Of a DNA stretch of 64,000 nucleotides, positions 1 through 64,000 are shown piece after piece. The DNA comes from Nocardioides mesophilus. GTDB lineage: Bacteria > Actinomycetota > Actinomycetes > Propionibacteriales > Nocardioidaceae. Within the stretch, counting starts at the first letter, position 1. Each line of letters begins with the position of its first letter. The stretch is from contig NZ_CP060713.1 in NCBI RefSeq assembly GCF_014395785.1, positions 1,578,501-1,642,500 on the forward strand. The letters are read 5' to 3'. Below the pieces are notes generated by a model that was not told where the DNA came from, did no database searches, and saw nothing but the letters and a program-made list of their open reading frames with translations. The translations under genes were made by a program, and so were the position numbers.

Positions 1-573
1 GCGGCCGAGGTGGTCGTCTCCGGGGAGGTGATGCCGGTCGACCTGATCGTCGACTGCGTCGGAGAGATCGTGGTCAACAACGTGCACGTCGGTGTCGGCG
101 CGCAGGCCAGCCACAACGCCAAGTCGTGGAAGTGGCTGGGTCGCGCCGGGTACGTCGTCGGGGCGTTCACCGCCGCCGTCCGGCCGCCGTTCTACCGCTT
201 CCGGGTGGAGGTCGACGGCGAGGTGGTCGCCGACCTGGACCGGCATCTGGTCCAGGTGGCGATCGGCAACGGCTCCACCATCGGCGGCGGCACCGAGATC
301 ACCCCGCACGCGGTCACCGGGGACGGCAAGCTCGACGTGATGGTCTCGTTCGCGGTCGGGCCGCTCTCCCGGTTCGGCTACGCCGCGCTGCTGCGGGTCG
401 GCCGCCACGTGGAGCACGAGGACGTGCTCTACGTCCGTGGCAGCACCGTCTCCGTGGCCGGCGAGCAGTTCTACTGCAGCGCCGACGGCGAGCTCTACGG
501 TCCGGAGCGCAAGCGCACCTGGCACGTCGAGCCCGCGGCGTTCCGGATGCCGCTCCCGGTCCGCAACGACTGA
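1..573 (+). CDS. Diacylglycerol/lipid kinase family protein, C-terminal part (truncated by window start)
   Basis: The frame is open from the first base and ends at a TGA at 571-573, so only the last 190 or so residues are present. The visible part resembles the C-terminal beta-sandwich domain of YegS/DAGK-type lipid kinases. A region around residues 80-115 reads GNGSTIGGG followed by TGDGKLDVM, and the end carries an ADGEL segment followed by a short basic stretch and a PLPVRND tail. In this family the N-terminal half, not seen here, holds the ATP site, and the enzyme phosphorylates a membrane diacylglycerol or related lipid. It converges on the LuxR-type regulator 30 bp downstream. Family assignment is moderate because the catalytic half is missing. 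Confidence 0.65.
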   Translation, partial: AAEVVVSGEVMPVDLIVDCVGEIVVNNVHVGVGAQASHNAKSWKWLGRAGYVVGAFTAAVRPPFYRFRVEVDGEVVADLDRHLVQVAIGNGSTIGGGTEITPHAVTGDGKLDVMVSFAVGPLSRFGYAALLRVGRHVEHEDVLYVRGSTVSVAGEQFYCSADGELYGPERKRTWHVEPAAFRMPLPVRND

Positions 574-603
574 CCCAGGCCCCGGCCCCGGGGCGTCGAC
601 GGC

Positions 604-1605
604 TCAGAGCCAGCCGCGGCGGACCGCCTCCACGCCGGCCTGGAACCGTGACGCCGCCCCCAGCTCGTCCATCACCTCGGCGATCCGGCGCCGCACCGTG
701 CGCAGGCTCAGCCCCAGGGTCCGGGCGATCTGCTCGTCCTTGGCTCCCCGGGTGAGCTGGTCGAGCAGCAGTCGCTGGGCGCTCGAGGCCTTGGTGTCGA
801 TCTGGTCGCCGATGCCGGGCACCACCAGCGCCATGTCCCAGAGGCTCTCGAAGAACATCGTCAGGGCCTGCACCAGCGCGGGCTGCTCGATGACCAGGAC
901 CAGGTCGTCGGGCTGGTCGAAGCGCCGCGGGAGCATCGCCGCGGAGTCACCGATCACCGCGAGCCGTCCCGGCAGGTCCGCCAGCACCCGGACGTGCTCG
1001 CCGTGGTCGGCGCGGCGGCGCACGATGTCCGGCGCCTCCTCGAGCACCCGGGCGGGGTAGATCACCCGCGAGCGTCGCCCCTCCGAGAGCAGGTCCTCGA
1101 CCCAGCGGTCCGCCAGCGGGCCGTCGGCGAACCGCCACTGGTCGGGCCGCAGCCAGAGCAGGTCCCCGCCGGTCGAGGCCGCCAGGCTGCGCAGCGTCAC
1201 CAGGACCTCGCCGGCCGGGATGGTCCGGAGCCGCTCGTCGACGCGGCGCGGCTCCTGGGCGGCGCGGTACTCCGCCTCGAGCGTGGGGATCAGCCGGCGC
1301 AGCGTCTCCAGCTGGTCGCGGGCCCGCTCGAGGCGGCGGGTCTCGTCGCCGATCACCCGGTGCAGGGCCGCTCCGGGGGCCGCGGCGACGACGGTGCCGT
1401 CCCGGACGTCGACCAGGCCGACCGCGCTCAGCCGGACCAGCACCTCGGCGGCCTCGTCCTCCGACAGGTCGAGCAGGGCGGGGACGTCGGCGACGTCCAG
1501 CGGAGCGTCGCGCAGCAGCACCCGGTAGGCCTGCTCGTCGAACACCGTGAACCCGGGGGTGGTGAGCACGTCAGCGGCCTGCAGGGGAACCGGCGGAGTG
1601 GTCAT
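604..1605 (-). CDS. LuxR-type helix-turn-helix transcriptional regulator
   Basis: A 333-residue protein. The N-terminal part (about residues 5-70) looks like a winged-helix module. A middle region without a clear receiver signature follows, and the last 60 or so residues form a LuxR-type HTH with LTRGAKDEQIARTLGLS followed by RTVRRRIAEVMDEL. The upstream reading frame stays open for 42 more codons. I chose the ATG at 1605 because a TATGCT hexamer lies 6 nt in front of it (1612-1617), the leaderless arrangement used by many genes here. It is a solitary regulator between the lipid kinase fragment and the DUF3151/aldolase genes, with no evident target. Confidence 0.8.
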   Translation of the reverse strand: MTTPPVPLQAADVLTTPGFTVFDEQAYRVLLRDAPLDVADVPALLDLSEDEAAEVLVRLSAVGLVDVRDGTVVAAAPGAALHRVIGDETRRLERARDQLETLRRLIPTLEAEYRAAQEPRRVDERLRTIPAGEVLVTLRSLAASTGGDLLWLRPDQWRFADGPLADRWVEDLLSEGRRSRVIYPARVLEEAPDIVRRRADHGEHVRVLADLPGRLAVIGDSAAMLPRRFDQPDDLVLVIEQPALVQALTMFFESLWDMALVVPGIGDQIDTKASSAQRLLLDQLTRGAKDEQIARTLGLSLRTVRRRIAEVMDELGAASRFQAGVEAVRRGWL

Positions 1606-1731
1606 TGTGGCAGCATAGTGCCAGTGGCAACAAGCGGCCAGGCCACTTCCCGACACTCCTGACAGTCTTCTGTACAGGCCGCCCGGGAACCTGTCGGGGG
1701 ACACGAAGGTTTCCCGGGTCAGGCCGACCAT

Positions 1732-1773
1732 CGAAGCGCCGGAATCGCAGCAGGGGACGATTCCGGCGCTTCG
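1732..1773. terminator. Perfect 16-bp hairpin downstream of the DUF3151/fba genes
   Basis: Positions 1732-1747 and 1758-1773 are perfect 16-bp inverted repeats around a 10-nt loop. The hairpin lies between the minus-strand DUF3151 stop (1837) and the promoter of the next minus-strand gene (start 1605). There is no T-run, which is common for actinobacterial terminators. Most likely it ends transcription of the fba operon. Confidence 0.6.
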
Positions 1774-1836
1774 CTGCGTCTGCGGGGTCCGGGACCGGCC
1801 CGCACGCGCCGGCGGGTCAGCCCCGCCCGGCGCGGC

Positions 1837-2253
1837 TCAGCCGAGGAGCGCGTCGGCGGCCTCGGCGCTGCTGTCGCGCAGGAAGTCCCGGCAGCGCTGC
1901 TCCTCCGGGGTCTCGCCGATCCGGCCGGCAGCGGTGGCCAGGGCGGCCAGCGCGCGCAGGAAGCCGCGGTTCGGCTCGTGCTCCCACGGCACCGGCCCGT
2001 GGCCCTTCCAGCCGTTGCGGCGCAGCTGGTCCAGGCTGCGGTGGTAGCCGACCCGGGCGTAGGCGTACGCGGTCACGTCGTCGGTGGCGTCGTCGGCGAG
2101 CGCCGCCTCGGCCAGGGTGGCCCAGGCCTGCGGCGACTCCGGGTGACGACGTACGACGTCCGCGGCTGCGGCGCCGTCGGCGAGCTCGGCGGCGGCGGGG
2201 TCCTCGGGGAGGTACGTCGGGGGCGGGCCGGCCATCAGGTCCTGGAAGGTCAT
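1837..2253 (-). CDS. DUF3151 domain-containing protein
   Basis: A 138-residue protein of the actinobacterial DUF3151 family, whose function is unknown. Visible hallmarks are the N-terminal segment MTFQDLMAGPPPTYLPEDP, a central region with AYAYARVGYHRSLDQLR, and GPVPWEHEPNRGFLRAL near residue 90. The family is commonly encoded beside class II fructose-bisphosphate aldolase, as here (fba starts upstream on the same strand). An ATG at 2262 adds three residues. The ATG at 2253 is preferred because it fits the family N-terminus and has a CACAAT hexamer 7 nt upstream (2261-2266). Confidence 0.85.
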   Translation of the reverse strand: MTFQDLMAGPPPTYLPEDPAAAELADGAAAADVVRRHPESPQAWATLAEAALADDATDDVTAYAYARVGYHRSLDQLRRNGWKGHGPVPWEHEPNRGFLRALAALATAAGRIGETPEEQRCRDFLRDSSAEAADALLG

Positions 2254-2323
2254 GGCGCCCATTGTGCGCCCTGCCGGCGGGCCCGGCGCCGGACGGCCCC
2301 GGGCCCCACCGACCGACGGCGGC

Positions 2324-3358
2324 TCAGGCGCCCAGCGAGGTGCCGGTGGACCGGAGGTTCTCGCAGGCCACCGCGACCCGGGCGGCCATCCCGGCCTCGC
2401 CGGCCTTGCCCCAGGCGCGCGGGTCGTAGCTCTTCTTGTTGCCGACCTCGCCGTCGATCTTCAGGACGCCGTCGTAGTGGCTGAACATGTGCCCCGCGAT
2501 CGGCCGGGTGAAGGCGTACTGGGTGTCGGTGTCGACGTTCATCTTGATGACGCCGTAGTCGACGGCCGCCGCGATCTCCTCCGCCAGCGAGCCGGAGCCG
2601 CCGTGGAAGACCAGGTCGAACGGCTTCGAGCCGGCCTCAAGGCCGAGCTTGGCGACGACCGCGTCCTGGGCCTGCTTGAGGATCTCGGGGCGGAGCTTGA
2701 CGTTGCCGGGCTTGTAGACGCCGTGCACGTTGCCGAAGGTCAGCGCGGTCAGGTAGCGGCCGTTCTCGCCGGTGCCCAGCGCCTCCACGGTGGCCAGCGC
2801 GTCCTCGGCGGTGCTGTAGAGCTTGTCGCCCGCGCCGCCCTCGACGCCGTCCTCCTCGCCGCCGACCACGCCGACCTCGATCTCCAGGACGATGTGCGCC
2901 GACGCGGCCTTGGCCAGCAGCTCCTCGGCGATCTTCAGGTTCTCCTCGAGCGGCACCGCCGAGCCGTCCCACATGTGCGACTGGAACAGCGGGTGCTGGC
3001 CGTTCTTGACCCGCTCGATCGAGAGGTCGAGCAGCGGCCGGACGAACCCGTCGAGCTTGTCCTTGGGGCAGTGGTCGGTGTGCAGGGCGACGTTCACCGG
3101 GTAGTTCTTCGCCACCTCCGCCGCGTAGGTCGCGAAGGCCACCGAGCCGGTCACCATGTTCTTGATGCTGGGGCCGGAGAGGTAGTCCGCGCCGCCGGTG
3201 GAGACCTGGATGATCCCGTCGCTGCCGGCGTCCGCGAAGCCCTTCAGGGCGGCGTTGAGCGTCTGGGACGAGCTGACGTTGATGGCCGGGTAGGCGAAGG
3301 ACTCGCTCTTGGCCTTGTCGAGCATCTGCGCGTAGATCTCGGGCGTCGCGATGGGCAT
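2324..3358 (-). CDS. fba: Class II fructose-bisphosphate aldolase
   Basis: A 344-residue zinc-dependent class II aldolase that interconverts fructose 1,6-bisphosphate with glyceraldehyde 3-phosphate and dihydroxyacetone phosphate in central glycolysis and gluconeogenesis. The HTDHC metal-site motif is at about residues 93-97, followed by a LEIEVGVVGGEEDGV segment and the phosphate-binding FHGGSGS loop near residue 250. Length is normal for the family. The start has a good AGGAG ribosome site and a TAGAGT -10 element at 3404-3409, giving a leader of about 40 nt, unlike the leaderless neighbours. It is followed by DUF3151 on the same strand. Confidence 0.95.
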   Translation of the reverse strand: MPIATPEIYAQMLDKAKSESFAYPAINVSSSQTLNAALKGFADAGSDGIIQVSTGGADYLSGPSIKNMVTGSVAFATYAAEVAKNYPVNVALHTDHCPKDKLDGFVRPLLDLSIERVKNGQHPLFQSHMWDGSAVPLEENLKIAEELLAKAASAHIVLEIEVGVVGGEEDGVEGGAGDKLYSTAEDALATVEALGTGENGRYLTALTFGNVHGVYKPGNVKLRPEILKQAQDAVVAKLGLEAGSKPFDLVFHGGSGSLAEEIAAAVDYGVIKMNVDTDTQYAFTRPIAGHMFSHYDGVLKIDGEVGNKKSYDPRAWGKAGEAGMAARVAVACENLRSTGTSLGA

Positions 3359-3439
3359 GTCAGTCTCCTGTGTCGTCCGACTCGTCGTGCTGCGGCCAGT
3401 CTCACTCTAGGACGTCGACGACCTCTCCCGCCAAGATGC

Positions 3440-4708
3440 TCAGCGGCTGGCCTCGGACTCGTCGCGGGACCGCTCCCGGCCCGGGGTGCGCAGGTCGAGG
3501 CGGCGGATGGCCACCCGGAACAGCAGGTAGTAGAGGGCGGCGTACCCCAGCCCGACCGGGATCAGCAGCAGCGGTCGGGTGGCCGCGGTGAAGTTCAGGG
3601 CGTAGTCGATGGCGCCGGCGGAGAACGCGAAGCCGTCCTTGATGCCGAGCGCGTTCACCAGCGCCAGCGCGGTCCCGGTGAGCACCGCGTGCAGCACGAA
3701 CAGCGGCCAGGCGACGAACATGAACGCGAACTCGAGCGGCTCGGTGATCCCGGTGAGGAAGGAGGTCAGCGCCCCGGAGAGCATCACGCCCTTGACCAGC
3801 CGGCGCCGCGCGGGGGCCGCCTCGTGGTAGATCGCCAGCGCCGCCGCCGGCAGCGCGAACATCATGATCGGGAAGAAGCCGGTCATGTAGGCGCCGGCGC
3901 TCGGGTCGCCGCTGAGGAAGCGGGTGACGTCGCCGCGCACGACGTCGCCCCCCGCGGTCTCGTAGGAGCCGACCACGAACCAGGGCACCGAGTTGATCAG
4001 GTGGTGCAGCCCGAACGGCACCAGCATCCGGTTCGCGAAGCCGTAGACGCCGGCCCCGAGCACGTGGTTGCCGACCAGCCACTCGCCCAGGGCGGTGAGG
4101 CCGCGGTCGAAGGCCGGGTAGAGGAACGCCATCAGCACCCCGACCAGCAGCGAGGCGAGCGCGGTGATGATCGGGACGAAGCGGCGCCCGCCGAAGAACG
4201 CGAGGTACGTCGGCAGCTCGATGCGCCGGTAGCGCTCCCACAGCACCGCCGACACCAGGCCGATGACGATGCCGCCGAACACCTCGTAGTCGATGACCGA
4301 CGAGGAGGCGGTCGCCGGATCCAGCACGTAGGGCGACATCGCGGTGGTGACCGCGTCGAAGGTCAGGTAGCCCACCACGGCCGCGACCGCCGTCGAGCCG
4401 TCGGAGCGACGCGCGAACCCGACCGCCACACCGACGGCGAACAGCAGCGCCAGGTTGCTGAACAGCGCCCCGCCGGCCGCCGCCAGGACGGTCGCCACCG
4501 GCTCGAGCCACGGCCAGCGGGAGGCCAGCGCCAGACCGGACTCACCGGCGCCGAGCATGTCCGGCTGTCCCAGCCGCAGCAGCAGCGCGGCGACCGGCAG
4601 CGCGGCGATGGGCAGCATCAGGCTGCGCCCCAGCCGTTGCAGCACGTCGAGCCCGGGCCGGTCGCGCGCGCCGGCACCGGCTGCCGCGACCGGCTGATCG
4701 GTCCCCAT
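3440..4708 (-). CDS. PTS sugar transporter EIIC subunit (glucose/N-acetylglucosamine family)
   Basis: A 422-residue membrane permease of the glucose-family PTS EIIC type. It has about ten hydrophobic segments, the family motifs GFFPIMMFALPAAALAIYH and a TGITEPLEFAFMFV region, plus GLHHLINSVPWF. It forms the sugar channel and works with separate EIIB and EIIA proteins encoded divergently at 4790-5472. Split N-acetylglucosamine systems of this kind occur in streptomycetes, so GlcNAc is the best substrate guess, but glucose cannot be excluded. A start at 4747 is possible. The ATG at 4708 is preferred because an AGGAG ribosome site lies just in front of it. Confidence 0.85.
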   Translation of the reverse strand: MGTDQPVAAAGAGARDRPGLDVLQRLGRSLMLPIAALPVAALLLRLGQPDMLGAGESGLALASRWPWLEPVATVLAAAGGALFSNLALLFAVGVAVGFARRSDGSTAVAAVVGYLTFDAVTTAMSPYVLDPATASSSVIDYEVFGGIVIGLVSAVLWERYRRIELPTYLAFFGGRRFVPIITALASLLVGVLMAFLYPAFDRGLTALGEWLVGNHVLGAGVYGFANRMLVPFGLHHLINSVPWFVVGSYETAGGDVVRGDVTRFLSGDPSAGAYMTGFFPIMMFALPAAALAIYHEAAPARRRLVKGVMLSGALTSFLTGITEPLEFAFMFVAWPLFVLHAVLTGTALALVNALGIKDGFAFSAGAIDYALNFTAATRPLLLIPVGLGYAALYYLLFRVAIRRLDLRTPGRERSRDESEASR

Positions 4709-4773
4709 CCGCGCTCCTGTCCTCCGGGTCTCCGGCCGGTCCGCCACTCAGGCGCCGCCGACCTGGCCGTCGA

Positions 4774-4788
4774 GTGGTTAGATTCCAC
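4774..4788 (+). promoter_or_regulatory. -10 element with overlapping GTGG-N7-CCAC dyad before EIIB
   Basis: TAGATT at 4779-4784 sits 5 nt before the EIIB start at 4790, suggesting a leaderless transcript. It lies inside a small dyad, GTGG (4774-4777), seven bases, CCAC (4785-4788). The half-sites recall the DasR operator consensus of streptomycetes, but the spacer is one base longer, so the assignment is weak. Confidence 0.4.
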
Positions 4789-4789
4789 C

Positions 4790-5020
4790 ATGAGCCAGGC
4801 CGAGCAGATCCTCGCCGGGCTGGGTGGCCGGGCCAACATCGTAGAGATCGAGGCCTGCATCACCCGGCTCCGCAGTGCCCTGCACGACGCCGCCCTGGTG
4901 GACGAGTCGCTGCTCCGCTCCGCAGGGGCGCACGGCATCATGCGCTCGGGCAAGGTGGTCCAGGTGGTCCTCGGCCCCGAGGCCGACACGGTCGCCAGCG
5001 CGATCGAAGACCTGCTCTGA
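4790..5020 (+). CDS. PTS EIIB subunit (glucose/GlcNAc family)
   Basis: A 76-residue stand-alone EIIB domain. It carries the canonical phosphorylation-site motif: LGGRANIVEIEACITRLR, with the phospho-accepting cysteine at residue 23. EIIB receives phosphate from EIIA and passes it to the sugar crossing through EIIC. The stop overlaps the EIIA start by one base (TGATG), so the two are translationally coupled. The TAGATT hexamer 5 nt upstream suggests a leaderless mRNA. Separation of the EIIC gene onto the divergent strand is unusual relative to fused EIICBA proteins but known in actinobacteria. Confidence 0.9.
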   Translation: MSQAEQILAGLGGRANIVEIEACITRLRSALHDAALVDESLLRSAGAHGIMRSGKVVQVVLGPEADTVASAIEDLL

Positions 5021-5472
5021 TGGTGGACGTCCTCTCCCCGGTGGCCGGCCAACGGCAGGCGGTCAGCGAGATGCCGGACCCGGTGTTCGCCACCGGGCTG
5101 GTCGGGCCGGGCGCCGCGATCGTGCCGCTGCCGGGCCGGCAGTCGGCGGTCTCACCGATCGACGGCACGCTGAGCAAGGTCTTCCCGCACGCCTACCTGG
5201 TGGTCAGCGACCGCGGCCCGGCCGTGCTGGTGCACCTCGGCATCGACACCGTCCAGCTGCACGGCGACGGCTTCACCTCGCTGGCTGCCGAGCACCAGTG
5301 GGTGCACGCCGGTCAGGCGATCGTGTCCTGGGACCCGGCCGAGGTCGAGCGCACCGGACGGTCCGCGATGTGCGCCGTGGTGGTGCTGGACTGCCCCTAC
5401 CCGGCGGTGCCCCTGCAGGAGTGGGGCGAGCACGTCGAGGCGTCCGAGCCGCTGTTCTCCATCGAGTGCTGA
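5020..5472 (+). CDS. PTS EIIA subunit (glucose-specific, Crr-like)
   Basis: A 150-residue soluble EIIA of the glucose family. The two conserved histidines are visible: His57 in VFPHAYLVV and the phospho-accepting His72 in VHLGIDTV. The GxxxSPIDGTLSKVF segment precedes them and HAGQAIVSWD follows. It accepts phosphate from HPr and donates it to the EIIB encoded immediately upstream, with which it shares a one-base stop/start overlap. The gene ends 2 bp before a strong hairpin and converges on the SpoU methyltransferase gene. Confidence 0.92.
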   Translation: MVDVLSPVAGQRQAVSEMPDPVFATGLVGPGAAIVPLPGRQSAVSPIDGTLSKVFPHAYLVVSDRGPAVLVHLGIDTVQLHGDGFTSLAAEHQWVHAGQAIVSWDPAEVERTGRSAMCAVVVLDCPYPAVPLQEWGEHVEASEPLFSIEC

Positions 5473-5473
5473 G

Positions 5474-5515
5474 CGGTCCCGGCCGCTCTCCGCGGTCGGC
5501 GGCCGAGCGGGACCG
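5474..5515. terminator. Bidirectional terminator between EIIA and SpoU genes
   Basis: Eight-base arms (5474-5481 and 5508-5515) enclose a second five-base stem (5482-5486 with 5499-5503). The structure fills the 45-bp gap between two convergent genes and is placed to end both transcripts. Confidence 0.6.
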
Positions 5516-5517
5516 GC

Positions 5518-6213
5518 TCAGCCCCGCCAGGAGTGGTCGCCGTCGAGGTCGGCGTGCTGACGGACCCAGGTGTGCATCGCGATCGCCGCGGCCGCGGAGG
5601 CGTTGATCGACCGGGTGGAGCCGAACTGCGCGATCGAGAACGTCCCGTCGCACACCTCGTGCGCCGCCGGCGACAGGCCCGGACCCTCCTGGCCGAAGAG
5701 CAGGCAGACCGCCCGCGGCAGCTCCAGCGACTCGATCGGCCGCGACCCGGGCAGGTTGTCCACGCCGAGCAGGACGACCCCCTGCGCGTGCAGGTAGCCG
5801 GCCAGCTCCTCGACGCCGGCGTGGTGGCGCACGTGCTGGTAGCGGTCGGTCACCATCGCCCCGCGCCGGTTCCACCTCCGGTTGCCGACGATGTGCACCT
5901 CGCGGGCCAGGAACGCGTTGGCGGTCCGGACGATGGTGCCGATGTTGAAGTCGTGCTGCCAGTTCTCGATCGCGACGTGGAAGTCGTGGCGGCGGGCGTC
6001 GAGGTCGGCGACGATCGCCGCCATCGTCCAGTAGCGGTACCGGTCGACCACGTTCCTCCGGTCGCCCTCGGCGAGCAGCTGCGCGTCGTACTTTTCGCCC
6101 CGGGGCCACTCCCCCTCCCACGGCCCGACGCCGACCTCGGCGGGACCGTGCGGCATCGGGTCGTACGGCGCGCGCCGCCCGGGCTCCGCGGCGTCGTCCG
6201 GCTCTTCGTCCAC
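5518..6213 (-). CDS. SpoU/TrmH-family RNA 2'-O-methyltransferase
   Basis: A 231-residue SPOUT-class methyltransferase that uses S-adenosylmethionine to methylate a ribose 2'-OH on tRNA or rRNA. All three SpoU motifs are visible: NIGTIVRTAN (motif 1, about residue 90), LLFGQEGPGLS (motif 2, about residue 172) and STRSINASAAAAIAM (motif 3, about residue 203). The N-terminal 60 residues are an acidic and proline-rich extension. The target base cannot be read from the sequence. The start is a GTG, with TAGCAT exactly 7 nt upstream (6221-6226), indicating a leaderless transcript. Confidence 0.88.
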   Translation of the reverse strand: MDEEPDDAAEPGRRAPYDPMPHGPAEVGVGPWEGEWPRGEKYDAQLLAEGDRRNVVDRYRYWTMAAIVADLDARRHDFHVAIENWQHDFNIGTIVRTANAFLAREVHIVGNRRWNRRGAMVTDRYQHVRHHAGVEELAGYLHAQGVVLLGVDNLPGSRPIESLELPRAVCLLFGQEGPGLSPAAHEVCDGTFSIAQFGSTRSINASAAAAIAMHTWVRQHADLDGDHSWRG

Positions 6214-6301
6214 GGCGACGATGCTAGGCGCCGGGGCCGGGCGCCGCTCACCTCGACGTGCCGCCCCGGGCGGCGCTGCCGATGTGCAGCCGCCCCCCGG
6301 T

Positions 6302-6307
6302 TAGGGT
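6302..6307 (+). promoter_or_regulatory. TAGGGT -10 element, leaderless promoter of dedA copy 1
   Basis: TAGGGT ends 7 nt before the GTG start at 6315, so transcription would begin at the start codon. The same TAGGGTTCT word precedes the second DedA gene (9384-9392). Confidence 0.6.
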
Positions 6308-6314
6308 TCTCGAC

Positions 6315-6983
6315 GTGACCGCCCTCCAGGCCCTCGACCCCTCGATGCTGCTCCTCGGCCTGAACTGGATGGACCCCGAGTGGCTCCTGGAGCAGTTCGG
6401 CTCGCAGATGTTCTGGGTCGCGGTCGGGATCGTCTTCATCGAGTGCGGCCTGCTGTTCCCGATCCTGCCCGGCGACTCGCTGCTGTTCAGCGTCGGCCTG
6501 TTCGTGCACCGGTCCGAGAGCGGCGAGGCCGGCATCCCGATGAACATCGTGGTGGCGTGCGCGGTGCTCAGCGCCGCCGCGTTCCTCGGCAACGTGGTCG
6601 GCTACGAGATCGGCCGCGCGATCGGTGAGCCGCTCGCCCAGCGCGACGGCCGGTTCCTCAAGAGGAAGTACTTCGAGCAGACCCACGACTTCTTCGAGCG
6701 GTACGGCGCCCGGGCGCTCGTCCTGGGCCGGTTCGTGCCGGTGGTCCGCACCTTCATCACGGTCACCGCCGGGATCGGCCGGATGGAGCGCCGGCACTTC
6801 TTCACCTGGTCGCTCGTGGGCGCGGTCCTGTGGGCCACCGGGATCACCCTGCTCGGATACTTCCTCGGCGGCATCGACTTCCTGCAGCACAACATCGAGG
6901 GCGCGGTGCTGGTGATCGTCGCGGTCTCGGTGCTGCCGATGGTGCTCGAGTGGTGGCGCCACCGCCGCGCCGCCACCCACTGA
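6315..6983 (+). CDS. DedA family (SNARE-associated/VTT domain) membrane protein, copy 1
   Basis: A 222-residue integral membrane protein of the DedA superfamily, linked in other bacteria to lipid scrambling or flipping across the membrane and to envelope stress tolerance. Signature segments are FIECGLLFPILPGDSLLF near residue 45 and GRFVPVVRTFITVTAGIG near residue 140, with a conserved acidic residue in the first and arginines in the second. The start is a GTG placed 7 nt behind TAGGGT. A clear paralogue with the same layout lies 3 kb downstream at 9396. A longer frame from 6258 is rejected because its N-terminus is unlike the family. Confidence 0.88.
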   Translation: MTALQALDPSMLLLGLNWMDPEWLLEQFGSQMFWVAVGIVFIECGLLFPILPGDSLLFSVGLFVHRSESGEAGIPMNIVVACAVLSAAAFLGNVVGYEIGRAIGEPLAQRDGRFLKRKYFEQTHDFFERYGARALVLGRFVPVVRTFITVTAGIGRMERRHFFTWSLVGAVLWATGITLLGYFLGGIDFLQHNIEGAVLVIVAVSVLPMVLEWWRHRRAATH

Positions 6984-7019
6984 GCAGACCCGGCAGCCCG
7001 GTCGGCGTTCTGCGAGCCT

Positions 7020-8132
7020 GTGACCGTGGACGTCACCACCACCCCCCTCGACCGGGCGCTCGAGCGCGGCCGGTCCTCAGCCCGGCAACGGCTCGCCCGG
7101 CTGCGGCAGAACACCTGGCACATCGTGCAGTGCGCGCTCGCCGCCGCGGCGGCGTACTTCGTGGCCTCGGAGGTCCTGGGGCACGCCACCCCGTTCTTCG
7201 CCCCGATCGCGGCGGTGGTCAGCCTCGGCACCTCCTACGGGCAGCGGTTGCGCCGGGTCGCGGAGGTGACGCTCGGCGTGGCCATCGGGGTCTTCGTCGC
7301 CGACCTCTTCGTCACGGTGGCCGGGTCGGGCGCCTGGCAGCTGGCGCTGGTCGTCGCGATCGCGATGTCGACGGCGTTCCTGCTCGACGCCAGCCGGCTG
7401 TTCGTCACCCAGGCGGCGGTCCAGTCGATCGTGGTGACGACGCTGGTGCCGGACCCGGGCGCCGGCTTCACCCGCTGGACCGACGCGCTGGTCGGCGGCG
7501 CCGTGGCCCTGGTGGCCGCGACCATGGTGCCGCGGGCGCCGCTGCGCCGACCGCGCGAGCAGGCCGCCGTCGTCGTACGCAAGACCGCCCAGCTGCTGCG
7601 CAGCGCCTCCGAGGTGATGGTCGACGGTGACGTGGAGCGGGCGCTGGTGCTGCTCGCCGACGCCCGGAGCACCGAGTCGCTGGTGCGCGAGCTCCAGGAC
7701 GCCGCCGACGAGGGACTCTCCGTGGTCGCGTCCTCACCGTTCCGGGTGCGGCACCGGGAGCCGCTGCGGCGGATGGCCGAGCTGGTGGAGCCTCTCGACC
7801 TCGCGCTGCGCAACACCCGGGTGCTGGTACGTCGGGCCGCCGTCGCCGCCCACCGGCAGGAGCCGGTCCCGCCCGGCTACGTGGTGGTCTGCGCCGAGCT
7901 CGCCGACGCCGCCGACGCCGTGGCGACCGAGCTCGAGGCGGACCGGATGCCGATCGCGGCGCAGCCCGCGCTGCTGGCGGTCGCCGCCGGCACCGGCCGG
8001 CTCGAGCGCAGCCCCGACCTGTCCGCGGAGTCGATCCTGGCGCAGATGCGCTCGGTGGTCGCCGACCTGCTGCGGATCACCGGGATGGGCGTGCTCGAGT
8101 CCTCCGACGCGCTGCCGCCCGCGCCGCACTGA
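7020..8132 (+). CDS. FUSC-family (aromatic acid exporter-like) membrane protein
   Basis: A 370-residue protein with four to six hydrophobic helices in residues 30-175 (AYFVASEVLGHATPFFAPIA, then LGVAIGVFVADLFVTVAG and later segments), followed by a long charged alpha-helical cytoplasmic region. This matches the half-size FUSC/ArAE-like proteins common in actinobacteria. Export of small aromatic or other organic anions is the usual guess, with no direct proof. The GTG start at 7020 is 36 bp after the DedA stop, so the two may be cotranscribed. Its end abuts the first 32-bp repeat array, which begins 18 bp after the stop. Confidence 0.75.
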   Translation: MTVDVTTTPLDRALERGRSSARQRLARLRQNTWHIVQCALAAAAAYFVASEVLGHATPFFAPIAAVVSLGTSYGQRLRRVAEVTLGVAIGVFVADLFVTVAGSGAWQLALVVAIAMSTAFLLDASRLFVTQAAVQSIVVTTLVPDPGAGFTRWTDALVGGAVALVAATMVPRAPLRRPREQAAVVVRKTAQLLRSASEVMVDGDVERALVLLADARSTESLVRELQDAADEGLSVVASSPFRVRHREPLRRMAELVEPLDLALRNTRVLVRRAAVAAHRQEPVPPGYVVVCAELADAADAVATELEADRMPIAAQPALLAVAAGTGRLERSPDLSAESILAQMRSVVADLLRITGMGVLESSDALPPAPH

Positions 8133-8149
8133 GCCCCACCCCACCCCAC

Positions 8150-8309
8150 ACCCCGCCGAGTCGGCGCATCTGCAGCCCTCCACCCCGCCGAGTCGGCGCA
8201 TCCGCAGCCCTGCACCCCGCCGAGTCGGCGCAACCGCAGCCCTGCACCCCGCCGAGTCGGCGCATCCGCAGCCTTCCACCCCGCCGAGTCGGCGCATCCG
8301 CAGCGCGTC
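8150..8309 (+). repeat. Tandem array A: five 32-bp units
   Basis: Five units start at 8150, 8182, 8214, 8246 and 8278, an exact 32-bp period. Each carries the nearly invariant core GCCGAGTCGGCGCATCYGCA followed by about 12 less conserved bases. The core contains an 11-nt near-palindrome (GCCGAGTCGGC). Since 32 is not a multiple of three and both strands hold stops, it is non-coding. It lies just behind the FUSC gene and faces array B in opposite orientation. Confidence 0.9.
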
Positions 8310-8585
8310 CGGGCGACCAGCTGTGATGTCGAGCTCTGACTCACCGCTCGGCAGCCGCATCGAAGGGGCCCACACCATCGGCCGCGACTGCGGCATCGCG
8401 GGAAGCAGGAGGCGCCACCCGTGGCCAGGCGCGGTCTCGTGCCTTCAGGACTCGCAGCAACCAGCGCGCAGGGTGCCCTGTTGTTGCCGCAAACCCTGCT
8501 CGGGAGCAGCAACGAGCGCGCAATGTGCGCTGACGTTGCTCGCCGAGGTCACCCCGTCACCGCCGACCGAATCGGCGTCCGTCAG
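8310..8585. other. Non-coding core between the two mirror arrays
   Basis: This stretch of 276 bp holds no convincing gene. It contains a 17-bp direct repeat, GCAGCAACSAGCGCGCA, at 8454-8470 and 8506-8522 (one mismatch), a 14-nt palindrome CTGCTCGGGAGCAG at 8496-8509, and a degenerate copy of the array core near 8563-8577 (CGACCGAATCGGCG). Its composition is less extreme than the surroundings. Whether it is transcribed is unknown. Confidence 0.5.
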
Positions 8586-8711
8586 GCTGCAAACGCGCCG
8601 ACTCGGCAGGCCCTGAGGCTGCAGACGCGCCGACTCGGCAGGTCCCGGCGCTGCAGACGCGCCGACTCGGCAGGTCCTGGCGCTGCAGATGCGCGACTCG
8701 GCGGGTGGGGG
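8586..8711 (-). repeat. Tandem array B: four 32-bp units, inverted relative to array A
   Basis: Units start at 8586, 8618, 8650 and 8682, again an exact 32-bp period. Read on the minus strand, each carries the same core as array A with one or two changes (GCGTCTGCA in place of GCATCYGCA). The last unit has lost one base in its GCGCCGACTC segment and runs up to the stop codon of the channel gene at 8712. The two arrays therefore face each other across a 276-bp core. Confidence 0.88.
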
Positions 8712-9122
8712 TCAGCTGTCGTCGCGGCGGCCCAGCCGGGACTCGAGCTCGGCCATCCGGTCCGAGAGCAGCCTCAGCTGGGCCAGGATCTCCTCGTCGG
8801 CCCGACGCTCGCCCGCCTCGAACGGGTCCGTGTCCTCCTTCACGAACAGCGAGGCCAGGGCCGCACTCACCCAGGCCAGGAGCACGAAGCCGGAGAGCAT
8901 CAACGCGACGGAGACCAGCGCACCGGCCACCGTCTCCGGCTGCTCGCCGATGAAGCCGACCGTGGTCATCAGCGAGGTGGCCCACCACAACCCTTTCCAG
9001 AACGAGCCGACCGTGCCGGTCTCCAGCGACGCTACGGCGCCGGCGCTCAGCCCGATGAGCGCCAGGGCCACCACGAGCATCGGTCCGAGCCAGGACCTGC
9101 GGATCCGGGGCAGCTGCGGCAT
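8712..9122 (-). CDS. Two-TM ion-channel family protein with atypical filter
   Basis: A 136-residue protein with the layout of a minimal potassium channel: TM1 at about residues 12-32, a pore helix with WKGLWWATSLMTTVGF (filter TTVGF at 53-57), TM2 at about 65-93, then a charged helical tail (about 100-131) with heptad-like leucines suited to tetramer assembly. The filter reads TVGFIGEQPET rather than the usual TVGYGD, so selectivity is uncertain. The start has an AGGAG ribosome site 6 nt upstream. Its stop codon touches repeat array B. A longer frame up to 9383 is rejected because it runs through the GC-rich repeats. Confidence 0.75.
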   Translation of the reverse strand: MPQLPRIRRSWLGPMLVVALALIGLSAGAVASLETGTVGSFWKGLWWATSLMTTVGFIGEQPETVAGALVSVALMLSGFVLLAWVSAALASLFVKEDTDPFEAGERRADEEILAQLRLLSDRMAELESRLGRRDDS

Positions 9123-9164
9123 GGCGCTCTCCTCTCGATGGTCCAGCGTGCCACCGCGGCCGGT

Positions 9165-9354
9165 CCGGCGGCCATGACCCAACCGGCCCCGGTCCGGCAG
9201 GGTCCGGAACGGTCGGGCAGGGTCCGCCCGGTCCGGCCAGGGTCCGGCACGGTCCGGCAGGGTCCGTCCGGTCCGGCCAGGGTTCGCCCGGTTCGGGGCA
9301 GGGACCGCCGGGGCCGGCGGCCATGACCCAACCGGCCCCGGTCCGGCAGGGTCC
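9165..9354. repeat. 41-bp direct repeat pair enclosing degenerate GGTCCGGCAG repeats
   Basis: Positions 9165-9205 and 9314-9354 are identical 41-bp direct repeats. The interval between them is filled with degenerate copies of a roughly 15-bp unit built on GGTCCGGCAGGGTCC. The block lies between two divergent starts (9122 on the minus strand and 9396 on the plus strand), so it is upstream of both genes. No gene is supported in it. Confidence 0.85.
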
Positions 9355-9383
9355 ACCCGGTCGGGCAAGCAGCCTCGAGCCAC

Positions 9384-9389
9384 TAGGGT
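9384..9389 (+). promoter_or_regulatory. TAGGGT -10 element, leaderless promoter of dedA copy 2
   Basis: TAGGGT ends 6 nt before the GTG start at 9396. The shared TAGGGTTCT word with the 6315 gene suggests the promoters derive from the same duplicated gene. Confidence 0.6.
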
Positions 9390-9395
9390 TCTGCT

Positions 9396-10058
9396 GTGAC
9401 GAGCCTGACGCCCCTGCTGCTGGGCCTGGACTGGCTGGACCCGGAGAAGATCCTCGACCAGTTCGGCGACTACGCGTTGTGGGGCGCGGCCGCGATCATC
9501 TTCGCCGAGTGCGGGTTGCTGATCGGCTTCTTCCTACCCGGCGACTCGCTGCTCTTCACGGTGGGGCTGCTGCTCGCCGAGGACCAGATCTCCTACCCGC
9601 TGTGGCTGTGCTGCGCGGTGCTCGCCGTCGCAGCGGTCGCCGGCAACGCCTGCGGCTACGGCATCGGGGTGCAGGCGGGGCCGCGGGTCTTCAACCGGGA
9701 GGACTCCCGGATCTTCAAGCAGGCCTACGTCGACAAGTCCCGGAACTTCTTCGAGAAGTACGGCAGCCGGGCGATCGTGCTGGCCCGATTCGTGCCGGTG
9801 GTGCGCACCTTCATCACGGTCATCGCCGGCGTCGGGTCGATGAGCTTCCAGCGGTTCATCACCTACTCCGCGATCGGCGGGACGCTGTGGGCCGTCGGGG
9901 TGACGCTGCTCGGCTACTACCTGGGCTCGATCCCGTTCGTGAAGCACAACGTCGAGGTCATGCTGCTCGCCTTCGTGCTCGTGGCCGTCGTCCCGGTGGC
10001 CGTCGAGGTGCTGCGCGAGCGCGCCGCCGCCAAGCTGGCAGAGCTCACCGACGACTGA
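9396..10058 (+). CDS. DedA family (SNARE-associated/VTT domain) membrane protein, copy 2
   Basis: A 220-residue paralogue of the protein at 6315-6983, with the same opening (LLLGLDWLDPEKILDQFGDY against LLLGLNWMDPEWLLEQFGSQ), the FAECGLLIGFFLPGDSLLF segment and ARFVPVVRTFITVIAGVG. Expected to sit in the cytoplasmic membrane and act in lipid translocation or envelope homeostasis by family analogy. It begins with GTG right behind a TAGGGT hexamer. Two DedA genes so close together suggest a tandem duplication later separated by the FUSC and channel genes. Confidence 0.88.
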   Translation: MTSLTPLLLGLDWLDPEKILDQFGDYALWGAAAIIFAECGLLIGFFLPGDSLLFTVGLLLAEDQISYPLWLCCAVLAVAAVAGNACGYGIGVQAGPRVFNREDSRIFKQAYVDKSRNFFEKYGSRAIVLARFVPVVRTFITVIAGVGSMSFQRFITYSAIGGTLWAVGVTLLGYYLGSIPFVKHNVEVMLLAFVLVAVVPVAVEVLRERAAAKLAELTDD

Positions 10059-10128
10059 CCGGGCAGGTCCGCCGCATCCACCGGGACGCTGGCCGGACCC
10101 CGGGCCTCGGGTCGAGGAAGCAGGCTGC

Positions 10129-10764
10129 TCAGAACACCGCCAGCGAGGCCGGCGCCCGCTCCGAGCGGGTGAGCGCCCGCAGCACCGCCGGCTGCCCGTG
10201 CCGACGCACCGCCAGCGTGGTGAGCAGCGTCAGCACCGGACGCACCACCGCGCGCGGGAACTCCGGCGTCGGCACGTCGAGGCTGACCGCGAGGTCGTCG
10301 CTGTGCACGACCACCTCGAGCATCCGGGTGAGCAGGAAGTCGTCCATCGACAGCGACCACTCCCACCACGGCATCCGGACGGTCGGCGGGGTGTCGCCGG
10401 ACCACGCGCGCAGCGAGGCCAGGGAGCGCTGGAGGCGCTCGACGACGGCGTCACGGCCCTCCTCGGCGGTGTGCTCCGCGCCTTCGCGGATGTTCACGTT
10501 GGCCTCGTCGTCGAGAGCCGCCGTCACCCACTTCGAGCGCTGGTAGTGCTCCAGCACCGGCAGCGGGGTCTCCCGGGAGGCGGCCGAGGGAGCGGCGAGG
10601 GCGGCGTGCGCCGAGACGACCTGACCCGCCAGGTGCGTGGCCAGCGCGCCGACGCTCATCCGCGGCAGCGCGCTGGGCTCGGTCCAGCGCTTGGCCACCA
10701 GCTCGTGCTCGACCAGCGGCAACGCCACGTCGGCGGCCTCGACGAAGATCTCGCGACGGCTCAC
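10129..10764 (-). CDS. DinB/maleylpyruvate isomerase-type mycothiol-dependent family protein
   Basis: A 211-residue protein of the maleylpyruvate-isomerase N-terminal/DinB four-helix fold, common in mycothiol-producing actinobacteria. Visible features are a SVGALATHLAGQV segment near residue 37 with a candidate metal-binding histidine, and TRMLEVVVHSDDLAVSL near residue 148, where a second histidine is followed by acidic residues. The substrate is unknown. The GTG start overlaps the pyrE stop by four bases (GTGA), so the two genes are translationally coupled. Confidence 0.7.
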   Translation of the reverse strand: MSRREIFVEAADVALPLVEHELVAKRWTEPSALPRMSVGALATHLAGQVVSAHAALAAPSAASRETPLPVLEHYQRSKWVTAALDDEANVNIREGAEHTAEEGRDAVVERLQRSLASLRAWSGDTPPTVRMPWWEWSLSMDDFLLTRMLEVVVHSDDLAVSLDVPTPEFPRAVVRPVLTLLTTLAVRRHGQPAVLRALTRSERAPASLAVF

Positions 10765-11300
10765 AGCCCGAGGTCCTCCGCGTCGAAGGCCCAGCGGTAC
10801 TCGCAGCCGGCCTCCTTGACCGCCTCCCGGGCCCCGGTGTCCCGGTCGAGGATCACGGCGACGCCGACCACCTCGGCGCCGGCCTCGCGCAGCGCCTCGA
10901 CCGCGGTCAGCACCGATCCGCCGGTGGTGGAGGTGTCGTCGACGGCCAGCACCCGCTTGCCCGCGACGTCGGGGCCCTCGATGCGGCGCTGCAGGCCGTG
11001 GGCCTTGCCGACCTTGCGGACCACGAACGCGTCGAGCTCACGGCCCCGCGCGGCGGCCGCGTGCACCATGGCCACCGCGACCGGGTCGGCGCCCAGCGTG
11101 AGACCGCCCACGGCGTCGTACTGCCAGTCCTCGGTCAGGTCGAGCATCACCGTCCCCACGTGCGGCGCCGCCTGGCCGTCGAGGGTGATCCGGCGCAGGT
11201 CGACGTAGTAGTCGGCCTCCTTGCCGGAGGAGAGGGTGACCTTGCCGTGCACCACGGCCTTGCGGGTGATCTGGTCCAGCAGGACGTCGCGCGCGCTCAT
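10761..11300 (-). CDS. pyrE: Orotate phosphoribosyltransferase
   Basis: A 179-residue enzyme that joins orotate to PRPP to make orotidine 5'-phosphate in pyrimidine synthesis. The PRPP-binding motif is at about residues 116-128 (RVLAVDDTSTTGGS), and GLTLGADPVAVAM near residue 65 is typical of actinobacterial PyrE. Length is normal. The start codon has TAGGGT 6 nt upstream (11307-11312), a leaderless arrangement. It is followed by the DinB-type gene with a four-base overlap, and preceded on the same strand by the sortase gene, whose stop is 23 bp away. Confidence 0.93.
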   Translation of the reverse strand: MSARDVLLDQITRKAVVHGKVTLSSGKEADYYVDLRRITLDGQAAPHVGTVMLDLTEDWQYDAVGGLTLGADPVAVAMVHAAAARGRELDAFVVRKVGKAHGLQRRIEGPDVAGKRVLAVDDTSTTGGSVLTAVEALREAGAEVVGVAVILDRDTGAREAVKEAGCEYRWAFDAEDLGL

Positions 11301-11323
11301 GCGACCACCCTAGGCGGCTGCGT

Positions 11324-12028
11324 TCACTTGGCGCGCGTGGACACCAGATGGCCGAAGGCGATCATCCGGTTGTCGGTGTGGAACAGCTCGGAGCAGGTCG
11401 TGAGCGTGATCAGCCGGGGCTGGTCGGGAGGTCGTACGCCGTCCGGGTCGGGGTTCTGCGGACGGGGGTCGACCACCCAGGTGTCGCGGAAGGCCACCAC
11501 GAGGTCGCGGGGGTCGGTGTCGAGCTCGTAGGTGAAGACCGCGTCGCGGGTCTCCACCAGCACCTCGTCACCGGGGCGCAGCGAGGGCATGTCGCGCAGC
11601 GGCTCCCCGTGGGTGACCCGGTGCGCCGCCAGCGCGAAGTTGCCCTTCTCCCCCGGGCCGGCGGCGTCCTCGAAGTGTCCGAAGCCGCGGGCCAGCACGT
11701 CGTCCTCGACGCCCTGGAAGACCGGCATCACGTAGCCGTCGCCGAAGCGCGGGATCCGGATCAGCGCGAGCGCGTCGCCCAGCCGGACCGGCTCCGCCGT
11801 ACCGCCGCTCGTCCCGTCCCGCGAACCGTTGCCGGCGTCGACCGCCTGCCCGACGGTCGGCTCGCGCCAGTCGCGCTGGAGGCGCTCGACGGCGTCGCGC
11901 TGCCGCCGCTCACTGACGATGTTGGTGCCGAAGAACTGCCAGCCGACGTAGCCGAGCATCGCCAGCCCGGCGACGACGAGGCCCGTGCCGACCCAGAACG
12001 CGACCCCCCGACGTCTGCTCGCAGCCAT
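11324..12028 (-). CDS. Class E-type sortase
   Basis: A 234-residue membrane-anchored transpeptidase. A single N-terminal helix (about residues 8-30) is followed by a linker and a sortase beta-barrel. The catalytic residues can be placed: His in FALAAHRVTHGEPLRD, Cys in ITLTTCSELFHTDNR and the following Arg in NRMIAFG. Actinobacterial class E sortases attach proteins with LAXTG-like tails to the cell wall. No such substrate is encoded in the window, so it probably serves genes elsewhere. GACAAT (12035-12040) lies 6 nt before the ATG. It is divergent from the aminotransferase 58 bp away. Confidence 0.88.
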   Translation of the reverse strand: MAASRRRGVAFWVGTGLVVAGLAMLGYVGWQFFGTNIVSERRQRDAVERLQRDWREPTVGQAVDAGNGSRDGTSGGTAEPVRLGDALALIRIPRFGDGYVMPVFQGVEDDVLARGFGHFEDAAGPGEKGNFALAAHRVTHGEPLRDMPSLRPGDEVLVETRDAVFTYELDTDPRDLVVAFRDTWVVDPRPQNPDPDGVRPPDQPRLITLTTCSELFHTDNRMIAFGHLVSTRAK

Positions 12029-12073
12029 GTCCCGATTGTCGCCTACGTCCGGAGCGAGCCGCAGCCGACCACC

Positions 12074-12079
12074 TAGAGT
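12074..12079 (+). promoter_or_regulatory. TAGAGT -10 element, leaderless promoter of the aminotransferase
   Basis: TAGAGT ends 7 nt before the ATG at 12087. The opposite-strand sortase has GACAAT 6 nt before its own ATG, so two leaderless-type promoters sit back to back in 58 bp. Confidence 0.6.
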
Positions 12080-12086
12080 CGGGGAC

Positions 12087-13262
12087 ATGCCGGTTCCCAG
12101 CACCCGCACCGCCCAGCGCCTCCGCGGGATTCCCCCGACGATCTTCGCGGAGATGTCCGCGCTCGCGGTCCGGACCGGGGCGCTCAACCTGGGGCAGGGC
12201 TTCCCCGACGTGGACGGACCGCCGGAGGTGGTGGCCCGCGCGGTGGAGGCGCTGCGGAACGGCCGCAACCAGTACGCGCCCGGCCAGGGGACGCCGGAGC
12301 TGCGCGCCGCCGTCGCCGCCCACCAGCAGCGGCACTACGGCATCGAGCTCGACCCGGACACCGAGGTCGTGGTCACCGCCGGCGCGACCGAGGGCATCGC
12401 CGCCGCGATCCTGGCCCTGGTGAACCCCGGCGACGAGGTGGTGGTGCTCGAGCCGTTCTACGACTCCTACGTCGCCACCATCGCGATGGCCGGAGGGGTA
12501 CGCCGGCCGGTGACCCTGCGGGCACCCCACTTCCGGCTCGACGCCGAGGAGCTCCGGGCGGCGGTCACCGACCGGACCACGGTGATCCTGCTGAACACCC
12601 CGCACAACCCGACCGGCTCAGTGCTCACGCCCGAGGAGCTGGCGGCGGTCGCGCGGGTGGCCGTGGAGCACGACCTGGTCGTGGTCACCGACGAGGTCTA
12701 CGAGCACCTGGTCTTCGACGGTCGCCGGCACGTGCCGCTGTGCACGCTGCCCGGGATGGCCGAGCGCACGGTGAGCCTGTCCAGCGCCGGCAAGACGTTC
12801 TCGTTCACCGGCTGGAAGGTGGGCTGGGCCACCGGTCCGGCCGACCTCGTGGCCAGCGTCAGCGCCGCCAAGCAGTGGCTGACCTTCACCAACGCCGCGC
12901 CGTTGCAGCCCGCGGTCGCCTGGGCGCTGGAGCACGAGTCCGGCTTCTACGCCTCGCTCGCGGCTGACCTGCAGAAGAAGCGCGACCTGCTCTGCGCCGG
13001 GCTCGGCGAGCTCGACCTGGACGTGTACCTGCCCGAGTCGACCTATTTCGTCACCACCGACGTGCGCCGCTACGGTCATCGCGACGCGCGGGCGTTCTGC
13101 CTGGCGCTGCCCGAGCGGGCCGGCGTGGTGGCAATCCCCGCCCAGGCGTTCTACGACGACCAGGAGGAGGGCCGGCACAAGGTCCGCTGGGCGTTCTGCA
13201 AGGAGCGCTCGGTGGTCGAGGAAGGGGTACGCCGGCTGCGGGCCGCCGACCTGCACGCCTGA
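12087..13262 (+). CDS. Class I/II PLP-dependent aminotransferase
   Basis: A 391-residue fold-type I aminotransferase. The PLP-binding lysine lies in SLSSAGKTFSFTGWKVGW (about residue 235), NTPHNPTGSVL is near residue 172, and TAGATEGIAAAI near residue 95 forms the phosphate cup. The QYAPGQGTPELRAA segment places it with kynurenine-oxoglutarate/methionine-type or succinyldiaminopimelate (DapC-like) aminotransferases. The exact amino acid cannot be told from sequence. It is a single-gene unit, with a candidate terminator directly after the stop. Confidence 0.85.
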   Translation: MPVPSTRTAQRLRGIPPTIFAEMSALAVRTGALNLGQGFPDVDGPPEVVARAVEALRNGRNQYAPGQGTPELRAAVAAHQQRHYGIELDPDTEVVVTAGATEGIAAAILALVNPGDEVVVLEPFYDSYVATIAMAGGVRRPVTLRAPHFRLDAEELRAAVTDRTTVILLNTPHNPTGSVLTPEELAAVARVAVEHDLVVVTDEVYEHLVFDGRRHVPLCTLPGMAERTVSLSSAGKTFSFTGWKVGWATGPADLVASVSAAKQWLTFTNAAPLQPAVAWALEHESGFYASLAADLQKKRDLLCAGLGELDLDVYLPESTYFVTTDVRRYGHRDARAFCLALPERAGVVAIPAQAFYDDQEEGRHKVRWAFCKERSVVEEGVRRLRAADLHA

Positions 13263-13263
13263 G

Positions 13264-13291
13264 CAGGCTCGGCCGCGGCCGGCAGAGCCTG
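13264..13291 (+). terminator. Candidate terminator after the aminotransferase
   Basis: CAGGCTC (13264-13270) and GAGCCTG (13285-13291) form a seven-base stem, with a GGCCGCGGCC palindrome inside the loop. It starts right after the stop codon. Confidence 0.45.
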
Positions 13292-13375
13292 AGCGTTGCC
13301 CGGGAAGCCCACGCCGGGCCCGGACCGGAGGTTAGGGTCGATCCGGCGGGGGCTTGACGAGGCTAGGAGTCGCGC

Positions 13376-14416
13376 ATGGCCACGCGAGGCTGGTCGCGGC
13401 TCTCCGACCTGACCGCTCCGCTGGTCGTGCTCGCCGTGATCGTCACGGTCGACGTGGTCCTCGGCCCCGACGTGGTGATCAGCGGCGCCTACGCGATCGC
13501 CGCCGTTCTCGCCGGCGCGATCACCACGGTGCGCCGCACCGCTGTCGTCGCAGGGCTCTCGATCGCACTCTCGGCGGTGTCCGGCCTCTGGAACCAGAAC
13601 TTCACGACCCTCGACTTCGAGATCAGGCTGCTTCTGACGCTCACGCTCAGCGCGCTGGCGATCGTGTCGGCGACCATCCGGACCAGGCGCGAGCGGGCGC
13701 TGCGGCACATGACGGTGATCGCGGAGACCGCCCAGCGCGCACTGCTGCGGGGCATGCCCGAGGCCGTCGGCTCGGTGGGTTTCGCGGCGCGCTACGTCTC
13801 GGCCACCCAGGAGGCGCTGGTGGGTGGCGACCTCTACGAGGTGGCCGCCAGCCCGTTCGGGGTCCGCGTCGTGGTGGGCGATGTCCGCGGCAAGGGTCTG
13901 GACGCCGTGCTGATGGCCGGCACCGTCCTCGGTGGCTTCCGCCGGTCGGCGTTCAGCCGGCCGACGCTGACCGCAGTCGCCCGCGACATGGACGAGGTCG
14001 TGCGGGCCGTCGCGGGCGAGGAGGACTTCGTCACCGCCGTGCTCGCGGAGTTTCACGAGGACCACACCGTGACCCTGGTGAACTGCGGACACCACCCGCC
14101 GCTGCTCGTCACCACGACGCGGGACGGCATCCTGGTCGACACCGGCGAGCCGGAGCCGCCGCTCGGCCTGGCCCCGAGGCCGGCGGCCGTCACGTGGCCG
14201 TGGCCCGAAGGCTCCCGGATCCTGCTCTACACCGACGGGCTGGTCGAGGCCCGCAATGGCCGTGGGGCCTTCTTCCCTCTCGTCGACCACGCGGCGGCCC
14301 TGCAGAAGGGTAGCCTCCACGAGGCGCTCGACGGGCTGCTGCGCCAGGTGATCGACCACGCGGGCCGCCGGGTCAACGACGACCTCGCCCTGGTGCTCGT
14401 CGAGCACCGGGCCTGA
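13376..14416 (+). CDS. Membrane-anchored PP2C/SpoIIE-type serine phosphatase
   Basis: A 346-residue protein. Residues 10-105 contain several hydrophobic helices, and residues 125-345 form a SpoIIE/RsbU-type phosphatase domain with GGDLYEVA near residue 152, GDVRGKGLDAVLMA near residue 168, VNCGHHPPLL near residue 236 and LLYTDGLVEARN near residue 282. The aspartates in these motifs bind the metal pair. Such enzymes dephosphorylate anti-sigma-factor antagonists, but no partner is encoded here. An AGGAG site precedes the ATG, and a TAGGGT element lies near 13333. It converges on arsC with a 12-bp gap. Confidence 0.88.
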   Translation: MATRGWSRLSDLTAPLVVLAVIVTVDVVLGPDVVISGAYAIAAVLAGAITTVRRTAVVAGLSIALSAVSGLWNQNFTTLDFEIRLLLTLTLSALAIVSATIRTRRERALRHMTVIAETAQRALLRGMPEAVGSVGFAARYVSATQEALVGGDLYEVAASPFGVRVVVGDVRGKGLDAVLMAGTVLGGFRRSAFSRPTLTAVARDMDEVVRAVAGEEDFVTAVLAEFHEDHTVTLVNCGHHPPLLVTTTRDGILVDTGEPEPPLGLAPRPAAVTWPWPEGSRILLYTDGLVEARNGRGAFFPLVDHAAALQKGSLHEALDGLLRQVIDHAGRRVNDDLALVLVEHRA

Positions 14417-14428
14417 CGCCGGGGCGGC

Positions 14429-14833
14429 TCAGCCGCCCGTCAGCTCCTCGAGCAGCGCCCGCACCCGGCGGTCGATGTCGTCGCGGATCTCCCGCACCTC
14501 CGCGGCGCCCCTGCCGGCCGGATCGGTCAGCACCCAGTCCTCGTAGCGCTTGCCGGGGAAGATCGGGCAGGCGTCGCCGCAGCCCATCGTGATGACCACG
14601 TCGGAGGCTGCGACGTCCTCGGTCGCCAGCTTCGTGGGGAACCGGCGGGAGACGTCGAGGCCGAGCTCCGCCATCACCTCGACGACCGCCGGGTTCACCC
14701 GGTCGGACGGTTCGGAGCCGGCGGAGCGAACGTGCACCCGCCCCTGCGCATGGTGCTCGAGCAGGGCAGCGGCCATCTGGGAGCGGCCGGCGTTGTGCAC
14801 GCAGACGAAGAGAACCTCGGGGACCGTGCTCAC
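14429..14833 (-). CDS. arsC: Arsenate reductase, low-molecular-weight phosphatase type
   Basis: A 134-residue ArsC that reduces arsenate to arsenite, which the adjacent Acr3 pump can export. The catalytic loop is FVCVHNAGRSQMAAAL (first cysteine at residue 11, arginine at 17), and the resolving cysteines are in TMGCGDACPIFPG near residue 85. The electron donor may be thioredoxin or mycothiol and cannot be told from the sequence alone. The GTG start overlaps the acr3 stop by four bases. It is the last gene of the operon arsR-acr3-arsC. Confidence 0.92.
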   Translation of the reverse strand: MSTVPEVLFVCVHNAGRSQMAAALLEHHAQGRVHVRSAGSEPSDRVNPAVVEVMAELGLDVSRRFPTKLATEDVAASDVVITMGCGDACPIFPGKRYEDWVLTDPAGRGAAEVREIRDDIDRRVRALLEELTGG

Positions 14834-15990
14834 GGGGATGTCCTTCCGGGTCGGGGGTGCGAGGAACCCGCCCGCTCGACGGGGGGAGGTGGGCCGGGAG
14901 TCACCCGGACCCCCTGCTGCGGGAAGAAGCGCCGGGCCCAGAGCGCGACGTACACCAGCCCGACGAGGACCGGCACCTCGATCAGCGGGCCGACGACCCC
15001 GGCGAGTGCCTGACCGCTGGTCACGCCGAACACCCCGATCGCCACGGCGATCGCGAGCTCGAAGTTGTTGCCGGCCGCGGTGAAGGCCAGCGTCGTGGAC
15101 CGCTCGTAGCTCATCCGCAGCCGGTGCCCGAGGGCGAAGGAGCCCGTCCACATCAGGGCGAAGTAGGCGAGCAGCGGGAGCGCGATCCGGGCGACGTCGA
15201 GGGGCCTGCTGGTGATGGTGTCGCCCTGCAGGGCGAACAGGATCACCACGGTGAACAGCAGGCCGTACAAGGCGGCCGGACCGATGCGGGGCAGCAGCCG
15301 GGTCTCGTACCACTCACGGCCACGGGCACGCTCCCCGATCGTCCGGGTGAGGTAGCCCGCGACCAGCGGAACGCCCAGGAAGACCAGCACGTTGAGCGCG
15401 ATCTCGCCCACCGACACCTCGAGCGCGGCGCCGTCCAGGCCGAGCCAGCCGGGGAGCAGCTCGAGGTAGAACCAGCCCAGCGCGGCGAAGGCGACGATCT
15501 GGAAGACCGCGTTGAGGGCCACCAGGATCGCGGCCGCCTCCCGGTCGCCGCAGGCCAGGTCGTTCCAGATCAGCACCATCGCGATGCAGCGGGCCAGGCC
15601 GACGATGATCAGCCCGGTGCGGTACTCCGGCAGGTCGGGCAGCAGCAGCCAGGCCAGCGCGAACATCAGCGCCGGGCCGACCAGCCAGTTCAGGATCACC
15701 GAGCTGACCAGCAGCCGCCGGTCGGCGGTGACGTGGCCGAGCTCGTCATAGCGGACCTTGGCCAGCACCGGGTACATCATCACCAGCAGGCCGAGCGCGA
15801 TCGGCAGCGAGATCGAGCCGACCTCGACCGCGGAGAGGGCGTCGTCGAGCCCCGGCAGCAGCCGGCCCAGCACGAGACCCGCCAGCATCGCAGCGCCGAT
15901 CCACAGCGGCAGGAACCGGTCCAGAGTGGAGAGCCGCCGCAGGACCGGCGCCTCCTTGGCGTGGGCGTACTCGTGGACGGTGTCGCTCAT
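14830..15990 (-). CDS. acr3: Arsenite efflux transporter, ACR3 family
   Basis: A 386-residue membrane protein with about ten hydrophobic helices. The family-defining segment IVGLARCIAMVLIWNDLACGD holds the conserved cysteine in the fourth helix region. It exports arsenite using the proton motive force. The N-terminus LSTLDRFLPLWIGAAMLAGL is typical. The ATG overlaps the arsR stop by four bases (ATGA), and its own stop overlaps arsC, so the three genes are one tightly coupled transcript. The C-terminal 25 residues are proline- and arginine-rich and presumably cytoplasmic. Confidence 0.93.
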   Translation of the reverse strand: MSDTVHEYAHAKEAPVLRRLSTLDRFLPLWIGAAMLAGLVLGRLLPGLDDALSAVEVGSISLPIALGLLVMMYPVLAKVRYDELGHVTADRRLLVSSVILNWLVGPALMFALAWLLLPDLPEYRTGLIIVGLARCIAMVLIWNDLACGDREAAAILVALNAVFQIVAFAALGWFYLELLPGWLGLDGAALEVSVGEIALNVLVFLGVPLVAGYLTRTIGERARGREWYETRLLPRIGPAALYGLLFTVVILFALQGDTITSRPLDVARIALPLLAYFALMWTGSFALGHRLRMSYERSTTLAFTAAGNNFELAIAVAIGVFGVTSGQALAGVVGPLIEVPVLVGLVYVALWARRFFPQQGVRVTPGPPPPVERAGSSHPRPGRTSP

Positions 15991-16373
15991 CGCAGCTGCT
16001 CCGCGGCGGGGACACCGGGGGCGTTGAACAGGGTCGACATCGCTGCCATCGCCTCCGGACGGGCCTGGTAGTAGACCCACACGCCGCGCTTCTCCCGGTC
16101 GAGCAGCCCGGCCTCGTGCAGCACCTTCAGATGGTGGCTGATGGTCGGCTGGGACAGGTCGAAGGCCGGCGTCAGGTCGCACACGCAGGCCTCACCTCCG
16201 GCGTGCGAGAGCACCATCGACATGAGTCTCAGCCGCACCGGGTCGGCGAGCGCCTTGAGCAGTGGGGCCACCCGGGCGGCCTGCTCCTCGCTCAGCGGCT
16301 CCCGTGAGAGCGGGGTGCAGCAGGCGAGCGGGTCCTCGGTCAGCAGCGGCAGCGACGTACGAGAGTTCGACAC
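15987..16373 (-). CDS. arsR: ArsR-family metalloregulator
   Basis: A 128-residue winged-helix repressor. The DNA-recognition helix region reads DLSQPTISHHLKVLHEAGLL (about residues 73-92). Candidate arsenite-binding cysteines are the vicinal pair in DPLACCTPL (residues 18-19) and the C-x-C in GEACVCDLTP just before the recognition helix. The N-terminal CC pair recalls the Corynebacterium-type site, while C-x-C recalls the classical one, so both are present. The GTG at 16373 is the most upstream in-frame start. It is divergent from arsI, and the dyads between them are its likely operators. Confidence 0.92.
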   Translation of the reverse strand: MSNSRTSLPLLTEDPLACCTPLSREPLSEEQAARVAPLLKALADPVRLRLMSMVLSHAGGEACVCDLTPAFDLSQPTISHHLKVLHEAGLLDREKRGVWVYYQARPEAMAAMSTLFNAPGVPAAEQLR

Positions 16374-16424
16374 ATATCTATGTTGACACTCATCTATATG
16401 CGTGGCAATCTCAGAGATAGATGA
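16373..16424. promoter_or_regulatory. Divergent ars promoter with two overlapping dyads
   Basis: For arsI there is TTGACA (16383-16388), 17 bp, then CAATCT (16406-16411). One imperfect dyad, CATATCTATG (16373-16382) with CATCTATATG (16391-16400), flanks the -35. A second, exact dyad, TCATCTAT (16390-16397) with ATAGATGA (16417-16424), flanks the -10. ArsR bound here would block arsI and, since its own start lies at the edge, probably arsR too. Confidence 0.7.
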
Positions 16425-16435
16425 CTATCGATGTC

Positions 16436-16454
16436 TCGCGGGACCATCCCGCGA
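16436..16454 (+). promoter_or_regulatory. Hairpin in the arsI leader
   Basis: Perfect 8-bp arms (16436-16443 and 16447-16454) with a 3-nt loop end 17 nt before the arsI start and just upstream of its GAAAGGA ribosome site. It could stabilise the mRNA or limit initiation. Confidence 0.45.
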
Positions 16455-16471
16455 CCAGAAAGGAAGCAGCC

Positions 16472-16975
16472 ATGTCACGCGTCCAGCTCGCCCTCCGGGT
16501 CCCCGACCTCGAGGCCGCCGTCGGGTTCTACTCCCGGCTCTTCGACACCGCTCCTGCCAAGCGGCGCCCCGGCTACGCCAACTTCGCGATCACCGAGCCG
16601 CCCCTGAAGCTGGTGCTGCTCGAGGGGACCGCCGGCGAGCAGACCCGGATGGACCACCTCGGGGTCGAGGTCGAGAGCACCGACCTGGTCGGCGCCGCCA
16701 CCCACCGGCTTGCCGAGGCCGGCCTGATCACGCGCACTGAGGCGAGCACCACCTGCTGCTACGCCGTGCAGGACAAGGTCTGGGTGACCGGCCCGGGCGA
16801 GGAGCCCTGGGAGGTCTACACCGTCCTGCAGGACGCGCAGCCCGAGCTCGAGGGCCTCACCGCCCAGGAGCTCTCGGGGGTCGGCGGCGACGGGACCTGC
16901 TGCACCACGAGCGCGACGGCAGAGAGCGAGCGTCCGACGGCGACGTCCACACCCACCGCGCCCGCCTGCTGCTGA
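16472..16975 (+). CDS. arsI: ArsI/CadI family VOC protein (candidate C-As lyase)
   Basis: A 167-residue single-domain vicinal-oxygen-chelate protein, closely resembling mycobacterial CadI and ArsI. ArsI cleaves the carbon-arsenic bond of trivalent organoarsenicals. Expected metal ligands are visible (Gln5, His62 in MDHLGVEVES, Glu114 in EPWEVYTV), along with the substrate-binding vicinal cysteines Cys95-Cys96 in ASTTCCYAVQDKVWVTGPG. The C-terminal tail adds two more CC pairs, one in GTCCTTS and one at the very end. A GAAAGGA ribosome site precedes the ATG. Its promoter shares operator dyads with arsR. A role in cadmium binding alone cannot be excluded. Confidence 0.88.
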   Translation: MSRVQLALRVPDLEAAVGFYSRLFDTAPAKRRPGYANFAITEPPLKLVLLEGTAGEQTRMDHLGVEVESTDLVGAATHRLAEAGLITRTEASTTCCYAVQDKVWVTGPGEEPWEVYTVLQDAQPELEGLTAQELSGVGGDGTCCTTSATAESERPTATSTPTAPACC

Positions 16976-17035
16976 GCGGCGACACCCCGCAGTGCCGGCC
17001 GGGTCAGTCGGGTCAGTCGGGTCAGCCGGGACGGC

Positions 17036-18400
17036 TCACCAGACGGGCGGCTTGCCCTGCGGACGCTGCGGACCGCCCTGCGGCTGCTGCTCCGGCGCGG
17101 GCGGCTGCTGCCCGTACGGCGGCTGCGGCTGCTGCCCGTACGGCGGCTGCGGCTGCTGCCCGTACGGCTGCGGCTGCTGTCCGGGGGTCGGGGAGGCCGG
17201 CGGCGGAGGGTACGGCGGGCCGGAGGTGCCGCCCCCGGCGAACCAGGCGTTCGACGCCCGCCCGAGCAGCAGCCAGACGGTCGCGGCGGCGAGCGCGGTG
17301 ACGACCAGGCCGACCGGGAACGCGACCAGCCCGAGCAGCCCGGAGGCGACCGCGGAGACCACCAGCAGCAGACGGGCCCAGCCGACCCGGCGGAAGGTCA
17401 GGAAGGCCAGCGCCATCGCGGCGAGGCACCAGAAGAGGATCAGCGCGCTGAGCACCCACAGGGCGGCGAGCACGTCCTGGGTGTTCAGGTCCATCCGGGC
17501 GACTTCGGGGTTCTGCTCGATGACGTCGACGACGGTGTCCTTGGCGAGCACCAGCCCGGCCACGACCACGGCGAACAGGAGCGCGGTCAGGCCGGCGGCG
17601 ACGAAGGTCAGCACGGTGGCGGCGACCACGCTGCCCGGGCGGCCGGTCGCGGTCGGTGCGGACGACGTGGCACCAGCGGGGCTCGGACGGGCGCCCGGCG
17701 GCGGCCAGCCGGACGGCGACGTCACCGGCGCGGACTGCTCCTCGGGCCGCTGACCGAAGGGCTGGGCGGCCGGCGGCGGCTGCCGCACCTCGGGCGAGGA
17801 CTCCTCCCCCGACCGGGACACCGGCCGGGCCTGGACCGGCGGCCACTGGTCGGCCGGCACCGGCGGCCGGGGCGGCGGCCAGGCGTCGGCGGACGGCTGG
17901 CGACCGTGGTCGGACCCGTCCGCAGCGCCGTCCTCTGACCGGGACCCGGTCGCGGCGTCCAACGGCTGTGGGGCGCGGCCGGCGAACCAGTCCCGCGCGG
18001 GGCGACCCCACAGCAACGTGGCGGCGAACGCCACGAGCAGCGCGAGCGCACCGCCGGTGACCGGCGAGGTCAGCAGCAGCAGCCCGGCGGCGACCGAGAA
18101 CCCGATCCGGGCGGCGCGGTGGCGCTGGAAGACGTAGACGGCCAGCACCGCGGCGGTCGCGGCGAGCGCCCCGTCGAGGAAGACCAGTGCCCGCAGCACC
18201 GAGGCCACGGCGTCGGCGTCGAGGCCGAGGCCGCTGCCCGGCTCGCGGGCGAGGAAGTCATCGATCGCGGCGCGCATCTCGACCGAGCGGAGCCGGGTGA
18301 GGGCGTCGAACAGCGAGACGACGAGCAGCAGGCTCGCCACCAGGCCGATCCCCGCCGCCATCGTGACCTGGCGGGGACGCGGAAGGTTCGACTCAGCCAT
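17036..18400 (-). CDS. Hypothetical membrane protein with Pro/Gln-rich linkers
   Basis: A 454-residue protein I do not recognise. It has two parts, each with three or four hydrophobic helices (about residues 12-140 and 255-375). They are joined by a 110-residue proline-, serine- and glutamate-rich linker and followed by a C-terminal tail of PYGQQPQP-type repeats. Both membrane parts end with a similar GRPARDWFAGR/GRASNAWFAGG motif, suggesting an internal duplication. Similar low-complexity tails occur in actinobacterial DUF4064/RDD-like surface proteins. An ATG at 18409 would add three residues. It lies downstream of no evident partner, and clpB ends beyond its start on the same strand. Confidence 0.7.
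   Translation of the reverse strand: MAESNLPRPRQVTMAAGIGLVASLLLVVSLFDALTRLRSVEMRAAIDDFLAREPGSGLGLDADAVASVLRALVFLDGALAATAAVLAVYVFQRHRAARIGFSVAAGLLLLTSPVTGGALALLVAFAATLLWGRPARDWFAGRAPQPLDAATGSRSEDGAADGSDHGRQPSADAWPPPRPPVPADQWPPVQARPVSRSGEESSPEVRQPPPAAQPFGQRPEEQSAPVTSPSGWPPPGARPSPAGATSSAPTATGRPGSVVAATVLTFVAAGLTALLFAVVVAGLVLAKDTVVDVIEQNPEVARMDLNTQDVLAALWVLSALILFWCLAAMALAFLTFRRVGWARLLLVVSAVASGLLGLVAFPVGLVVTALAAATVWLLLGRASNAWFAGGGTSGPPYPPPPASPTPGQQPQPYGQQPQPPYGQQPQPPYGQQPPAPEQQPQGGPQRPQGKPPVW
17107..17170 (-). repeat. Tandem 24-bp coding repeat (PYGQQPQP)
   Basis: About two and a half copies of a 24-bp unit built on GCTGCTGCCCGTACGGCGG encode the PYGQQPQP repeats at the end of the membrane protein. 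Period 24 keeps the frame. Confidence 0.7.
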
Positions 18401-18455
18401 GCGGCCCATTCCACCACGCCGACCAGGCGGTGCCGGTCACGACGTCACCCCGGCG

Positions 18456-21053
<2,598 letters not shown>

Positions 21054-21066
21054 GTGCTGTGCCCCC

Positions 21067-21122
21067 TGCGGGTGACGGAAGGTCTGCTGGTCCTGCTAGT
21101 CGTGCGGGTGACGGAAGGTCTG
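21067..21122. repeat. 20-bp direct repeat upstream of clpB
   Basis: TGCGGGTGACGGAAGGTCTG occurs at 21067-21086 and again at 21103-21122, followed both times by a CTGGTCCTGCT-like word. The pair fills the hspR-clpB gap and may be a duplication within the clpB leader. Confidence 0.75.
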
Positions 21123-21198
21123 GTCCTGCTGGTCGAGCGGGTCGTGCGGGCGGTGCGGGTCGGGGACCGCGGGGTCGGCGCGGTCGGCGTCGGGCGGG

Positions 21199-21630
21199 TC
21201 AGTAGCGGCCTCGGCGCCAGACCGTCACGGACTGTCCGGCCGAGGAGACCGGGACCGCCGGCAGGTTCTTGACGCCGGTGGTCCGGAGGTTGGCGCGGAG
21301 GGCGAGCTCGCTGCCGGCGAGCTCCTCCTCCAGCTCGACGACGCGGCGGCGCAACGCGTCGACCTGGTGCTCCAGCTCGAGGATCCGCTTGACGCCCTCG
21401 AGCCCGATGCCGGCGGCGGTGAGCTGCGCGACCTCGCGGAGCAGCTCGATGTCGCGCCAGGAGTAGCGTCGGCCGCCCCCGCCGGTGCGGCCGGGTCGGA
21501 CCAGCCCGAGCCGGTCGTAGGAGCGGAGCGTCTGGGGGTGCAGCCCGGTGAGCTCGGCGGCCACGCTGATCACGTAGACGGGGGTGTCCGGTGACGGCTG
21601 TGCCGCGAATCCCGGCCGCTGCCGGCTCAT
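21199..21630 (-). CDS. hspR: Heat-shock repressor HspR (MerR family)
   Basis: A 143-residue MerR-type repressor of the heat-shock operon. The N-terminal HTH reads [20 protein letters not shown] then [20 protein letters not shown], diagnostic of HspR. A coiled-coil (about residues 85-110) mediates dimerisation. In streptomycetes and mycobacteria HspR binds HAIR operators with DnaK as corepressor. A HAIR-like site lies upstream of dnaK at 25494-25518. The ATG overlaps the dnaJ stop by four bases, so the repressor is made with the chaperones it controls. Confidence 0.95.
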
Positions 21631-22811
21631 CGGCCCGCTCCCTCCGCGAACAGGTTGGCCCGCAGGTCGCCGGCGCCGACGGTGTCACGGTAGGCCTCCA
21701 CCGCCGCCCGCGCCTCCGGCGACAGCGCCGCGGGCACCTGCACCTCGACGGTGACCAGCAGGTCACCGGTGCGCTGGACTCCGCGCGCGTCCTTGCCGGG
21801 CACGCCCTTGCCGCGCACCCGGAAGGTGCGCCCGCTCGGTGTCCCCGGCGGGATCCGCACCGTCACCGGAGCCTCACCCAGCGTCGGGACCTTGACCTCG
21901 GCTCCGAGGGCCGCCTCGTGGAAGGCGATCGGCACGGTCAGGGTGAGGTTGTCGCCCTTGCGCTTGAACAGCCGGTGCGGGCTGACGTGCACGGTGACGA
22001 TCAGGTCCCCGGCCGGGCCGCCGCGCTCGCCGCTGGCGCCCTTGCCGCGGAGCCGGATCCGCTGGCCGTCCTTCACGCCGGCGGGGATCCGCGCCGAGAC
22101 GGTCCGGTTCGACAGTCCGCGCCCGGAGCCGTGGCAGGTGGGGCACGGGTCGTCCACCACGAGCCCGCGACCACCGCAGGTGCGGCAGGTCTCGTTCATG
22201 GTGAACGCGCCACCGACCGAGGCTGCCCGCATGCCGACGCCCTCGCAGTCGGGGCAGACCCGCGGCATCGTGCCCGACCGGGCGCCGGTGCCGGAGCAGT
22301 CCGGGCAGGGGGCGTCGGAGGAGAGCCGCAGCGAGACGGTCACCCCGTCGATGGAGTCGACGAAGCCGATCGTGGCCTCGGCCTCCAGGTCGGCACCGCG
22401 GCGGGGGGTCGCGGTCCTCGTGGTGCGGGCTCCGCCGCCACCGCCGAACATGGTGCCGAACAGGTCGCCGAAGCCGCCTCCCGAGGTGCCGGCGCCGAAC
22501 AGGTCGTTGACGTCGAACGTGGTGCCGCCCGTCGTCCCGCCGCGGCCCGGTGCCCCGAAGGGACCGAACCCGCCGGCGAAGGCGTCGCGCATCTCGTCGT
22601 ACTTCTTGCGCTTCTCGGTGTCCCCGATGACGTCGTAGGCCTCGGCGACCGCCTTGAACCGGTCCTCGGCGGCCTTGTCGCCCGGGTGCGAGTCCGGGTG
22701 GTTGGCACGAGCGAGCTTGCGGTAGGCCTTCTTGATGTCGTCGGCCGACGCGTCCTTGCTGACACCGAGGACCTTGTAGAAGTCCTTGGTGGCCCAGTCC
22801 GAGCTCGTCAT
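21627..22811 (-). CDS. dnaJ: Co-chaperone DnaJ
   Basis: A 394-residue type I J-protein that stimulates DnaK ATPase and delivers clients. The J domain with the HPD triad ([10 protein letters not shown], near residue 40) is followed by a G/F-rich region. Four zinc-finger repeats come next ([24 protein letters not shown] and CPTCHGSG, about residues 170-225), then the C-terminal beta domains. It is third in the operon. A stem-loop lies in the 76-bp gap after grpE, and the gene overlaps hspR by four bases. Confidence 0.96.
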
Positions 22812-22836
22812 GTGCCCTCCTCCCGTGGGTGTCGGT

Positions 22837-22878
22837 GGCCGTGCTCACCCCGCCGGTGGCGGCGGGGCGGGCACGGCC
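22837..22878 (-). promoter_or_regulatory. Stem-loop between grpE and dnaJ
   Basis: Two nested stems pair 22837-22844 with 22871-22878 and 22848-22854 with 22861-22867. In an operon this would act as a processing, stability or attenuation element, lowering dnaJ relative to dnaK-grpE. Confidence 0.5.
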
Positions 22879-22887
22879 CGGTCGTGA

Positions 22888-23540
22888 TCAGTCGCCGGCC
22901 GGCTCGGGGTCGACGACGGTGACCCGCGCAGGGCGGACGACCCGCTCGCCGATCTGGTAGCCGGCCGAGACGACGTCGCGGCAGGTCGTGGTGGTGACCT
23001 CGGCCGAGTGCGCGTGCATCAGTGCCTCGTGGAACCGCGGGTCGAACTCGTCCCCGGGGGCGCCGAACTTGGTCAGCCCCTGGGCCGCGACGATCCGCTC
23101 CAGCGACTCCGCCACCGCCTTGAAGCCGCCCTCGAGCTCGCCGTGCTCGCGCGCCCGGTCGACGTCGTCGAGGACCGGCAGCAGCGCCGCGAGCACCGAG
23201 AAGCGGGCGTTCTCCAGCACCAGCTCGCGGTCGCGGTCGACCCGGCGCTTGTAGTTGACGTACTCCGCCTGCAGACGCTGCAGGTCCTCGGTCAGTGCCG
23301 CGACCCGGGACTGGGCGCCGGCCAGGTCGGCCAGCAGGTCGGTCGAGGACTCCTCGGCGACGTCTCCCGGGCTGTCCGGCGACCCGGCGTGACCGGCCAG
23401 CTCCTCCTCGGCGTACCCGGCGGCCCCGGGGGCCGCAGCCTCCTGCGGCTCCCGGGTCGCCGCCGCGGCGTCGGCCGCCGCCCCGTCGGGGCGGTCGGCC
23501 GGCGTCGTCGCGTCGGACGTGGACGTGGTGTGGTCGTGGG

Positions 23541-23544
<4 letters not shown>
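22888..23544 (-). CDS. grpE: Nucleotide exchange factor GrpE
   Basis: A 218-residue GrpE that releases ADP from DnaK. An acidic, disordered N-terminal region of about 70 residues is followed by a long helix ([20 protein letters not shown]) and the GrpE signature around [17 protein letters not shown], ending in [18 protein letters not shown]. The start overlaps the dnaK stop by four bases. The extended acidic N-terminus is typical of actinobacteria. Confidence 0.95.
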
Positions 23545-25394
<1,850 letters not shown>

Positions 25395-25410
25395 GTGTGA
25401 CCTCCATAGT

Positions 25411-25430
25411 GCGACCCCCGCGGGGGTCGC
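25411..25430 (-). promoter_or_regulatory. Perfect 20-bp palindrome in the dnaK leader
   Basis: Positions 25411-25430 form a perfect inverted repeat (10-bp arms, no loop), GC-rich, about 9 nt upstream of the dnaK ribosome site. As RNA it would fold into a tight hairpin beside the GGAGG, a possible mRNA stabiliser or heat-responsive element. Confidence 0.5.
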
Positions 25431-25485
25431 GGGGCGATGTGTGCGTTCTCGGTTCGGGGGCGGCGATCAGGCCGCTCCGCAAGTG

Positions 25486-25518
25486 TGTCAAACAAGTTGA
25501 GCCGGTTCAACTCAACTT
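25486..25518 (-). promoter_or_regulatory. HAIR-like HspR operator adjacent to dnaK -35
   Basis: AAGTTGAG (25494-25501), nine bases, CTCAACTT (25511-25518) is a perfect 8-bp inverted repeat. Its inner TTGAG-N9-CTCAA matches the spacing of the HAIR consensus CTTGAGT-N7-ACTCAAG. TTGACA on the minus strand (25486-25491) follows after 2 bp and is the likely dnaK -35. HspR bound here would block RNA polymerase. The regulator is encoded in the same operon. Confidence 0.75.
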
Positions 25519-25583
25519 CTCACACAGGCGACAACGCACGCGGGGGCCGCCGTGTTCCCACTCCCCGGCCTGTCCGGCCGCGG

Positions 25584-26155
25584 TCAGCTGATCGCGATGG
25601 TCACGGGGTTCGACGCCTTGCCGGAGCCGGGGTCGACGACCCGGAACCGGTTCTCGCCGCTGCGCCCGGAGTAGATGTAGGTGGCGAACACCCCGCCGTT
25701 CACGTTCGCGGAGACCGGGAAGACCGCCCAGGCGCCGTCCTCGAACCGCTGGATCTGGAGCGAGACCCCGTCGCCACCGGGGTAGGTGCCGGTGAGGTTG
25801 ATCCGCTCCCCGTTGCTCGCCTGGAGCGGGAACGCCTGCAGGCTGATCTGCGGCTTGGGCTTCTTCGTCGGCTTCTCCGTCGGCGTCGCGGACGGCGTCG
25901 CGGACGGCTCCGGGGCAGACCGGCCGGGTGGGTCCGGGAACCCCTGCGGCGTGGTGGTCGGCTCGGCGGTCGGCATGTAGAGGCTGGGCGGCGCGGAGGC
26001 GGTCTGGCTCCCGCCCTCGCCGACGCCGCTCACCTTGGCGGCGCCGAGCGCCACCAGGCCGACGACTCCCCCGACCAGCAACGACACCACGACGAGCGCG
26101 GCGAGACCGACCAGGACCTGACGGGTCCAGTGCGTGTCCTCGGGGTGGGTGCCAT
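25584..26155 (-). CDS. Membrane-anchored or secreted Ig-like protein, apparent frameshift near the start
   Basis: About 190 residues, not matched to a known gene. The intact frame 25584-26162 has a hydrophobic helix (VLVGLAALVVVSLLVGGVVG), then a Ser/Thr/Pro-rich linker with SATPSATPTEKPTKKPKP, and an all-beta domain of about 80 residues (TYPGGDGVSLQIQRFEDGAW) like bacterial Ig/Big folds. The frame containing the helix has no normal start. Adding one C in the CCCC run near 26140 joins it to an ATG at 26155, giving MAPTPEDTHWTRQ, with GATGAT 6 nt upstream. Otherwise the best start is the GTG at 26090. Likely extracytoplasmic. Confidence 0.6.
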
Positions 26156-26230
26156 AGGTCGATCATCCTGCACCGACCTCGCATCGTCGAAACGTGCCCC
26201 TCCACCAGGCCCGCCCCGGGGACCACAGCA

Positions 26231-26269
26231 CCCCGCGACCTCGGTCCGGTGCGGACCTCGGTCGCGGGG
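26231..26269 (-). terminator. Terminator downstream of the sugar ABC ATPase
   Basis: A 39-nt hairpin: 10-bp outer arms (26231-26240 and 26260-26269), a symmetric TC/TC internal mismatch, a 6-bp inner stem (26243-26248 with 26252-26257) and a 3-nt loop. It lies between the ATPase stop at 26311 and the next minus-strand gene. Confidence 0.65.
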
Positions 26270-26310
26270 CGACGGCGTACGGGCGTCAGCGCGACGACGC
26301 CACGGGTGGA

Positions 26311-27397
<1,087 letters not shown>

Positions 27398-27468
27398 GGT
27401 GAGGTGACTCCCTTCACCGGCAGGAACGTGCCGGACGATCCGTGTAAATGGAGTAGACAGGTCTCCCG

Positions 27469-27497
27469 ACCGTAGTGCCCCGCGTCACATCTGTAAA
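27469..27497 (-). promoter_or_regulatory. Promoter of the sugar ABC ATPase gene
   Basis: On the minus strand, TTTACA (27492-27497), 17 bp, TACGGT (27469-27474). The -35 lies within GCGTTTACAG, a half-site of the GTAAACGTTTAC operator found upstream of the divergent binding-protein gene, so both genes may answer to one LacI-type regulator. Confidence 0.6.
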
Positions 27498-27623
27498 CGC
27501 GCGGCGCGGCGGTCCCCGCGCCCTGCAGCGGGGCGGGCCGCCAATCGTGACGGGGTCGTGACCCCTCCGTCGGCGCGCCCCTCGCGGCTCTTCGTCGTTA
27601 CGGAACCGTGACCACCGCGATTG

Positions 27624-27652
27624 TTGACCCCGGATTGCGTAAACGTTTACAT
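27624..27652 (+). promoter_or_regulatory. Promoter with LacI-type operator for the sugar ABC operon
   Basis: TTGACC (27624-27629), 17 bp, TTACAT (27647-27652). The perfect 12-bp palindrome GTAAACGTTTAC at 27639-27650 covers the spacer end and most of the -10, so bound repressor would exclude polymerase. The central CG palindrome is typical of LacI/GalR operators. The LacI regulator at 32670 is the natural candidate. Confidence 0.75.
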
Positions 27653-27731
27653 CAGGTAACAACCGGGACGGGGGGTGCGTTCTGACCGCAGCCCGGTCCG
27701 GCGTCCACGGCAAGAAGAGGAGCACATGCAT

Positions 27732-29129
27732 ATGCGATCACCCAAGGCACGCCGGGGTGTGGCGTCCGTCGCCATCCTGCTGAGTGCCGGCCTGACGCTC
27801 GCCGCCTGCGGTGGCGACGACTCGAGCGAGGCCACCGGCAAGACCAACACCGCCGGTGGCACGTCGCCCGGCGAGGGCAAGGCCGAGTGCGAGCAGCTGA
27901 CCGGGTTCGGTGACCTCACCGGCAAGGAGGTCAACGTCTACACCTCGATCCTGCCGCCCGAGCAGCAGGCGCACGAGGACTCCTACAAGCTCTTCACCGA
28001 GTGCACCGGAGCCAAGGTCAACTACGAGGGCTCCGCCGAGTTCGAGGCGCAGCTCGTCGTCCGGGTCCGCAGCGGCAACCCGCCGGACATCGCCTACGTC
28101 CCGCAGCCGGGCCTGCTCAACACCCTGGTCACCGACACCGGCAAGGTCGTCGCCCCGCCGGACGCCGTCGCGAAGAACGTCGACGACTTCTTCGGCGAGG
28201 ACTGGAAGTCCTACGGCACCGTCGACGGCACGTTCTACGCCGCCCCGCTGGGCGCCAACGTGAAGTCGTTCGTCTGGTACTCCCCGCAGACCTTCAAGGA
28301 CAACGGCTGGGAGATCCCGAAGACCTGGGACGAGATGATCGCCCTGTCGGACAAGATCGTCCAAGAGGGCAAGATGAAGCCCTGGTGCGCGGGCATCGGC
28401 TCGGGCGAGGCCACCGGCTGGCCGGCCACCGACTGGCTGGAGGACGTCGTCCTCCGTGCCGCCGGCCCGGACGTCTACGACCAGTGGGTCAACCACGAGA
28501 TCCCGTTCAACGACCCCAAGATCGTCGACTCGCTCGACAAGGTCGGTGCCATCCTCAAGAACGACGACTACGTCAACGGCGGCCTCGGCGACGTGAAGTC
28601 GATCGCCACGACCACCTTCCAGGACGCCGGTCTGCCGATCCTGAAGGACGAGTGCGCGATGCACCGCCAGGCGAGCTTCTACGCGGCCAACTGGCCGGAG
28701 GGCACCAAGGTCGCCGAGGACGGCGACGTGTTCGCCTTCTACCTGCCGCCGATGAGCGAGGAGTTCGGCAACCCGGTCCTCGGTGGCGGTGAGTTCGTCG
28801 CGGCCTTCAACGACGAGCCGGCAACCCAGGCTCTGCAGGTCTACCTCTCCAGCGACGTCTGGGCCAACGAGAAGGCCAAGGCCACGCCGGCCGGCGGCTG
28901 GGTGAGCGCCAACAAGGGGCTCGAGGTCGACAACCTGGCCAGCCCGATCGACCGCCTCTCGGCCGAGACGCTCCAGGACCCCGACGCGGTGTTCCGCTTC
29001 GACGGTTCGGACCAGATGCCCGGCGCCGTGGGCGCCGGCTCCTTCTGGAAGGAGATGACCGCGTGGATCACCGGTCAGAGCACGCAGGACACGCTCGACG
29101 GCATCGAGAGCAGCTGGCCTAGCAGCTGA
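27732..29129 (+). CDS. Sugar ABC transporter substrate-binding lipoprotein
   Basis: A 465-residue extracellular solute-binding protein of the carbohydrate (family 1) type. A signal peptide ends in the lipobox LAAC (LTLAACGGDDSS), so it is anchored to the membrane by lipid. The mature part has typical features (YTSILPPEQQAHEDSYKLF, then PPDIAYVPQPGLLNTLV). It captures the sugar for the two permeases downstream, and a beta-glucosidase gene nearby suggests glucosides. Two ATGs are possible. The second (27732) is 9 nt behind AGAGGAG and preferred over 27726. A strong hairpin follows the stop. Confidence 0.9.
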   Translation: MRSPKARRGVASVAILLSAGLTLAACGGDDSSEATGKTNTAGGTSPGEGKAECEQLTGFGDLTGKEVNVYTSILPPEQQAHEDSYKLFTECTGAKVNYEGSAEFEAQLVVRVRSGNPPDIAYVPQPGLLNTLVTDTGKVVAPPDAVAKNVDDFFGEDWKSYGTVDGTFYAAPLGANVKSFVWYSPQTFKDNGWEIPKTWDEMIALSDKIVQEGKMKPWCAGIGSGEATGWPATDWLEDVVLRAAGPDVYDQWVNHEIPFNDPKIVDSLDKVGAILKNDDYVNGGLGDVKSIATTTFQDAGLPILKDECAMHRQASFYAANWPEGTKVAEDGDVFAFYLPPMSEEFGNPVLGGGEFVAAFNDEPATQALQVYLSSDVWANEKAKATPAGGWVSANKGLEVDNLASPIDRLSAETLQDPDAVFRFDGSDQMPGAVGAGSFWKEMTAWITGQSTQDTLDGIESSWPSS

Positions 29130-29135
29130 CCTCAC

Positions 29136-29169
29136 GACGCGGCCGGGCCCCACGGGGTCCGGCCGCGTC
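29136..29169 (+). promoter_or_regulatory. Intercistronic hairpin after the sugar-binding protein gene
   Basis: Perfect 11-bp arms (29136-29146 and 29159-29169) with a further CCCC/GGGG pairing inside. It starts 6 bp after the stop and lies about 100 bp before the permease. It would partly terminate or protect the upstream mRNA, giving more binding protein than permease. The rest of the 139-bp gap shows no gene. Confidence 0.6.
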
Positions 29170-29268
29170 CCGGGCCGGGCCGGTACGCCGTACGCGCCCC
29201 GCCCTCGGCCACCCCCCGGTGGCCACCCTCGGCGCACCCGCTCCGTTGTCCTATCAGGAGGCACCTGG

Positions 29269-30231
29269 ATGTCGACAGGCGAGAAGCTCGTCCAGCTGGT
29301 CATCGTGATCGCATTGTTCGTCGGGGTGATGGCCGTGGTCCTGGTCATTGCCGACCGGCTGAAGTCCAAACGGGGCGAGTCCCTGCAGACCGTGGCGTTC
29401 TTGCTGCCCGCGGTCCTCATGATCGGGATCGGCCTGCTCTACCCGGCCGTCCGCACCATGTACGAGTCCTTCCGCAATGCAGCCTCGACCGGGTTCGTGG
29501 GATTCGAGAACTACCAGACCATCTTCACCAACGGTGACCAGCTCACCGTGCTGCGCAACACGGCGCTGTGGGTGATCCTCACCCCGATCCTCGCCACCTT
29601 CATCGGTCTCGTCTACGCGATCCTGATCGACCGCAGCCGGTTCGAGAAGTTCGCCAAGGCGCTGATCTTCCTGCCGATGGCGATCTCCCTGGTGGGCGCC
29701 TCGCTGATCTGGAAGTTCGTCTACGACTACCGCTCCACCGAGAACGACCAGATCGGCCTCGCGAACCAGATCCTGAAGTCGTTGGGCTTCGACACCTACC
29801 GGTTCCTGCTCACCGACCCGTGGAACACCATCTTCTTGGTGGTCATCCTGATCTGGGTGCAGGCCGGCTTCGCGATGACGATCCTGTCGGCCTCCATCAA
29901 GGCGATCCCCGACGACATCGTCGAGGCCGCGAAGCTCGACGGCGTCAGCGGAGTCCGGATGTTCCGCTACATCACCGTTCCGAGCATCAGGCCGTCACTG
30001 ATCGTGGTCCTCACCGCGATCAGCATCACCACGCTGAAGGTCTTCGACATCGTCCGGACCGCGACCGGCGGCAACTTCAAGACCAGCGTGCTGGCCTACG
30101 AGTTCTACGTGCAGAGCTTCCGCTCGTTCAACAACGGGCTCGGCGCCGCCCTCGCAGTGCTGCTCTTCGTCCTCGTGCTGCCGATCGTGATCTACAACAT
30201 CCGTCAGATGCGCCGGCTGGAGGCACAATGA
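29269..30231 (+). CDS. Sugar ABC transporter permease 1 (MalF/AglF type)
   Basis: A 320-residue permease with six or more membrane helices. The cytoplasmic EAA loop that docks on the ATPase reads DDIVEAAKLDGVSGVRMFRY (near residue 218). The N-terminal helices (QLVIVIALFVGVMAVVLVIA) precede a second segment QTVAFLLPAVLMIGIGLLYP. It pairs with the permease at 30228, which it overlaps by four bases. An AGGAGG ribosome site precedes the ATG. Confidence 0.92.
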   Translation: MSTGEKLVQLVIVIALFVGVMAVVLVIADRLKSKRGESLQTVAFLLPAVLMIGIGLLYPAVRTMYESFRNAASTGFVGFENYQTIFTNGDQLTVLRNTALWVILTPILATFIGLVYAILIDRSRFEKFAKALIFLPMAISLVGASLIWKFVYDYRSTENDQIGLANQILKSLGFDTYRFLLTDPWNTIFLVVILIWVQAGFAMTILSASIKAIPDDIVEAAKLDGVSGVRMFRYITVPSIRPSLIVVLTAISITTLKVFDIVRTATGGNFKTSVLAYEFYVQSFRSFNNGLGAALAVLLFVLVLPIVIYNIRQMRRLEAQ

Positions 30232-31184
30232 CCACCACCACCCCCCAGATGCCGACCACCAACGTCGACGGCAAGACGCGGCGGCGGGCCGCCGAGGCGG
30301 CGGAGGAGGCCCACCAGCGGCTGTCCTCCCCGTGGGCCTCGTTCGCGGCCATCATCATCGCCGTGGTCTGGACCGTCCCGACCCTCGGTCTGCTGATCTC
30401 CTCGTTCCGGCCGCAGGCATCGGTGCAGTCCTCGGGCTGGTGGACCTGGTTCACCAACCCCGAGTTCACCCTCGAGAACTACGACGCGGTGCTCCAGGGC
30501 GGCAACGTCAACCTGGGCACGTACTTCGTCAACACCGCCGTCATCACGATCCCGGGGGTGATCATCCCGATCACGCTCGCGACCATGGCCGCCTACGCCT
30601 TCGCCTGGATGCGCTTCCCGGGCCGCGACACCCTGTTCGTGGCGGTGTTCGCGCTGCAGATCGTCCCCATCCAGGTGACGATGATCCCGCTGCTGAAGCT
30701 GTACGTCGACCCGCCGTTCGGCCTCCCGCAGCTCGCCGGCGGCGATGCACCCGGCGGCGGCTTCTACACGATCTGGCTCTCGCACTCGATCTTCGCGCTG
30801 CCGCTGGCGATCTACCTCCTTCACAACTTCATGAAGGAGATCCCGGCCGAGCTCATCGAGGCGGCCCGCGTCGACGGCGCCGGGCACGTCAAGATCTTCA
30901 CCCGGATCATGCTCCCGCTGATGACCCCGGCGATCGCCGCGTTCGCCATCTTCCAGTTCCTCTGGGTCTGGAACGACCTGCTGGTGGCCCTGGTCTTCGG
31001 TGGCGGCAGCCTGGACGTCTCCCCGCTGACGGTGCGTCTCGCGGAGCTGTCCGGCAGCCGCGGCGAGGACTGGCACCTGCTCGCCGCCGGTGCGTTCGTC
31101 TCACTGATCGTGCCGCTGGTGGTCTTCGTCGCCGGGCAGCGGTACTTCGTCCGCGGCCTGCTGGCCGGTAGCGTCAAGGGCTAG
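30228..31184 (+). CDS. Sugar ABC transporter permease 2 (MalG/AglG type)
   Basis: A 318-residue permease. A 40-residue cytoplasmic N-terminus is followed by six membrane helices and the EAA loop AELIEAARVDGAGHVKIFTR (near residue 205). The insert with PPFGLPQLAGG and GFYTIWLSHSIFALPLAIYL is characteristic of the alpha-glucoside AglG-like subgroup. It is coupled to permease 1 by an ATGA overlap. The transcript ends at a strong bidirectional terminator 9 bp after the stop. Confidence 0.92.
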   Translation: MTTTTPQMPTTNVDGKTRRRAAEAAEEAHQRLSSPWASFAAIIIAVVWTVPTLGLLISSFRPQASVQSSGWWTWFTNPEFTLENYDAVLQGGNVNLGTYFVNTAVITIPGVIIPITLATMAAYAFAWMRFPGRDTLFVAVFALQIVPIQVTMIPLLKLYVDPPFGLPQLAGGDAPGGGFYTIWLSHSIFALPLAIYLLHNFMKEIPAELIEAARVDGAGHVKIFTRIMLPLMTPAIAAFAIFQFLWVWNDLLVALVFGGGSLDVSPLTVRLAELSGSRGEDWHLLAAGAFVSLIVPLVVFVAGQRYFVRGLLAGSVKG

Positions 31185-31192
31185 AGACGGTT

Positions 31193-31220
31193 CCCGCCCT
31201 CCCCGAGTGGGGAGGGCGGG
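31193..31220. terminator. Bidirectional terminator between permease 2 and beta-glucosidase
   Basis: A perfect 12-bp stem (31193-31204 with 31209-31220) closed by a GAGT tetraloop, lying in the 49-bp gap between convergent genes. Confidence 0.8.
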
Positions 31221-31233
31221 CACCCAGCCCGAC

Positions 31234-32622
31234 TCACGAGGTGCGGTCGTGGACCAGCTTCGAGTACCACTCGTAGGAGCGCTTGGGCGTCCTGCTCAGG
31301 TCGGTGCGGTCGACGTGCACGATGCCGAACGTCTTGGTGTAGCCCTCGGCCCACTCGAAGTTGTCGAGCAGGGTCCACAGCACGTAGGCGCGGACGTCCG
31401 CGCCGGCCTCGCGGGCCCGGTCGACGGCCTCGATGTGGCTCCGCACGTAGTCGATCCGGTCCTGGTCGTCCACGGTCCCGTCCGGGGTCCGCTCGGTGTC
31501 AGGGAAGGCCGCACCGTTCTCGGTGACGATCAAGGGAAGGCCGGTGCGCTCGTGGGTCGTCACGAGGAGCTCCTCGAGCCCACCGGGCTCGATCTCCCAG
31601 CCGATGTCGGTGCGCGGGTCGCGCGGCGTGAAGGTGAGGTTCTCCACGCCGGGGAACGCGTCGACCTCGGCGTCGCCCGCGTCGTCGTAGCTCTGCACCG
31701 CGGACTGTCCCTCGTCGGGGACGTCCACCCGGGCGGGGGTGTAGTAGTTGACGCCCACCCAGTCCGCCGAGCCGCGGATCAGCTCCAGGTCGCCGTCACG
31801 GACCACGTCGGGGTCGCGGAGCACCGGGGCGATCCGCAGCAGGTTCTCGTCGTACGCCCCGTCGACCAGCGGGTCCAGCCAGACCCGGTTGCGGATGGCG
31901 TCCACCCCGTCGGCGGCCTCGGCCGCCTCCGGCCGCTCCGGCCACACCGGCGAGAGGTTCAGCACGATGCCGACTGCGTCCGCACCGGCCTCGTGCATGC
32001 GGCCGGCCGCGAGCCCGTGGCCGAGCATCAGGTGGTGGGCCGCGCGGTGCGCGCCGCCTCCGTCACGGCGGCCGGGAGCGTGCCGGCCGGACCCGTAGCC
32101 GAGGTAGGCCGCGCACCACGGCTCGTTGTGGGTGGCCCACAGGTGCACCCGGTCGGCGAAGTGCTCGTGGAGCACCATGGCGTAGTCGGCGAAGCGCTCC
32201 GCGGTGTCGCGGTTCAGCCAGCCGTCAGCGTCCTGCAGCGCCTGCGGCAGGTCCCAGTGGTAGAGCGTCGCCATCGGCGTGATCTGGCGCTCCAGCAAGG
32301 CGTCGACCACCCGGTCGTAGTAGGCCAGGCCGCGCGGCTCGACGGCGCCGGACCCGGTCGGCATGATCCGCGGCCAGGCGAAGGAGAAGCGGTAGTAGTC
32401 GACGCCGAGACCCTTGACCAGGTCGGCGTCCTCCTCGTAGCGGACGTAGGAGTCGCACGCCGCCGTGCCGTCGCTTCCGTCCACGATCGTGCCGGGCACG
32501 GCGGTGAAGGTGTCCCAGATCGACGGGCCCTTCCCGTCTGCCGTGGCGGCTCCCTCGATCTGGTAGGACGCGGTGGCGGTGCCGAAGGCGAGTCGGGATC
32601 CATCAGGCAGATGAGAAGTCAT
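31234..32622 (-). CDS. GH1 family beta-glucosidase
   Basis: A 462-residue glycoside hydrolase family 1 enzyme that splits beta-glucosides with retention. The acid/base glutamate is in WATHNEPWCAAYLGY (about residue 160) and the nucleophile in LIVTENGAAFPD (about residue 370). N-terminal FGTATASYQIEGA and C-terminal LLDNFEWAEGY are family hallmarks. No signal peptide is seen, so it hydrolyses sugars after uptake by the adjacent ABC system. TACGGT (32630-32635) is 7 nt before the ATG, a leaderless arrangement. The LacI gene starts 48 bp away on the other strand. Confidence 0.94.
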   Translation of the reverse strand: MTSHLPDGSRLAFGTATASYQIEGAATADGKGPSIWDTFTAVPGTIVDGSDGTAACDSYVRYEEDADLVKGLGVDYYRFSFAWPRIMPTGSGAVEPRGLAYYDRVVDALLERQITPMATLYHWDLPQALQDADGWLNRDTAERFADYAMVLHEHFADRVHLWATHNEPWCAAYLGYGSGRHAPGRRDGGGAHRAAHHLMLGHGLAAGRMHEAGADAVGIVLNLSPVWPERPEAAEAADGVDAIRNRVWLDPLVDGAYDENLLRIAPVLRDPDVVRDGDLELIRGSADWVGVNYYTPARVDVPDEGQSAVQSYDDAGDAEVDAFPGVENLTFTPRDPRTDIGWEIEPGGLEELLVTTHERTGLPLIVTENGAAFPDTERTPDGTVDDQDRIDYVRSHIEAVDRAREAGADVRAYVLWTLLDNFEWAEGYTKTFGIVHVDRTDLSRTPKRSYEWYSKLVHDRTS

Positions 32623-32669
32623 GGCCGATACCGTACGGCGGCCCGCGACGGGTCGGCGAGCAGGTGTCC

Positions 32670-33680
32670 ATGACCAGCATCAAGGACGTCGCACGCGAGG
32701 TCGGCATGTCGACCGCGACGGTCTCACGTGCGTTGCGGGGGCTGCCGCGGGTCTCCGAGGACACCCGCCTGCGGGTGCTCAAGGCTGCCGAGCGGCTCGA
32801 CTACGTCGCCTCGCCCGCCGCCGCCGGCCTGGTCAGCGGGCAGACCCGCGCCGTCGGGGTGGTCGTGCCGTTCGTGACCCGGTGGTTCTACGGCTCGGTG
32901 GTGCACGGCGCGGAGGAGCTGCTGCGCGAGCGCGGCTACGACCTGCTGCTCTACAACCTCGCCGGTGACCAGCAAGCGCGGCACCGGGTGTTCCAGACCC
33001 ACCTGCTGCGCAAGCGGGTCGACGCGGTGCTGATCCTGAGCCTGACCCCGAGCGCCGAGGAGATCGCCTCGCTGAACCGCCTGGACCGGCCCGTCGCCAC
33101 GGTCGGCGCGGTCGTCCCGGGCTTCTCCAGCGTGAGCATCGACGACCTCGCCACGGCCCGCACCGCGGTGCAGCACCTGGTCGACCTCGGCCACCGCCGG
33201 ATCGGCTACATCGGCGGTGACCTCGAGGGCCAGCTGGACTTCTCCGCACCGCTGGACCGGCTCCGGGGCTACCGCGAGGCCATGGCCGCGGCACGCCTGC
33301 GCCGGAATCCCGCCTGGGAGGTCACCGGCGACTTCACCGTCCGCGGCGGTCTCGCCGCCACCCGGTTGCTGCTGGCCACGACCCCGCGACCCACCGCGAT
33401 CTTCGCGGCCTCGGACGAGATGGCGATCGGGGCGGTGCACGCCGTCCGGGAGACCGGGCTCCGGGTGCCCGAGGACGTCTCCGTGATCGGCATCGACGAC
33501 CACGAGATGGCCGAGTTCTTCGAGCTCTCCACGGTGGCGCAACCGGTGCACGAGCAGGGCCGGGTGGCCGCGCAGCTGCTCCTGCAGGCCATCGAGCACG
33601 GCCCGGCGTTCGAGCCGGCGGTGCTCACGGTGCCGACGCGGCTCGTCGTACGACGCACCACCGCGCCGCCACGCCACTGA
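32670..33680 (+). CDS. LacI-family transcriptional regulator
   Basis: A 336-residue sugar-responsive repressor. The N-terminal HTH reads TSIKDVAREVGMSTATVSRA, then LRGLPRVSEDTRLRVLKAA with hinge residues YVASPAAAGLVSGQ. A periplasmic-binding-like effector domain follows (VGVVVPFVTRWFYGSVVHGA). Its position, divergent from the GH1 gene and downstream of the sugar ABC genes, makes it the candidate reader of the GTAAACGTTTAC site. A GTG at 32664 would add two residues. It converges on the peptide ABC ATPase gene with a 13-bp gap. Confidence 0.9.
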   Translation: MTSIKDVAREVGMSTATVSRALRGLPRVSEDTRLRVLKAAERLDYVASPAAAGLVSGQTRAVGVVVPFVTRWFYGSVVHGAEELLRERGYDLLLYNLAGDQQARHRVFQTHLLRKRVDAVLILSLTPSAEEIASLNRLDRPVATVGAVVPGFSSVSIDDLATARTAVQHLVDLGHRRIGYIGGDLEGQLDFSAPLDRLRGYREAMAAARLRRNPAWEVTGDFTVRGGLAATRLLLATTPRPTAIFAASDEMAIGAVHAVRETGLRVPEDVSVIGIDDHEMAEFFELSTVAQPVHEQGRVAAQLLLQAIEHGPAFEPAVLTVPTRLVVRRTTAPPRH

Positions 33681-33693
33681 CCCGGCGGCCGGG

Positions 33694-34769
33694 TCAGGAC
33701 GGTGCGGGTGCCGCCGCCCCGACCGCCGGACCGCGCGGGTCCGGGGCGTTCTCCGGGAAGTGGCAGGCGACCTGGTGGCGGGGCGCGAGCTCGACGAGCG
33801 GCGGCGTCTCGACGCGGCAGATGTCCTGCACCTTCCAGCAGCGGGTGTGGAAGCGGCACGCCGGCGGCGGGTTGATCGGCGAGGGCACGTCGCCCTGGAG
33901 GCGGATCCGCTCCCGCTCGTGACGCCGCTTCGTGTCCGGGATCGGCACCGCGGACATCAGCGCCACGGTGTACGGGTGCATCGGATGGGTGTAGAGGTCG
34001 TCACGGTCGGCGAGCTCGACGATCGTGCCGAGGTACATCACCGCCACCCGGTCCGAGACGTGCCGGACCACCGAGAGGTCGTGGGCGATCATCACGTAGG
34101 TGAGGTTGAGCTCCTCCTGGAGGTCCTCGAGCAGGTTCACCACCTGGGCCTGGATCGAGACGTCGAGCGCCGAGACCGGCTCGTCGGCCACGATCAGCTT
34201 CGGCTTGAGGGCCAGGGTCCGGGCGATCCCGATCCGCTGCCGCTGACCGCCGGAGAACTCGTGCGGGTAGCGGTTGTAGTGCTCGGGGCTCAGGCCGACC
34301 AGCTCGAGCAGCTCCTGCACCGTCTTCTTGACCCCCCGGGCGGGGTGACCTTCTGCAGCTTGTACGGCGCGCTGACGATCTTGCCGACCGTGTGCCGCGG
34401 GTTCAGGGAGGAGTAGGGGTCCTGGAAGATCATCTGCACGTCGCGCCGCAGCGGCCGCATCGGGCCGTCGCCGAGGTGGGTGATGTCGCGCCCCTCGAAC
34501 ACGATCGTGCCGGCGGTCGGCTCCTCGAGCCGGGTGATCAGGCGGCCGGTGGTGCTCTTGCCGCAGCCGGACTCGCCGACCAGGGAGAGGGTCTCGCCCT
34601 GCCGCACGGTGAAGTCGATCCCGTCGACCGCCTGGACGGCGCCGACCTGACGCTGCAGGAGGCCCTTGCGGATCGGGAAGTGCTTCACCAGGCCGGTCAC
34701 GGACAAGAGCTCGGGGGCGCTGCGCTTGTCGCGCGTCACCTTCGCGGCCGCGGGTTCGGTGGCAGTCAT
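33694..34769 (-). CDS. Oligopeptide ABC transporter ATP-binding protein (DppF/OppF type), apparent frameshift
   Basis: About 358 residues when the frame is repaired. The N-terminal part has Walker [16 protein letters not shown] and [16 protein letters not shown], and breaks after [11 protein letters not shown] near 34335. The other frame resumes at [20 protein letters not shown] and carries the signature [17 protein letters not shown], Walker [13 protein letters not shown] and a C-terminal CRFHTRCW oligopeptide-ATPase motif. One extra G in the six-base run near 34332-34337 joins the frames as [11 protein letters not shown]. This is the last gene of the operon. GAGGACC precedes the ATG at 34769. 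Confidence 0.82.
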
Positions 34770-34789
34770 CGGTTCGGTCCTCGTGGTCT

Positions 34790-35866
34790 CTAGAGCTTCG
34801 GCTGGATCTCGTCGCGCCAGATCCTGTGGCGCTCGAGGATCGGCAGGTGACACGCCACCTTGTGGCCGTTCCCGGTGTCCTCGAGCTCGGGCCGGACGGT
34901 CTCGGAGAGTCCGCCGGTGCGCTCGGAGAAGACGCAGCGGGGGTGGAAGGCGCAGCCGCTCGGCACGTTGATCAGGCTGGGCGGCGACCCCGGGATCGGC
35001 TGCAGCCGCTCGGAGCGGACCCGGTCGAAGCGTGGCATCGAGGAGAGCAGCCCCCAGGTGTAGGGATGCTCCGGCTCGTTGAAGATCTGCTCGGCGGTGC
35101 CGTACTCGGCCGCGCGGCCGGCGTACATCACCAGGATGTCGTCGGCGAGCTCGGCGACCACCCCGAGGTCGTGGGTGATGATGATGACCGCGGAGTTGAA
35201 CTCCTTCTGCAGGTCGCGGATCAGGTCGAGGATCTGCGCCTGCACGGTGACGTCGAGCGCGGTGGTCGGCTCGTCGGCGATCAGCAGGTCCGGGTCGCAG
35301 GAGAGCGCCATCGCGATCATCGCCCGCTGCCGCATGCCGCCGGAGTACTGGTGGGGGTAGGCGTCGACCCGGCTGTCCGGCTCCGGGATGCCGACCCGGT
35401 CCAGCATCTCGATGGCGTGCTTGCGCGCCGCCGCCTTGGAGACGTCGTTGTGGATCCGGTAGGCCTCGATGATCTGGTTGCCGACCGAGTAGTACGGGTG
35501 CATCGCCGAGAGCGGGTCCTGGAAGATCATCGCCATCCGCTTGCCCCGCAACCGCCGTACGGCGTCCGGGGAAGCGGTCACCAGGTTCTCCCCGTCGAGG
35601 AGGATCTGGCCGGAGATCTCGGCGGTGCCGGCCTTGTGCAGGCCCATCACCGACATGCTGGTGACGCTCTTGCCGGAGCCGGACTCGCCGACGATGCCGA
35701 GCGTCTTGCCGCGCTCGACGTGGAAGGACAGGCCGTCCACCGACTTGACCAGCCCGTCGTCGGTCGGGAAGTGCACCTGCAGGTCCCGGACGTCGAGGAA
35801 CGGTCCGGTGCCGGCGTCCGGTCGGGAGGAGGACTCGTCGAGCATGGAGGGCCTTGTCTGCGTCAT
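34790..35866 (-). CDS. Oligopeptide ABC transporter ATP-binding protein (DppD/OppD type)
   Basis: A 358-residue ATPase. Walker A is [19 protein letters not shown] (near residue 50), the signature [19 protein letters not shown] near 165, Walker [21 protein letters not shown] near 185, and the C-terminal cysteine motif [17 protein letters not shown] near 310 is typical of peptide importers. It pairs with the DppF-type ATPase 20 bp downstream. The ATG at 35866 overlaps the upstream permease stop by four bases. The longer upstream frame is a shadow of the permease. Confidence 0.92.
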
Positions 35867-36876
35867 CGGGCTCGCACCCTCGGGTCGACGACGGCGTACA
35901 TGAGGTCGACGACCAGGTTGGCGAGGACCACGAACAGGGCGGCCACGAGGGTGACACCCAGGATCTTGGGAAGGTCGTTGGCGAAGATGCCCTGGACGGC
36001 GTAGTTGCCCAGGCCGTTGAGGTTGAAGACCCGCTCGGTGAGGACGGCGCCGCCGATGAGCAGGCCGAAGTCGAGGCCGAAGATCGTCAGGATCGGCGTG
36101 AGCGCGCCGCGCAGGCCGTGCTTGATCACCACCCGGTGCTCCTTGAGGCCCTTGGACCGCGCCGTGCGGATGTAGTCCTCGTTCATGGTCTCCAGCATGC
36201 CTGCCCGGGTCAGCCGGGCGTACTGCGCGGAGAAGAGCAGCGCCAGCGTGATCCACGGCAGCAGCAGGTCGTAGGCCCACTCCCCGGGGTTGGTCAGGAA
36301 CGGCGTGTAGGAACCGCCGGGGGCGGTGATGTTGAGCTTGTAGCTGAAGATGGCCAGCGCCATCAGACCGGTCCAGAAGATCGGCATGGAGACGCCGGCG
36401 AGCGCCACGGTCATGGCGGCGCGGTCGAAGAACGAGCGTCTCTTCAGGGCCGAGAGCACACCGACGGAGACGCCGAAGACCACCCAGATGATCGCGGCCC
36501 CGATCGCCAGCGAGAACGTCACCGGCGCGCGGTCCACCAGCTCGGGGAAGACCGCCTGCCGGGTCAGGAACGAGTAGCCCAGGCACGGCGCCGGGCACTC
36601 CACCGTCTGCGCGCCCATGTCGTACTCCGCGCCAGCGACCAGGCCCTTGGCCCAGTTGCCGTACTGGACGTAGATGGGGTCGTAGAAGCCGAGTCGCTCG
36701 GCGGTCAGCTTGACCGTGTCCTCGGTGGCGGCACGGCCGACGTACCGGGTCGCGAGCGACTCCGGTGACGCGCCGGCGAGCCGGGGCACCAGGTAGAAGA
36801 TCGAGAAGGTGATGACGCTGACGACGAACAGCAGCGCGGCGGCTGCGATGAGCCGCCTGATGAGGTAGGTGATCAC
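35863..36876 (-). CDS. Oligopeptide ABC transporter permease (DppB/OppB type)
   Basis: A 337-residue permease with an opening typical of the family (VITYLIRRLIAAAALLFVVS), about six helices, and the EAA loop DYIRTARSKGLKEHRVVIKH near residue 220. An extracytoplasmic segment holds two cysteines (TVECPAPCLGYS), which may form a disulfide. The GTG start at 36876 has GGAG 6 nt upstream. A perfect hairpin stands between it and the binding-protein gene. Confidence 0.92.
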   Translation of the reverse strand: MITYLIRRLIAAAALLFVVSVITFSIFYLVPRLAGASPESLATRYVGRAATEDTVKLTAERLGFYDPIYVQYGNWAKGLVAGAEYDMGAQTVECPAPCLGYSFLTRQAVFPELVDRAPVTFSLAIGAAIIWVVFGVSVGVLSALKRRSFFDRAAMTVALAGVSMPIFWTGLMALAIFSYKLNITAPGGSYTPFLTNPGEWAYDLLLPWITLALLFSAQYARLTRAGMLETMNEDYIRTARSKGLKEHRVVIKHGLRGALTPILTIFGLDFGLLIGGAVLTERVFNLNGLGNYAVQGIFANDLPKILGVTLVAALFVVLANLVVDLMYAVVDPRVRAR

Positions 36877-36893
36877 TCGGTTCTCCGGCAGTG

Positions 36894-36927
36894 GTGCCCG
36901 GTCGGGGGTCTCCCCCCGACCGGGCAC
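36894..36927 (-). promoter_or_regulatory. Intercistronic hairpin between binding-protein and permease genes
   Basis: A perfect 15-bp stem (36894-36908 with 36913-36927). On the transcribed strand the loop is GAGA, a stable GNRA-type tetraloop. It ends 17 nt before the dppB-type start, next to its ribosome site, and would lower permease synthesis relative to the binding protein. Confidence 0.65.
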
Positions 36928-36986
36928 CTGTGGACGTACCTGCTGTGGTGCTGTGGTGCTGTGCGTGTACGGCGTGGGAAGGGCTG

Positions 36987-38747
36987 TTACTCCAGCCCGA
37001 GCTCCATGTAGTCGTACATGCCGTAGGAGTTGTTGACGAACACGTTCGTCAGGCCCTGGCCCCGCAGCAGCACGCTCTTGGCGTCCACACCCGGGTAGAT
37101 CACGGCCTCCTCCATCACGCGCTTGTCGATCGCGGCCCAGTCCGCCTCGCGCTTGGCCTGGTCGAGCTCGACGACTGCTTCGTCGAGCATCTTGTCGACC
37201 TCGGGAATCCGCACGCTGGTGTTCGAGGAGCCGCCGGTCTCCCGGATCACCCGGCTGTCCACGATCTGCGAGAGGAACCCGAAGCCGTCGTTCCAGTCCG
37301 CGCCCCAGCCGTTGGTGCACAGGCCGAGGTCGTTCTTCACCACGAAGGGCGGCAGTCCGCACTGCTCGGAGAAGTACGTCGCGGTCGGGTAGCCCTTCAG
37401 GGTCAGGTTGATGCCGACCCGCTTCAGCGCCTGCTGGAACGCCTCGGCCGTGGCCTCCTCCTTGGGACGGTCGGAGCGGAAGCCCATGGAGATGTCGAAG
37501 CCGTCCGGCTGGCCGCACTTCTCCAGCGCCGCCTTGGCCGCGTCGAGGTCACCGCTCTCCCCTGCGGGGTAGAGGTCGAACTTCTCGTAGCCGGGGATCT
37601 GCGGCGGCATGATCGTCGTCGCCATCTCGCCGCCGGCGAACTCGCCGCCGTAGGCGGTCTGGTAGGACTTGTGGTCCATCCCGTACATGATCGCCTTGCG
37701 GCACTCGATGTTGTCCAGCGGCTTCACCGTCGGGTTGATCGAGGTGTACCAGAGCCGGGCGATCGTCGGGTTGTCGACGTTCTTCTTCTTCTCCGGGTCG
37801 GTGAGCACCTGGCTCATCGCGGCCGGCTGGACACCGGTGCCGGCCACGTCGACGTGGAGGTCACCGGTCTGCAGCCGCTGGTCGATGTCGTCGGCGTTGA
37901 CGTTCAGCGACACGTCGTAGCCGTCCGGCAGCGCCTTGCGGTTCGGGTCGGTGGCCTGGTCCCACTCGGGGTTGCGCACCATCGTGAAGCGCTTGCCCGG
38001 CTCGAGCTGGTCGAACATGTAGGGACCGGTCGACTGGATCACGTTGCGGTACTCAGCACCGGTGTCCTTGGCCTGCGGCACCGGCATGGTCTGGGTCAGC
38101 TGCGCGAGGTAGTCGAAGCCGGCGAACGGCTGCTTGAGGTGGAAGACGATCGTGTAGTCGTCCGGGGTCGTGATCGCCTGGTCGGTGTTCATGTCCGGCG
38201 TCTTGTAGGGACCCTGGTAGCCCTCGGGCAGGTCGAGGAACTGCTCGAAGTAGGCCGGCCCGTTGGGGAACGTCTCCTTGTCGGTCGACCGGAGGACGGC
38301 GTACTTCACGTCGGAAGCCTTGACCTCGCTGCCGTCCTGGAACTTGACGCCCTTGCGGATCGTGTAGGTCCAGGTCTTGCCACCGTCGGTGGGCTTGCCG
38401 AGGTCCTCGGCGAGGTCGGGGACGAGCTCGTTGCTCGCGTCGCCGGGGGCGGCGCGGAACATCAGCAGCGAGCGGCCGTAGAGACGCGCGAAGTTCCAGG
38501 AGAACCCGTAGTAGGTCTCGCCGGGATCGAGGGTGTCCCAGTCGCTGGAGTTCGCCATCTTGATGACGCCGCCCTTCTTGTCGGACGGGTTGTAGACCCC
38601 GTCCAGGGCAGCGTTGAACGCCGGGGTCGCGCCACTCGCGCCGTCCCCGTTGGTCCCGTCGTCACCGGAACCGCCGCCACAGGCACTCAACGTGAGTGCT
38701 GCGGCCGCCGTGAGGGCTGCGAGAGCCCTCCAGCGCTTGTTCCTCAT
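36987..38747 (-). CDS. ABC transporter substrate-binding lipoprotein, family 5 (peptide/opine type)
   Basis: A 586-residue binding protein. A signal peptide ends in the lipobox LSAC (LTLSACGGGSGDDG). The family 5 signature is seen in KTWTYTIRKGVKFQDGSEVK (near residue 133), with ECRKAIMYGMDHKSYQTAYG near residue 345 and an RVGINLTLKGYPTA segment near 450. It delivers oligopeptides or a related solute to the DppBC-type permeases encoded on either side. It sits second in the operon, between the two permease genes, an unusual order. A possible upstream permease-to-SBP gap of 41 bp carries no promoter. Confidence 0.92.
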   Translation of the reverse strand: MRNKRWRALAALTAAAALTLSACGGGSGDDGTNGDGASGATPAFNAALDGVYNPSDKKGGVIKMANSSDWDTLDPGETYYGFSWNFARLYGRSLLMFRAAPGDASNELVPDLAEDLGKPTDGGKTWTYTIRKGVKFQDGSEVKASDVKYAVLRSTDKETFPNGPAYFEQFLDLPEGYQGPYKTPDMNTDQAITTPDDYTIVFHLKQPFAGFDYLAQLTQTMPVPQAKDTGAEYRNVIQSTGPYMFDQLEPGKRFTMVRNPEWDQATDPNRKALPDGYDVSLNVNADDIDQRLQTGDLHVDVAGTGVQPAAMSQVLTDPEKKKNVDNPTIARLWYTSINPTVKPLDNIECRKAIMYGMDHKSYQTAYGGEFAGGEMATTIMPPQIPGYEKFDLYPAGESGDLDAAKAALEKCGQPDGFDISMGFRSDRPKEEATAEAFQQALKRVGINLTLKGYPTATYFSEQCGLPPFVVKNDLGLCTNGWGADWNDGFGFLSQIVDSRVIRETGGSSNTSVRIPEVDKMLDEAVVELDQAKREADWAAIDKRVMEEAVIYPGVDAKSVLLRGQGLTNVFVNNSYGMYDYMELGLE

Positions 38748-38788
38748 CGGCAGTACGCCCTTCTCTTGATGGGTGGAGCAGCTGTTCC

Positions 38789-39784
38789 TCAGCGGGTTCG
38801 GGGATCGAGCGCGTCACGCAGCCCGTCGCCGAACAGGTTGAAGGCCAGGACGGTGGCGAAGATCGCCAGGCCGGGCCAGAGCATGAAGTGCGGAGTCGTG
38901 TAGAAGGTCACCGCGTCGGAGAGCATCCCGCCCCAGGTCGCCGTCGGCGGTCGGACGCCCACCCCGAGGAAGGACAGCGCCGCCTCGAACAGGATGTTGG
39001 TCGGGATCAGCAGCGTGGCGTAGACCAGGATCGGCGCGACCAGGTTCGGCAGCAGCTCGGTGAACAGGATGTAGGGCCGCCTCGCCCCCAGGCTGCGGGC
39101 TGCGTCGACGAACTCCCGCTGTCGCAGCGACAGCGCCTGTCCGCGCACGATCCGGCCGATGTAGGGCCAGTTGAAGAAGCCGATGATGAAGATCAGCAGG
39201 ACGATCCGCAGGGTGTTGCCCTTGAGCCCGAAGGCGTTGTCGGGGAAGACCCCGGCCAGCGCGATCGCGAAGACCAGGAGCGGGAACGCCAGGAACATGT
39301 CCATCAACCGGCTGATGATCGCGTCGACCGAGCCGCCGAAGAAGCCGGCGATCACCCCCATCGTCGTGCCGATGGCCACCGACACCAGGGTCGCGAGGAA
39401 GGCGATCAACAGCGAGATCCGGGAGCCGTAGACGACCCGGCTGAAGATGTCGCGGCCGTTGACCGGCTCGACGCCCATCAGGTGGTCCCAGCTCATCCCG
39501 CCGAACTTGCCGATCGGCAGCAGGGTGCCGCCGGTGGTGTCGATCAGGTCCTGGTTGAACTGGTTCGGCGGCGAGCCGAGCAGCTTGACGATGAGCGGCG
39601 CGAAGATCGCCACCAGGACCAGGAAGACCAGGAACGCCGCGCCGGCGAGCGCGACCTTGTCCTTCTTCAACCGGCGCCAGGCGATCTGGCCCAGCGAGCG
39701 CCCCTCGATGGCGCCGCCGGCCCGGGCGACGGCCTCGGGATCGGCGACGTTCGAGCCGGGCTCGACCTCCAGCGGCGTGCTCAC
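38789..39784 (-). CDS. Oligopeptide ABC transporter permease (DppC/OppC type)
   Basis: A 331-residue permease, first gene of the operon. A cytoplasmic N-terminus containing SLGQIAWRRLKKDKVALAGA leads into the first helix. The EAA loop EFVDAARSLGARRPYILFTE lies near residue 215, and the C-terminus LNLFGDGLRDALDPRTR-like ending (AFNLFGDGLRDALDPR) is diagnostic of DppC proteins. The GTG at 39784 is chosen for its GAGGAG ribosome site. A longer frame up to 39931 has no such support. A promoter and three GTGCAC words lie upstream. Confidence 0.9.
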   Translation of the reverse strand: MSTPLEVEPGSNVADPEAVARAGGAIEGRSLGQIAWRRLKKDKVALAGAAFLVFLVLVAIFAPLIVKLLGSPPNQFNQDLIDTTGGTLLPIGKFGGMSWDHLMGVEPVNGRDIFSRVVYGSRISLLIAFLATLVSVAIGTTMGVIAGFFGGSVDAIISRLMDMFLAFPLLVFAIALAGVFPDNAFGLKGNTLRIVLLIFIIGFFNWPYIGRIVRGQALSLRQREFVDAARSLGARRPYILFTELLPNLVAPILVYATLLIPTNILFEAALSFLGVGVRPPTATWGGMLSDAVTFYTTPHFMLWPGLAIFATVLAFNLFGDGLRDALDPRTR

Positions 39785-39841
39785 GCGTGCAGACTCCTCA
39801 TGACCGGGCCGAGCAGGTGCACCCACATGCACCGAGTGCAC

Positions 39842-39870
39842 AACGTCGTCCCCTGCGGTCCCGGAGTCAA
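39842..39870 (-). promoter_or_regulatory. Promoter of the oligopeptide ABC operon
   Basis: On the minus strand, TTGACT (39865-39870), 17 bp, GACGTT (39842-39847), followed by a leader with three palindromic hexamers (GTGCAC, ATGCAC, GTGCAC at 39836, 39827 and 39817). The leader is about 50 nt and contains the GAGGAG ribosome site. Confidence 0.5.
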
Positions 39871-39979
39871 GGATCGCCACTGTCGTGTTGCGCAATCGTG
39901 ACGCAGTTGCACCTCCGCCGTCACACGCCATCGCCCACAGCGGGTCAAACCGACCCGAAGGGACTCCGCGGACGAGAGG

Positions 39980-41375
39980 TCAGCGGACGGAGCGGCCCGG
40001 GCCGCGCGGCTCCCGTGGGCGGACCCGGATCCGGGCGCCACCGCGGGGCACGCTGGTGATGTTGCGGACCTTGGGCCGGTCGGCCACCCCCTCGGTGCTC
40101 ACGTCGTACGTCGTCAGCACCTCGCGCAGCACCGTGACCCCCTCCATCAGCGAGAAGCCGGCGCCGATGCAGCGGCGCACCCCGCCCCCGAAGGGGATCC
40201 AGGTGTGCGGGGCGACCTCCCCCTCGAGGAACCGCTCGGGCCGGAACCGCTGCGGCTCCGGGTGGCTCTCGGGCCGGGCGTGGCCGAGGAGGATCGAGGG
40301 CGCGACGGTGGCGCCGCGTGGCAGGTCGATGCCGCCGATCGTGACCGGTGCCATCAGGTGCCGCGCCACCATCGGGATCACCGGGTGCAGCCGCAGCGAC
40401 TCCTTGAGGACCGCCTCGAGGAACTGGCCGCCCTCGGGCCCGTCGGCGTCGGCGGCCGCCCGGGCCCGGGCGAGCAGGCCCTCGTCGCGGCCGAGCTCGT
40501 AGAGCGTCCAGGAGAGTGCGGTCGCGGTCGTCTCGTGGCCGGCCAGCAGCAGGGTGACCAGCTGGTCGCGCAGCTCGGCGTCGGTCAGCGGCTGCTCGCC
40601 CTGCTCCGCTCCGACGCAGAGCAGTCGCGACAGCACGTCGGTGCGCTGCGCGAGGTCGGTGGCGCGGCGGCGCTCGGCGATCTCGGCGTACATCAGCCGG
40701 TCGAGCTCGCGCTGGTTCCGCACGGTCCGGCGCCACGGGCCGATCCGCTGCAGCCACGGATAGCCCCAGCCGAACAGCACCGCCGGGCTGATGTCGACGG
40801 TCTGCCGCACGCGCGGCCGCAGCGCCTCCAGCCGGGCCTCGTCGGTGACGCCGAAGACGACGCGCAGGATCACCTCGAGGGTGAGCGCGTTCATCCGGTC
40901 CAGCGAGCGGAACGACTCCGGGCTGCCAGCGCGCCACCTCGGAGCGCGCGATCCCGGTGACGAGCCGCTCGTAGCCGTGCAGGGCGGCGCCGTTGAAGGC
41001 GGGCATCAGCAGCTTGCGGGCGCGCTTGTGCTCCGCGGAGTCCTGGAGCAGCAGCGAGTGCTCGCCCATGATCGGGCCGAGGATGGCGTTGCCCTTGCCG
41101 GCGTGGAAGACCTCGGGGTCGCCGGCGAAGATCTCCCGGGCGTGCTCCGGGCGCGCGAACAGCACCAGCGCCGAGCCCTTCGGCATGATCCGGACGGTGA
41201 ACACGTCGCCGTAGCGCTGGTGCATCGCGGGCACGAACCGGTGCCGGAACCGGATCAGCGCGATGCTCTGCAGCACCGACGGCCAGCGCGGCCCGGGCGG
41301 CAGCGTCGCGTCCCCGACCACGCCGCGGACGTCGCGCGGGCGCATCGCCCGGAGCCGTGCGTCGGTCACCGACAC
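39980..41375 (-). CDS. Cytochrome P450, apparent frameshift
   Basis: A P450 of about 465 residues when joined. The N-terminal frame (start GTG 41375, GGAGG site) has DVFTVRIMPKGSALVLFARP and HKRARKLLMPAFNGAALHGY, the C-helix region. It breaks near 40925. The second frame resumes at LDRMNALTLEVILRVVFGV and carries the oxygen-binding I-helix LLLAGHETTATALSW, the ExxR motif VLKESLRLHP and the heme loop PFGGGVRRCIGAGF with the cysteine ligand. Removing one C from the CCC run, or adding two bases, restores SEVARWQPESFRSLDRMNAL. Substrate unknown. An MFS exporter gene lies upstream on the same strand. Confidence 0.82.
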
Positions 41376-41448
41376 CGCGAGCCTCCTCGACTAGAGCGCG
41401 CTTCACATACTACGGGTATGCCGGCAACCGTCGGAACCCCCGCGCGCC

Positions 41449-42747
41449 TCAGGGCTGCGGCGGCTGCGCCGCGGCCTCCCGGGCGGCCCGCTCGGCCACC
41501 GCGTGCTCGTCGGTGCGGGAGTCGTAGGACCAGAAGTCGCGCAGCCACGCGGCGGTGGCCGCCACCCCCACCACGCAGAGGATGCCCCCGCTGGTGATCG
41601 ACGCACGGACCGACCAGGCGTCCGCCACCAGGCCGGCCCGGGTCTGGCCGCCGAGCGGGCCGACGGAGTAGGAGAGCATCTCGATGCCGGCCAGCCGGCC
41701 CCGCATGCCGTCGGGGATGGTCTGGTTCCAGATCGTCGAGCGGAAGATCCCGCTGACCATGTCCGCCGCGCCGGCGCAGGCCAGCAGCACGGCCGCGACG
41801 TAGAGGTTCGGCGCCACCCCCATCAGCGCGATGGCGGCGCCGTAGCAGAGCGCGGCGATCACCACCGCCCGGCCGTGGTGGTGCACCCGCGAGGCCCACC
41901 CGGAGGTGGCGGTCGCGGCGATCGCCCCGACCGTCTCGGCGGAGTAGAGCATCCCGAGCAGCTCCGGGCGGGCGAAGACGTCGGCGGCCAGCGCCGGGAA
42001 CAGCACCACCGGCATCGCCATCAGCATGGCCGCGATGTCGACCAGGTAGGTGCCGAGGAGGTCGCGCCGGCCCACGGCGTACCGGATCCCCTCGCCGATC
42101 CCCTGCAGGCTGGGCGGGGTGGTCTCCCCCGCGTGCGGGTAGGGCCGCAGCACCACGAACAGCGTGGTGGCGACCAGCAGCCCGCTCACGTCGACCACGA
42201 AGCACCAGCCGATGCCGACCGAGGCGACCAGCAGGCCACCGACGGCGGGCCCGACCAGCAGGCCGATCTGCATCCCGAACGAGGACAGTGCGTTGGCGGC
42301 GGCGATCTGGTCGTGGCGGACGGTGCGCGGCTCGAGCGCCTCCTTCGACGGGCGCTGCATCGCGCTCGCCGCGGCGTGCAGGCCGCCGACCACGTAGATC
42401 AGCCACACCTGCGGGTCCTCGGCGAAGGCGTTGGCGGCGAGCACCCCGGTCAGGACCACCTGGGCGACGGCGGTCCAGATCAGCATCCGGCGGCGATCGA
42501 CGTGGTCGGCCAGCGCGCCGCCGTACAGCCCGAAGAACAGCAGCGGCACCAGCTCCACGATGCCCAGCGCGCCGACGGCGAAGTTCGAGCCGGTCTCCGT
42601 GTAGAGCTGGTAGGGGATCGCGACGTAGGAGACCATCGCCCCGAAGTAGAAGACCGTGCCGGCGACGAACAGCAGCCGGAAGTCCCGGGACTCCCGCAGC
42701 GGGGTGGTGTCCAGCCGCATCCCGCGCAGCCGCTCTCGAAGGGTCAC
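41449..42747 (-). CDS. Major facilitator superfamily exporter (enterobactin exporter-like)
   Basis: A 432-residue MFS protein with twelve predicted helices. The opening PLRESRDFRLLFVAGTVFYF and the loop GGALADHVDRRRMLIW between helices 2 and 3 are typical of the EntS/MFS_3 drug or siderophore exporter group. It starts with a GTG and is followed 73 bp later by the P450 gene, so a joint role in making or resisting a small molecule is possible but unproven. Confidence 0.85.
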   Translation of the reverse strand: MTLRERLRGMRLDTTPLRESRDFRLLFVAGTVFYFGAMVSYVAIPYQLYTETGSNFAVGALGIVELVPLLFFGLYGGALADHVDRRRMLIWTAVAQVVLTGVLAANAFAEDPQVWLIYVVGGLHAAASAMQRPSKEALEPRTVRHDQIAAANALSSFGMQIGLLVGPAVGGLLVASVGIGWCFVVDVSGLLVATTLFVVLRPYPHAGETTPPSLQGIGEGIRYAVGRRDLLGTYLVDIAAMLMAMPVVLFPALAADVFARPELLGMLYSAETVGAIAATATSGWASRVHHHGRAVVIAALCYGAAIALMGVAPNLYVAAVLLACAGAADMVSGIFRSTIWNQTIPDGMRGRLAGIEMLSYSVGPLGGQTRAGLVADAWSVRASITSGGILCVVGVAATAAWLRDFWSYDSRTDEHAVAERAAREAAAQPPQP

Positions 42748-42831
42748 GCCGGAGAAGTGTGCCGTCGCCCGGGCCGGCGGGCCACCGGTTTCCCGGACCC
42801 GGGGTACGACGGTCCGGTGCGCCGGGCGGCT

Positions 42832-45798
42832 TCAGGGCAGCAGGCCGTCGCGGCGGGCGATCGCCGCGGCCTCGGTGCGGCCGGCGGCACCGAGCTTGGC
42901 CAGGATGTTCGACACGTGCACGCTGACCGTCTTGGCGCTGATGAACAGCTGCCGCGCGATCTCGCCGTTGCTGCGCCCGGCCGCGACCAGCGTGAGGATC
43001 TCCCGCTCCCGGGCGGTCAGCGCCGCGGGGCCGCTCGCGCCCGGCGACCGGTCCCGGAGGCCGGACGGGCCGAACCGGCGCAGCTCGGCGAGGAGCGGGG
43101 CCGCCCCCAGCCGCCCGGCGCTCGCCCGGGCCTCGGCGAGCAGCGGCCGGGCGGCGTCGGTGTCTCCGGCTGCGGCGAGCACGGCGCCCAGCCGGGCCTG
43201 GGAGCGGGCGGTCTCGAAGACGTGGCCGAGCTCGGCGAACGCCGCGACCGCCGCCCGCCACGCCGCCACCAGCTCGTCCTCGGCGGGCGGCTCGACGCCG
43301 GTCAGCCAGCGCAGCCGCAGGTGCTCGGCGTGCACCCGGGCCACCCAGGCGCGGCCCTCGGGCCCGAACGGGTGGCGCAGGGTGCGCACGCGTTCCTGCA
43401 CCCGCTCCACCGCCACGAGGAGGTCCGGGACCGGTGCCAGCAGCCGGGACCGGTCGGCGGTGCCCGCGGCGGCGGCCGACGCCAGCTGCCCCAGGAGCAG
43501 CGCGACGATCCGGATCCGGGCCTGGAAGTGCTCGTTCCAGATCCGCGAGACCGTGCCGATCAGCTCGTCGTGCAGGACCAGGGCGTCCTCCAGCCGACCG
43601 GCGTCGCCCAGCAGGTCGATCGCCGCGCCGCCGCTGGTGATCGCCAGCACCCCGTCGCGGTCCCACATGGCCTGCAGGCGAGGCAGCTGCTCCAGCGCGA
43701 CGGCCTCGCCCCGGCCAGCGGCGACCGCGAGAGCGACTGCGTCCAGCAGCGCCTCGGCGACCGGCGGACCGGGTGCCTCCCGGTCCACGACGTCGCCCAC
43801 GCCGTCCCAGTCGCCGACCTGGTAGCAGGTGAGCGCCTCGAGCAGCCGGGCGTCGAAGCCGTAGGGCGCCCAGGGCCGCCCGGCGTCCCGGGCCACCTCG
43901 GCCGCCAGCCGGAAGGTGGTGCGGGCCTCGTCGAGCCGGCCGCGCTCGAGGTGGACGCCGCCGAGCAGGTAGAGGCCGCGCATCTCCGAGAGCGTGTCGT
44001 GGGTCTCGCGGGCCTGGTCGACGATGCCGGTCAGGGCGCGGATCGCGCTGTCCGGGTCGCCGGTGAGCTGGTCGACCCCGGCCAGCGTGGTGGTCGCGTC
44101 GGCGACCACGGTGGGCAGGTCGAGCTTCTGCGCCAGGGACAGCGCCTCGGAGGCGAACTGCGCGGCCTCGGCGTGGTGGTCGCGCTGCAGCTGCGCCCCG
44201 GCGTGGACCGCCAGCAGCCGGGCCCGCAGCGGCGTCGGCTCGGCCGGCACGAGCTCGAGCGCCTCGGTGGTGAAGGGAAGCGCGTCCTCGCTCCACTCGG
44301 TGAGCAGGATCGCCGCGGCGGCCGCCATCAGCAGCCGCGCCCGGTGCAGGGCCGGCGCGTCGGCCGGGAGCCGGAGCAGGTGCTCCTCGATGAGCTTGCG
44401 GGCGCGCGTCGGGTGCCCGGAGGCGGTCACGGCGTCACCGGCCCGGATCACCAGGGAGACCCGGTCGACGCCCTCGGGCAGCGAGCGCCCGGGGTCCACC
44501 AGCAGCTCCAGCGCGCTCTCGTAGTGGCGGGCCGCCTCGTCGGGCCCGCCCACCGACATCGCGTCGTCACCGGCCTCGATGCCGGCGCGCAGGGCGGTGT
44601 CGAGGTCGTGGGCGGCGCGGGCGTGCCGGGCGAGCTCGGCGGCGGTGCCGGCCACCCGGTGCGAGGCGATCGCGTCCGCGTAGGTGGCGTGCAGCCGGAC
44701 CCGCTCGCCGGGGAGCAGGTCGTCGTAGACGGCCTCGGCGAGCAGCGCGTGCCGGAACGCGTAGCCGTCGTCGCCGACCCGGACCAGCACGTGCGACTCC
44801 ACCGCGCCGCGCAGCGCCCGGTCCAGGGTCGGCCCGTCGAGGCCGACCACGGTGCTGAGCAGCGCGTGCGACACCCGGCGGCCGGCGACCGCGGCCGCGC
44901 GGATCACCTCGCGGCTCTCTTCCTCCAGCCGGTCCAGCCGCACCAGCAGCAGGTCGGCGAGGTCCTCGGGCAGCCCCTGCGGACCGCAGTCGCCGAGCTC
45001 GGCGTTGAGCAGCTCCTCGGCGAAGAACGCGTTGCCCTCGGCGCGGTCGACGATGGCGCGCAACGCGGCGGGGTCGAGGTCGCCGCCGTGCAGGGTCCGC
45101 AGCAGGCGGCGTACGTCGTCGTCGCCGAGCGGCGGCAGCTGCAGCCGCTGCACGCCGGGCAGCCGGGCCCACTCGGCGACCGCGGCGCGCAGCGGGTGCC
45201 GCCGGTGCAGGTCATCGGAGCGGTAGGAGGCGACCACCGCGACGGGGGTCAGGAACGGCCGGGTGAACAGGTAGGTGAGCAGGTCGCGGGTGGACCGGTC
45301 GGCCCAGTGGACGTCCTCGAGCACGACGAGCAGCGGCGTCTCCTCGGCCAGCTGCTCCAGCGCGCCGTGGACGGCGGCGAACAGGTCGCCCCGGGCGATC
45401 CCCTCGCCCGGTGCGGTGCCGCTCCCCGAGAGCAACCGGCGACCGGGCTGCAGGTGGTCGAGCGCGGGGTAGGAGCCGGCGAGGGCGCGGACCGTCTCGG
45501 GCTGCTGCTGCGCCAGCCGGCCGAACAGCTCGGAGAACGGAAGGTAGGGCAGCGCGCTGTCACCGAAGTCGAGGCAGTGGCCGACGGCGGTGCGCCACCC
45601 GGCCACGGCGGCGCGGTCGAGCAGCTCGGTGAGCAGCCGGGTCTTGCCGACCCCGGCGTCGCCGGCCAGCAGCACGGCCCGGGACCGCGGCCCCTCGTCG
45701 ACCCCGAGCAGATCGGTGAGCTGGGCGAGCTCACGGTCGCGCCCGAGGATCGGGACGCGGAGGTCGGTGTCGGCGTAGGGAGCCACGGAGCCCATCAT
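42832..45798 (-). CDS. Large ATP-binding LuxR-family (LAL, MalT-like) transcriptional regulator
   Basis: A 988-residue signal-transduction ATPase. Residues 25-190 form an ATPase domain with Walker [20 protein letters not shown] and [20 protein letters not shown] long TPR-like helical repeat region spans about 380-900. The C-terminal LuxR HTH reads [20 protein letters not shown], then [20 protein letters not shown]. Such regulators bind a ligand with ATP, oligomerise and activate transcription. The ATG at 45798 follows GGTGAG, but a GTG at 45861 overlaps the upstream small gene by four bases and would add 21 residues. The target genes are not evident. Confidence 0.88.
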
Positions 45799-45857
45799 GG
45801 CGCTCACCACCGACAGGGGGGACGGGATCTCCCCGGTCGGGGTGAGCAGGCCGGCAC

Positions 45858-46049
45858 TCACGCGACGGCGAGCGGCCGGCGGCGCTGCCCGGGCAGCTTC
45901 AGGCCGGGCCGGCGCGGCAGCCAGTGCCTGCGACCGCGCGGGCCGAGCGGGCGCTGGTGGTAGTCGCGACGGGCGCGCTCCTGGCGGTACTGGATCTCGG
46001 CGGACCAGAACGGCTGGAACCCTGCGGCGGCGATCTCGGACATCTTCAT
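45858..46049 (-). CDS. Small basic protein (63 residues), unknown, upstream of the LAL regulator
   Basis: Not recognised. It opens [20 protein letters not shown], followed by a basic segment [19 protein letters not shown] and an Arg/Pro-rich tail [18 protein letters not shown]. An aromatic patch (FQPFW) precedes a long basic helix. A GGAAAGG ribosome site stands right before the ATG at 46049. The stop overlaps a GTG (45861) in frame with the LAL regulator, suggesting translational coupling. A GGGAGAACTCCC dyad lies 60 bp upstream. The coding evidence is the ribosome site and the overlap. It could be a regulator partner or a short leader peptide. Confidence 0.55.
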
Positions 46050-46109
46050 GACCTTTCCTCTCAGGATCTGATGACTCGATCCTGCGTCCCTGAGGTGGGG
46101 CCGCACATC

Positions 46110-46121
46110 GGGAGAACTCCC
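46110..46121. promoter_or_regulatory. GGGAGAACTCCC dyad upstream of the small gene
   Basis: A 12-nt dyad with 5-bp arms 60 bp before the small gene. Its position suits an operator or activator site for the small gene/LAL unit, possibly autoregulation by the LAL protein. This is inference from position only. Confidence 0.35.
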
Positions 46122-46199
46122 TATCTCCGCGGCCGCCGGCGCTGGGGTGCCTTAGGCCGGGTGCCCGCTCGCTCCGAGTGCGGTGACGGGGCGCCCGGG

Positions 46200-47411
46200 T
46201 CAGCTGCCGGCGGCTCCCGCGGGCCGTCCCCGCACGAAGGTCTCGCTGACCAGCGGCACCCCGGGCCGGTAGGCGAGGTGGAGGTAGGACGGCGCCTCCA
46301 GCACCGCGAGGTCGGCGCGCGCGCCCGGGCGCAGGTGCCCGACGTCGTCGCGGTCCAGCGCCGCGGCGCCACCCAGCGTCGCCGCGGCAAGCGCCTCCGC
46401 CGGGCTCATCCGCATCTCCCGGACCGCCAGCGCGATGCACAGCGGCATCGAGGAGGTGTAGCAGGAGCCGGGGTTGCAGTCGGTGGCCAGCGCTACGCGG
46501 ACCCCGGCGTCGAGCAGCCGCCGCGCGTCCGGGTACGGCGAGCGGGTCGAGAACTCCACGCCGGGCAGCAGGGTGGCCATCGTGCCGGAGCCGGCCAGCG
46601 CGTCGACGTCCGCGGCGGACAGGTAGGTGCAGTGGTCCACGGCGGCCAGCCCGAGCTCGCAGGCCAGCCGGACGCCCGGGCCGGGACCGAGCTGGTTGGC
46701 GTGCAGCCGCCCGCGCAGGCCGCGGGCCGCCCCGGCCGCGAGGACGGTGCGCGCCTGGTCGGCGTCGAAGGCGCCCCGGTCGCAGAAGACGTCGATCCAC
46801 CGGGCGTGCGGGGCGCAGGCGTCGAGCATCGGCCCGGTCACCAGCTCGACGTACTCCTCGGCCGTGCTGCCCTCGGGGACCACGTGCGCGCCGAGGAAGG
46901 TGGTCTCCGGGGTCACCTGCCGGGCCAGCGCCAGCGAGCGGGCCTCGTCGCGGACGGTGAGGCCGTAGCCGCTCTTGACCTCCACGGTGGTGGTGCCCTG
47001 CCGGCGCATCTCGCCCACCAGCCGGGCCAGGTTCGCGGCGAGCTGCTCGTCGGTGGCGGCCCGGGTCGCTGCCACCGTGGTCCGGATGCCGCCGGCGGAG
47101 TACGGCGTCCCGGTCATCCGGGCCGCGAACTCCTCCGCCCGGTCACCGGCGAAGACCAGGTGGCTGTGCGAGTCGACGAAGCCCGGGATGACGGCCCGGC
47201 CGCCGACGTCGTAGGCGGTGTCGGCCGCGGGAGCCTGCCGGGCCGGACCGGTCCAGGCGACGCGGCCGTCCTCGAGCAGCAGCGCCGCGTCCCGCAGCGG
47301 CAGCGGGCCGTGCGCGGGGTCGTGGGTGGTGAGCTCGCCGATGCCGGTGAGCAGCAGCGTCGGGCCTGCGGGGTCGGGAGAGCCGCCGGGGACGCTCGGG
47401 TTTGCTGGCAT
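46200..47411 (-). CDS. hutI: Imidazolonepropionase
   Basis: A 403-residue amidohydrolase that opens imidazolone-5-propionate to N-formimino-L-glutamate, step three of histidine degradation. The metal motif is [20 protein letters not shown] (near residue 78). Substrate-site segments are [17 protein letters not shown] (near 145) and [20 protein letters not shown] (near 318). Length is normal. The start follows the hutF stop by 3 bp, so they are cotranscribed. It is the last gene of the downstream hut transcript. Confidence 0.96.
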
Positions 47412-47414
47412 CCC

Positions 47415-48791
47415 TCAGTCCTCCCACACCGCGCGCACGGCCCGGTCCAGCGCGGCACCGACGTCGCGCTGCTGCCCCGGCTCGAGGACCACCCTGCCCT
47501 GCGCGACCACGTGCACGACGTCGGCCGCGCCGGCGGCGAACACCGCGGTCTCGGCGGAGCCACCGGTGCCCGCGGTCCGCGGCGAGAGCAGGTCGAGGGT
47601 GACCAGGTCGGCCGGGGCGCCGACCGCGATCCGGCCGGCGTCGGGGAAGCCGAGCGAGCGGTGCCCGGCCGCGGAGGCCGCGGTGAGCAGCTCGGCCGCC
47701 GACCAGTGGCCGCGTTCCTGGGAGGCGAGCCGCTCGTCGAGCTCGACGGCCCGCATCTCCTCGAACGGGTCCACCACGGCGTGGCTGTCGCTGCCGATCG
47801 TCAGGAGGGCGCCGGCCTCGTGCAGCAGCCGCGACGGCCCGATGCCATCGGCGAGGTCGCGCTCGGTGGTGGCGCAGAAGCAGACATGGCTGCGGCTGTC
47901 CCCGAGCAGCGCGACGTCGGCGTCGGTCAGGTGGGTGGCGTGCACCACGGTGCTGCGCGGTCCCAGCGCCCCGGCCTCCTCCAGCACCCCGGTGGGGGTC
48001 TCGCCGTAGGCCGCCAGGCAGGCGACGTTCTCGGCCACCTGCTCGGAGAGGTGCGCGTGCAGCGGGGCCCGGTGCGCGTCGGCCCAGTCCGCCACCAGGT
48101 GGATCTGGTCGCGCGGCACGGCCCGGACCGAGTGGATCGCCGCGCCCACGACGACCTCCTCGCCGCCGGCGTGCTCCAGCCGCTCCAGCCGGCTCGCCCA
48201 GCCCTCCGCGTCACCGTCGGAGAAACGCTGCTGCACGCCGTCGGCCGGCGTACCGATGCCGGAGCCGAGGTAGCACGCGTCCAGCAGCGCGATCCGGATC
48301 CCCACGTCGCGGGCGGCCTCGACGAGCGCGACGCCCATCGCGTTCGGCTCGTCGTACGGCCGGCCGCCGCGGCCGTGGTGCAGGTAGTGGAACTCCCCCA
48401 CGCTGGTGAACCCGGCGGCGAGCATCTCGCGGTACGTCGCCCGGGCGAGGTCGTAGTAGCGGTCCGGGTCGAGCCGGTCGGCGAGGGCGTACATCTGCTC
48501 GCGCCAGCTCCAGAACGTGCCGCGCTCACGCTGGGTCCGGCCCCGCAGCGCCCGGTGGAAGGCGTGGCTGTGGCAGTTGGCCAGGCCCGGGACGGTGAGC
48601 CCGGCCAGCCGGTGCGCGCCGGGCGGTGCCGCGACGCCGGTCTCGACGCGGACGAACCGGCCCTCCTCGACCGCGACCAGGACGCCGTCCACGGTGTCGC
48701 CACTGCCGCCGCTGCCGGTCACGTGTGCGCCGGCGGGACCCGGGTCCGCGGCCCCCAGCCAGGCCCGCTCCAGCCAGTAGGTCTCAGGCAC
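47415..48791 (-). CDS. hutF: Formimidoylglutamate deiminase
   Basis: A 458-residue amidohydrolase that converts N-formimino-L-glutamate to N-formyl-L-glutamate and ammonia, the two-step branch of histidine degradation. Metal ligands are seen in GLANCHSHAFHRALRGRTQR (near residue 60) and TIGSDSHAVVDPFEEMRAVE (near 330). SVGEFHYLHHGRGGRPYDEP near 125 is characteristic of HutF. The GTG start at 48791 overlaps the upstream amidohydrolase gene by eight bases. HutF predicts a formylglutamate hydrolase downstream in the pathway, and none of the usual HutG type is present. Confidence 0.93.
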   Translation of the reverse strand: MPETYWLERAWLGAADPGPAGAHVTGSGGSGDTVDGVLVAVEEGRFVRVETGVAAPPGAHRLAGLTVPGLANCHSHAFHRALRGRTQRERGTFWSWREQMYALADRLDPDRYYDLARATYREMLAAGFTSVGEFHYLHHGRGGRPYDEPNAMGVALVEAARDVGIRIALLDACYLGSGIGTPADGVQQRFSDGDAEGWASRLERLEHAGGEEVVVGAAIHSVRAVPRDQIHLVADWADAHRAPLHAHLSEQVAENVACLAAYGETPTGVLEEAGALGPRSTVVHATHLTDADVALLGDSRSHVCFCATTERDLADGIGPSRLLHEAGALLTIGSDSHAVVDPFEEMRAVELDERLASQERGHWSAAELLTAASAAGHRSLGFPDAGRIAVGAPADLVTLDLLSPRTAGTGGSAETAVFAAGAADVVHVVAQGRVVLEPGQQRDVGAALDRAVRAVWED

Positions 48792-50061
48792 CGTCGGCCG
48801 CCTCCGGCGCCACCAGCTGCTCGAGCACGTCGGCGAGCGCCGCCACGCCGGCGAGACAGTCCGCGGCTTCGGCGTGCTCGGCCGGGCTGTGCGAGACACC
48901 GGTCGGGTTCCGGACGAACAGCATCGCGGTCGGGACGCCCGCCGCGGACAGCACCCCGGCGTCGTGGCCGGCCATCGTCGCGATCACCGGCCAGTCCCGC
49001 GGCCCGGCCAGCCGCTGCGCCAGGCCGGCGTCGAAGCGCACCTCGCCCGACACCGACTCCGCGGCGACCTCCAGCGTGGTGCCGTCGCGCCCGGCCCACT
49101 CCTGGCCCAGCCGGCCGACCTCGGCGACCAGCGCGTCGAGCCGGTCCGCCGACTCGGCCCGGGCGTCGAGCCAGGCGGTGACGCGGGAGGGGACGGCGTT
49201 GGTGCCGTTGGGGTGCACGTCGACCCGGCCGAACGTCGCCCGCTGCCCGAAGAGCCGGGCCTGCTTGTTCGCGGCCAGCGCGGTCGTCGCGTAGGTGAGC
49301 ATCGGGTCGCGGCGGTCCTCCATCCGGGTGGTGCCGGCGTGGTTGGCCTCGCCCGCGAAGTCGAAGCGGTAGCGCCCGTGCGGCCAGATCGCGCTGGCCA
49401 CCCCGACCGCGGCGTCCCGGTCGACGAGGTCGCGGCCCTGCTCGACGTGCAGCTCGACGAAGCAGCCGACCCGGTCGAGCAGGTTCGCCGGGCCGGCCGC
49501 GCTGCCGGCCGGGGCGCCGGCCGGGGCGCCGGCGCGCTCCAGCGCGTCGAGGAACCAGACCCCGTCCCGGTCCTGCAACCCCGCCGCCTGCTCCCAGGTG
49601 GTCGCGCCGGTGGCGAGCCGGGAGCCCAGGCAGGCCTGGCCGAACCGCGACCCCTCCTCCTCGAGGAAGAGCGCCACGCCGACCGGCCGGGCAGGGGTGA
49701 CGCCCCGGTCGCGGAGCGCGTCCAGCGCGGCGAACGCCGAGACCACCCCGAGCGGCCCGTCGAAGGCGCCGCCGTCGAGCACCGAGTCCAGGTGCGATCC
49801 GGTCACCACCCCGCTGCCGGCCGGCCCGGCCGCCGGGCTGCCCGGGTCCGCCGGGGCCGCGTCCCACCAGGCGATCGTGTTGCCGAGCCGGTCGCCCTGC
49901 AGGCGCAGGCCGCGGGCGGCCGCCTGCTCGTGGAACCAGGCGACGCACTCCCGCTCGGCGGCCGTCCACGGGGTGCGGAAGTAGCCGCCGGTCGCCGCGG
50001 ACCGGCCGATCGGCAGCAGCTCACGCCACATGGCCTCGAAGTCAGACAAGATGCGCTCCAT
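48784..50061 (-). CDS. M20-type hydantoinase/carbamoylase (annotated class: allantoate amidohydrolase)
   Basis: A 425-residue metallo-amidohydrolase. Metal-site motifs are GSHLDSVLDGGAFDGPLGVV (near residue 90), ALFLEEEGSRFGQACLGS (near 130), FVELHVEQGRDL (near 200) and MAGHDAGVL (near 375). By family it hydrolyses an N-carbamoyl, ureido or similar amide of an amino acid. Placed between hutF and the other hut genes, it may act as N-formylglutamate deformylase in place of HutG. Its ATG (50059-50061) overlaps the ATG of the divergent nitroreductase (50060-50062). A second in-frame ATG at 50031 is a plausible alternative. Confidence 0.82.
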   Translation of the reverse strand: MERILSDFEAMWRELLPIGRSAATGGYFRTPWTAAERECVAWFHEQAAARGLRLQGDRLGNTIAWWDAAPADPGSPAAGPAGSGVVTGSHLDSVLDGGAFDGPLGVVSAFAALDALRDRGVTPARPVGVALFLEEEGSRFGQACLGSRLATGATTWEQAAGLQDRDGVWFLDALERAGAPAGAPAGSAAGPANLLDRVGCFVELHVEQGRDLVDRDAAVGVASAIWPHGRYRFDFAGEANHAGTTRMEDRRDPMLTYATTALAANKQARLFGQRATFGRVDVHPNGTNAVPSRVTAWLDARAESADRLDALVAEVGRLGQEWAGRDGTTLEVAAESVSGEVRFDAGLAQRLAGPRDWPVIATMAGHDAGVLSAAGVPTAMLFVRNPTGVSHSPAEHAEAADCLAGVAALADVLEQLVAPEAADGA

Positions 50062-50668
50062 GGAGTTCCAAGAGGTGGTGCGTCGTCGCCGGATGATCCG
50101 CAGCTACGACCCGGACCGACCGGTCGATCCGGCCGTCGTGGACAGGATGCTCGACAACGCCGTACGCGCACCGAGCGCGGGGTTCAGCCAGGGCTGGGCC
50201 TTCCTGGTGCTGGACACCGCTGCCGACGTGGAGCGCTTCTGGGCGGCGACCACCGCACCGGGCGCCGGGGAGCCGGACTCGTGGCTGCGCGGCATGCGGA
50301 CCGCGCCGGTGATCATCGTGCCGCTGTCGTGCAAGCAGGTCTACCTCGACCGGTACGCGCAGGACGACAAGGGCTGGACGGACCGCGACGAGGCGCGTTG
50401 GCCGGTGCCCTACTGGGACATCGACACCGGGATGGCCTCGCTGCTGATCCTGCAGACCGCCGTCGACGAGGGGCTCGGCGCCTGCTTCTTCGGGGTGCCG
50501 CCGGACCGGATCGCCGCGTTCCGCGAGACGTTCGGCGTGCCGGCGGCGTACACCCCGATCGGTGCGGTCACCGTCGGCCACCGGGTCACCGACCCCGGGG
50601 CGGCCGGCTCCCCGAAGCGGCGGGCCCGCCGGCCGGCCGAGGAGGTCGTGCACCGCGGCTCCTGGTAG
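50060..50668 (+). CDS. Nitroreductase family protein
   Basis: A 202-residue flavoprotein of the nitroreductase fold. Cofactor-binding features are RRRRMIRSYDPDRPVDP at the start, RAPSAGFSQGWAFLVL near residue 37 and DEGLGACFFGVPPDRIAAF near 140. It probably reduces nitro- or quinone-like compounds with NAD(P)H, substrate unknown. CAAGAT (50047-50052) lies 7 nt before the ATG. Longer frames from 50030 or 50051 are possible. It starts head to head on the divergent hut amidohydrolase gene with overlapping start codons, so the two promoters must interleave. Confidence 0.85.
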   Translation: MEFQEVVRRRRMIRSYDPDRPVDPAVVDRMLDNAVRAPSAGFSQGWAFLVLDTAADVERFWAATTAPGAGEPDSWLRGMRTAPVIIVPLSCKQVYLDRYAQDDKGWTDRDEARWPVPYWDIDTGMASLLILQTAVDEGLGACFFGVPPDRIAAFRETFGVPAAYTPIGAVTVGHRVTDPGAAGSPKRRARRPAEEVVHRGSW

Positions 50669-50693
50669 CCCGGGCGCCGCCTGCGCCCGCCCC

Positions 50694-50781
50694 CGAACAC
50701 CATGGTCCCGTGGTGTTCTGACGCTTCCCACGGGTTGCGGCCCATGGGAAGCGTCGAACATCCTGCATACCCTGGTGTTCG
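50694..50781. repeat. Nested inverted repeats after the nitroreductase gene
   Basis: The inner hairpin pairs 50720-50730 with 50745-50755 (perfect 11 bp) and, past a single bulged T, 50714-50718 with 50756-50760. The outer arms CGAACACCA (50694-50702) and TGGTGTTCG (50773-50781) are also perfect. The element fills most of the 137-bp gap and could be a terminator or a REP-like dispersed repeat. Confidence 0.7.
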
Positions 50782-50814
50782 CGGGACAGGTGAGACGACG
50801 GCGGGGTGAGGGCG

Positions 50815-51432
50815 ATGCGCGACCGGGAGCGCGACGAGGAGCGGCGGCTGCGGGAGGCCGCGGTGGCCCGGGCGATGGGTACGCCGCCCCCTGCCGCCCA
50901 CGACGACGGGGACGACGCCGACCCCGACGACGACGCCCCCCGGCACCGGATCGAGCAGCAGACCCTGTGGGTGGACCGACAGGTGCGGGCCGCGATGGCC
51001 CGCGGCGAGTTCGACAACCTCCCGGGCGCCGGCAAGCCGCTGCAGCTGCCCGACCAGCACGACCCGGACTGGTGGGTGAAGCGGCTCATCGAGCGGGAGA
51101 AGATCACCGGCGTGCTGCCCCCGGCCCTCGGGCTGCGCAAGGAGGACGCGGAGCTGGACGCGACGCTGGACCGGCTGGCCACCGAGCAGGAGGTACGGCG
51201 CGCCGTCGAGGACTTCAACAGGCGCGTCGTGGAGGCCCGGCGGCAGCTGCTCGGCGGGCCGCCGGTCGTCACGCAGACCCGTGACCCGGAGGCCGAGGCG
51301 GTGGCGTGGCGCGAGCGCCGGGTGGAGCGTCGGCGCCGTGCCGCGGAGGTCGCCGCGGCGGCCGCCCGCTCCGACACCGGGGACGGAACCGGCCGGGACG
51401 AGCCCCGTCGCCGCTGGTGGCGCCGGCGCTGA
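50815..51432 (+). CDS. DUF1992 (DnaJ homologue subfamily C member 28-like) protein
   Basis: A 205-residue protein of the DUF1992 family, unknown function. The conserved core is WVDRQVRAAMARGEFDNLPG, then AGKPLQLPDQHDPDWWVKRL (about residues 50-90). The flanks are highly charged, with an acidic stretch DDGDDADPDDD and a basic C-terminus ending WWRRR. A GTG at 50806 would add three residues. The ATG at 50815 has GGTGAGG just upstream. It lies inside the hut region but has no known link to histidine metabolism. Confidence 0.75.
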   Translation: MRDRERDEERRLREAAVARAMGTPPPAAHDDGDDADPDDDAPRHRIEQQTLWVDRQVRAAMARGEFDNLPGAGKPLQLPDQHDPDWWVKRLIEREKITGVLPPALGLRKEDAELDATLDRLATEQEVRRAVEDFNRRVVEARRQLLGGPPVVTQTRDPEAEAVAWRERRVERRRRAAEVAAAAARSDTGDGTGRDEPRRRWWRRR

Positions 51433-51498
51433 CCCGGCAGGCACCGGCGGCCCCGGCCGGACCGGACGCCCGCGCCGCATCCCCCGCACCCCGGGGCC

Positions 51499-53153
<1,655 letters not shown>

Positions 53154-53157
<4 letters not shown>

Positions 53158-54749
53158 GACAGCTCTCCGATCGTTTCTTCGACGGCGCGCACCAGCGCCC
53201 CGGACGCGACGTCCTGGACGGCGTGCTCGATCTCCGGGGCCAGGTGCCGGTCGGGTCCGGGCCCTTCCACGTTGCGGCGCAGCAGGTCCCGGGCCGCCGC
53301 GGAGGCGGACGAGGGCTGCAGCGGCGCCCGCAGGTCCAGCGCGCGGGCCGCGGTGAGGTACTCGATCGCGATCACCCGGGTCAGCCCGTCCACGGAGCGG
53401 CGGAGCTTGCGGGCGGCCGACCAGCCCATCGACACGTGGTCCTCCTGCATCGCCGAGGACGGGATCGAGTCGACCGAGGCCGGGGCGGCGAGGCGCTTGA
53501 GCTCGGAGACGATCGCGGCCTGGGTGTACTGCGCGATCATCAGCCCGGAGTCGACGCCGGGGTCGCCGGCCAGGAACGGCGGCAGCCCGTGGCTGCGGGT
53601 CTTGTCCAGGAACCGGTCGGTGCGGCGCTCGCTGATCGAGGCCACGTCGGCGGCCACGATCGCCAGGAAGTCCAGCACGTAGGCGACCGGCGCCCCGTGG
53701 AAGTTGCCGTTCGACTCGACGCGGCCGTCGAGGACCACCGGGTTGTCGATGGCGCTGGCGAGCTCGCGGCCGGCGACCAGCGCGGCGTGGTCGACGGTGT
53801 CGCGGGCGCCGCCGTGCACCTGCGGGCTGCACCGCAGCGAGTAGGCGTCCTGGACCCGGGTGCAGTCCGGCCCGCGGTGGCTGGCGACGATGGCGGAGTC
53901 CGCCAGGATCCGGCGCAGGTTCCGCGCCGACGCGGCCTGGCCGGGGTGCGGCCGCAGCGCCTGCAGGTCCTCGGCGAAGACCCGGTCGGTGCCGAGCTGG
54001 CCCTCGACCGACATCGCCGCGGTGACGTCGGCCGCCTTGAGCAGCATCCGCAGGTCGGCGATCGCCAGCACCAGCATGCCGAGCATCCCGTCGGTGCCGT
54101 TGATCAGCGCGAGGCCCTCCTTGGCCTCCAGCTCGACCGGCGCGAGGCCGGCCTCGCTGAGCGCGACCGCCGCGGGCCGCCGTACGCCGTGGCGGTCCGT
54201 CACGTCGCCCTCGCCGATCAGCGCCAGCGCGCAGTGCGCGAGCGGGGCGAGGTCACCGGAGCAGCCGAGCGAGCCGTACTCGTGGACCACCGGGGTGATG
54301 CCGTGGCTGAGCATGCCGGCCAGGGTCTGCGCGGTTTGCAGGCGTACGCCGGTGTGGCCGGTCGCCAGCGTGGAGAGCCGGAGCAGCATCAGCGCGCGGA
54401 CCACCTCCCGCTCCACCTCGGGGCCGCTGCCGGCGGCGTGCGAGCGCACCAGCGAGCGCTGCAGCTGGGCCCGCCGGTCGGTGGGGATGTGCCGGGTGGC
54501 CAGCGCGCCGAAGCCGGTGGAGATGCCGTACGCCGGCGTGGGCGCGGCGGCGAGCTCCTCGACCGTCGTCCGGGCCGCCTGGATCGCCGCGACCGCGTCC
54601 GCCCCGAGCTCGACCGTCGCGCCGCCCCGGGCGACCGCGACCACGTCGGTGAAGTCGAGGGGACCGACGCCGACCGTCACCGGGCTCGCGCTCCCCTGGC
54701 CCGGCCGGGCGTCGCCTGTCCCCCGCGTGGTTGAGCGTGTCGAGACCAT
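53154..54749 (-). CDS. hutH: Histidine ammonia-lyase
   Basis: About 531 residues. It removes ammonia from L-histidine to give urocanate, step one of the pathway. The MIO-forming motif here reads [13 protein letters not shown], with CSG in place of the usual [23 protein letters not shown] (near residue 325) and [20 protein letters not shown] (near 420) are diagnostic. The start is uncertain. The ATG at 54749 makes an N-terminal low-complexity extension that includes part of a 19-bp repeat-like word, and the GTG at 54680 gives a more family-like start at [13 protein letters not shown]. It is coupled to hutU. Confidence 0.93.
54729..54747. repeat. GGTTGAGCGTGTCGAGACC word upstream of hutH
   Basis: This 19-nt word resembles a short dispersed repeat that I recall as frequent in Nocardioides and related genomes. 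It occurs once here, and it encodes the start of the proposed HutH extension, which suggests that part of the extension is not native protein. Confidence 0.35.
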
Positions 54750-54825
54750 GTCGCCATTCCACTCCATCGGGCGCCCCGCGACCACGACTCCGCGCGCGAT
54801 CCTGTCTCGGATCCGAGACGTGACC

Positions 54826-54831
54826 TAGGCT
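54826..54831 (+). promoter_or_regulatory. TAGGCT -10 element, leaderless promoter of the GNAT gene
   Basis: TAGGCT ends 6 nt before the ATG at 54838. The short palindrome CTCGGATCCGAG, at 54806-54817, lies close to the expected -35 region and might be an operator. Confidence 0.5.
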
Positions 54832-54837
54832 CGGTTC

Positions 54838-55718
54838 ATGCAGCTGCGATTCGCGACGGCCGGGGCGGCCGAGGGCTGGGCGGCGGTGCGCGTGGCGGCC
54901 AGCCCCTACCTGCTCGGCACCGAGGCGTCGGTCCTCCACGACATGGCGCACGACACCTCCACCCGGGCGCGCTACGTCGTCGTCGAGGAGGGCGAGGTGC
55001 TCGGGATCGGGCGCGTCCGCCGCCACCCGGACAGCGCACCCGGCGTGCTGGTGCAGGTCCACCCCGACCACCAGGGGCGCGGCGTCGGCCGGCTGCTCCT
55101 GGACCGGCTGCTCCCGGTGGTCGGCGACGAGGAGTGCACCGGTCTCGTGGACGGCGACCCGCGCTCGCTGGCCGTCGCGGCGCACTGGGGCTTCAGGCCC
55201 GAGCGCGAGCACCGGATCTCCTCGCTCGACCCGCGCACCGCAGCGCCTCCGGCAGCCACCCCGGCAGGGCTGCGGGTCGCCACCCTCGAGCAGGCCGGCG
55301 CCCGGGCGGTGTGGGCCTGCCTCGACGCCACCGCCGACGACGACCCCTCCGGCCTCACCCGGCGGGTCCCCTTCGAGGAGTTCCTCGCCGCGGACTGGCA
55401 CGGCCCGCTGTGCCGCGCCGGCCTCGGCCACGCCGTGCTCTCCGGGACGACCGTCGTCGCCTACAGCCAGGTCGACGTCGCCGGCGACCGGGCCTGGAGC
55501 ACGATGACCGGCTGCCTGCCCGACCACCGCGGCCACGGCCTGGCCACGCTCGTCAAGGCACACACGCTGCGCGCCCTGGCGTCGGCCGGCGTGACCCGCT
55601 GCTCGACCGGCAACGACCAGGAGAACCGGGCGATGCTCGCCGTCAACGACCGCCTGGGCTACCGGCCGACCGCCTCGACCTGGACCGTCCGGCGCCCCGC
55701 GCCCCCACCGCGCCATGA
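54838..55718 (+). CDS. Tandem GNAT-fold acetyltransferase, apparent frameshift at the 3' end
   Basis: About 293 residues. Two GNAT domains are visible: one around VQVHPDHQGRGVGRLLLDRL (near residue 73) and one around TGCLPDHRGHGLATLVKAHT (near 225). Family members move an acyl group from acyl-CoA to an amine. The substrate is unknown. The protein should end near residue 290 (STWTVRRP), but this frame runs on without a stop through the IclR gene. One extra C in the C-rich stretch before 55710 would bring a TGA (55716-55718) into frame, overlapping the IclR ATG by four bases. That is the expected operon layout. Confidence 0.75.
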
Positions 55719-56539
55719 GCCAGGTCCCGGCCGCGACCCGGACCCTGCGGGTGCTGCGCTACCTCGCCGCCCAGCCGGAGCCGGTGCCGCTGGACCGGCT
55801 CGCCCGCGCGGTCGGCCTGCCCCGGTCGACGGCGTACCACCTCGTGGACGCGATGGTCGCCGAGGGCTTCGTCACCCACCTGGCCGACGAGCACCGCTAC
55901 GGCCTCGGGGTGGCCGCCTTCGAGGTCGGCAGCGGCTACGCGCGGCAGGAGCCGCTGCAGCGGCTGGCCCGCCGCCCGCTGGCCGCCCTGGTCGACGCCA
56001 CCGGCCACAGCGCGCACCTGGCGCTGCTGCACGGGCGCGACGTGCTCTACGTGCTCGAGGAGCGGGCACCCGGCCGGCCGCCGCTGGTCACCGACGTCGG
56101 GGTCCGGCTGCCGGCCCACCTCACCGCGAGCGGCCGGGCGATCCTGGCGGCGCTGCCGGCGAACCAGCTGCGGGCGCTCTACCCCGACAAGGATGCCTTC
56201 GTGCTGCGGCACGGCGTCGGGCCGGCCTCGCCGAGCGCGCTGCGGGCGCTGCTGGTCGAGACCCGGCAGCGCGGTCACGCCGCCGAGGACGGCGAGATCA
56301 CGCCCGGGTTCGCCTCGGTCGCGGCCGCGGTGCTGGACCACAACGGCCATCCCACGGCCGGGGTGGCGGTCACCTATCCCTCGGGTCCCTCGGGTCCCTC
56401 GGCGCCCTCGGACCCCGCCCCCGACCCGGCCGAGGTCGAGCTGATCGCCGGGCACACCCGCCGGACCGCCCACCTGCTCACCACCCGTCTGGGCGGGGGC
56501 TCCCCGACCGGGTCCGCCCGTCCGACCCCCCGGAGGTGA
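55715..56539 (+). CDS. IclR-family transcriptional regulator
   Basis: A 274-residue regulator with an N-terminal winged helix (PLDRLARAVGLPRSTAYHLV, about residues 25-45) and a C-terminal effector domain (RLPAHLTASGRAILAALPAN near 130). The tail contains repeated SGPSGPSAPS residues encoded by a tandem TCGGGTCCC repeat at 56379-56405. Next to hutH across the GNAT gene, it is a candidate regulator of histidine use, perhaps with urocanate as effector, by analogy only. It is probably cotranscribed with GNAT. Confidence 0.85.
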   Translation: MSQVPAATRTLRVLRYLAAQPEPVPLDRLARAVGLPRSTAYHLVDAMVAEGFVTHLADEHRYGLGVAAFEVGSGYARQEPLQRLARRPLAALVDATGHSAHLALLHGRDVLYVLEERAPGRPPLVTDVGVRLPAHLTASGRAILAALPANQLRALYPDKDAFVLRHGVGPASPSALRALLVETRQRGHAAEDGEITPGFASVAAAVLDHNGHPTAGVAVTYPSGPSGPSAPSDPAPDPAEVELIAGHTRRTAHLLTTRLGGGSPTGSARPTPRR

Positions 56540-56646
56540 GACCCGGAGGGTCAATCTCCCCGGAACGGTTGCCGGGGCGGCCGGCAGGGCACACGATGCA
56601 CCCGGGTGGTCCGCCGCGGCGGCGTACCGCCGGAGGGAGCGAGCAG

Positions 56647-57516
56647 GTGGCCAAACGAGCCAAGACGCCCAAGCTGCCGACCGGGGCCGACGACACGGCT
56701 CCGGCGTCGCGACGAGCCCGACCGGAGAACTACACCAAGGCCGGCAAGCTGAAGGCCACCGTCTACGAGACCGAGGTGGCCCGGCTCCAGGAGCAGCTCG
56801 CGCTGCTGCAGTACTGGGTGCAGTCCCAGGGCCTGAAGGTGCTGGTCATCTTCGAGGGCCGCGGCTCCGCGGGCAAGGGCGGCGCGATCAAGACGCTGAC
56901 CGAGCGCACCAGCCCCCGGATCGTGCGCGTCGCCGCGCTGCCCAAGCCCACCGAGCGGGAGCGGACCCAGTGGTACTTCCAGCGGTACGCCGAGCACCTG
57001 CCGGCAGCCGGGGAGATGGTCCTGTTCGACCGCAGCTGGTACAACCGCTCGAACGTCGAGTGGGTGATGGACTTCTGCACCGAGGCCGAGCACGAGGAGT
57101 TCCTGCGCAGCTGCCCCGAGTTCGAGCGCATGCTGGTCCGCTCGGGCATCGTGGTGGTGAAGTACTGGTTCTCGGTGAGCTTCGAGGAGCAGCGCCGCCG
57201 CTTCGAGGCCCGCAACGCCGTCCCGCTCAAGCGCTGGAAGCTCTCCGCGATGGACCTCGCCGAGCACGAGCTCTACGTGAAGTACTCGATGGCCAAGGAC
57301 ACCACCTTCGAGTTCACCGACATCAAGCAGGCACCGTGGTACGTCGTGCCCTCCGACGACAAGCGGGCCGCCCGGCTCAACTGCATGAGCCACCTGCTCT
57401 CGCTCTTCGACTACGAGGACGTCGCCCCCGACGTGGTGGAGCTGCCGCAGATGCGGGAGCTGCCCTACGTGCGGTCGCCGATGCACGAGCAGACCTTCGT
57501 GCCGCAGGTGTTCTAG
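56647..57516 (+). CDS. ppk2: Polyphosphate kinase 2
   Basis: A 289-residue PPK2 that transfers phosphate between polyphosphate and nucleotides. Walker A is FEGRGSAGKGGAIKTLTER (near residue 77), Walker B-like EMVLFDRSWYNRSNVEWVMD near 125, and the lid region FEEQRRRFEARNAVPLKRWK near 180. The GTG at 56647 has GGAGGGAG 8 nt upstream. The frame is open far upstream but that part is the shadow of IclR. The N-terminal 50 residues are basic and probably disordered. Confidence 0.92.
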   Translation: MAKRAKTPKLPTGADDTAPASRRARPENYTKAGKLKATVYETEVARLQEQLALLQYWVQSQGLKVLVIFEGRGSAGKGGAIKTLTERTSPRIVRVAALPKPTERERTQWYFQRYAEHLPAAGEMVLFDRSWYNRSNVEWVMDFCTEAEHEEFLRSCPEFERMLVRSGIVVVKYWFSVSFEEQRRRFEARNAVPLKRWKLSAMDLAEHELYVKYSMAKDTTFEFTDIKQAPWYVVPSDDKRAARLNCMSHLLSLFDYEDVAPDVVELPQMRELPYVRSPMHEQTFVPQVF

Positions 57517-57523
57517 GGCTCAA

Positions 57524-57541
57524 GTTACCGATTGGTAGGAT
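57524..57541 (+). promoter_or_regulatory. TTACC-GATT-GGTA dyad with -10 before the EtfD-like gene
   Basis: TACC (57526-57529) and GGTA (57534-57537) form a dyad overlapping a TAGGAT -10 (57536-57541). A second TAGGCT lies at 57586-57591, giving a 44-nt leader. TetR-type regulators of lipid metabolism in actinobacteria often bind TTACC-spaced-GGTAA sites. This is suggestive only. Confidence 0.4.
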
Positions 57542-57635
57542 TCTCCTCACACCGCCCGCCCGATGACGCGGCGCGACGTCGGCCCTAGGCTCCGACCGTT
57601 GCTTGCCGCTCGCCCCGTGCTGCTGAGGAGCATTG

Positions 57636-60089
57636 ATGCAGATCTTCGCCATCGTGGTGTCCCTGGCGTTCACCGCCGTGGGACTCGCCCTGTTCATCAA
57701 GGCGATCCAGCAGATCCTCGCGGTCGTCAGGCTCGGCCAACCGGCCCCGCACCGCACCGACCGGCCCGGCGCCCGGACCGTCACGATGCTCAAGGAGACC
57801 CTGGGGCACACCCGGATGCTCCAGTGGACCAAGGTCGGGGCCGCGCACTGGTTCGTGTTCATCGGCTTCGGGCTGCTGTTCGCGACGCTGGTCAACGCCT
57901 ACGGCCAGCTGTTCGACGAGCACTTCATCCTGCCGATCATCGGCCACTTCTTCCTGTTCGAGTGGGTCACCGAGTTCTTCGCCTGGGCGATGATCGTCGC
58001 GATCCTGCCGTTCATGGTCTACCGCGCCACGCGGCCCAAGGAGCGGGTGCGCGGCGAGAAGGGCCGGCTCTACGGCTCGACCATGTGGCAGGGCTACTTC
58101 GTCGAGTGGGTCATCCTCACCGTCGGCATCTGCATCCTGATGCTGCGCTTCTTCGAGTACGCCCTGCAGCACGTCAGCGGCGACGGGCAGCAGGCCACCG
58201 CGTTCCACTTCCCGCTCACCTTCTGGGCCGGGGAGCTCTTCACCGGTCTCACGGCGTCCACCCTGGCCAACCTGATCTGGCTGGTGGCGATGCTCAAGAT
58301 CGTCATCTCCATGACCTGGATGATCGTCCTCGGGCTGAACCCGAACATGGGCGTGGCCTGGCACCGGTTCGCGGCGTTCTTCAACATCTGGTTCAAGCGC
58401 AAGGCCGACGGCGGCACCGCCCTCGGCGGGCTGGCGCCGATGATGGTGGACGGCAAGCCGATCGACTTCGAGAACATCGAGGACCTCGACGAGGACGCCC
58501 CGATGGGCGTCGGCAAGATCGAGGACTTCGCCTGGAAGGGCATCCTCGACTTCACCACCTGCACCGAGTGCGGCCGCTGCCAGTCGCAGTGCCCGGCCTG
58601 GAACACCGAGAAGCCGCTCTCCCCCAAGCTGCTGATCACCAACCTGCGCGACCACGCCTACGCCAAGGCGCCGTACCTGCTGGCCGACGAGGCGGACCGC
58701 GAGAACCTCCCCGACAGCGTCAAGGCCGAGGCGCAGCGAGAGCTGGTCGGCGCGACCGAGGGCTACGCCTGGCAGCCCAGCGGCGGCGCCGTCATCGACC
58801 CCGAGGTGCTGTGGGACTGCACCAACTGCGGCGCCTGCGTCCAGCAGTGCCCGGTCGACATCGAGCACGTCGACCACATCATCGACATGCGCCGCTACCA
58901 GGTGCTCATCGAGTCGAACTTCCCCTCCGAGCTCAACGGCCTCTTCAAGGGCCTGGAGAACAAGGGCAACCCGTGGAACATGTCGCCGAACGCGCGCATG
59001 GACTGGGCCAAGGACCTCGACTTCGAGGTCAAGCAGGTCGGGGTCGAGGTCGAGGACCTCGACGAGGTCGACTGGCTCTTCTGGGTCGGCTGCGCCGGCG
59101 CCTACGAGGACCGGGCAAAGAAGACCACCCGCGCGGTGGCCGAGCTGCTGGACATGGCGGGCGTCGACTTCGCGGTCCTCGGTGACGGGGAGACCTGCAC
59201 GGGCGACCCGGCCCGCCGGGCCGGCAACGAGTTCGTCTTCCAGCAGCTGGCCATGCAGAACGCCGAGGTGTTCAAGGAGACGAAGGTCAAGAAGGTCGTC
59301 TCCACCTGCGCGCACTGCTTCAACACGCTGAAGAACGAGTACTCCCAGTTCGGCGTCGAGCTCGAGGTCGTGCACCACACCCAGCTGCTGAACCGGCTGG
59401 TCCGCGAGGGCCGGCTCACGCCGGTGCCGGAGTCCTCCGGTCCGAAGAAGACGCTGACCTACCACGACCCGTGCTTCCTCGGCCGGCACAACCAGGTCTA
59501 CTCGCCGCCGCGCGAGCTGCTCCAGGTGATCCCGAACGCCGAGCTCAAGGAGATGCCGCGCAACAGCGAGCGCTCCTTCTGCTGCGGCGCCGGCGGCGCC
59601 CGGATGTGGATGGAGGAGAAGGTCGGCGAGCGGATCAACCTCAACCGCACCACCGAGGCCGTGGAGACCGGCGCCGACCAGATCGCGGTCGGCTGCCCGT
59701 TCTGCCGGGTGATGCTCTCCGACGGGCTGACCGCCAAGCAGGCCGACGGCTCGGCGCGCGAGGAGGTCGAGGTGCTCGACGTGGCGCAGCTGCTGCTCGC
59801 CTCGGTCAAGCGCGAGCCGGTGCAGGCCGAGCCGGAGCCCGGCGACGTCACGCAGACCCCGGAGACGGTCAGCGACACCGCCCAGGTGGGCGCAGCCGCC
59901 CAAGCGCACGAGGACGTGGCGCCCGTGGCCGAGCCGGAGCCGGCCGCGGACCCTGAGCCCGTGGCGGAACCCGAGCCGGTCGCGGACCCCGAGCCCGTCG
60001 TCGAGCCAGAGCCGGCCGCGGACCCCGAGCCCGTGGCCGAGCCCACCACCGAGCGGAAGCGGGAGCCGGAGGACGACCGGCTCTTCTGA
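57636..60089 (+). CDS. EtfD-like membrane Fe-S oxidoreductase (heterodisulfide reductase-related)
   Basis: An 817-residue protein. Six N-terminal helices (residues 1-250) are followed by a two-cluster 4Fe-4S domain (CTECGRCQSQCPAW near 310; CTNCGACVQQCPVD near 395). Two CCG-type HdrB-like domains come next (STCAHCFNT, DPCFLGRHN and RSFCCGAGGARMW). The C-terminal 90 residues are repeats of EPEPVAD type. Its closest known relative in form is mycobacterial Rv0338c/EtfD, which takes electrons from ETF during fatty-acid beta-oxidation to the membrane quinone. GAGGAG stands 5 nt before the ATG. Confidence 0.85.
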   Translation: MQIFAIVVSLAFTAVGLALFIKAIQQILAVVRLGQPAPHRTDRPGARTVTMLKETLGHTRMLQWTKVGAAHWFVFIGFGLLFATLVNAYGQLFDEHFILPIIGHFFLFEWVTEFFAWAMIVAILPFMVYRATRPKERVRGEKGRLYGSTMWQGYFVEWVILTVGICILMLRFFEYALQHVSGDGQQATAFHFPLTFWAGELFTGLTASTLANLIWLVAMLKIVISMTWMIVLGLNPNMGVAWHRFAAFFNIWFKRKADGGTALGGLAPMMVDGKPIDFENIEDLDEDAPMGVGKIEDFAWKGILDFTTCTECGRCQSQCPAWNTEKPLSPKLLITNLRDHAYAKAPYLLADEADRENLPDSVKAEAQRELVGATEGYAWQPSGGAVIDPEVLWDCTNCGACVQQCPVDIEHVDHIIDMRRYQVLIESNFPSELNGLFKGLENKGNPWNMSPNARMDWAKDLDFEVKQVGVEVEDLDEVDWLFWVGCAGAYEDRAKKTTRAVAELLDMAGVDFAVLGDGETCTGDPARRAGNEFVFQQLAMQNAEVFKETKVKKVVSTCAHCFNTLKNEYSQFGVELEVVHHTQLLNRLVREGRLTPVPESSGPKKTLTYHDPCFLGRHNQVYSPPRELLQVIPNAELKEMPRNSERSFCCGAGGARMWMEEKVGERINLNRTTEAVETGADQIAVGCPFCRVMLSDGLTAKQADGSAREEVEVLDVAQLLLASVKREPVQAEPEPGDVTQTPETVSDTAQVGAAAQAHEDVAPVAEPEPAADPEPVAEPEPVADPEPVVEPEPAADPEPVAEPTTERKREPEDDRLF

Positions 60090-60099
60090 GCGGCCGCCG

Positions 60100-61368
60100 A
60101 TGACCGCGACCGACGCCGTGACCGGGCAGCGCCGCCCGGGCCCCCGCCCGCGGCGGCTGCTGCGCCGCCTGCTGGTCTGGCTGACGGTGCTCGCCGTGCT
60201 GGCGGTCGCGGTGTTCCTCGGCGGCGGCGGGTGGTACTTCGCCGGGCAGATCAACGCTGACGCCCTGCAGGTGCGCCACGTCGACGGTGAGTTCGAGCTG
60301 CGCGTCGTGTCCGCCGGCTCCGGGCAGGTGGTGCTGTCCAGCCGCGACCGGGAGGCGCTGGACCTGCTGACCGCCGGGTCGACGTACGGGCTGCTCTGGC
60401 AGGACGGCTACGGCCAGCTCACCGGCCCGGCCCAGCGGCGCCCGGGCGGCGCCGTGGTCCGCGACCTCACGGTCCTGGACGGCGACCGGCCCGCCGCCGG
60501 CAGCGCGGCACGGCTGGACCGCGACGCCTTCCCCGACGACCCGCGCCTCGCGCTCGGCGCCGACACTCCCGACGAGTCCGACACACCGCAGGTGCGGGAG
60601 GTGCGGATCCCCTCCGTTGGCGGCACCTTCCCGGCCTGGCTGGCCGAGCAGAGGGACGCGGCCGACGGGGCCGGTCGGACCTGGGCGGTGCTCGTGCACG
60701 GCAAGGGCGGCACCCGCGCGGAGATGTACCGGATGATGCGCACCACCGTCGCCGCCGGGCTGCCGTCCCTGGACGTGACCTACCGCAACGACCAGGGGCT
60801 GCGACGCGACGGCACCGGGCGCTACCGGTTCGGCCGCACGGAGTGGCGCGAGCTGGCGGCGGCGGTTCACTACGCCACCTCGCACGGCGCCACCGACGTG
60901 GTCCTGGTCGGCGCCAGCATGGGCGGCGCGATCGTGGCGTCGTACCTCGAGCGGACCCCCGACGCACCGGTCGTCGGAGCTGTCCTCGACGCCCCGATGC
61001 TCGACTTCGGGGCCACGGTCGACTACGGCGCCGCCCGTACGCCGCTGCCGGTGCTCGGCAACGTCCCGGGTCCGCTGACGTGGACGGCGAAGCGCACCGC
61101 GACGCTGCGCTACGGCGTCGACTGGAAGGCGGTGGACTACCTCGACGACAGCTCCTGGCTGACCGTGCCGGCCCTGGTCTGGCACGGCACCGACGACGGC
61201 ACGGTGCCGCTGTCGACCAGCCGGCGGCTGGCCGAGGCGCACCCGGACCTCGTCGCCCTGGAGATCGTCGACGGCGCCACCCACGTCGGCTCCTGGAACA
61301 CCGACCCCGGGCGCTACGCCGACACGCTCGACGACTTCCTCCACCGGGTCTCCACCCCGCCCTCCTGA
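60100..61368 (+). CDS. Alpha/beta hydrolase with N-terminal membrane anchor
   Basis: A 422-residue protein with a helix at about residues 25-48 (LLVWLTVLAVLAVAVFLGGG) and an extracytoplasmic alpha/beta hydrolase. The nucleophile elbow is GASMGGA (near residue 270). A conserved AWLAEQ segment precedes VLVHGKGGTRAEMYRMMR (oxyanion region), and the catalytic Asp/His are suggested by WHGTDDGTVPLS and DGATHVGSW. The substrate is unknown, probably an ester or peptide outside the cytoplasm. It follows the EtfD-like gene by 10 bp and may be cotranscribed. Confidence 0.78.
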   Translation: MTATDAVTGQRRPGPRPRRLLRRLLVWLTVLAVLAVAVFLGGGGWYFAGQINADALQVRHVDGEFELRVVSAGSGQVVLSSRDREALDLLTAGSTYGLLWQDGYGQLTGPAQRRPGGAVVRDLTVLDGDRPAAGSAARLDRDAFPDDPRLALGADTPDESDTPQVREVRIPSVGGTFPAWLAEQRDAADGAGRTWAVLVHGKGGTRAEMYRMMRTTVAAGLPSLDVTYRNDQGLRRDGTGRYRFGRTEWRELAAAVHYATSHGATDVVLVGASMGGAIVASYLERTPDAPVVGAVLDAPMLDFGATVDYGAARTPLPVLGNVPGPLTWTAKRTATLRYGVDWKAVDYLDDSSWLTVPALVWHGTDDGTVPLSTSRRLAEAHPDLVALEIVDGATHVGSWNTDPGRYADTLDDFLHRVSTPPS

Positions 61369-61583
61369 TTCGGGAGAGATGGCCCGCGCAGTCCCCTACG
61401 CGGCTTCTGGTCCACGCGACATTGCCACTGAAACGCTTCCAGGTAAGGCGGTCGGGCCCCCTCAGGCTGGCGCGATGACGCTATGGGTCGCTCCCGGCTG
61501 CCGGGTTCATGCTGGCATCAGCCAATCATCCGGGGGTCCTTCCGCCCACCAGGGCGCCCCCCTTGTCTCGGAAGGGATGTCCC
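61369..61583. other. Gap before the second peptide-type ABC operon
   Basis: A 215-bp stretch with no supported gene. It holds a small CCCGGC-TG-CCGGG hairpin (61493-61505). I see no well-placed promoter pair, although a TATGGGT word near 61482 could serve as a -10. It must hold the promoter for the following operon. Confidence 0.4.
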
Positions 61584-63461
61584 ATGGTGCGACGCCCGTC
61601 CCGAGGCCGGAACGCCGGCCTCCTCGCCCTCCTCACGGCATGCCTTCTGGTGGTGGCGGCGTGCTCAGGTGGCAGCTCCAACAACAGCTCCAGCACCAAC
61701 AGCTCGCCACCGAGCCCCACCGGCACGCCGATCGCGGGCGGGTCGGTGAGCGTGGCTCTGCCGGCGGCGGTGACGCCGAACTGGATCTTCCCGATGGCCA
61801 GCCTGGAGTTCTTCAGCGTCTACAACATCTCGTGGCTGCAGCAGCCGATGTACCGGCCGCTGTACTGGTTCGGCGGGCACAACGACCAGCCCACCCTCGA
61901 CGCAGGCCTGTCGGTCGCCGAGAAGCCCTCGTTCTCCTCCGACGGCACCTCGGTGACGATGAAGATCAAGCCGTGGAAGTGGTCCAACGGCGAGGCCGTC
62001 AACGCCGACAACGTCATCTTCTGGATGAACATGATCAAGGCGGAGAAGGCCAACTGGGCGGCCTACGTGCCGGGTGAGTTCCCCGACAACGTCACCAAGG
62101 TGAGCAAGATCGACGATCAGACGGTCAAGTTCGACCTCGACTCGAAGTACTCCAGCAACTGGTTCACCTACAACGAGCTGTCGCAGGTGACGCCGATGCC
62201 GATGGCCTGGGACGTGACCAGCACCTCGGCCAAGGCCGGGAGCGGTGGCTGCACCACCGACATGGCGAAGTGCAAGGCGGTCTACGACTTCCTGGTCTCC
62301 CAGTCCAAGGACCAGCAGAGCTACGCCAGCAGCAAGATCTGGAGCGTCGTGAACGGTCCGTGGAAGCTCGGCAGCTACAGCTCGTCCGGCAACTTCACGT
62401 TCGTGCCGAACAAGGACTACTCCGGTTCCCCGAAGCCGAAGCTCGACGAGGTCAAGTTCCTTCCCTTCACCAGCGACTCCGCGGAGTACAACGTGCTGAA
62501 GTCCGGGAGCACCATCGACATCGGCACCGTCCCACCGCAGGACCTGCCGCAGAAGCCGGCGGACTCCGACGTCCCGGGCACCAACCCGCTCGGCGCGAAC
62601 TACTACCTCGCTCCCGAGTTCACCTGGTCGGTGAACTACTTCCCGATCAACTTCAACAACCCGACTCTCGGTCCGGCGTTCAAGCAGCTCTACGTGCGGC
62701 AGGCCCTGCAGATGACGCTGAACCAGCCGGTGGGGATCGACAAGGCACTGTTGGGCTACGGCTATGAGAACTACTCGCCTGTGCCGGTCAAGCCCGACAA
62801 CCAGTGGCTGAGCCCCGAGGCGCAGGCAGGAAACCCCTACCCCTTCGACGCGAACAAGGCGAAGAGCCTGCTCACCAGCCACGGCTGGACCGACCAGGGC
62901 GGCGTGATGACCTGCACCAAGCCTGGCACGGCAGCCGACCAGTGCGGCGCGGGTGTCAAGTCCGGGACCAAGCTGTCGGTCAAGTACGACTACGCCTCCG
63001 GGTCGCAGCCGTTCAACCAGCAGATGCAGCAGTACAAGTCCGACGCCGCCAAGGCCGGCATCGAGCTGAACATGAAGCAGATGCCGTTCAACTCAGTGCT
63101 CGGCGAGTCCGTGACGTGCAAGCCCACCGAGCCGGCCTGCGCCTGGCAGGTGACCAACTGGGGTGGTGGCTGGATCTACGCCCCCGACTTCCTGCCGACC
63201 GGTGAGTCGCTGTTCGCGACCGGAGCCGGCTCGAACTCGGGCAGCTACAGCGACCCGAAGATGGACCAGCTGATCACCGCCTCGCAGAAGCTCAACGGCA
63301 CCGGACCGCTCTACGACTACGAGAACTACACGATGGAGCAGCTGCCGGTGATCTTCCAGTCCAACAGCTACAACATCAAGGCGGTCTCGACGACGGTCGG
63401 CGGGGTGATCTTCAACCCGCTCCTGACGCTGACCCCCGAGTACTGGTACCGCACGCAGTGA
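61584..63461 (+). CDS. ABC transporter substrate-binding lipoprotein, family 5 (second peptide-type system)
   Basis: A 625-residue binding protein. A signal peptide ends in a lipobox VAAC (LLVVAACSGGSSNN), followed by an unusually long Ser/Asn-rich linker. The mature domain resembles peptide/nickel-type binding proteins (TMKIKPWKWSNGEAVNADNV near residue 130). The N-terminus starts at the ATG behind GGAAGGGA. Four cysteines in the mature part (CTTDMAKC, TCKPTEPAC) look like two disulfide pairs. It is followed by the permease with a four-base overlap. It does not resemble the 36987 protein closely, so the two systems probably carry different solutes. Confidence 0.9.
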   Translation: MVRRPSRGRNAGLLALLTACLLVVAACSGGSSNNSSSTNSSPPSPTGTPIAGGSVSVALPAAVTPNWIFPMASLEFFSVYNISWLQQPMYRPLYWFGGHNDQPTLDAGLSVAEKPSFSSDGTSVTMKIKPWKWSNGEAVNADNVIFWMNMIKAEKANWAAYVPGEFPDNVTKVSKIDDQTVKFDLDSKYSSNWFTYNELSQVTPMPMAWDVTSTSAKAGSGGCTTDMAKCKAVYDFLVSQSKDQQSYASSKIWSVVNGPWKLGSYSSSGNFTFVPNKDYSGSPKPKLDEVKFLPFTSDSAEYNVLKSGSTIDIGTVPPQDLPQKPADSDVPGTNPLGANYYLAPEFTWSVNYFPINFNNPTLGPAFKQLYVRQALQMTLNQPVGIDKALLGYGYENYSPVPVKPDNQWLSPEAQAGNPYPFDANKAKSLLTSHGWTDQGGVMTCTKPGTAADQCGAGVKSGTKLSVKYDYASGSQPFNQQMQQYKSDAAKAGIELNMKQMPFNSVLGESVTCKPTEPACAWQVTNWGGGWIYAPDFLPTGESLFATGAGSNSGSYSDPKMDQLITASQKLNGTGPLYDYENYTMEQLPVIFQSNSYNIKAVSTTVGGVIFNPLLTLTPEYWYRTQ

Positions 63462-64000
63462 CCGCGTTCCTGCTGCGGCGGACGGTCCAGGCGGTCATCG
63501 TGATGCTGCTGGTGTCGCTGATCGTGTTCGTCCTGCTGCAGATGCTCCCCGGCGGCGCGGCCCGAGCCATCCTCGGGCCGCGCGCCACCCCGGCCCAGCT
63601 CGAGCACTTCAACCAGCAGAACGGGTTGGACAAGCCGGTCTTCCAGCAGTACCTGATCTGGCTCAACCATCTGATCCACGGGGACCTCGGCTACAGCTAC
63701 AAGCTCAACCAGAGCGTGTCGTCGCTGATCGCGGCGAAGCTGCCGAAGACGATCGTGCTCAACCTGCTCGCGCTGGTGTTCTCGGTGGCGCTGGCCGTGC
63801 CGATCGGGCTGACCCAGGCCGTCCGCCGCAACAGCCTGTTCGACTACTCGGCCACCTTCCTGGGGTTCGTCTTCTACTCCACGCCGATCTTCTTCCTCAG
63901 CCTGCTGATGGTGCTGTGGTTCTCGCTCAACCTGGGCTGGTTCCCGGCGCAGGCGCCACAGGCGGAGACGGTGGCCGGGATCCTCGCCGATCCCAAGGCC
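63458..64000 (+). CDS. ABC transporter permease, DppB/OppB type (truncated by window end)
   Basis: The frame begins at GTG 63458, overlapping the binding-protein stop by four bases (GTGA), and is open to the window end, 181 codons. The N-terminus TAFLLRRTVQAVIVMLLVSL is the standard first helix of DppB permeases, followed by the LPGGAARAILGPRATPAQLE segment and GDLGYSYKLNQSVSSLIAAK. Further helices (VFSVALAVPIGLTQAVRRNS and beyond) follow. The rest of the operon, probably the second permease and ATPases, lies outside. Confidence 0.9.
   Translation, partial: MTAFLLRRTVQAVIVMLLVSLIVFVLLQMLPGGAARAILGPRATPAQLEHFNQQNGLDKPVFQQYLIWLNHLIHGDLGYSYKLNQSVSSLIAAKLPKTIVLNLLALVFSVALAVPIGLTQAVRRNSLFDYSATFLGFVFYSTPIFFLSLLMVLWFSLNLGWFPAQAPQAETVAGILADPKA

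Follow-up and report, generated by a model that had tools for sequence, protein, structure and literature searches.

What are two arrays of 32-bp repeats that face each other where two convergent genes meet, and how do such structures arise, spread and stay alike? The question is raised by positions 8150-8711 of the window, by which we mean the whole stretch of 64,000 nucleotides analysed here (G000:C1:1578501-1642500), part of a genome, G000, that consists of a single 4.49-Mb contig. The left arm (8150..8309, plus strand) comprises five 32-bp units, each with a core made up of GCCGAGTCGGCGC and a tail; the cores, with their tails given in brackets, lie on the plus strand at 8155 (ATCTGCAG), 8187 (ATCCGCAG), 8219 (AACCGCAG), 8251 (ATCCGCAG) and 8283 (ATCCGCAG), at steps of exactly 32 bp. 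The right arm (8586..8711, minus strand) has four units, with cores at 8595 (GTTTGCAG), 8627 (GTCTGCAG) and 8659 (GTCTGCAG) and a degenerate outermost unit at about 8682-8706, where a 1-bp deletion shortens the step to 31 bp. The exact 32-bp period ascribed to both arrays in the initial annotation thus holds for the left arm but not for the outer unit of the right, while the core positions on both strands agree with its description of two arrays with a common core, in opposite orientation around a loop of 276 bp (8310..8585). A further palindromic repeat, family B, had been overlooked; it is present twice in that loop (8457..8487 and 8509..8539, corresponding to G000:C1:1586957-1586987 and G000:C1:1587009-1587039). 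As also described, the array edges abut convergent genes, whose stop codons lie close outside them: the left neighbour, a FUSC-like transporter gene (7020..8132, plus strand), ends at 8132, 22 bp before the first core, and the right neighbour, a two-TM ion-channel-like gene (8712..9122, minus strand), has its stop codon (8712-8714) at the outer edge of the right arm. Gene calls throughout are those of a custom script rather than a standard annotator. The two arrays reach TRF scores of 277 and 179, and the 21-mer core (≤3 mismatches) matches the window eight times, against 0.04 expected from shuffles. A tandem repeat of another kind (GGTCCGGCAG-type, 10/20/40 bp), unrelated to these arrays, lies upstream of the channel gene at 9188-9318.

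The long imperfect stem anticipated from this arrangement is reflected in the folding energy, the 585-nt strand of the element folding far better than 100 dinucleotide shuffles (z = -10.9). Among the features of an intrinsic terminator, the stable hairpin behind the stop codon is present, a U-tract behind it is absent, and no terminator-like site was detected in 7900-9200. The best Rfam hit in 7900-9000 scored 20.4 bits against a gathering score of 70, and hence gave no match.

The repeat, here called family A, is found as arrays at many places in the same genome, where 159 copies of the 21-mer (≤3 mismatches; 77 forward, 82 reverse) stand against 4 for the control; the 27 stretches of G000 that were read hold 155 copies, distributed over 24 of them. 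Each unit is made up of a 13-mer that is conserved and partly palindromic, a genome-specific tail of about 8 nt and a free spacer of about 11 nt. The spacers are alike within one array and unlike between the two arms of a pair, and the arms therefore seem, judging from the spacers, to have grown separately by local duplication. The step between same-strand units is narrowly constrained (n = 240; 181 steps of 32 bp and 38 of 31 bp). The order of the arms is constrained as well: in 70 loci whose selection relied on the core or on tandem cores and took no account of order (from G000, G005, G001, G203 and ten other genomes), arms that neighbour each other within 400 bp meet as plus then minus at 30 junctions and as minus then plus at one, a further minus-plus pair of single units at 1573 kb in G000 having been removed by the filter. 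The plus-minus order of 79 of the 89 named elements is circular and does not count, as those loci were selected by that very pattern. Single-arm arrays without a partner also exist. Among 74 intergenic rows with a tandem period of 32 bp, from loci most of which had been selected for the core, only one lacked the core; in Nocardioides sp. PD653-B2 an intergenic 31-bp tandem repeat of 3.7 copies (L094:7206-7319) lacks the family A core. Arms were more alike within than between elements in only one of five genomes tested (p = 0.14 in G000, 0.008 in BAFB, 0.49 in psychrotolerans, 1.0 in JCM 3358 and 0.08 in albus). A relation of orientation to the replichores, suspected from one genome, was dropped as other genomes did not follow it, and the GC skew of the stretches gave no clear origin. 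A GCGAAGCGAAGCGAGCG-type sequence recurs in the loops at L085, L088, L114 and L131 and at the groEL ends of the luteus clade, and may be a further loop repeat.

The initial annotation held that its reading would fall if the core were found only here. A core search across Nocardioidaceae shows that it is not so confined, and paired arrays recur, mostly at gene ends. Among 38 relatives, the dialect of this genome is found in G005 (146 copies) and G002 (13), with at most one copy in each of the others, and 30 of 341 genomes of the family carry six or more copies at ≤2 mismatches, a control never exceeding three. When named genomes were scanned for short facing pairs, at least 120 stretches were obtained, and the 80 listed all come from Nocardioides/Nocardioidaceae. 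In 21 of 391 genomes drawn from the order, 13-mers stand in tandem at a spacing of exactly 32 bp; these genomes belong to two genera of one family, and none to the other families sampled; copies spaced at 32 bp are also present in a third genus (g30; G122 and G125). As seen so far, in the listed stretches and in these 391 genomes, family A is thus restricted to Nocardioidaceae. The 13-mer GCCGAGTCGGCGC is common to all, and the following eight bases are typical of the genome: G001 is nearly empty for the present dialect and carries its own, and the leading tails are ATCTGCAG in G000 (80 of 148) and ATCCGCAG in G005 (39 of 60), both counted in loci picked with a pattern that includes the tail, AGTCTCAG in strain URHA0032 (29 of 38) and TTGTGCAC in MAG34 (15 of 16). 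Several dialects coexist within one genome in N. albus and strain YR527, and many elements in other genomes consist of one short palindrome. Genomes designated by G-handles overlap with named strains (G245 and URHA0032 at the same locus; L317, which was left out as being of the same strain as L100), and their counts are therefore not to be summed. The draft contigs C16, C57, C77, C91 and C107 of G005 end at or near family A arrays, so that counts from draft genomes may understate the number of copies.

The placement of the elements is markedly biased towards gene ends. Of the 88 element-bearing intergenic regions at the named loci, 42 separate convergent genes, compared with 61 of 344 background regions (p = 2e-15 versus the rest), and only 2 separate divergent genes, against 81 of 344. 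The same preference for convergent regions is seen in G000 (14/32 versus 35/195, p = 2e-4), where divergent regions are weakly avoided (5/32 versus 49/195); in G005 the convergent share is 4/12 versus 12/71 and avoidance of divergent regions is absent (3/12 versus 18/71). Arms lie in sense behind the neighbouring gene in 29 of 42 cases in G000, 8 of 16 in G005 and 128 of 175 at the named loci, and 26/29, 5/8 and 111/128 of these sense arms, respectively, are located no more than 40 bp from the stop codon. Arms antisense to their neighbour (13/42, 8/16 and 47/175) lie at median distances of 71 to 93 bp.

In G203 a gene of about 320 aa lies between a plus array and a minus array, and a homologue is likewise placed in G000; a clustering of flanking genes gave a cluster of this gene from four genomes. 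Five close homologues were present among 1889 called genes (G000, G203, N. turkmenicus, N. luteus JCM 3358 and URHA0032). Each of them is bracketed by family A units within 100 bp, a situation found for only 11 of the 1889 genes overall and for none of 560 genes in a 600-kb grid sample. Four lie between facing arms and the one of N. turkmenicus between two elements; the 3' end of the URHA0032 gene overlaps a family A element. The predicted protein combines an AbiEi_4 helix-turn-helix (HTH) domain with a REase_MTES_1575 domain (PF13338 and PF18741), several matches being under the curated cut-off and only one of seven matches to PF18741 above it. Weak profile matches pointed to a winged HTH (E = 0.007) and to PvuRts1I (E = 0.03). 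A Foldseek search with a modest model (mean pLDDT 65.9) gave no hit with E < 0.001: AbiEi (6y8q, E = 0.008) was best, and weak hits were obtained to I-Bth0305I (3r3p, probability 0.97, E = 0.1) and E. coli Vsr (1vsr, E = 2.9). The residues D245, E256 and D258 are invariant. On the basis of these domain and model matches, the gene likely encodes an AbiEi-type HTH joined to a Vsr-like PD-(D/E)XK nuclease. Plasmids gave two weak half-length matches to the nuclease, and phages gave none. The Y1 transposase of the RAYT type (PF01797) was found in none of seven genomes of the genus and none of 34 repeat-bearing genomes, control genomes giving a match in 5 of 14. No nuclease gene was found at the 7 array loci of G001, at the 13 of G005 or at 19 newly read ones in ten genomes (one mis-centred locus and G214 included). 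A prediction for G214 failed, its arms, 1.27 kb apart, enclosing a sigma factor gene and a gene of unknown function instead of the nuclease.

The association extends to paralogues of the nuclease in G000, each with another repeat. A homologue of 29% identity (L240:4455-5405) has family B on both flanks, the repeat that also occupies the loop of the window element. Family B (GCAACSAGCG..CGTTGC, with a step of about 51 bp) occurs at 1080, 1237, 1470, 1497, 1573, 1587, 1709, 1938 and 2825 kb of this genome, four of these sites (1573, 1587, which is that of the window, 1709 and 1938 kb) being loops of family A elements; at ≤3 mismatches it is absent from six other genomes of the genus. Facing pairs of family C (GACATGCACTYG) lie on both sides of a third homologue (L036:6689-7588); the family spans L036:6638-7810, with one copy inside the 3' end of the gene, and has further copies at L268. 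The fourth (L271:16834-17772), with a Pfam match to AbiEi_4 only, is flanked by family D (TTTGAYGCTTCCCATGGG...; L271:16756-17952), of which copies are found elsewhere at L039 and L015. When genes were ranked by a repeat common to both flanks, the four nuclease genes of G000 came 2, 3, 5 and 8 of its 791 genes; two genes at L278 (3.09 Mb of G000) with related CCTGGCGATTCCGCCGGTG-like flank repeats, possibly a further family, ranked 7 and 9. In total, eight distinct homologues (E < 1e-10), seven of them the profile's own members, were identified among 2701 + 232 genes, a 109-aa weak HMM match at L052 (E = 0.0026) being set aside, and all eight are bracketed by one of the four families. This is the arrangement of an enzyme gene between repeats of its own, in a sample that is small and partly ascertained. 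Since six of the eight lie in stretches fetched for family A or B, the association probabilities are optimistic; for L036, included because of a stray core-like match within a gene, and L271, included through the grid, the chance of such bracketing is 9e-5 for these two alone.

No direct sign of movement emerged around the elements. A long flanking direct repeat, the only kind detectable with shuffled flanks as control, surrounds one of 24 pairs and is lacking from the other 23; it measures 47 bp, flanks the family A element at G000:C1:1938464-1938934 and contains the stop region of the neighbouring gene, and the next-best direct repeat is 10 bp long (shuffle p = 0.03). No clean empty site was found within a small scope, namely the orthologues of the channel gene in the genus and the G005 loci compared with the fetched G000 stretches: the former comprised only 40% and 32% matches in two genomes, unusable for this purpose, and in the latter 12 of 13 loci had no close orthologue in common. 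The one exception was L022, where a neighbouring gene is common to G005 and G000 and the G005 contig ends. A cargo-carrying transposon was rejected as a candidate, the genes between distant arms being mostly ordinary.

The initial annotation had proposed a binding platform, a mobile or recombination-prone element or a source of double-stranded RNA. The second is best supported, given that paired inward-facing arrays recur in other Nocardioidaceae, and the account we favour, which in our judgement stands evenly balanced between right and wrong, is that a homing-like nuclease spreads miniature hairpins at gene ends and keeps them alike. It builds on what was observed of anatomy, recurrence, dialects, placement, stem covariation at one gene end and association with the nuclease family, from which binding, cutting, copying and termination are inferred. 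Telling against it are the absence of direct signs of movement, the failed prediction in G214 and the array loci without a nuclease, the ordinary genes between arms, the weak structure model, the non-significant wobble tests, the limited likeness of arms within an element, the many antisense arms and the weak or absent avoidance of divergent regions in G000 and G005. The window element would then be one copy of a miniature palindromic gene-end family. As the paired arms face each other, a transcript from either side could fold into a long hairpin. Placed behind stop codons, and most of all where convergent genes meet, such a terminator-like hairpin working in both directions would make the element harmless and probably useful. 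The full form would have the nuclease gene between the facing arms. The enzyme probably works like a homing endonuclease and would bind and cut at or near the repeats, whereupon repair would copy the element to new places; repeated rounds of cutting and repair would also multiply the 32-bp units and make the tails uniform. The copy in the window would be a non-autonomous form, its loop holding family B in place of the nuclease gene. A wider version, offered tentatively as falling a little short of an even call, is that in Nocardioidaceae each AbiEi-HTH/Vsr-like nuclease paralogue drives its own palindromic gene-end family (A, B, C and D in this genome) by cut-and-repair and not by transposition, every genome thereby acquiring its own dialect, with copies serving as gene-end hairpins whose likeness the cognate nuclease would maintain.

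The first rival to be weighed is that the elements are hairpins of the host, acting as bidirectional terminators or as protectors of mRNA 3' ends, and kept alike by gene conversion and template switching, with the nucleases as bystanders. The end of groEL, together with the general placement at gene ends, speaks for it. Of 54 genomes, 29 drawn evenly from one genus and 25 selected for being rich in repeats, 49 have a hairpin with z < -2 behind the groEL stop codon (three further loci gave no stop, and loci L231-L233 were left out of the set), and most of these hairpins are unrelated in sequence. A family A-like element (≤2 mismatches) occupies this position in 7 of the 29 and 6 of the 25, thus in several lineages, and its tail is that of the dialect of the same genome or clade (G245, G179, G161, the luteus clade, PD653-B2 and URHA0020). 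In the luteus clade, seven distinct versions of the groEL element keep 98.1% of cells paired with three pairs changed on both sides, a covariation score matched by none of 500 shuffles. As template switching at palindromes could also give matched changes, this covariation shows that the stem is kept, and not why. No significant bias towards wobble pairs on the sense strand was detected (26 versus 23, p = 0.78; 18 versus 13). Among core variants, C2 to T, which would keep a sense-strand wobble, occurs in 50 units from 28 arrays and G10 to A was not seen; positions 3, 8 and 11 show no such pattern (1, 0 and 0 units), and the pattern is consequently not counted as proof of selection on RNA, an idea that was set aside. 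What the host reading leaves unexplained is the fixed 13-mer across genera, the constant 32-bp spacing and the different repeat family around each nuclease paralogue, and the single-arm arrays without a partner also tell against it. We therefore consider it unlikely, with perhaps a modest share of plausibility.

It could also be that the arrays are recombination hotspots that pick up genes between facing arms, the nuclease, perhaps a defence gene, being one of those captured. Genes for an alpha-amylase, an aldose epimerase, an acetyltransferase and a sigma factor are indeed bracketed by family A units or lie between arms, and the failed prediction in G214 fits such a process as well. Against this, five of the 11 bracketed genes belong to one family and come from five genomes, and the paralogues with families B, C and D would demand three more coincidences, which renders capture improbable. 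More doubtful still is a platform on which a sequence-specific protein would occupy each 32-bp unit (about three helical turns), so that facing arrays would block transcription or organise the chromosome. The palindromic 13-mer, the constant step, the inward order and the clustering of 7 of the 23 family A places of G000 within 190 kb (1.57-1.76 Mb; simulated p = 0.004) would suit it, whereas the tails differ among genomes, the copy number is patchy and many elements elsewhere are a single short palindrome. A source of double-stranded RNA, to which the long predicted stem (z = -10.9) lends itself, is scarcely credible, as no promoter-like site of the sigma-70 type, the only type covered, lies in 7900-9200, gene ends already explain the placement, and we know of nothing here that uses such RNA.

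If spread by a cut-and-repair nuclease is the correct account, it would have consequences beyond this genus. REP-like repeats are common among the small repeats of bacteria, and those without a RAYT, such as the CGTC-tagged REPs, are described without a known mover (PMC3733652). With a nuclease of the present kind as partner, bacterial palindromes would have a second way of spreading and staying alike, genome dialects and the growth of 32-bp tandem arrays would be accounted for by a single step, and the poorly understood DUF559/MTES_1575 family with its AbiEi-type HTH would gain a function. It also makes testable the question of whether the gene-end hairpins of high-GC bacteria are in part domesticated selfish DNA. 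Among the matches listed in the open-access literature, there was none describing such repeats in Nocardioides or tying a DUF559/AbiEi nuclease to repeats.

Several known systems resemble family A in part. The MITEs of DDE transposons are likewise short and non-coding with inverted ends, but the ends of family A are too variable for short duplications to be recognised and 23 of 24 pairs lack a long direct repeat. The DNA uptake sequences of Neisseriaceae have genome dialects, are used as terminators and form inverted pairs at gene ends; family A differs in having tens to hundreds of copies, tandem arrays and a nuclease neighbour. Homing enzymes with the Vsr fold act by cut and repair, and selfish copying of this type, together with the weak fold match to I-Bth0305I, would fit the nuclease of family A, which unlike those enzymes is not located in an intron or intein and is tied to palindromic repeats, its cutting being predicted. 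The CGTC-tagged REPs share with family A the palindrome and the position downstream of genes and between convergent genes, and their published description knows of no dedicated transposase for them (PMC3733652); its main text mentions neither Nocardioides nor Actinobacteria. The 13-mer of family A, in contrast, lacks the CGTC tag, and a candidate enzyme is at hand. The closest parallel is offered by REPINs and BIMEs with their RAYT (TnpA_REP) tyrosine transposases. The initial annotation went too far in regarding matched inverted arrays as unusual for REP-like elements, since doublets in inverted orientation have been reported from many REP families and are what defines REPINs (PMC3733652, PMC3116915); in family A 30 of 31 junctions between extragenic arms likewise face inward. 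REPtrons, in which each RAYT gene is flanked by its own repeat family (PMC3116915, PMC6006769), further share with family A genome-specific extragenic palindromes, hairpin pairs in opposite orientation and compensatory changes (PMC3116915, PMC6006769), as well as an enzyme gene between its own repeats, which families A-D show with nucleases. Family A differs from them in that its 34 repeat-bearing genomes lack the Y1 transposase, the associated enzyme being of the PD-(D/E)XK type, in that its units, read by eye, have no constant GTAG or CGTC tag, and in that its arms expand as tandem arrays. Family A is accordingly REPIN-like in anatomy and arrangement but falls outside the REPINs and REPs by its enzyme and its tag, its unusual features being the tandem growth of each arm in 32-bp units, a tail specific to the genome and the association with a nuclease.
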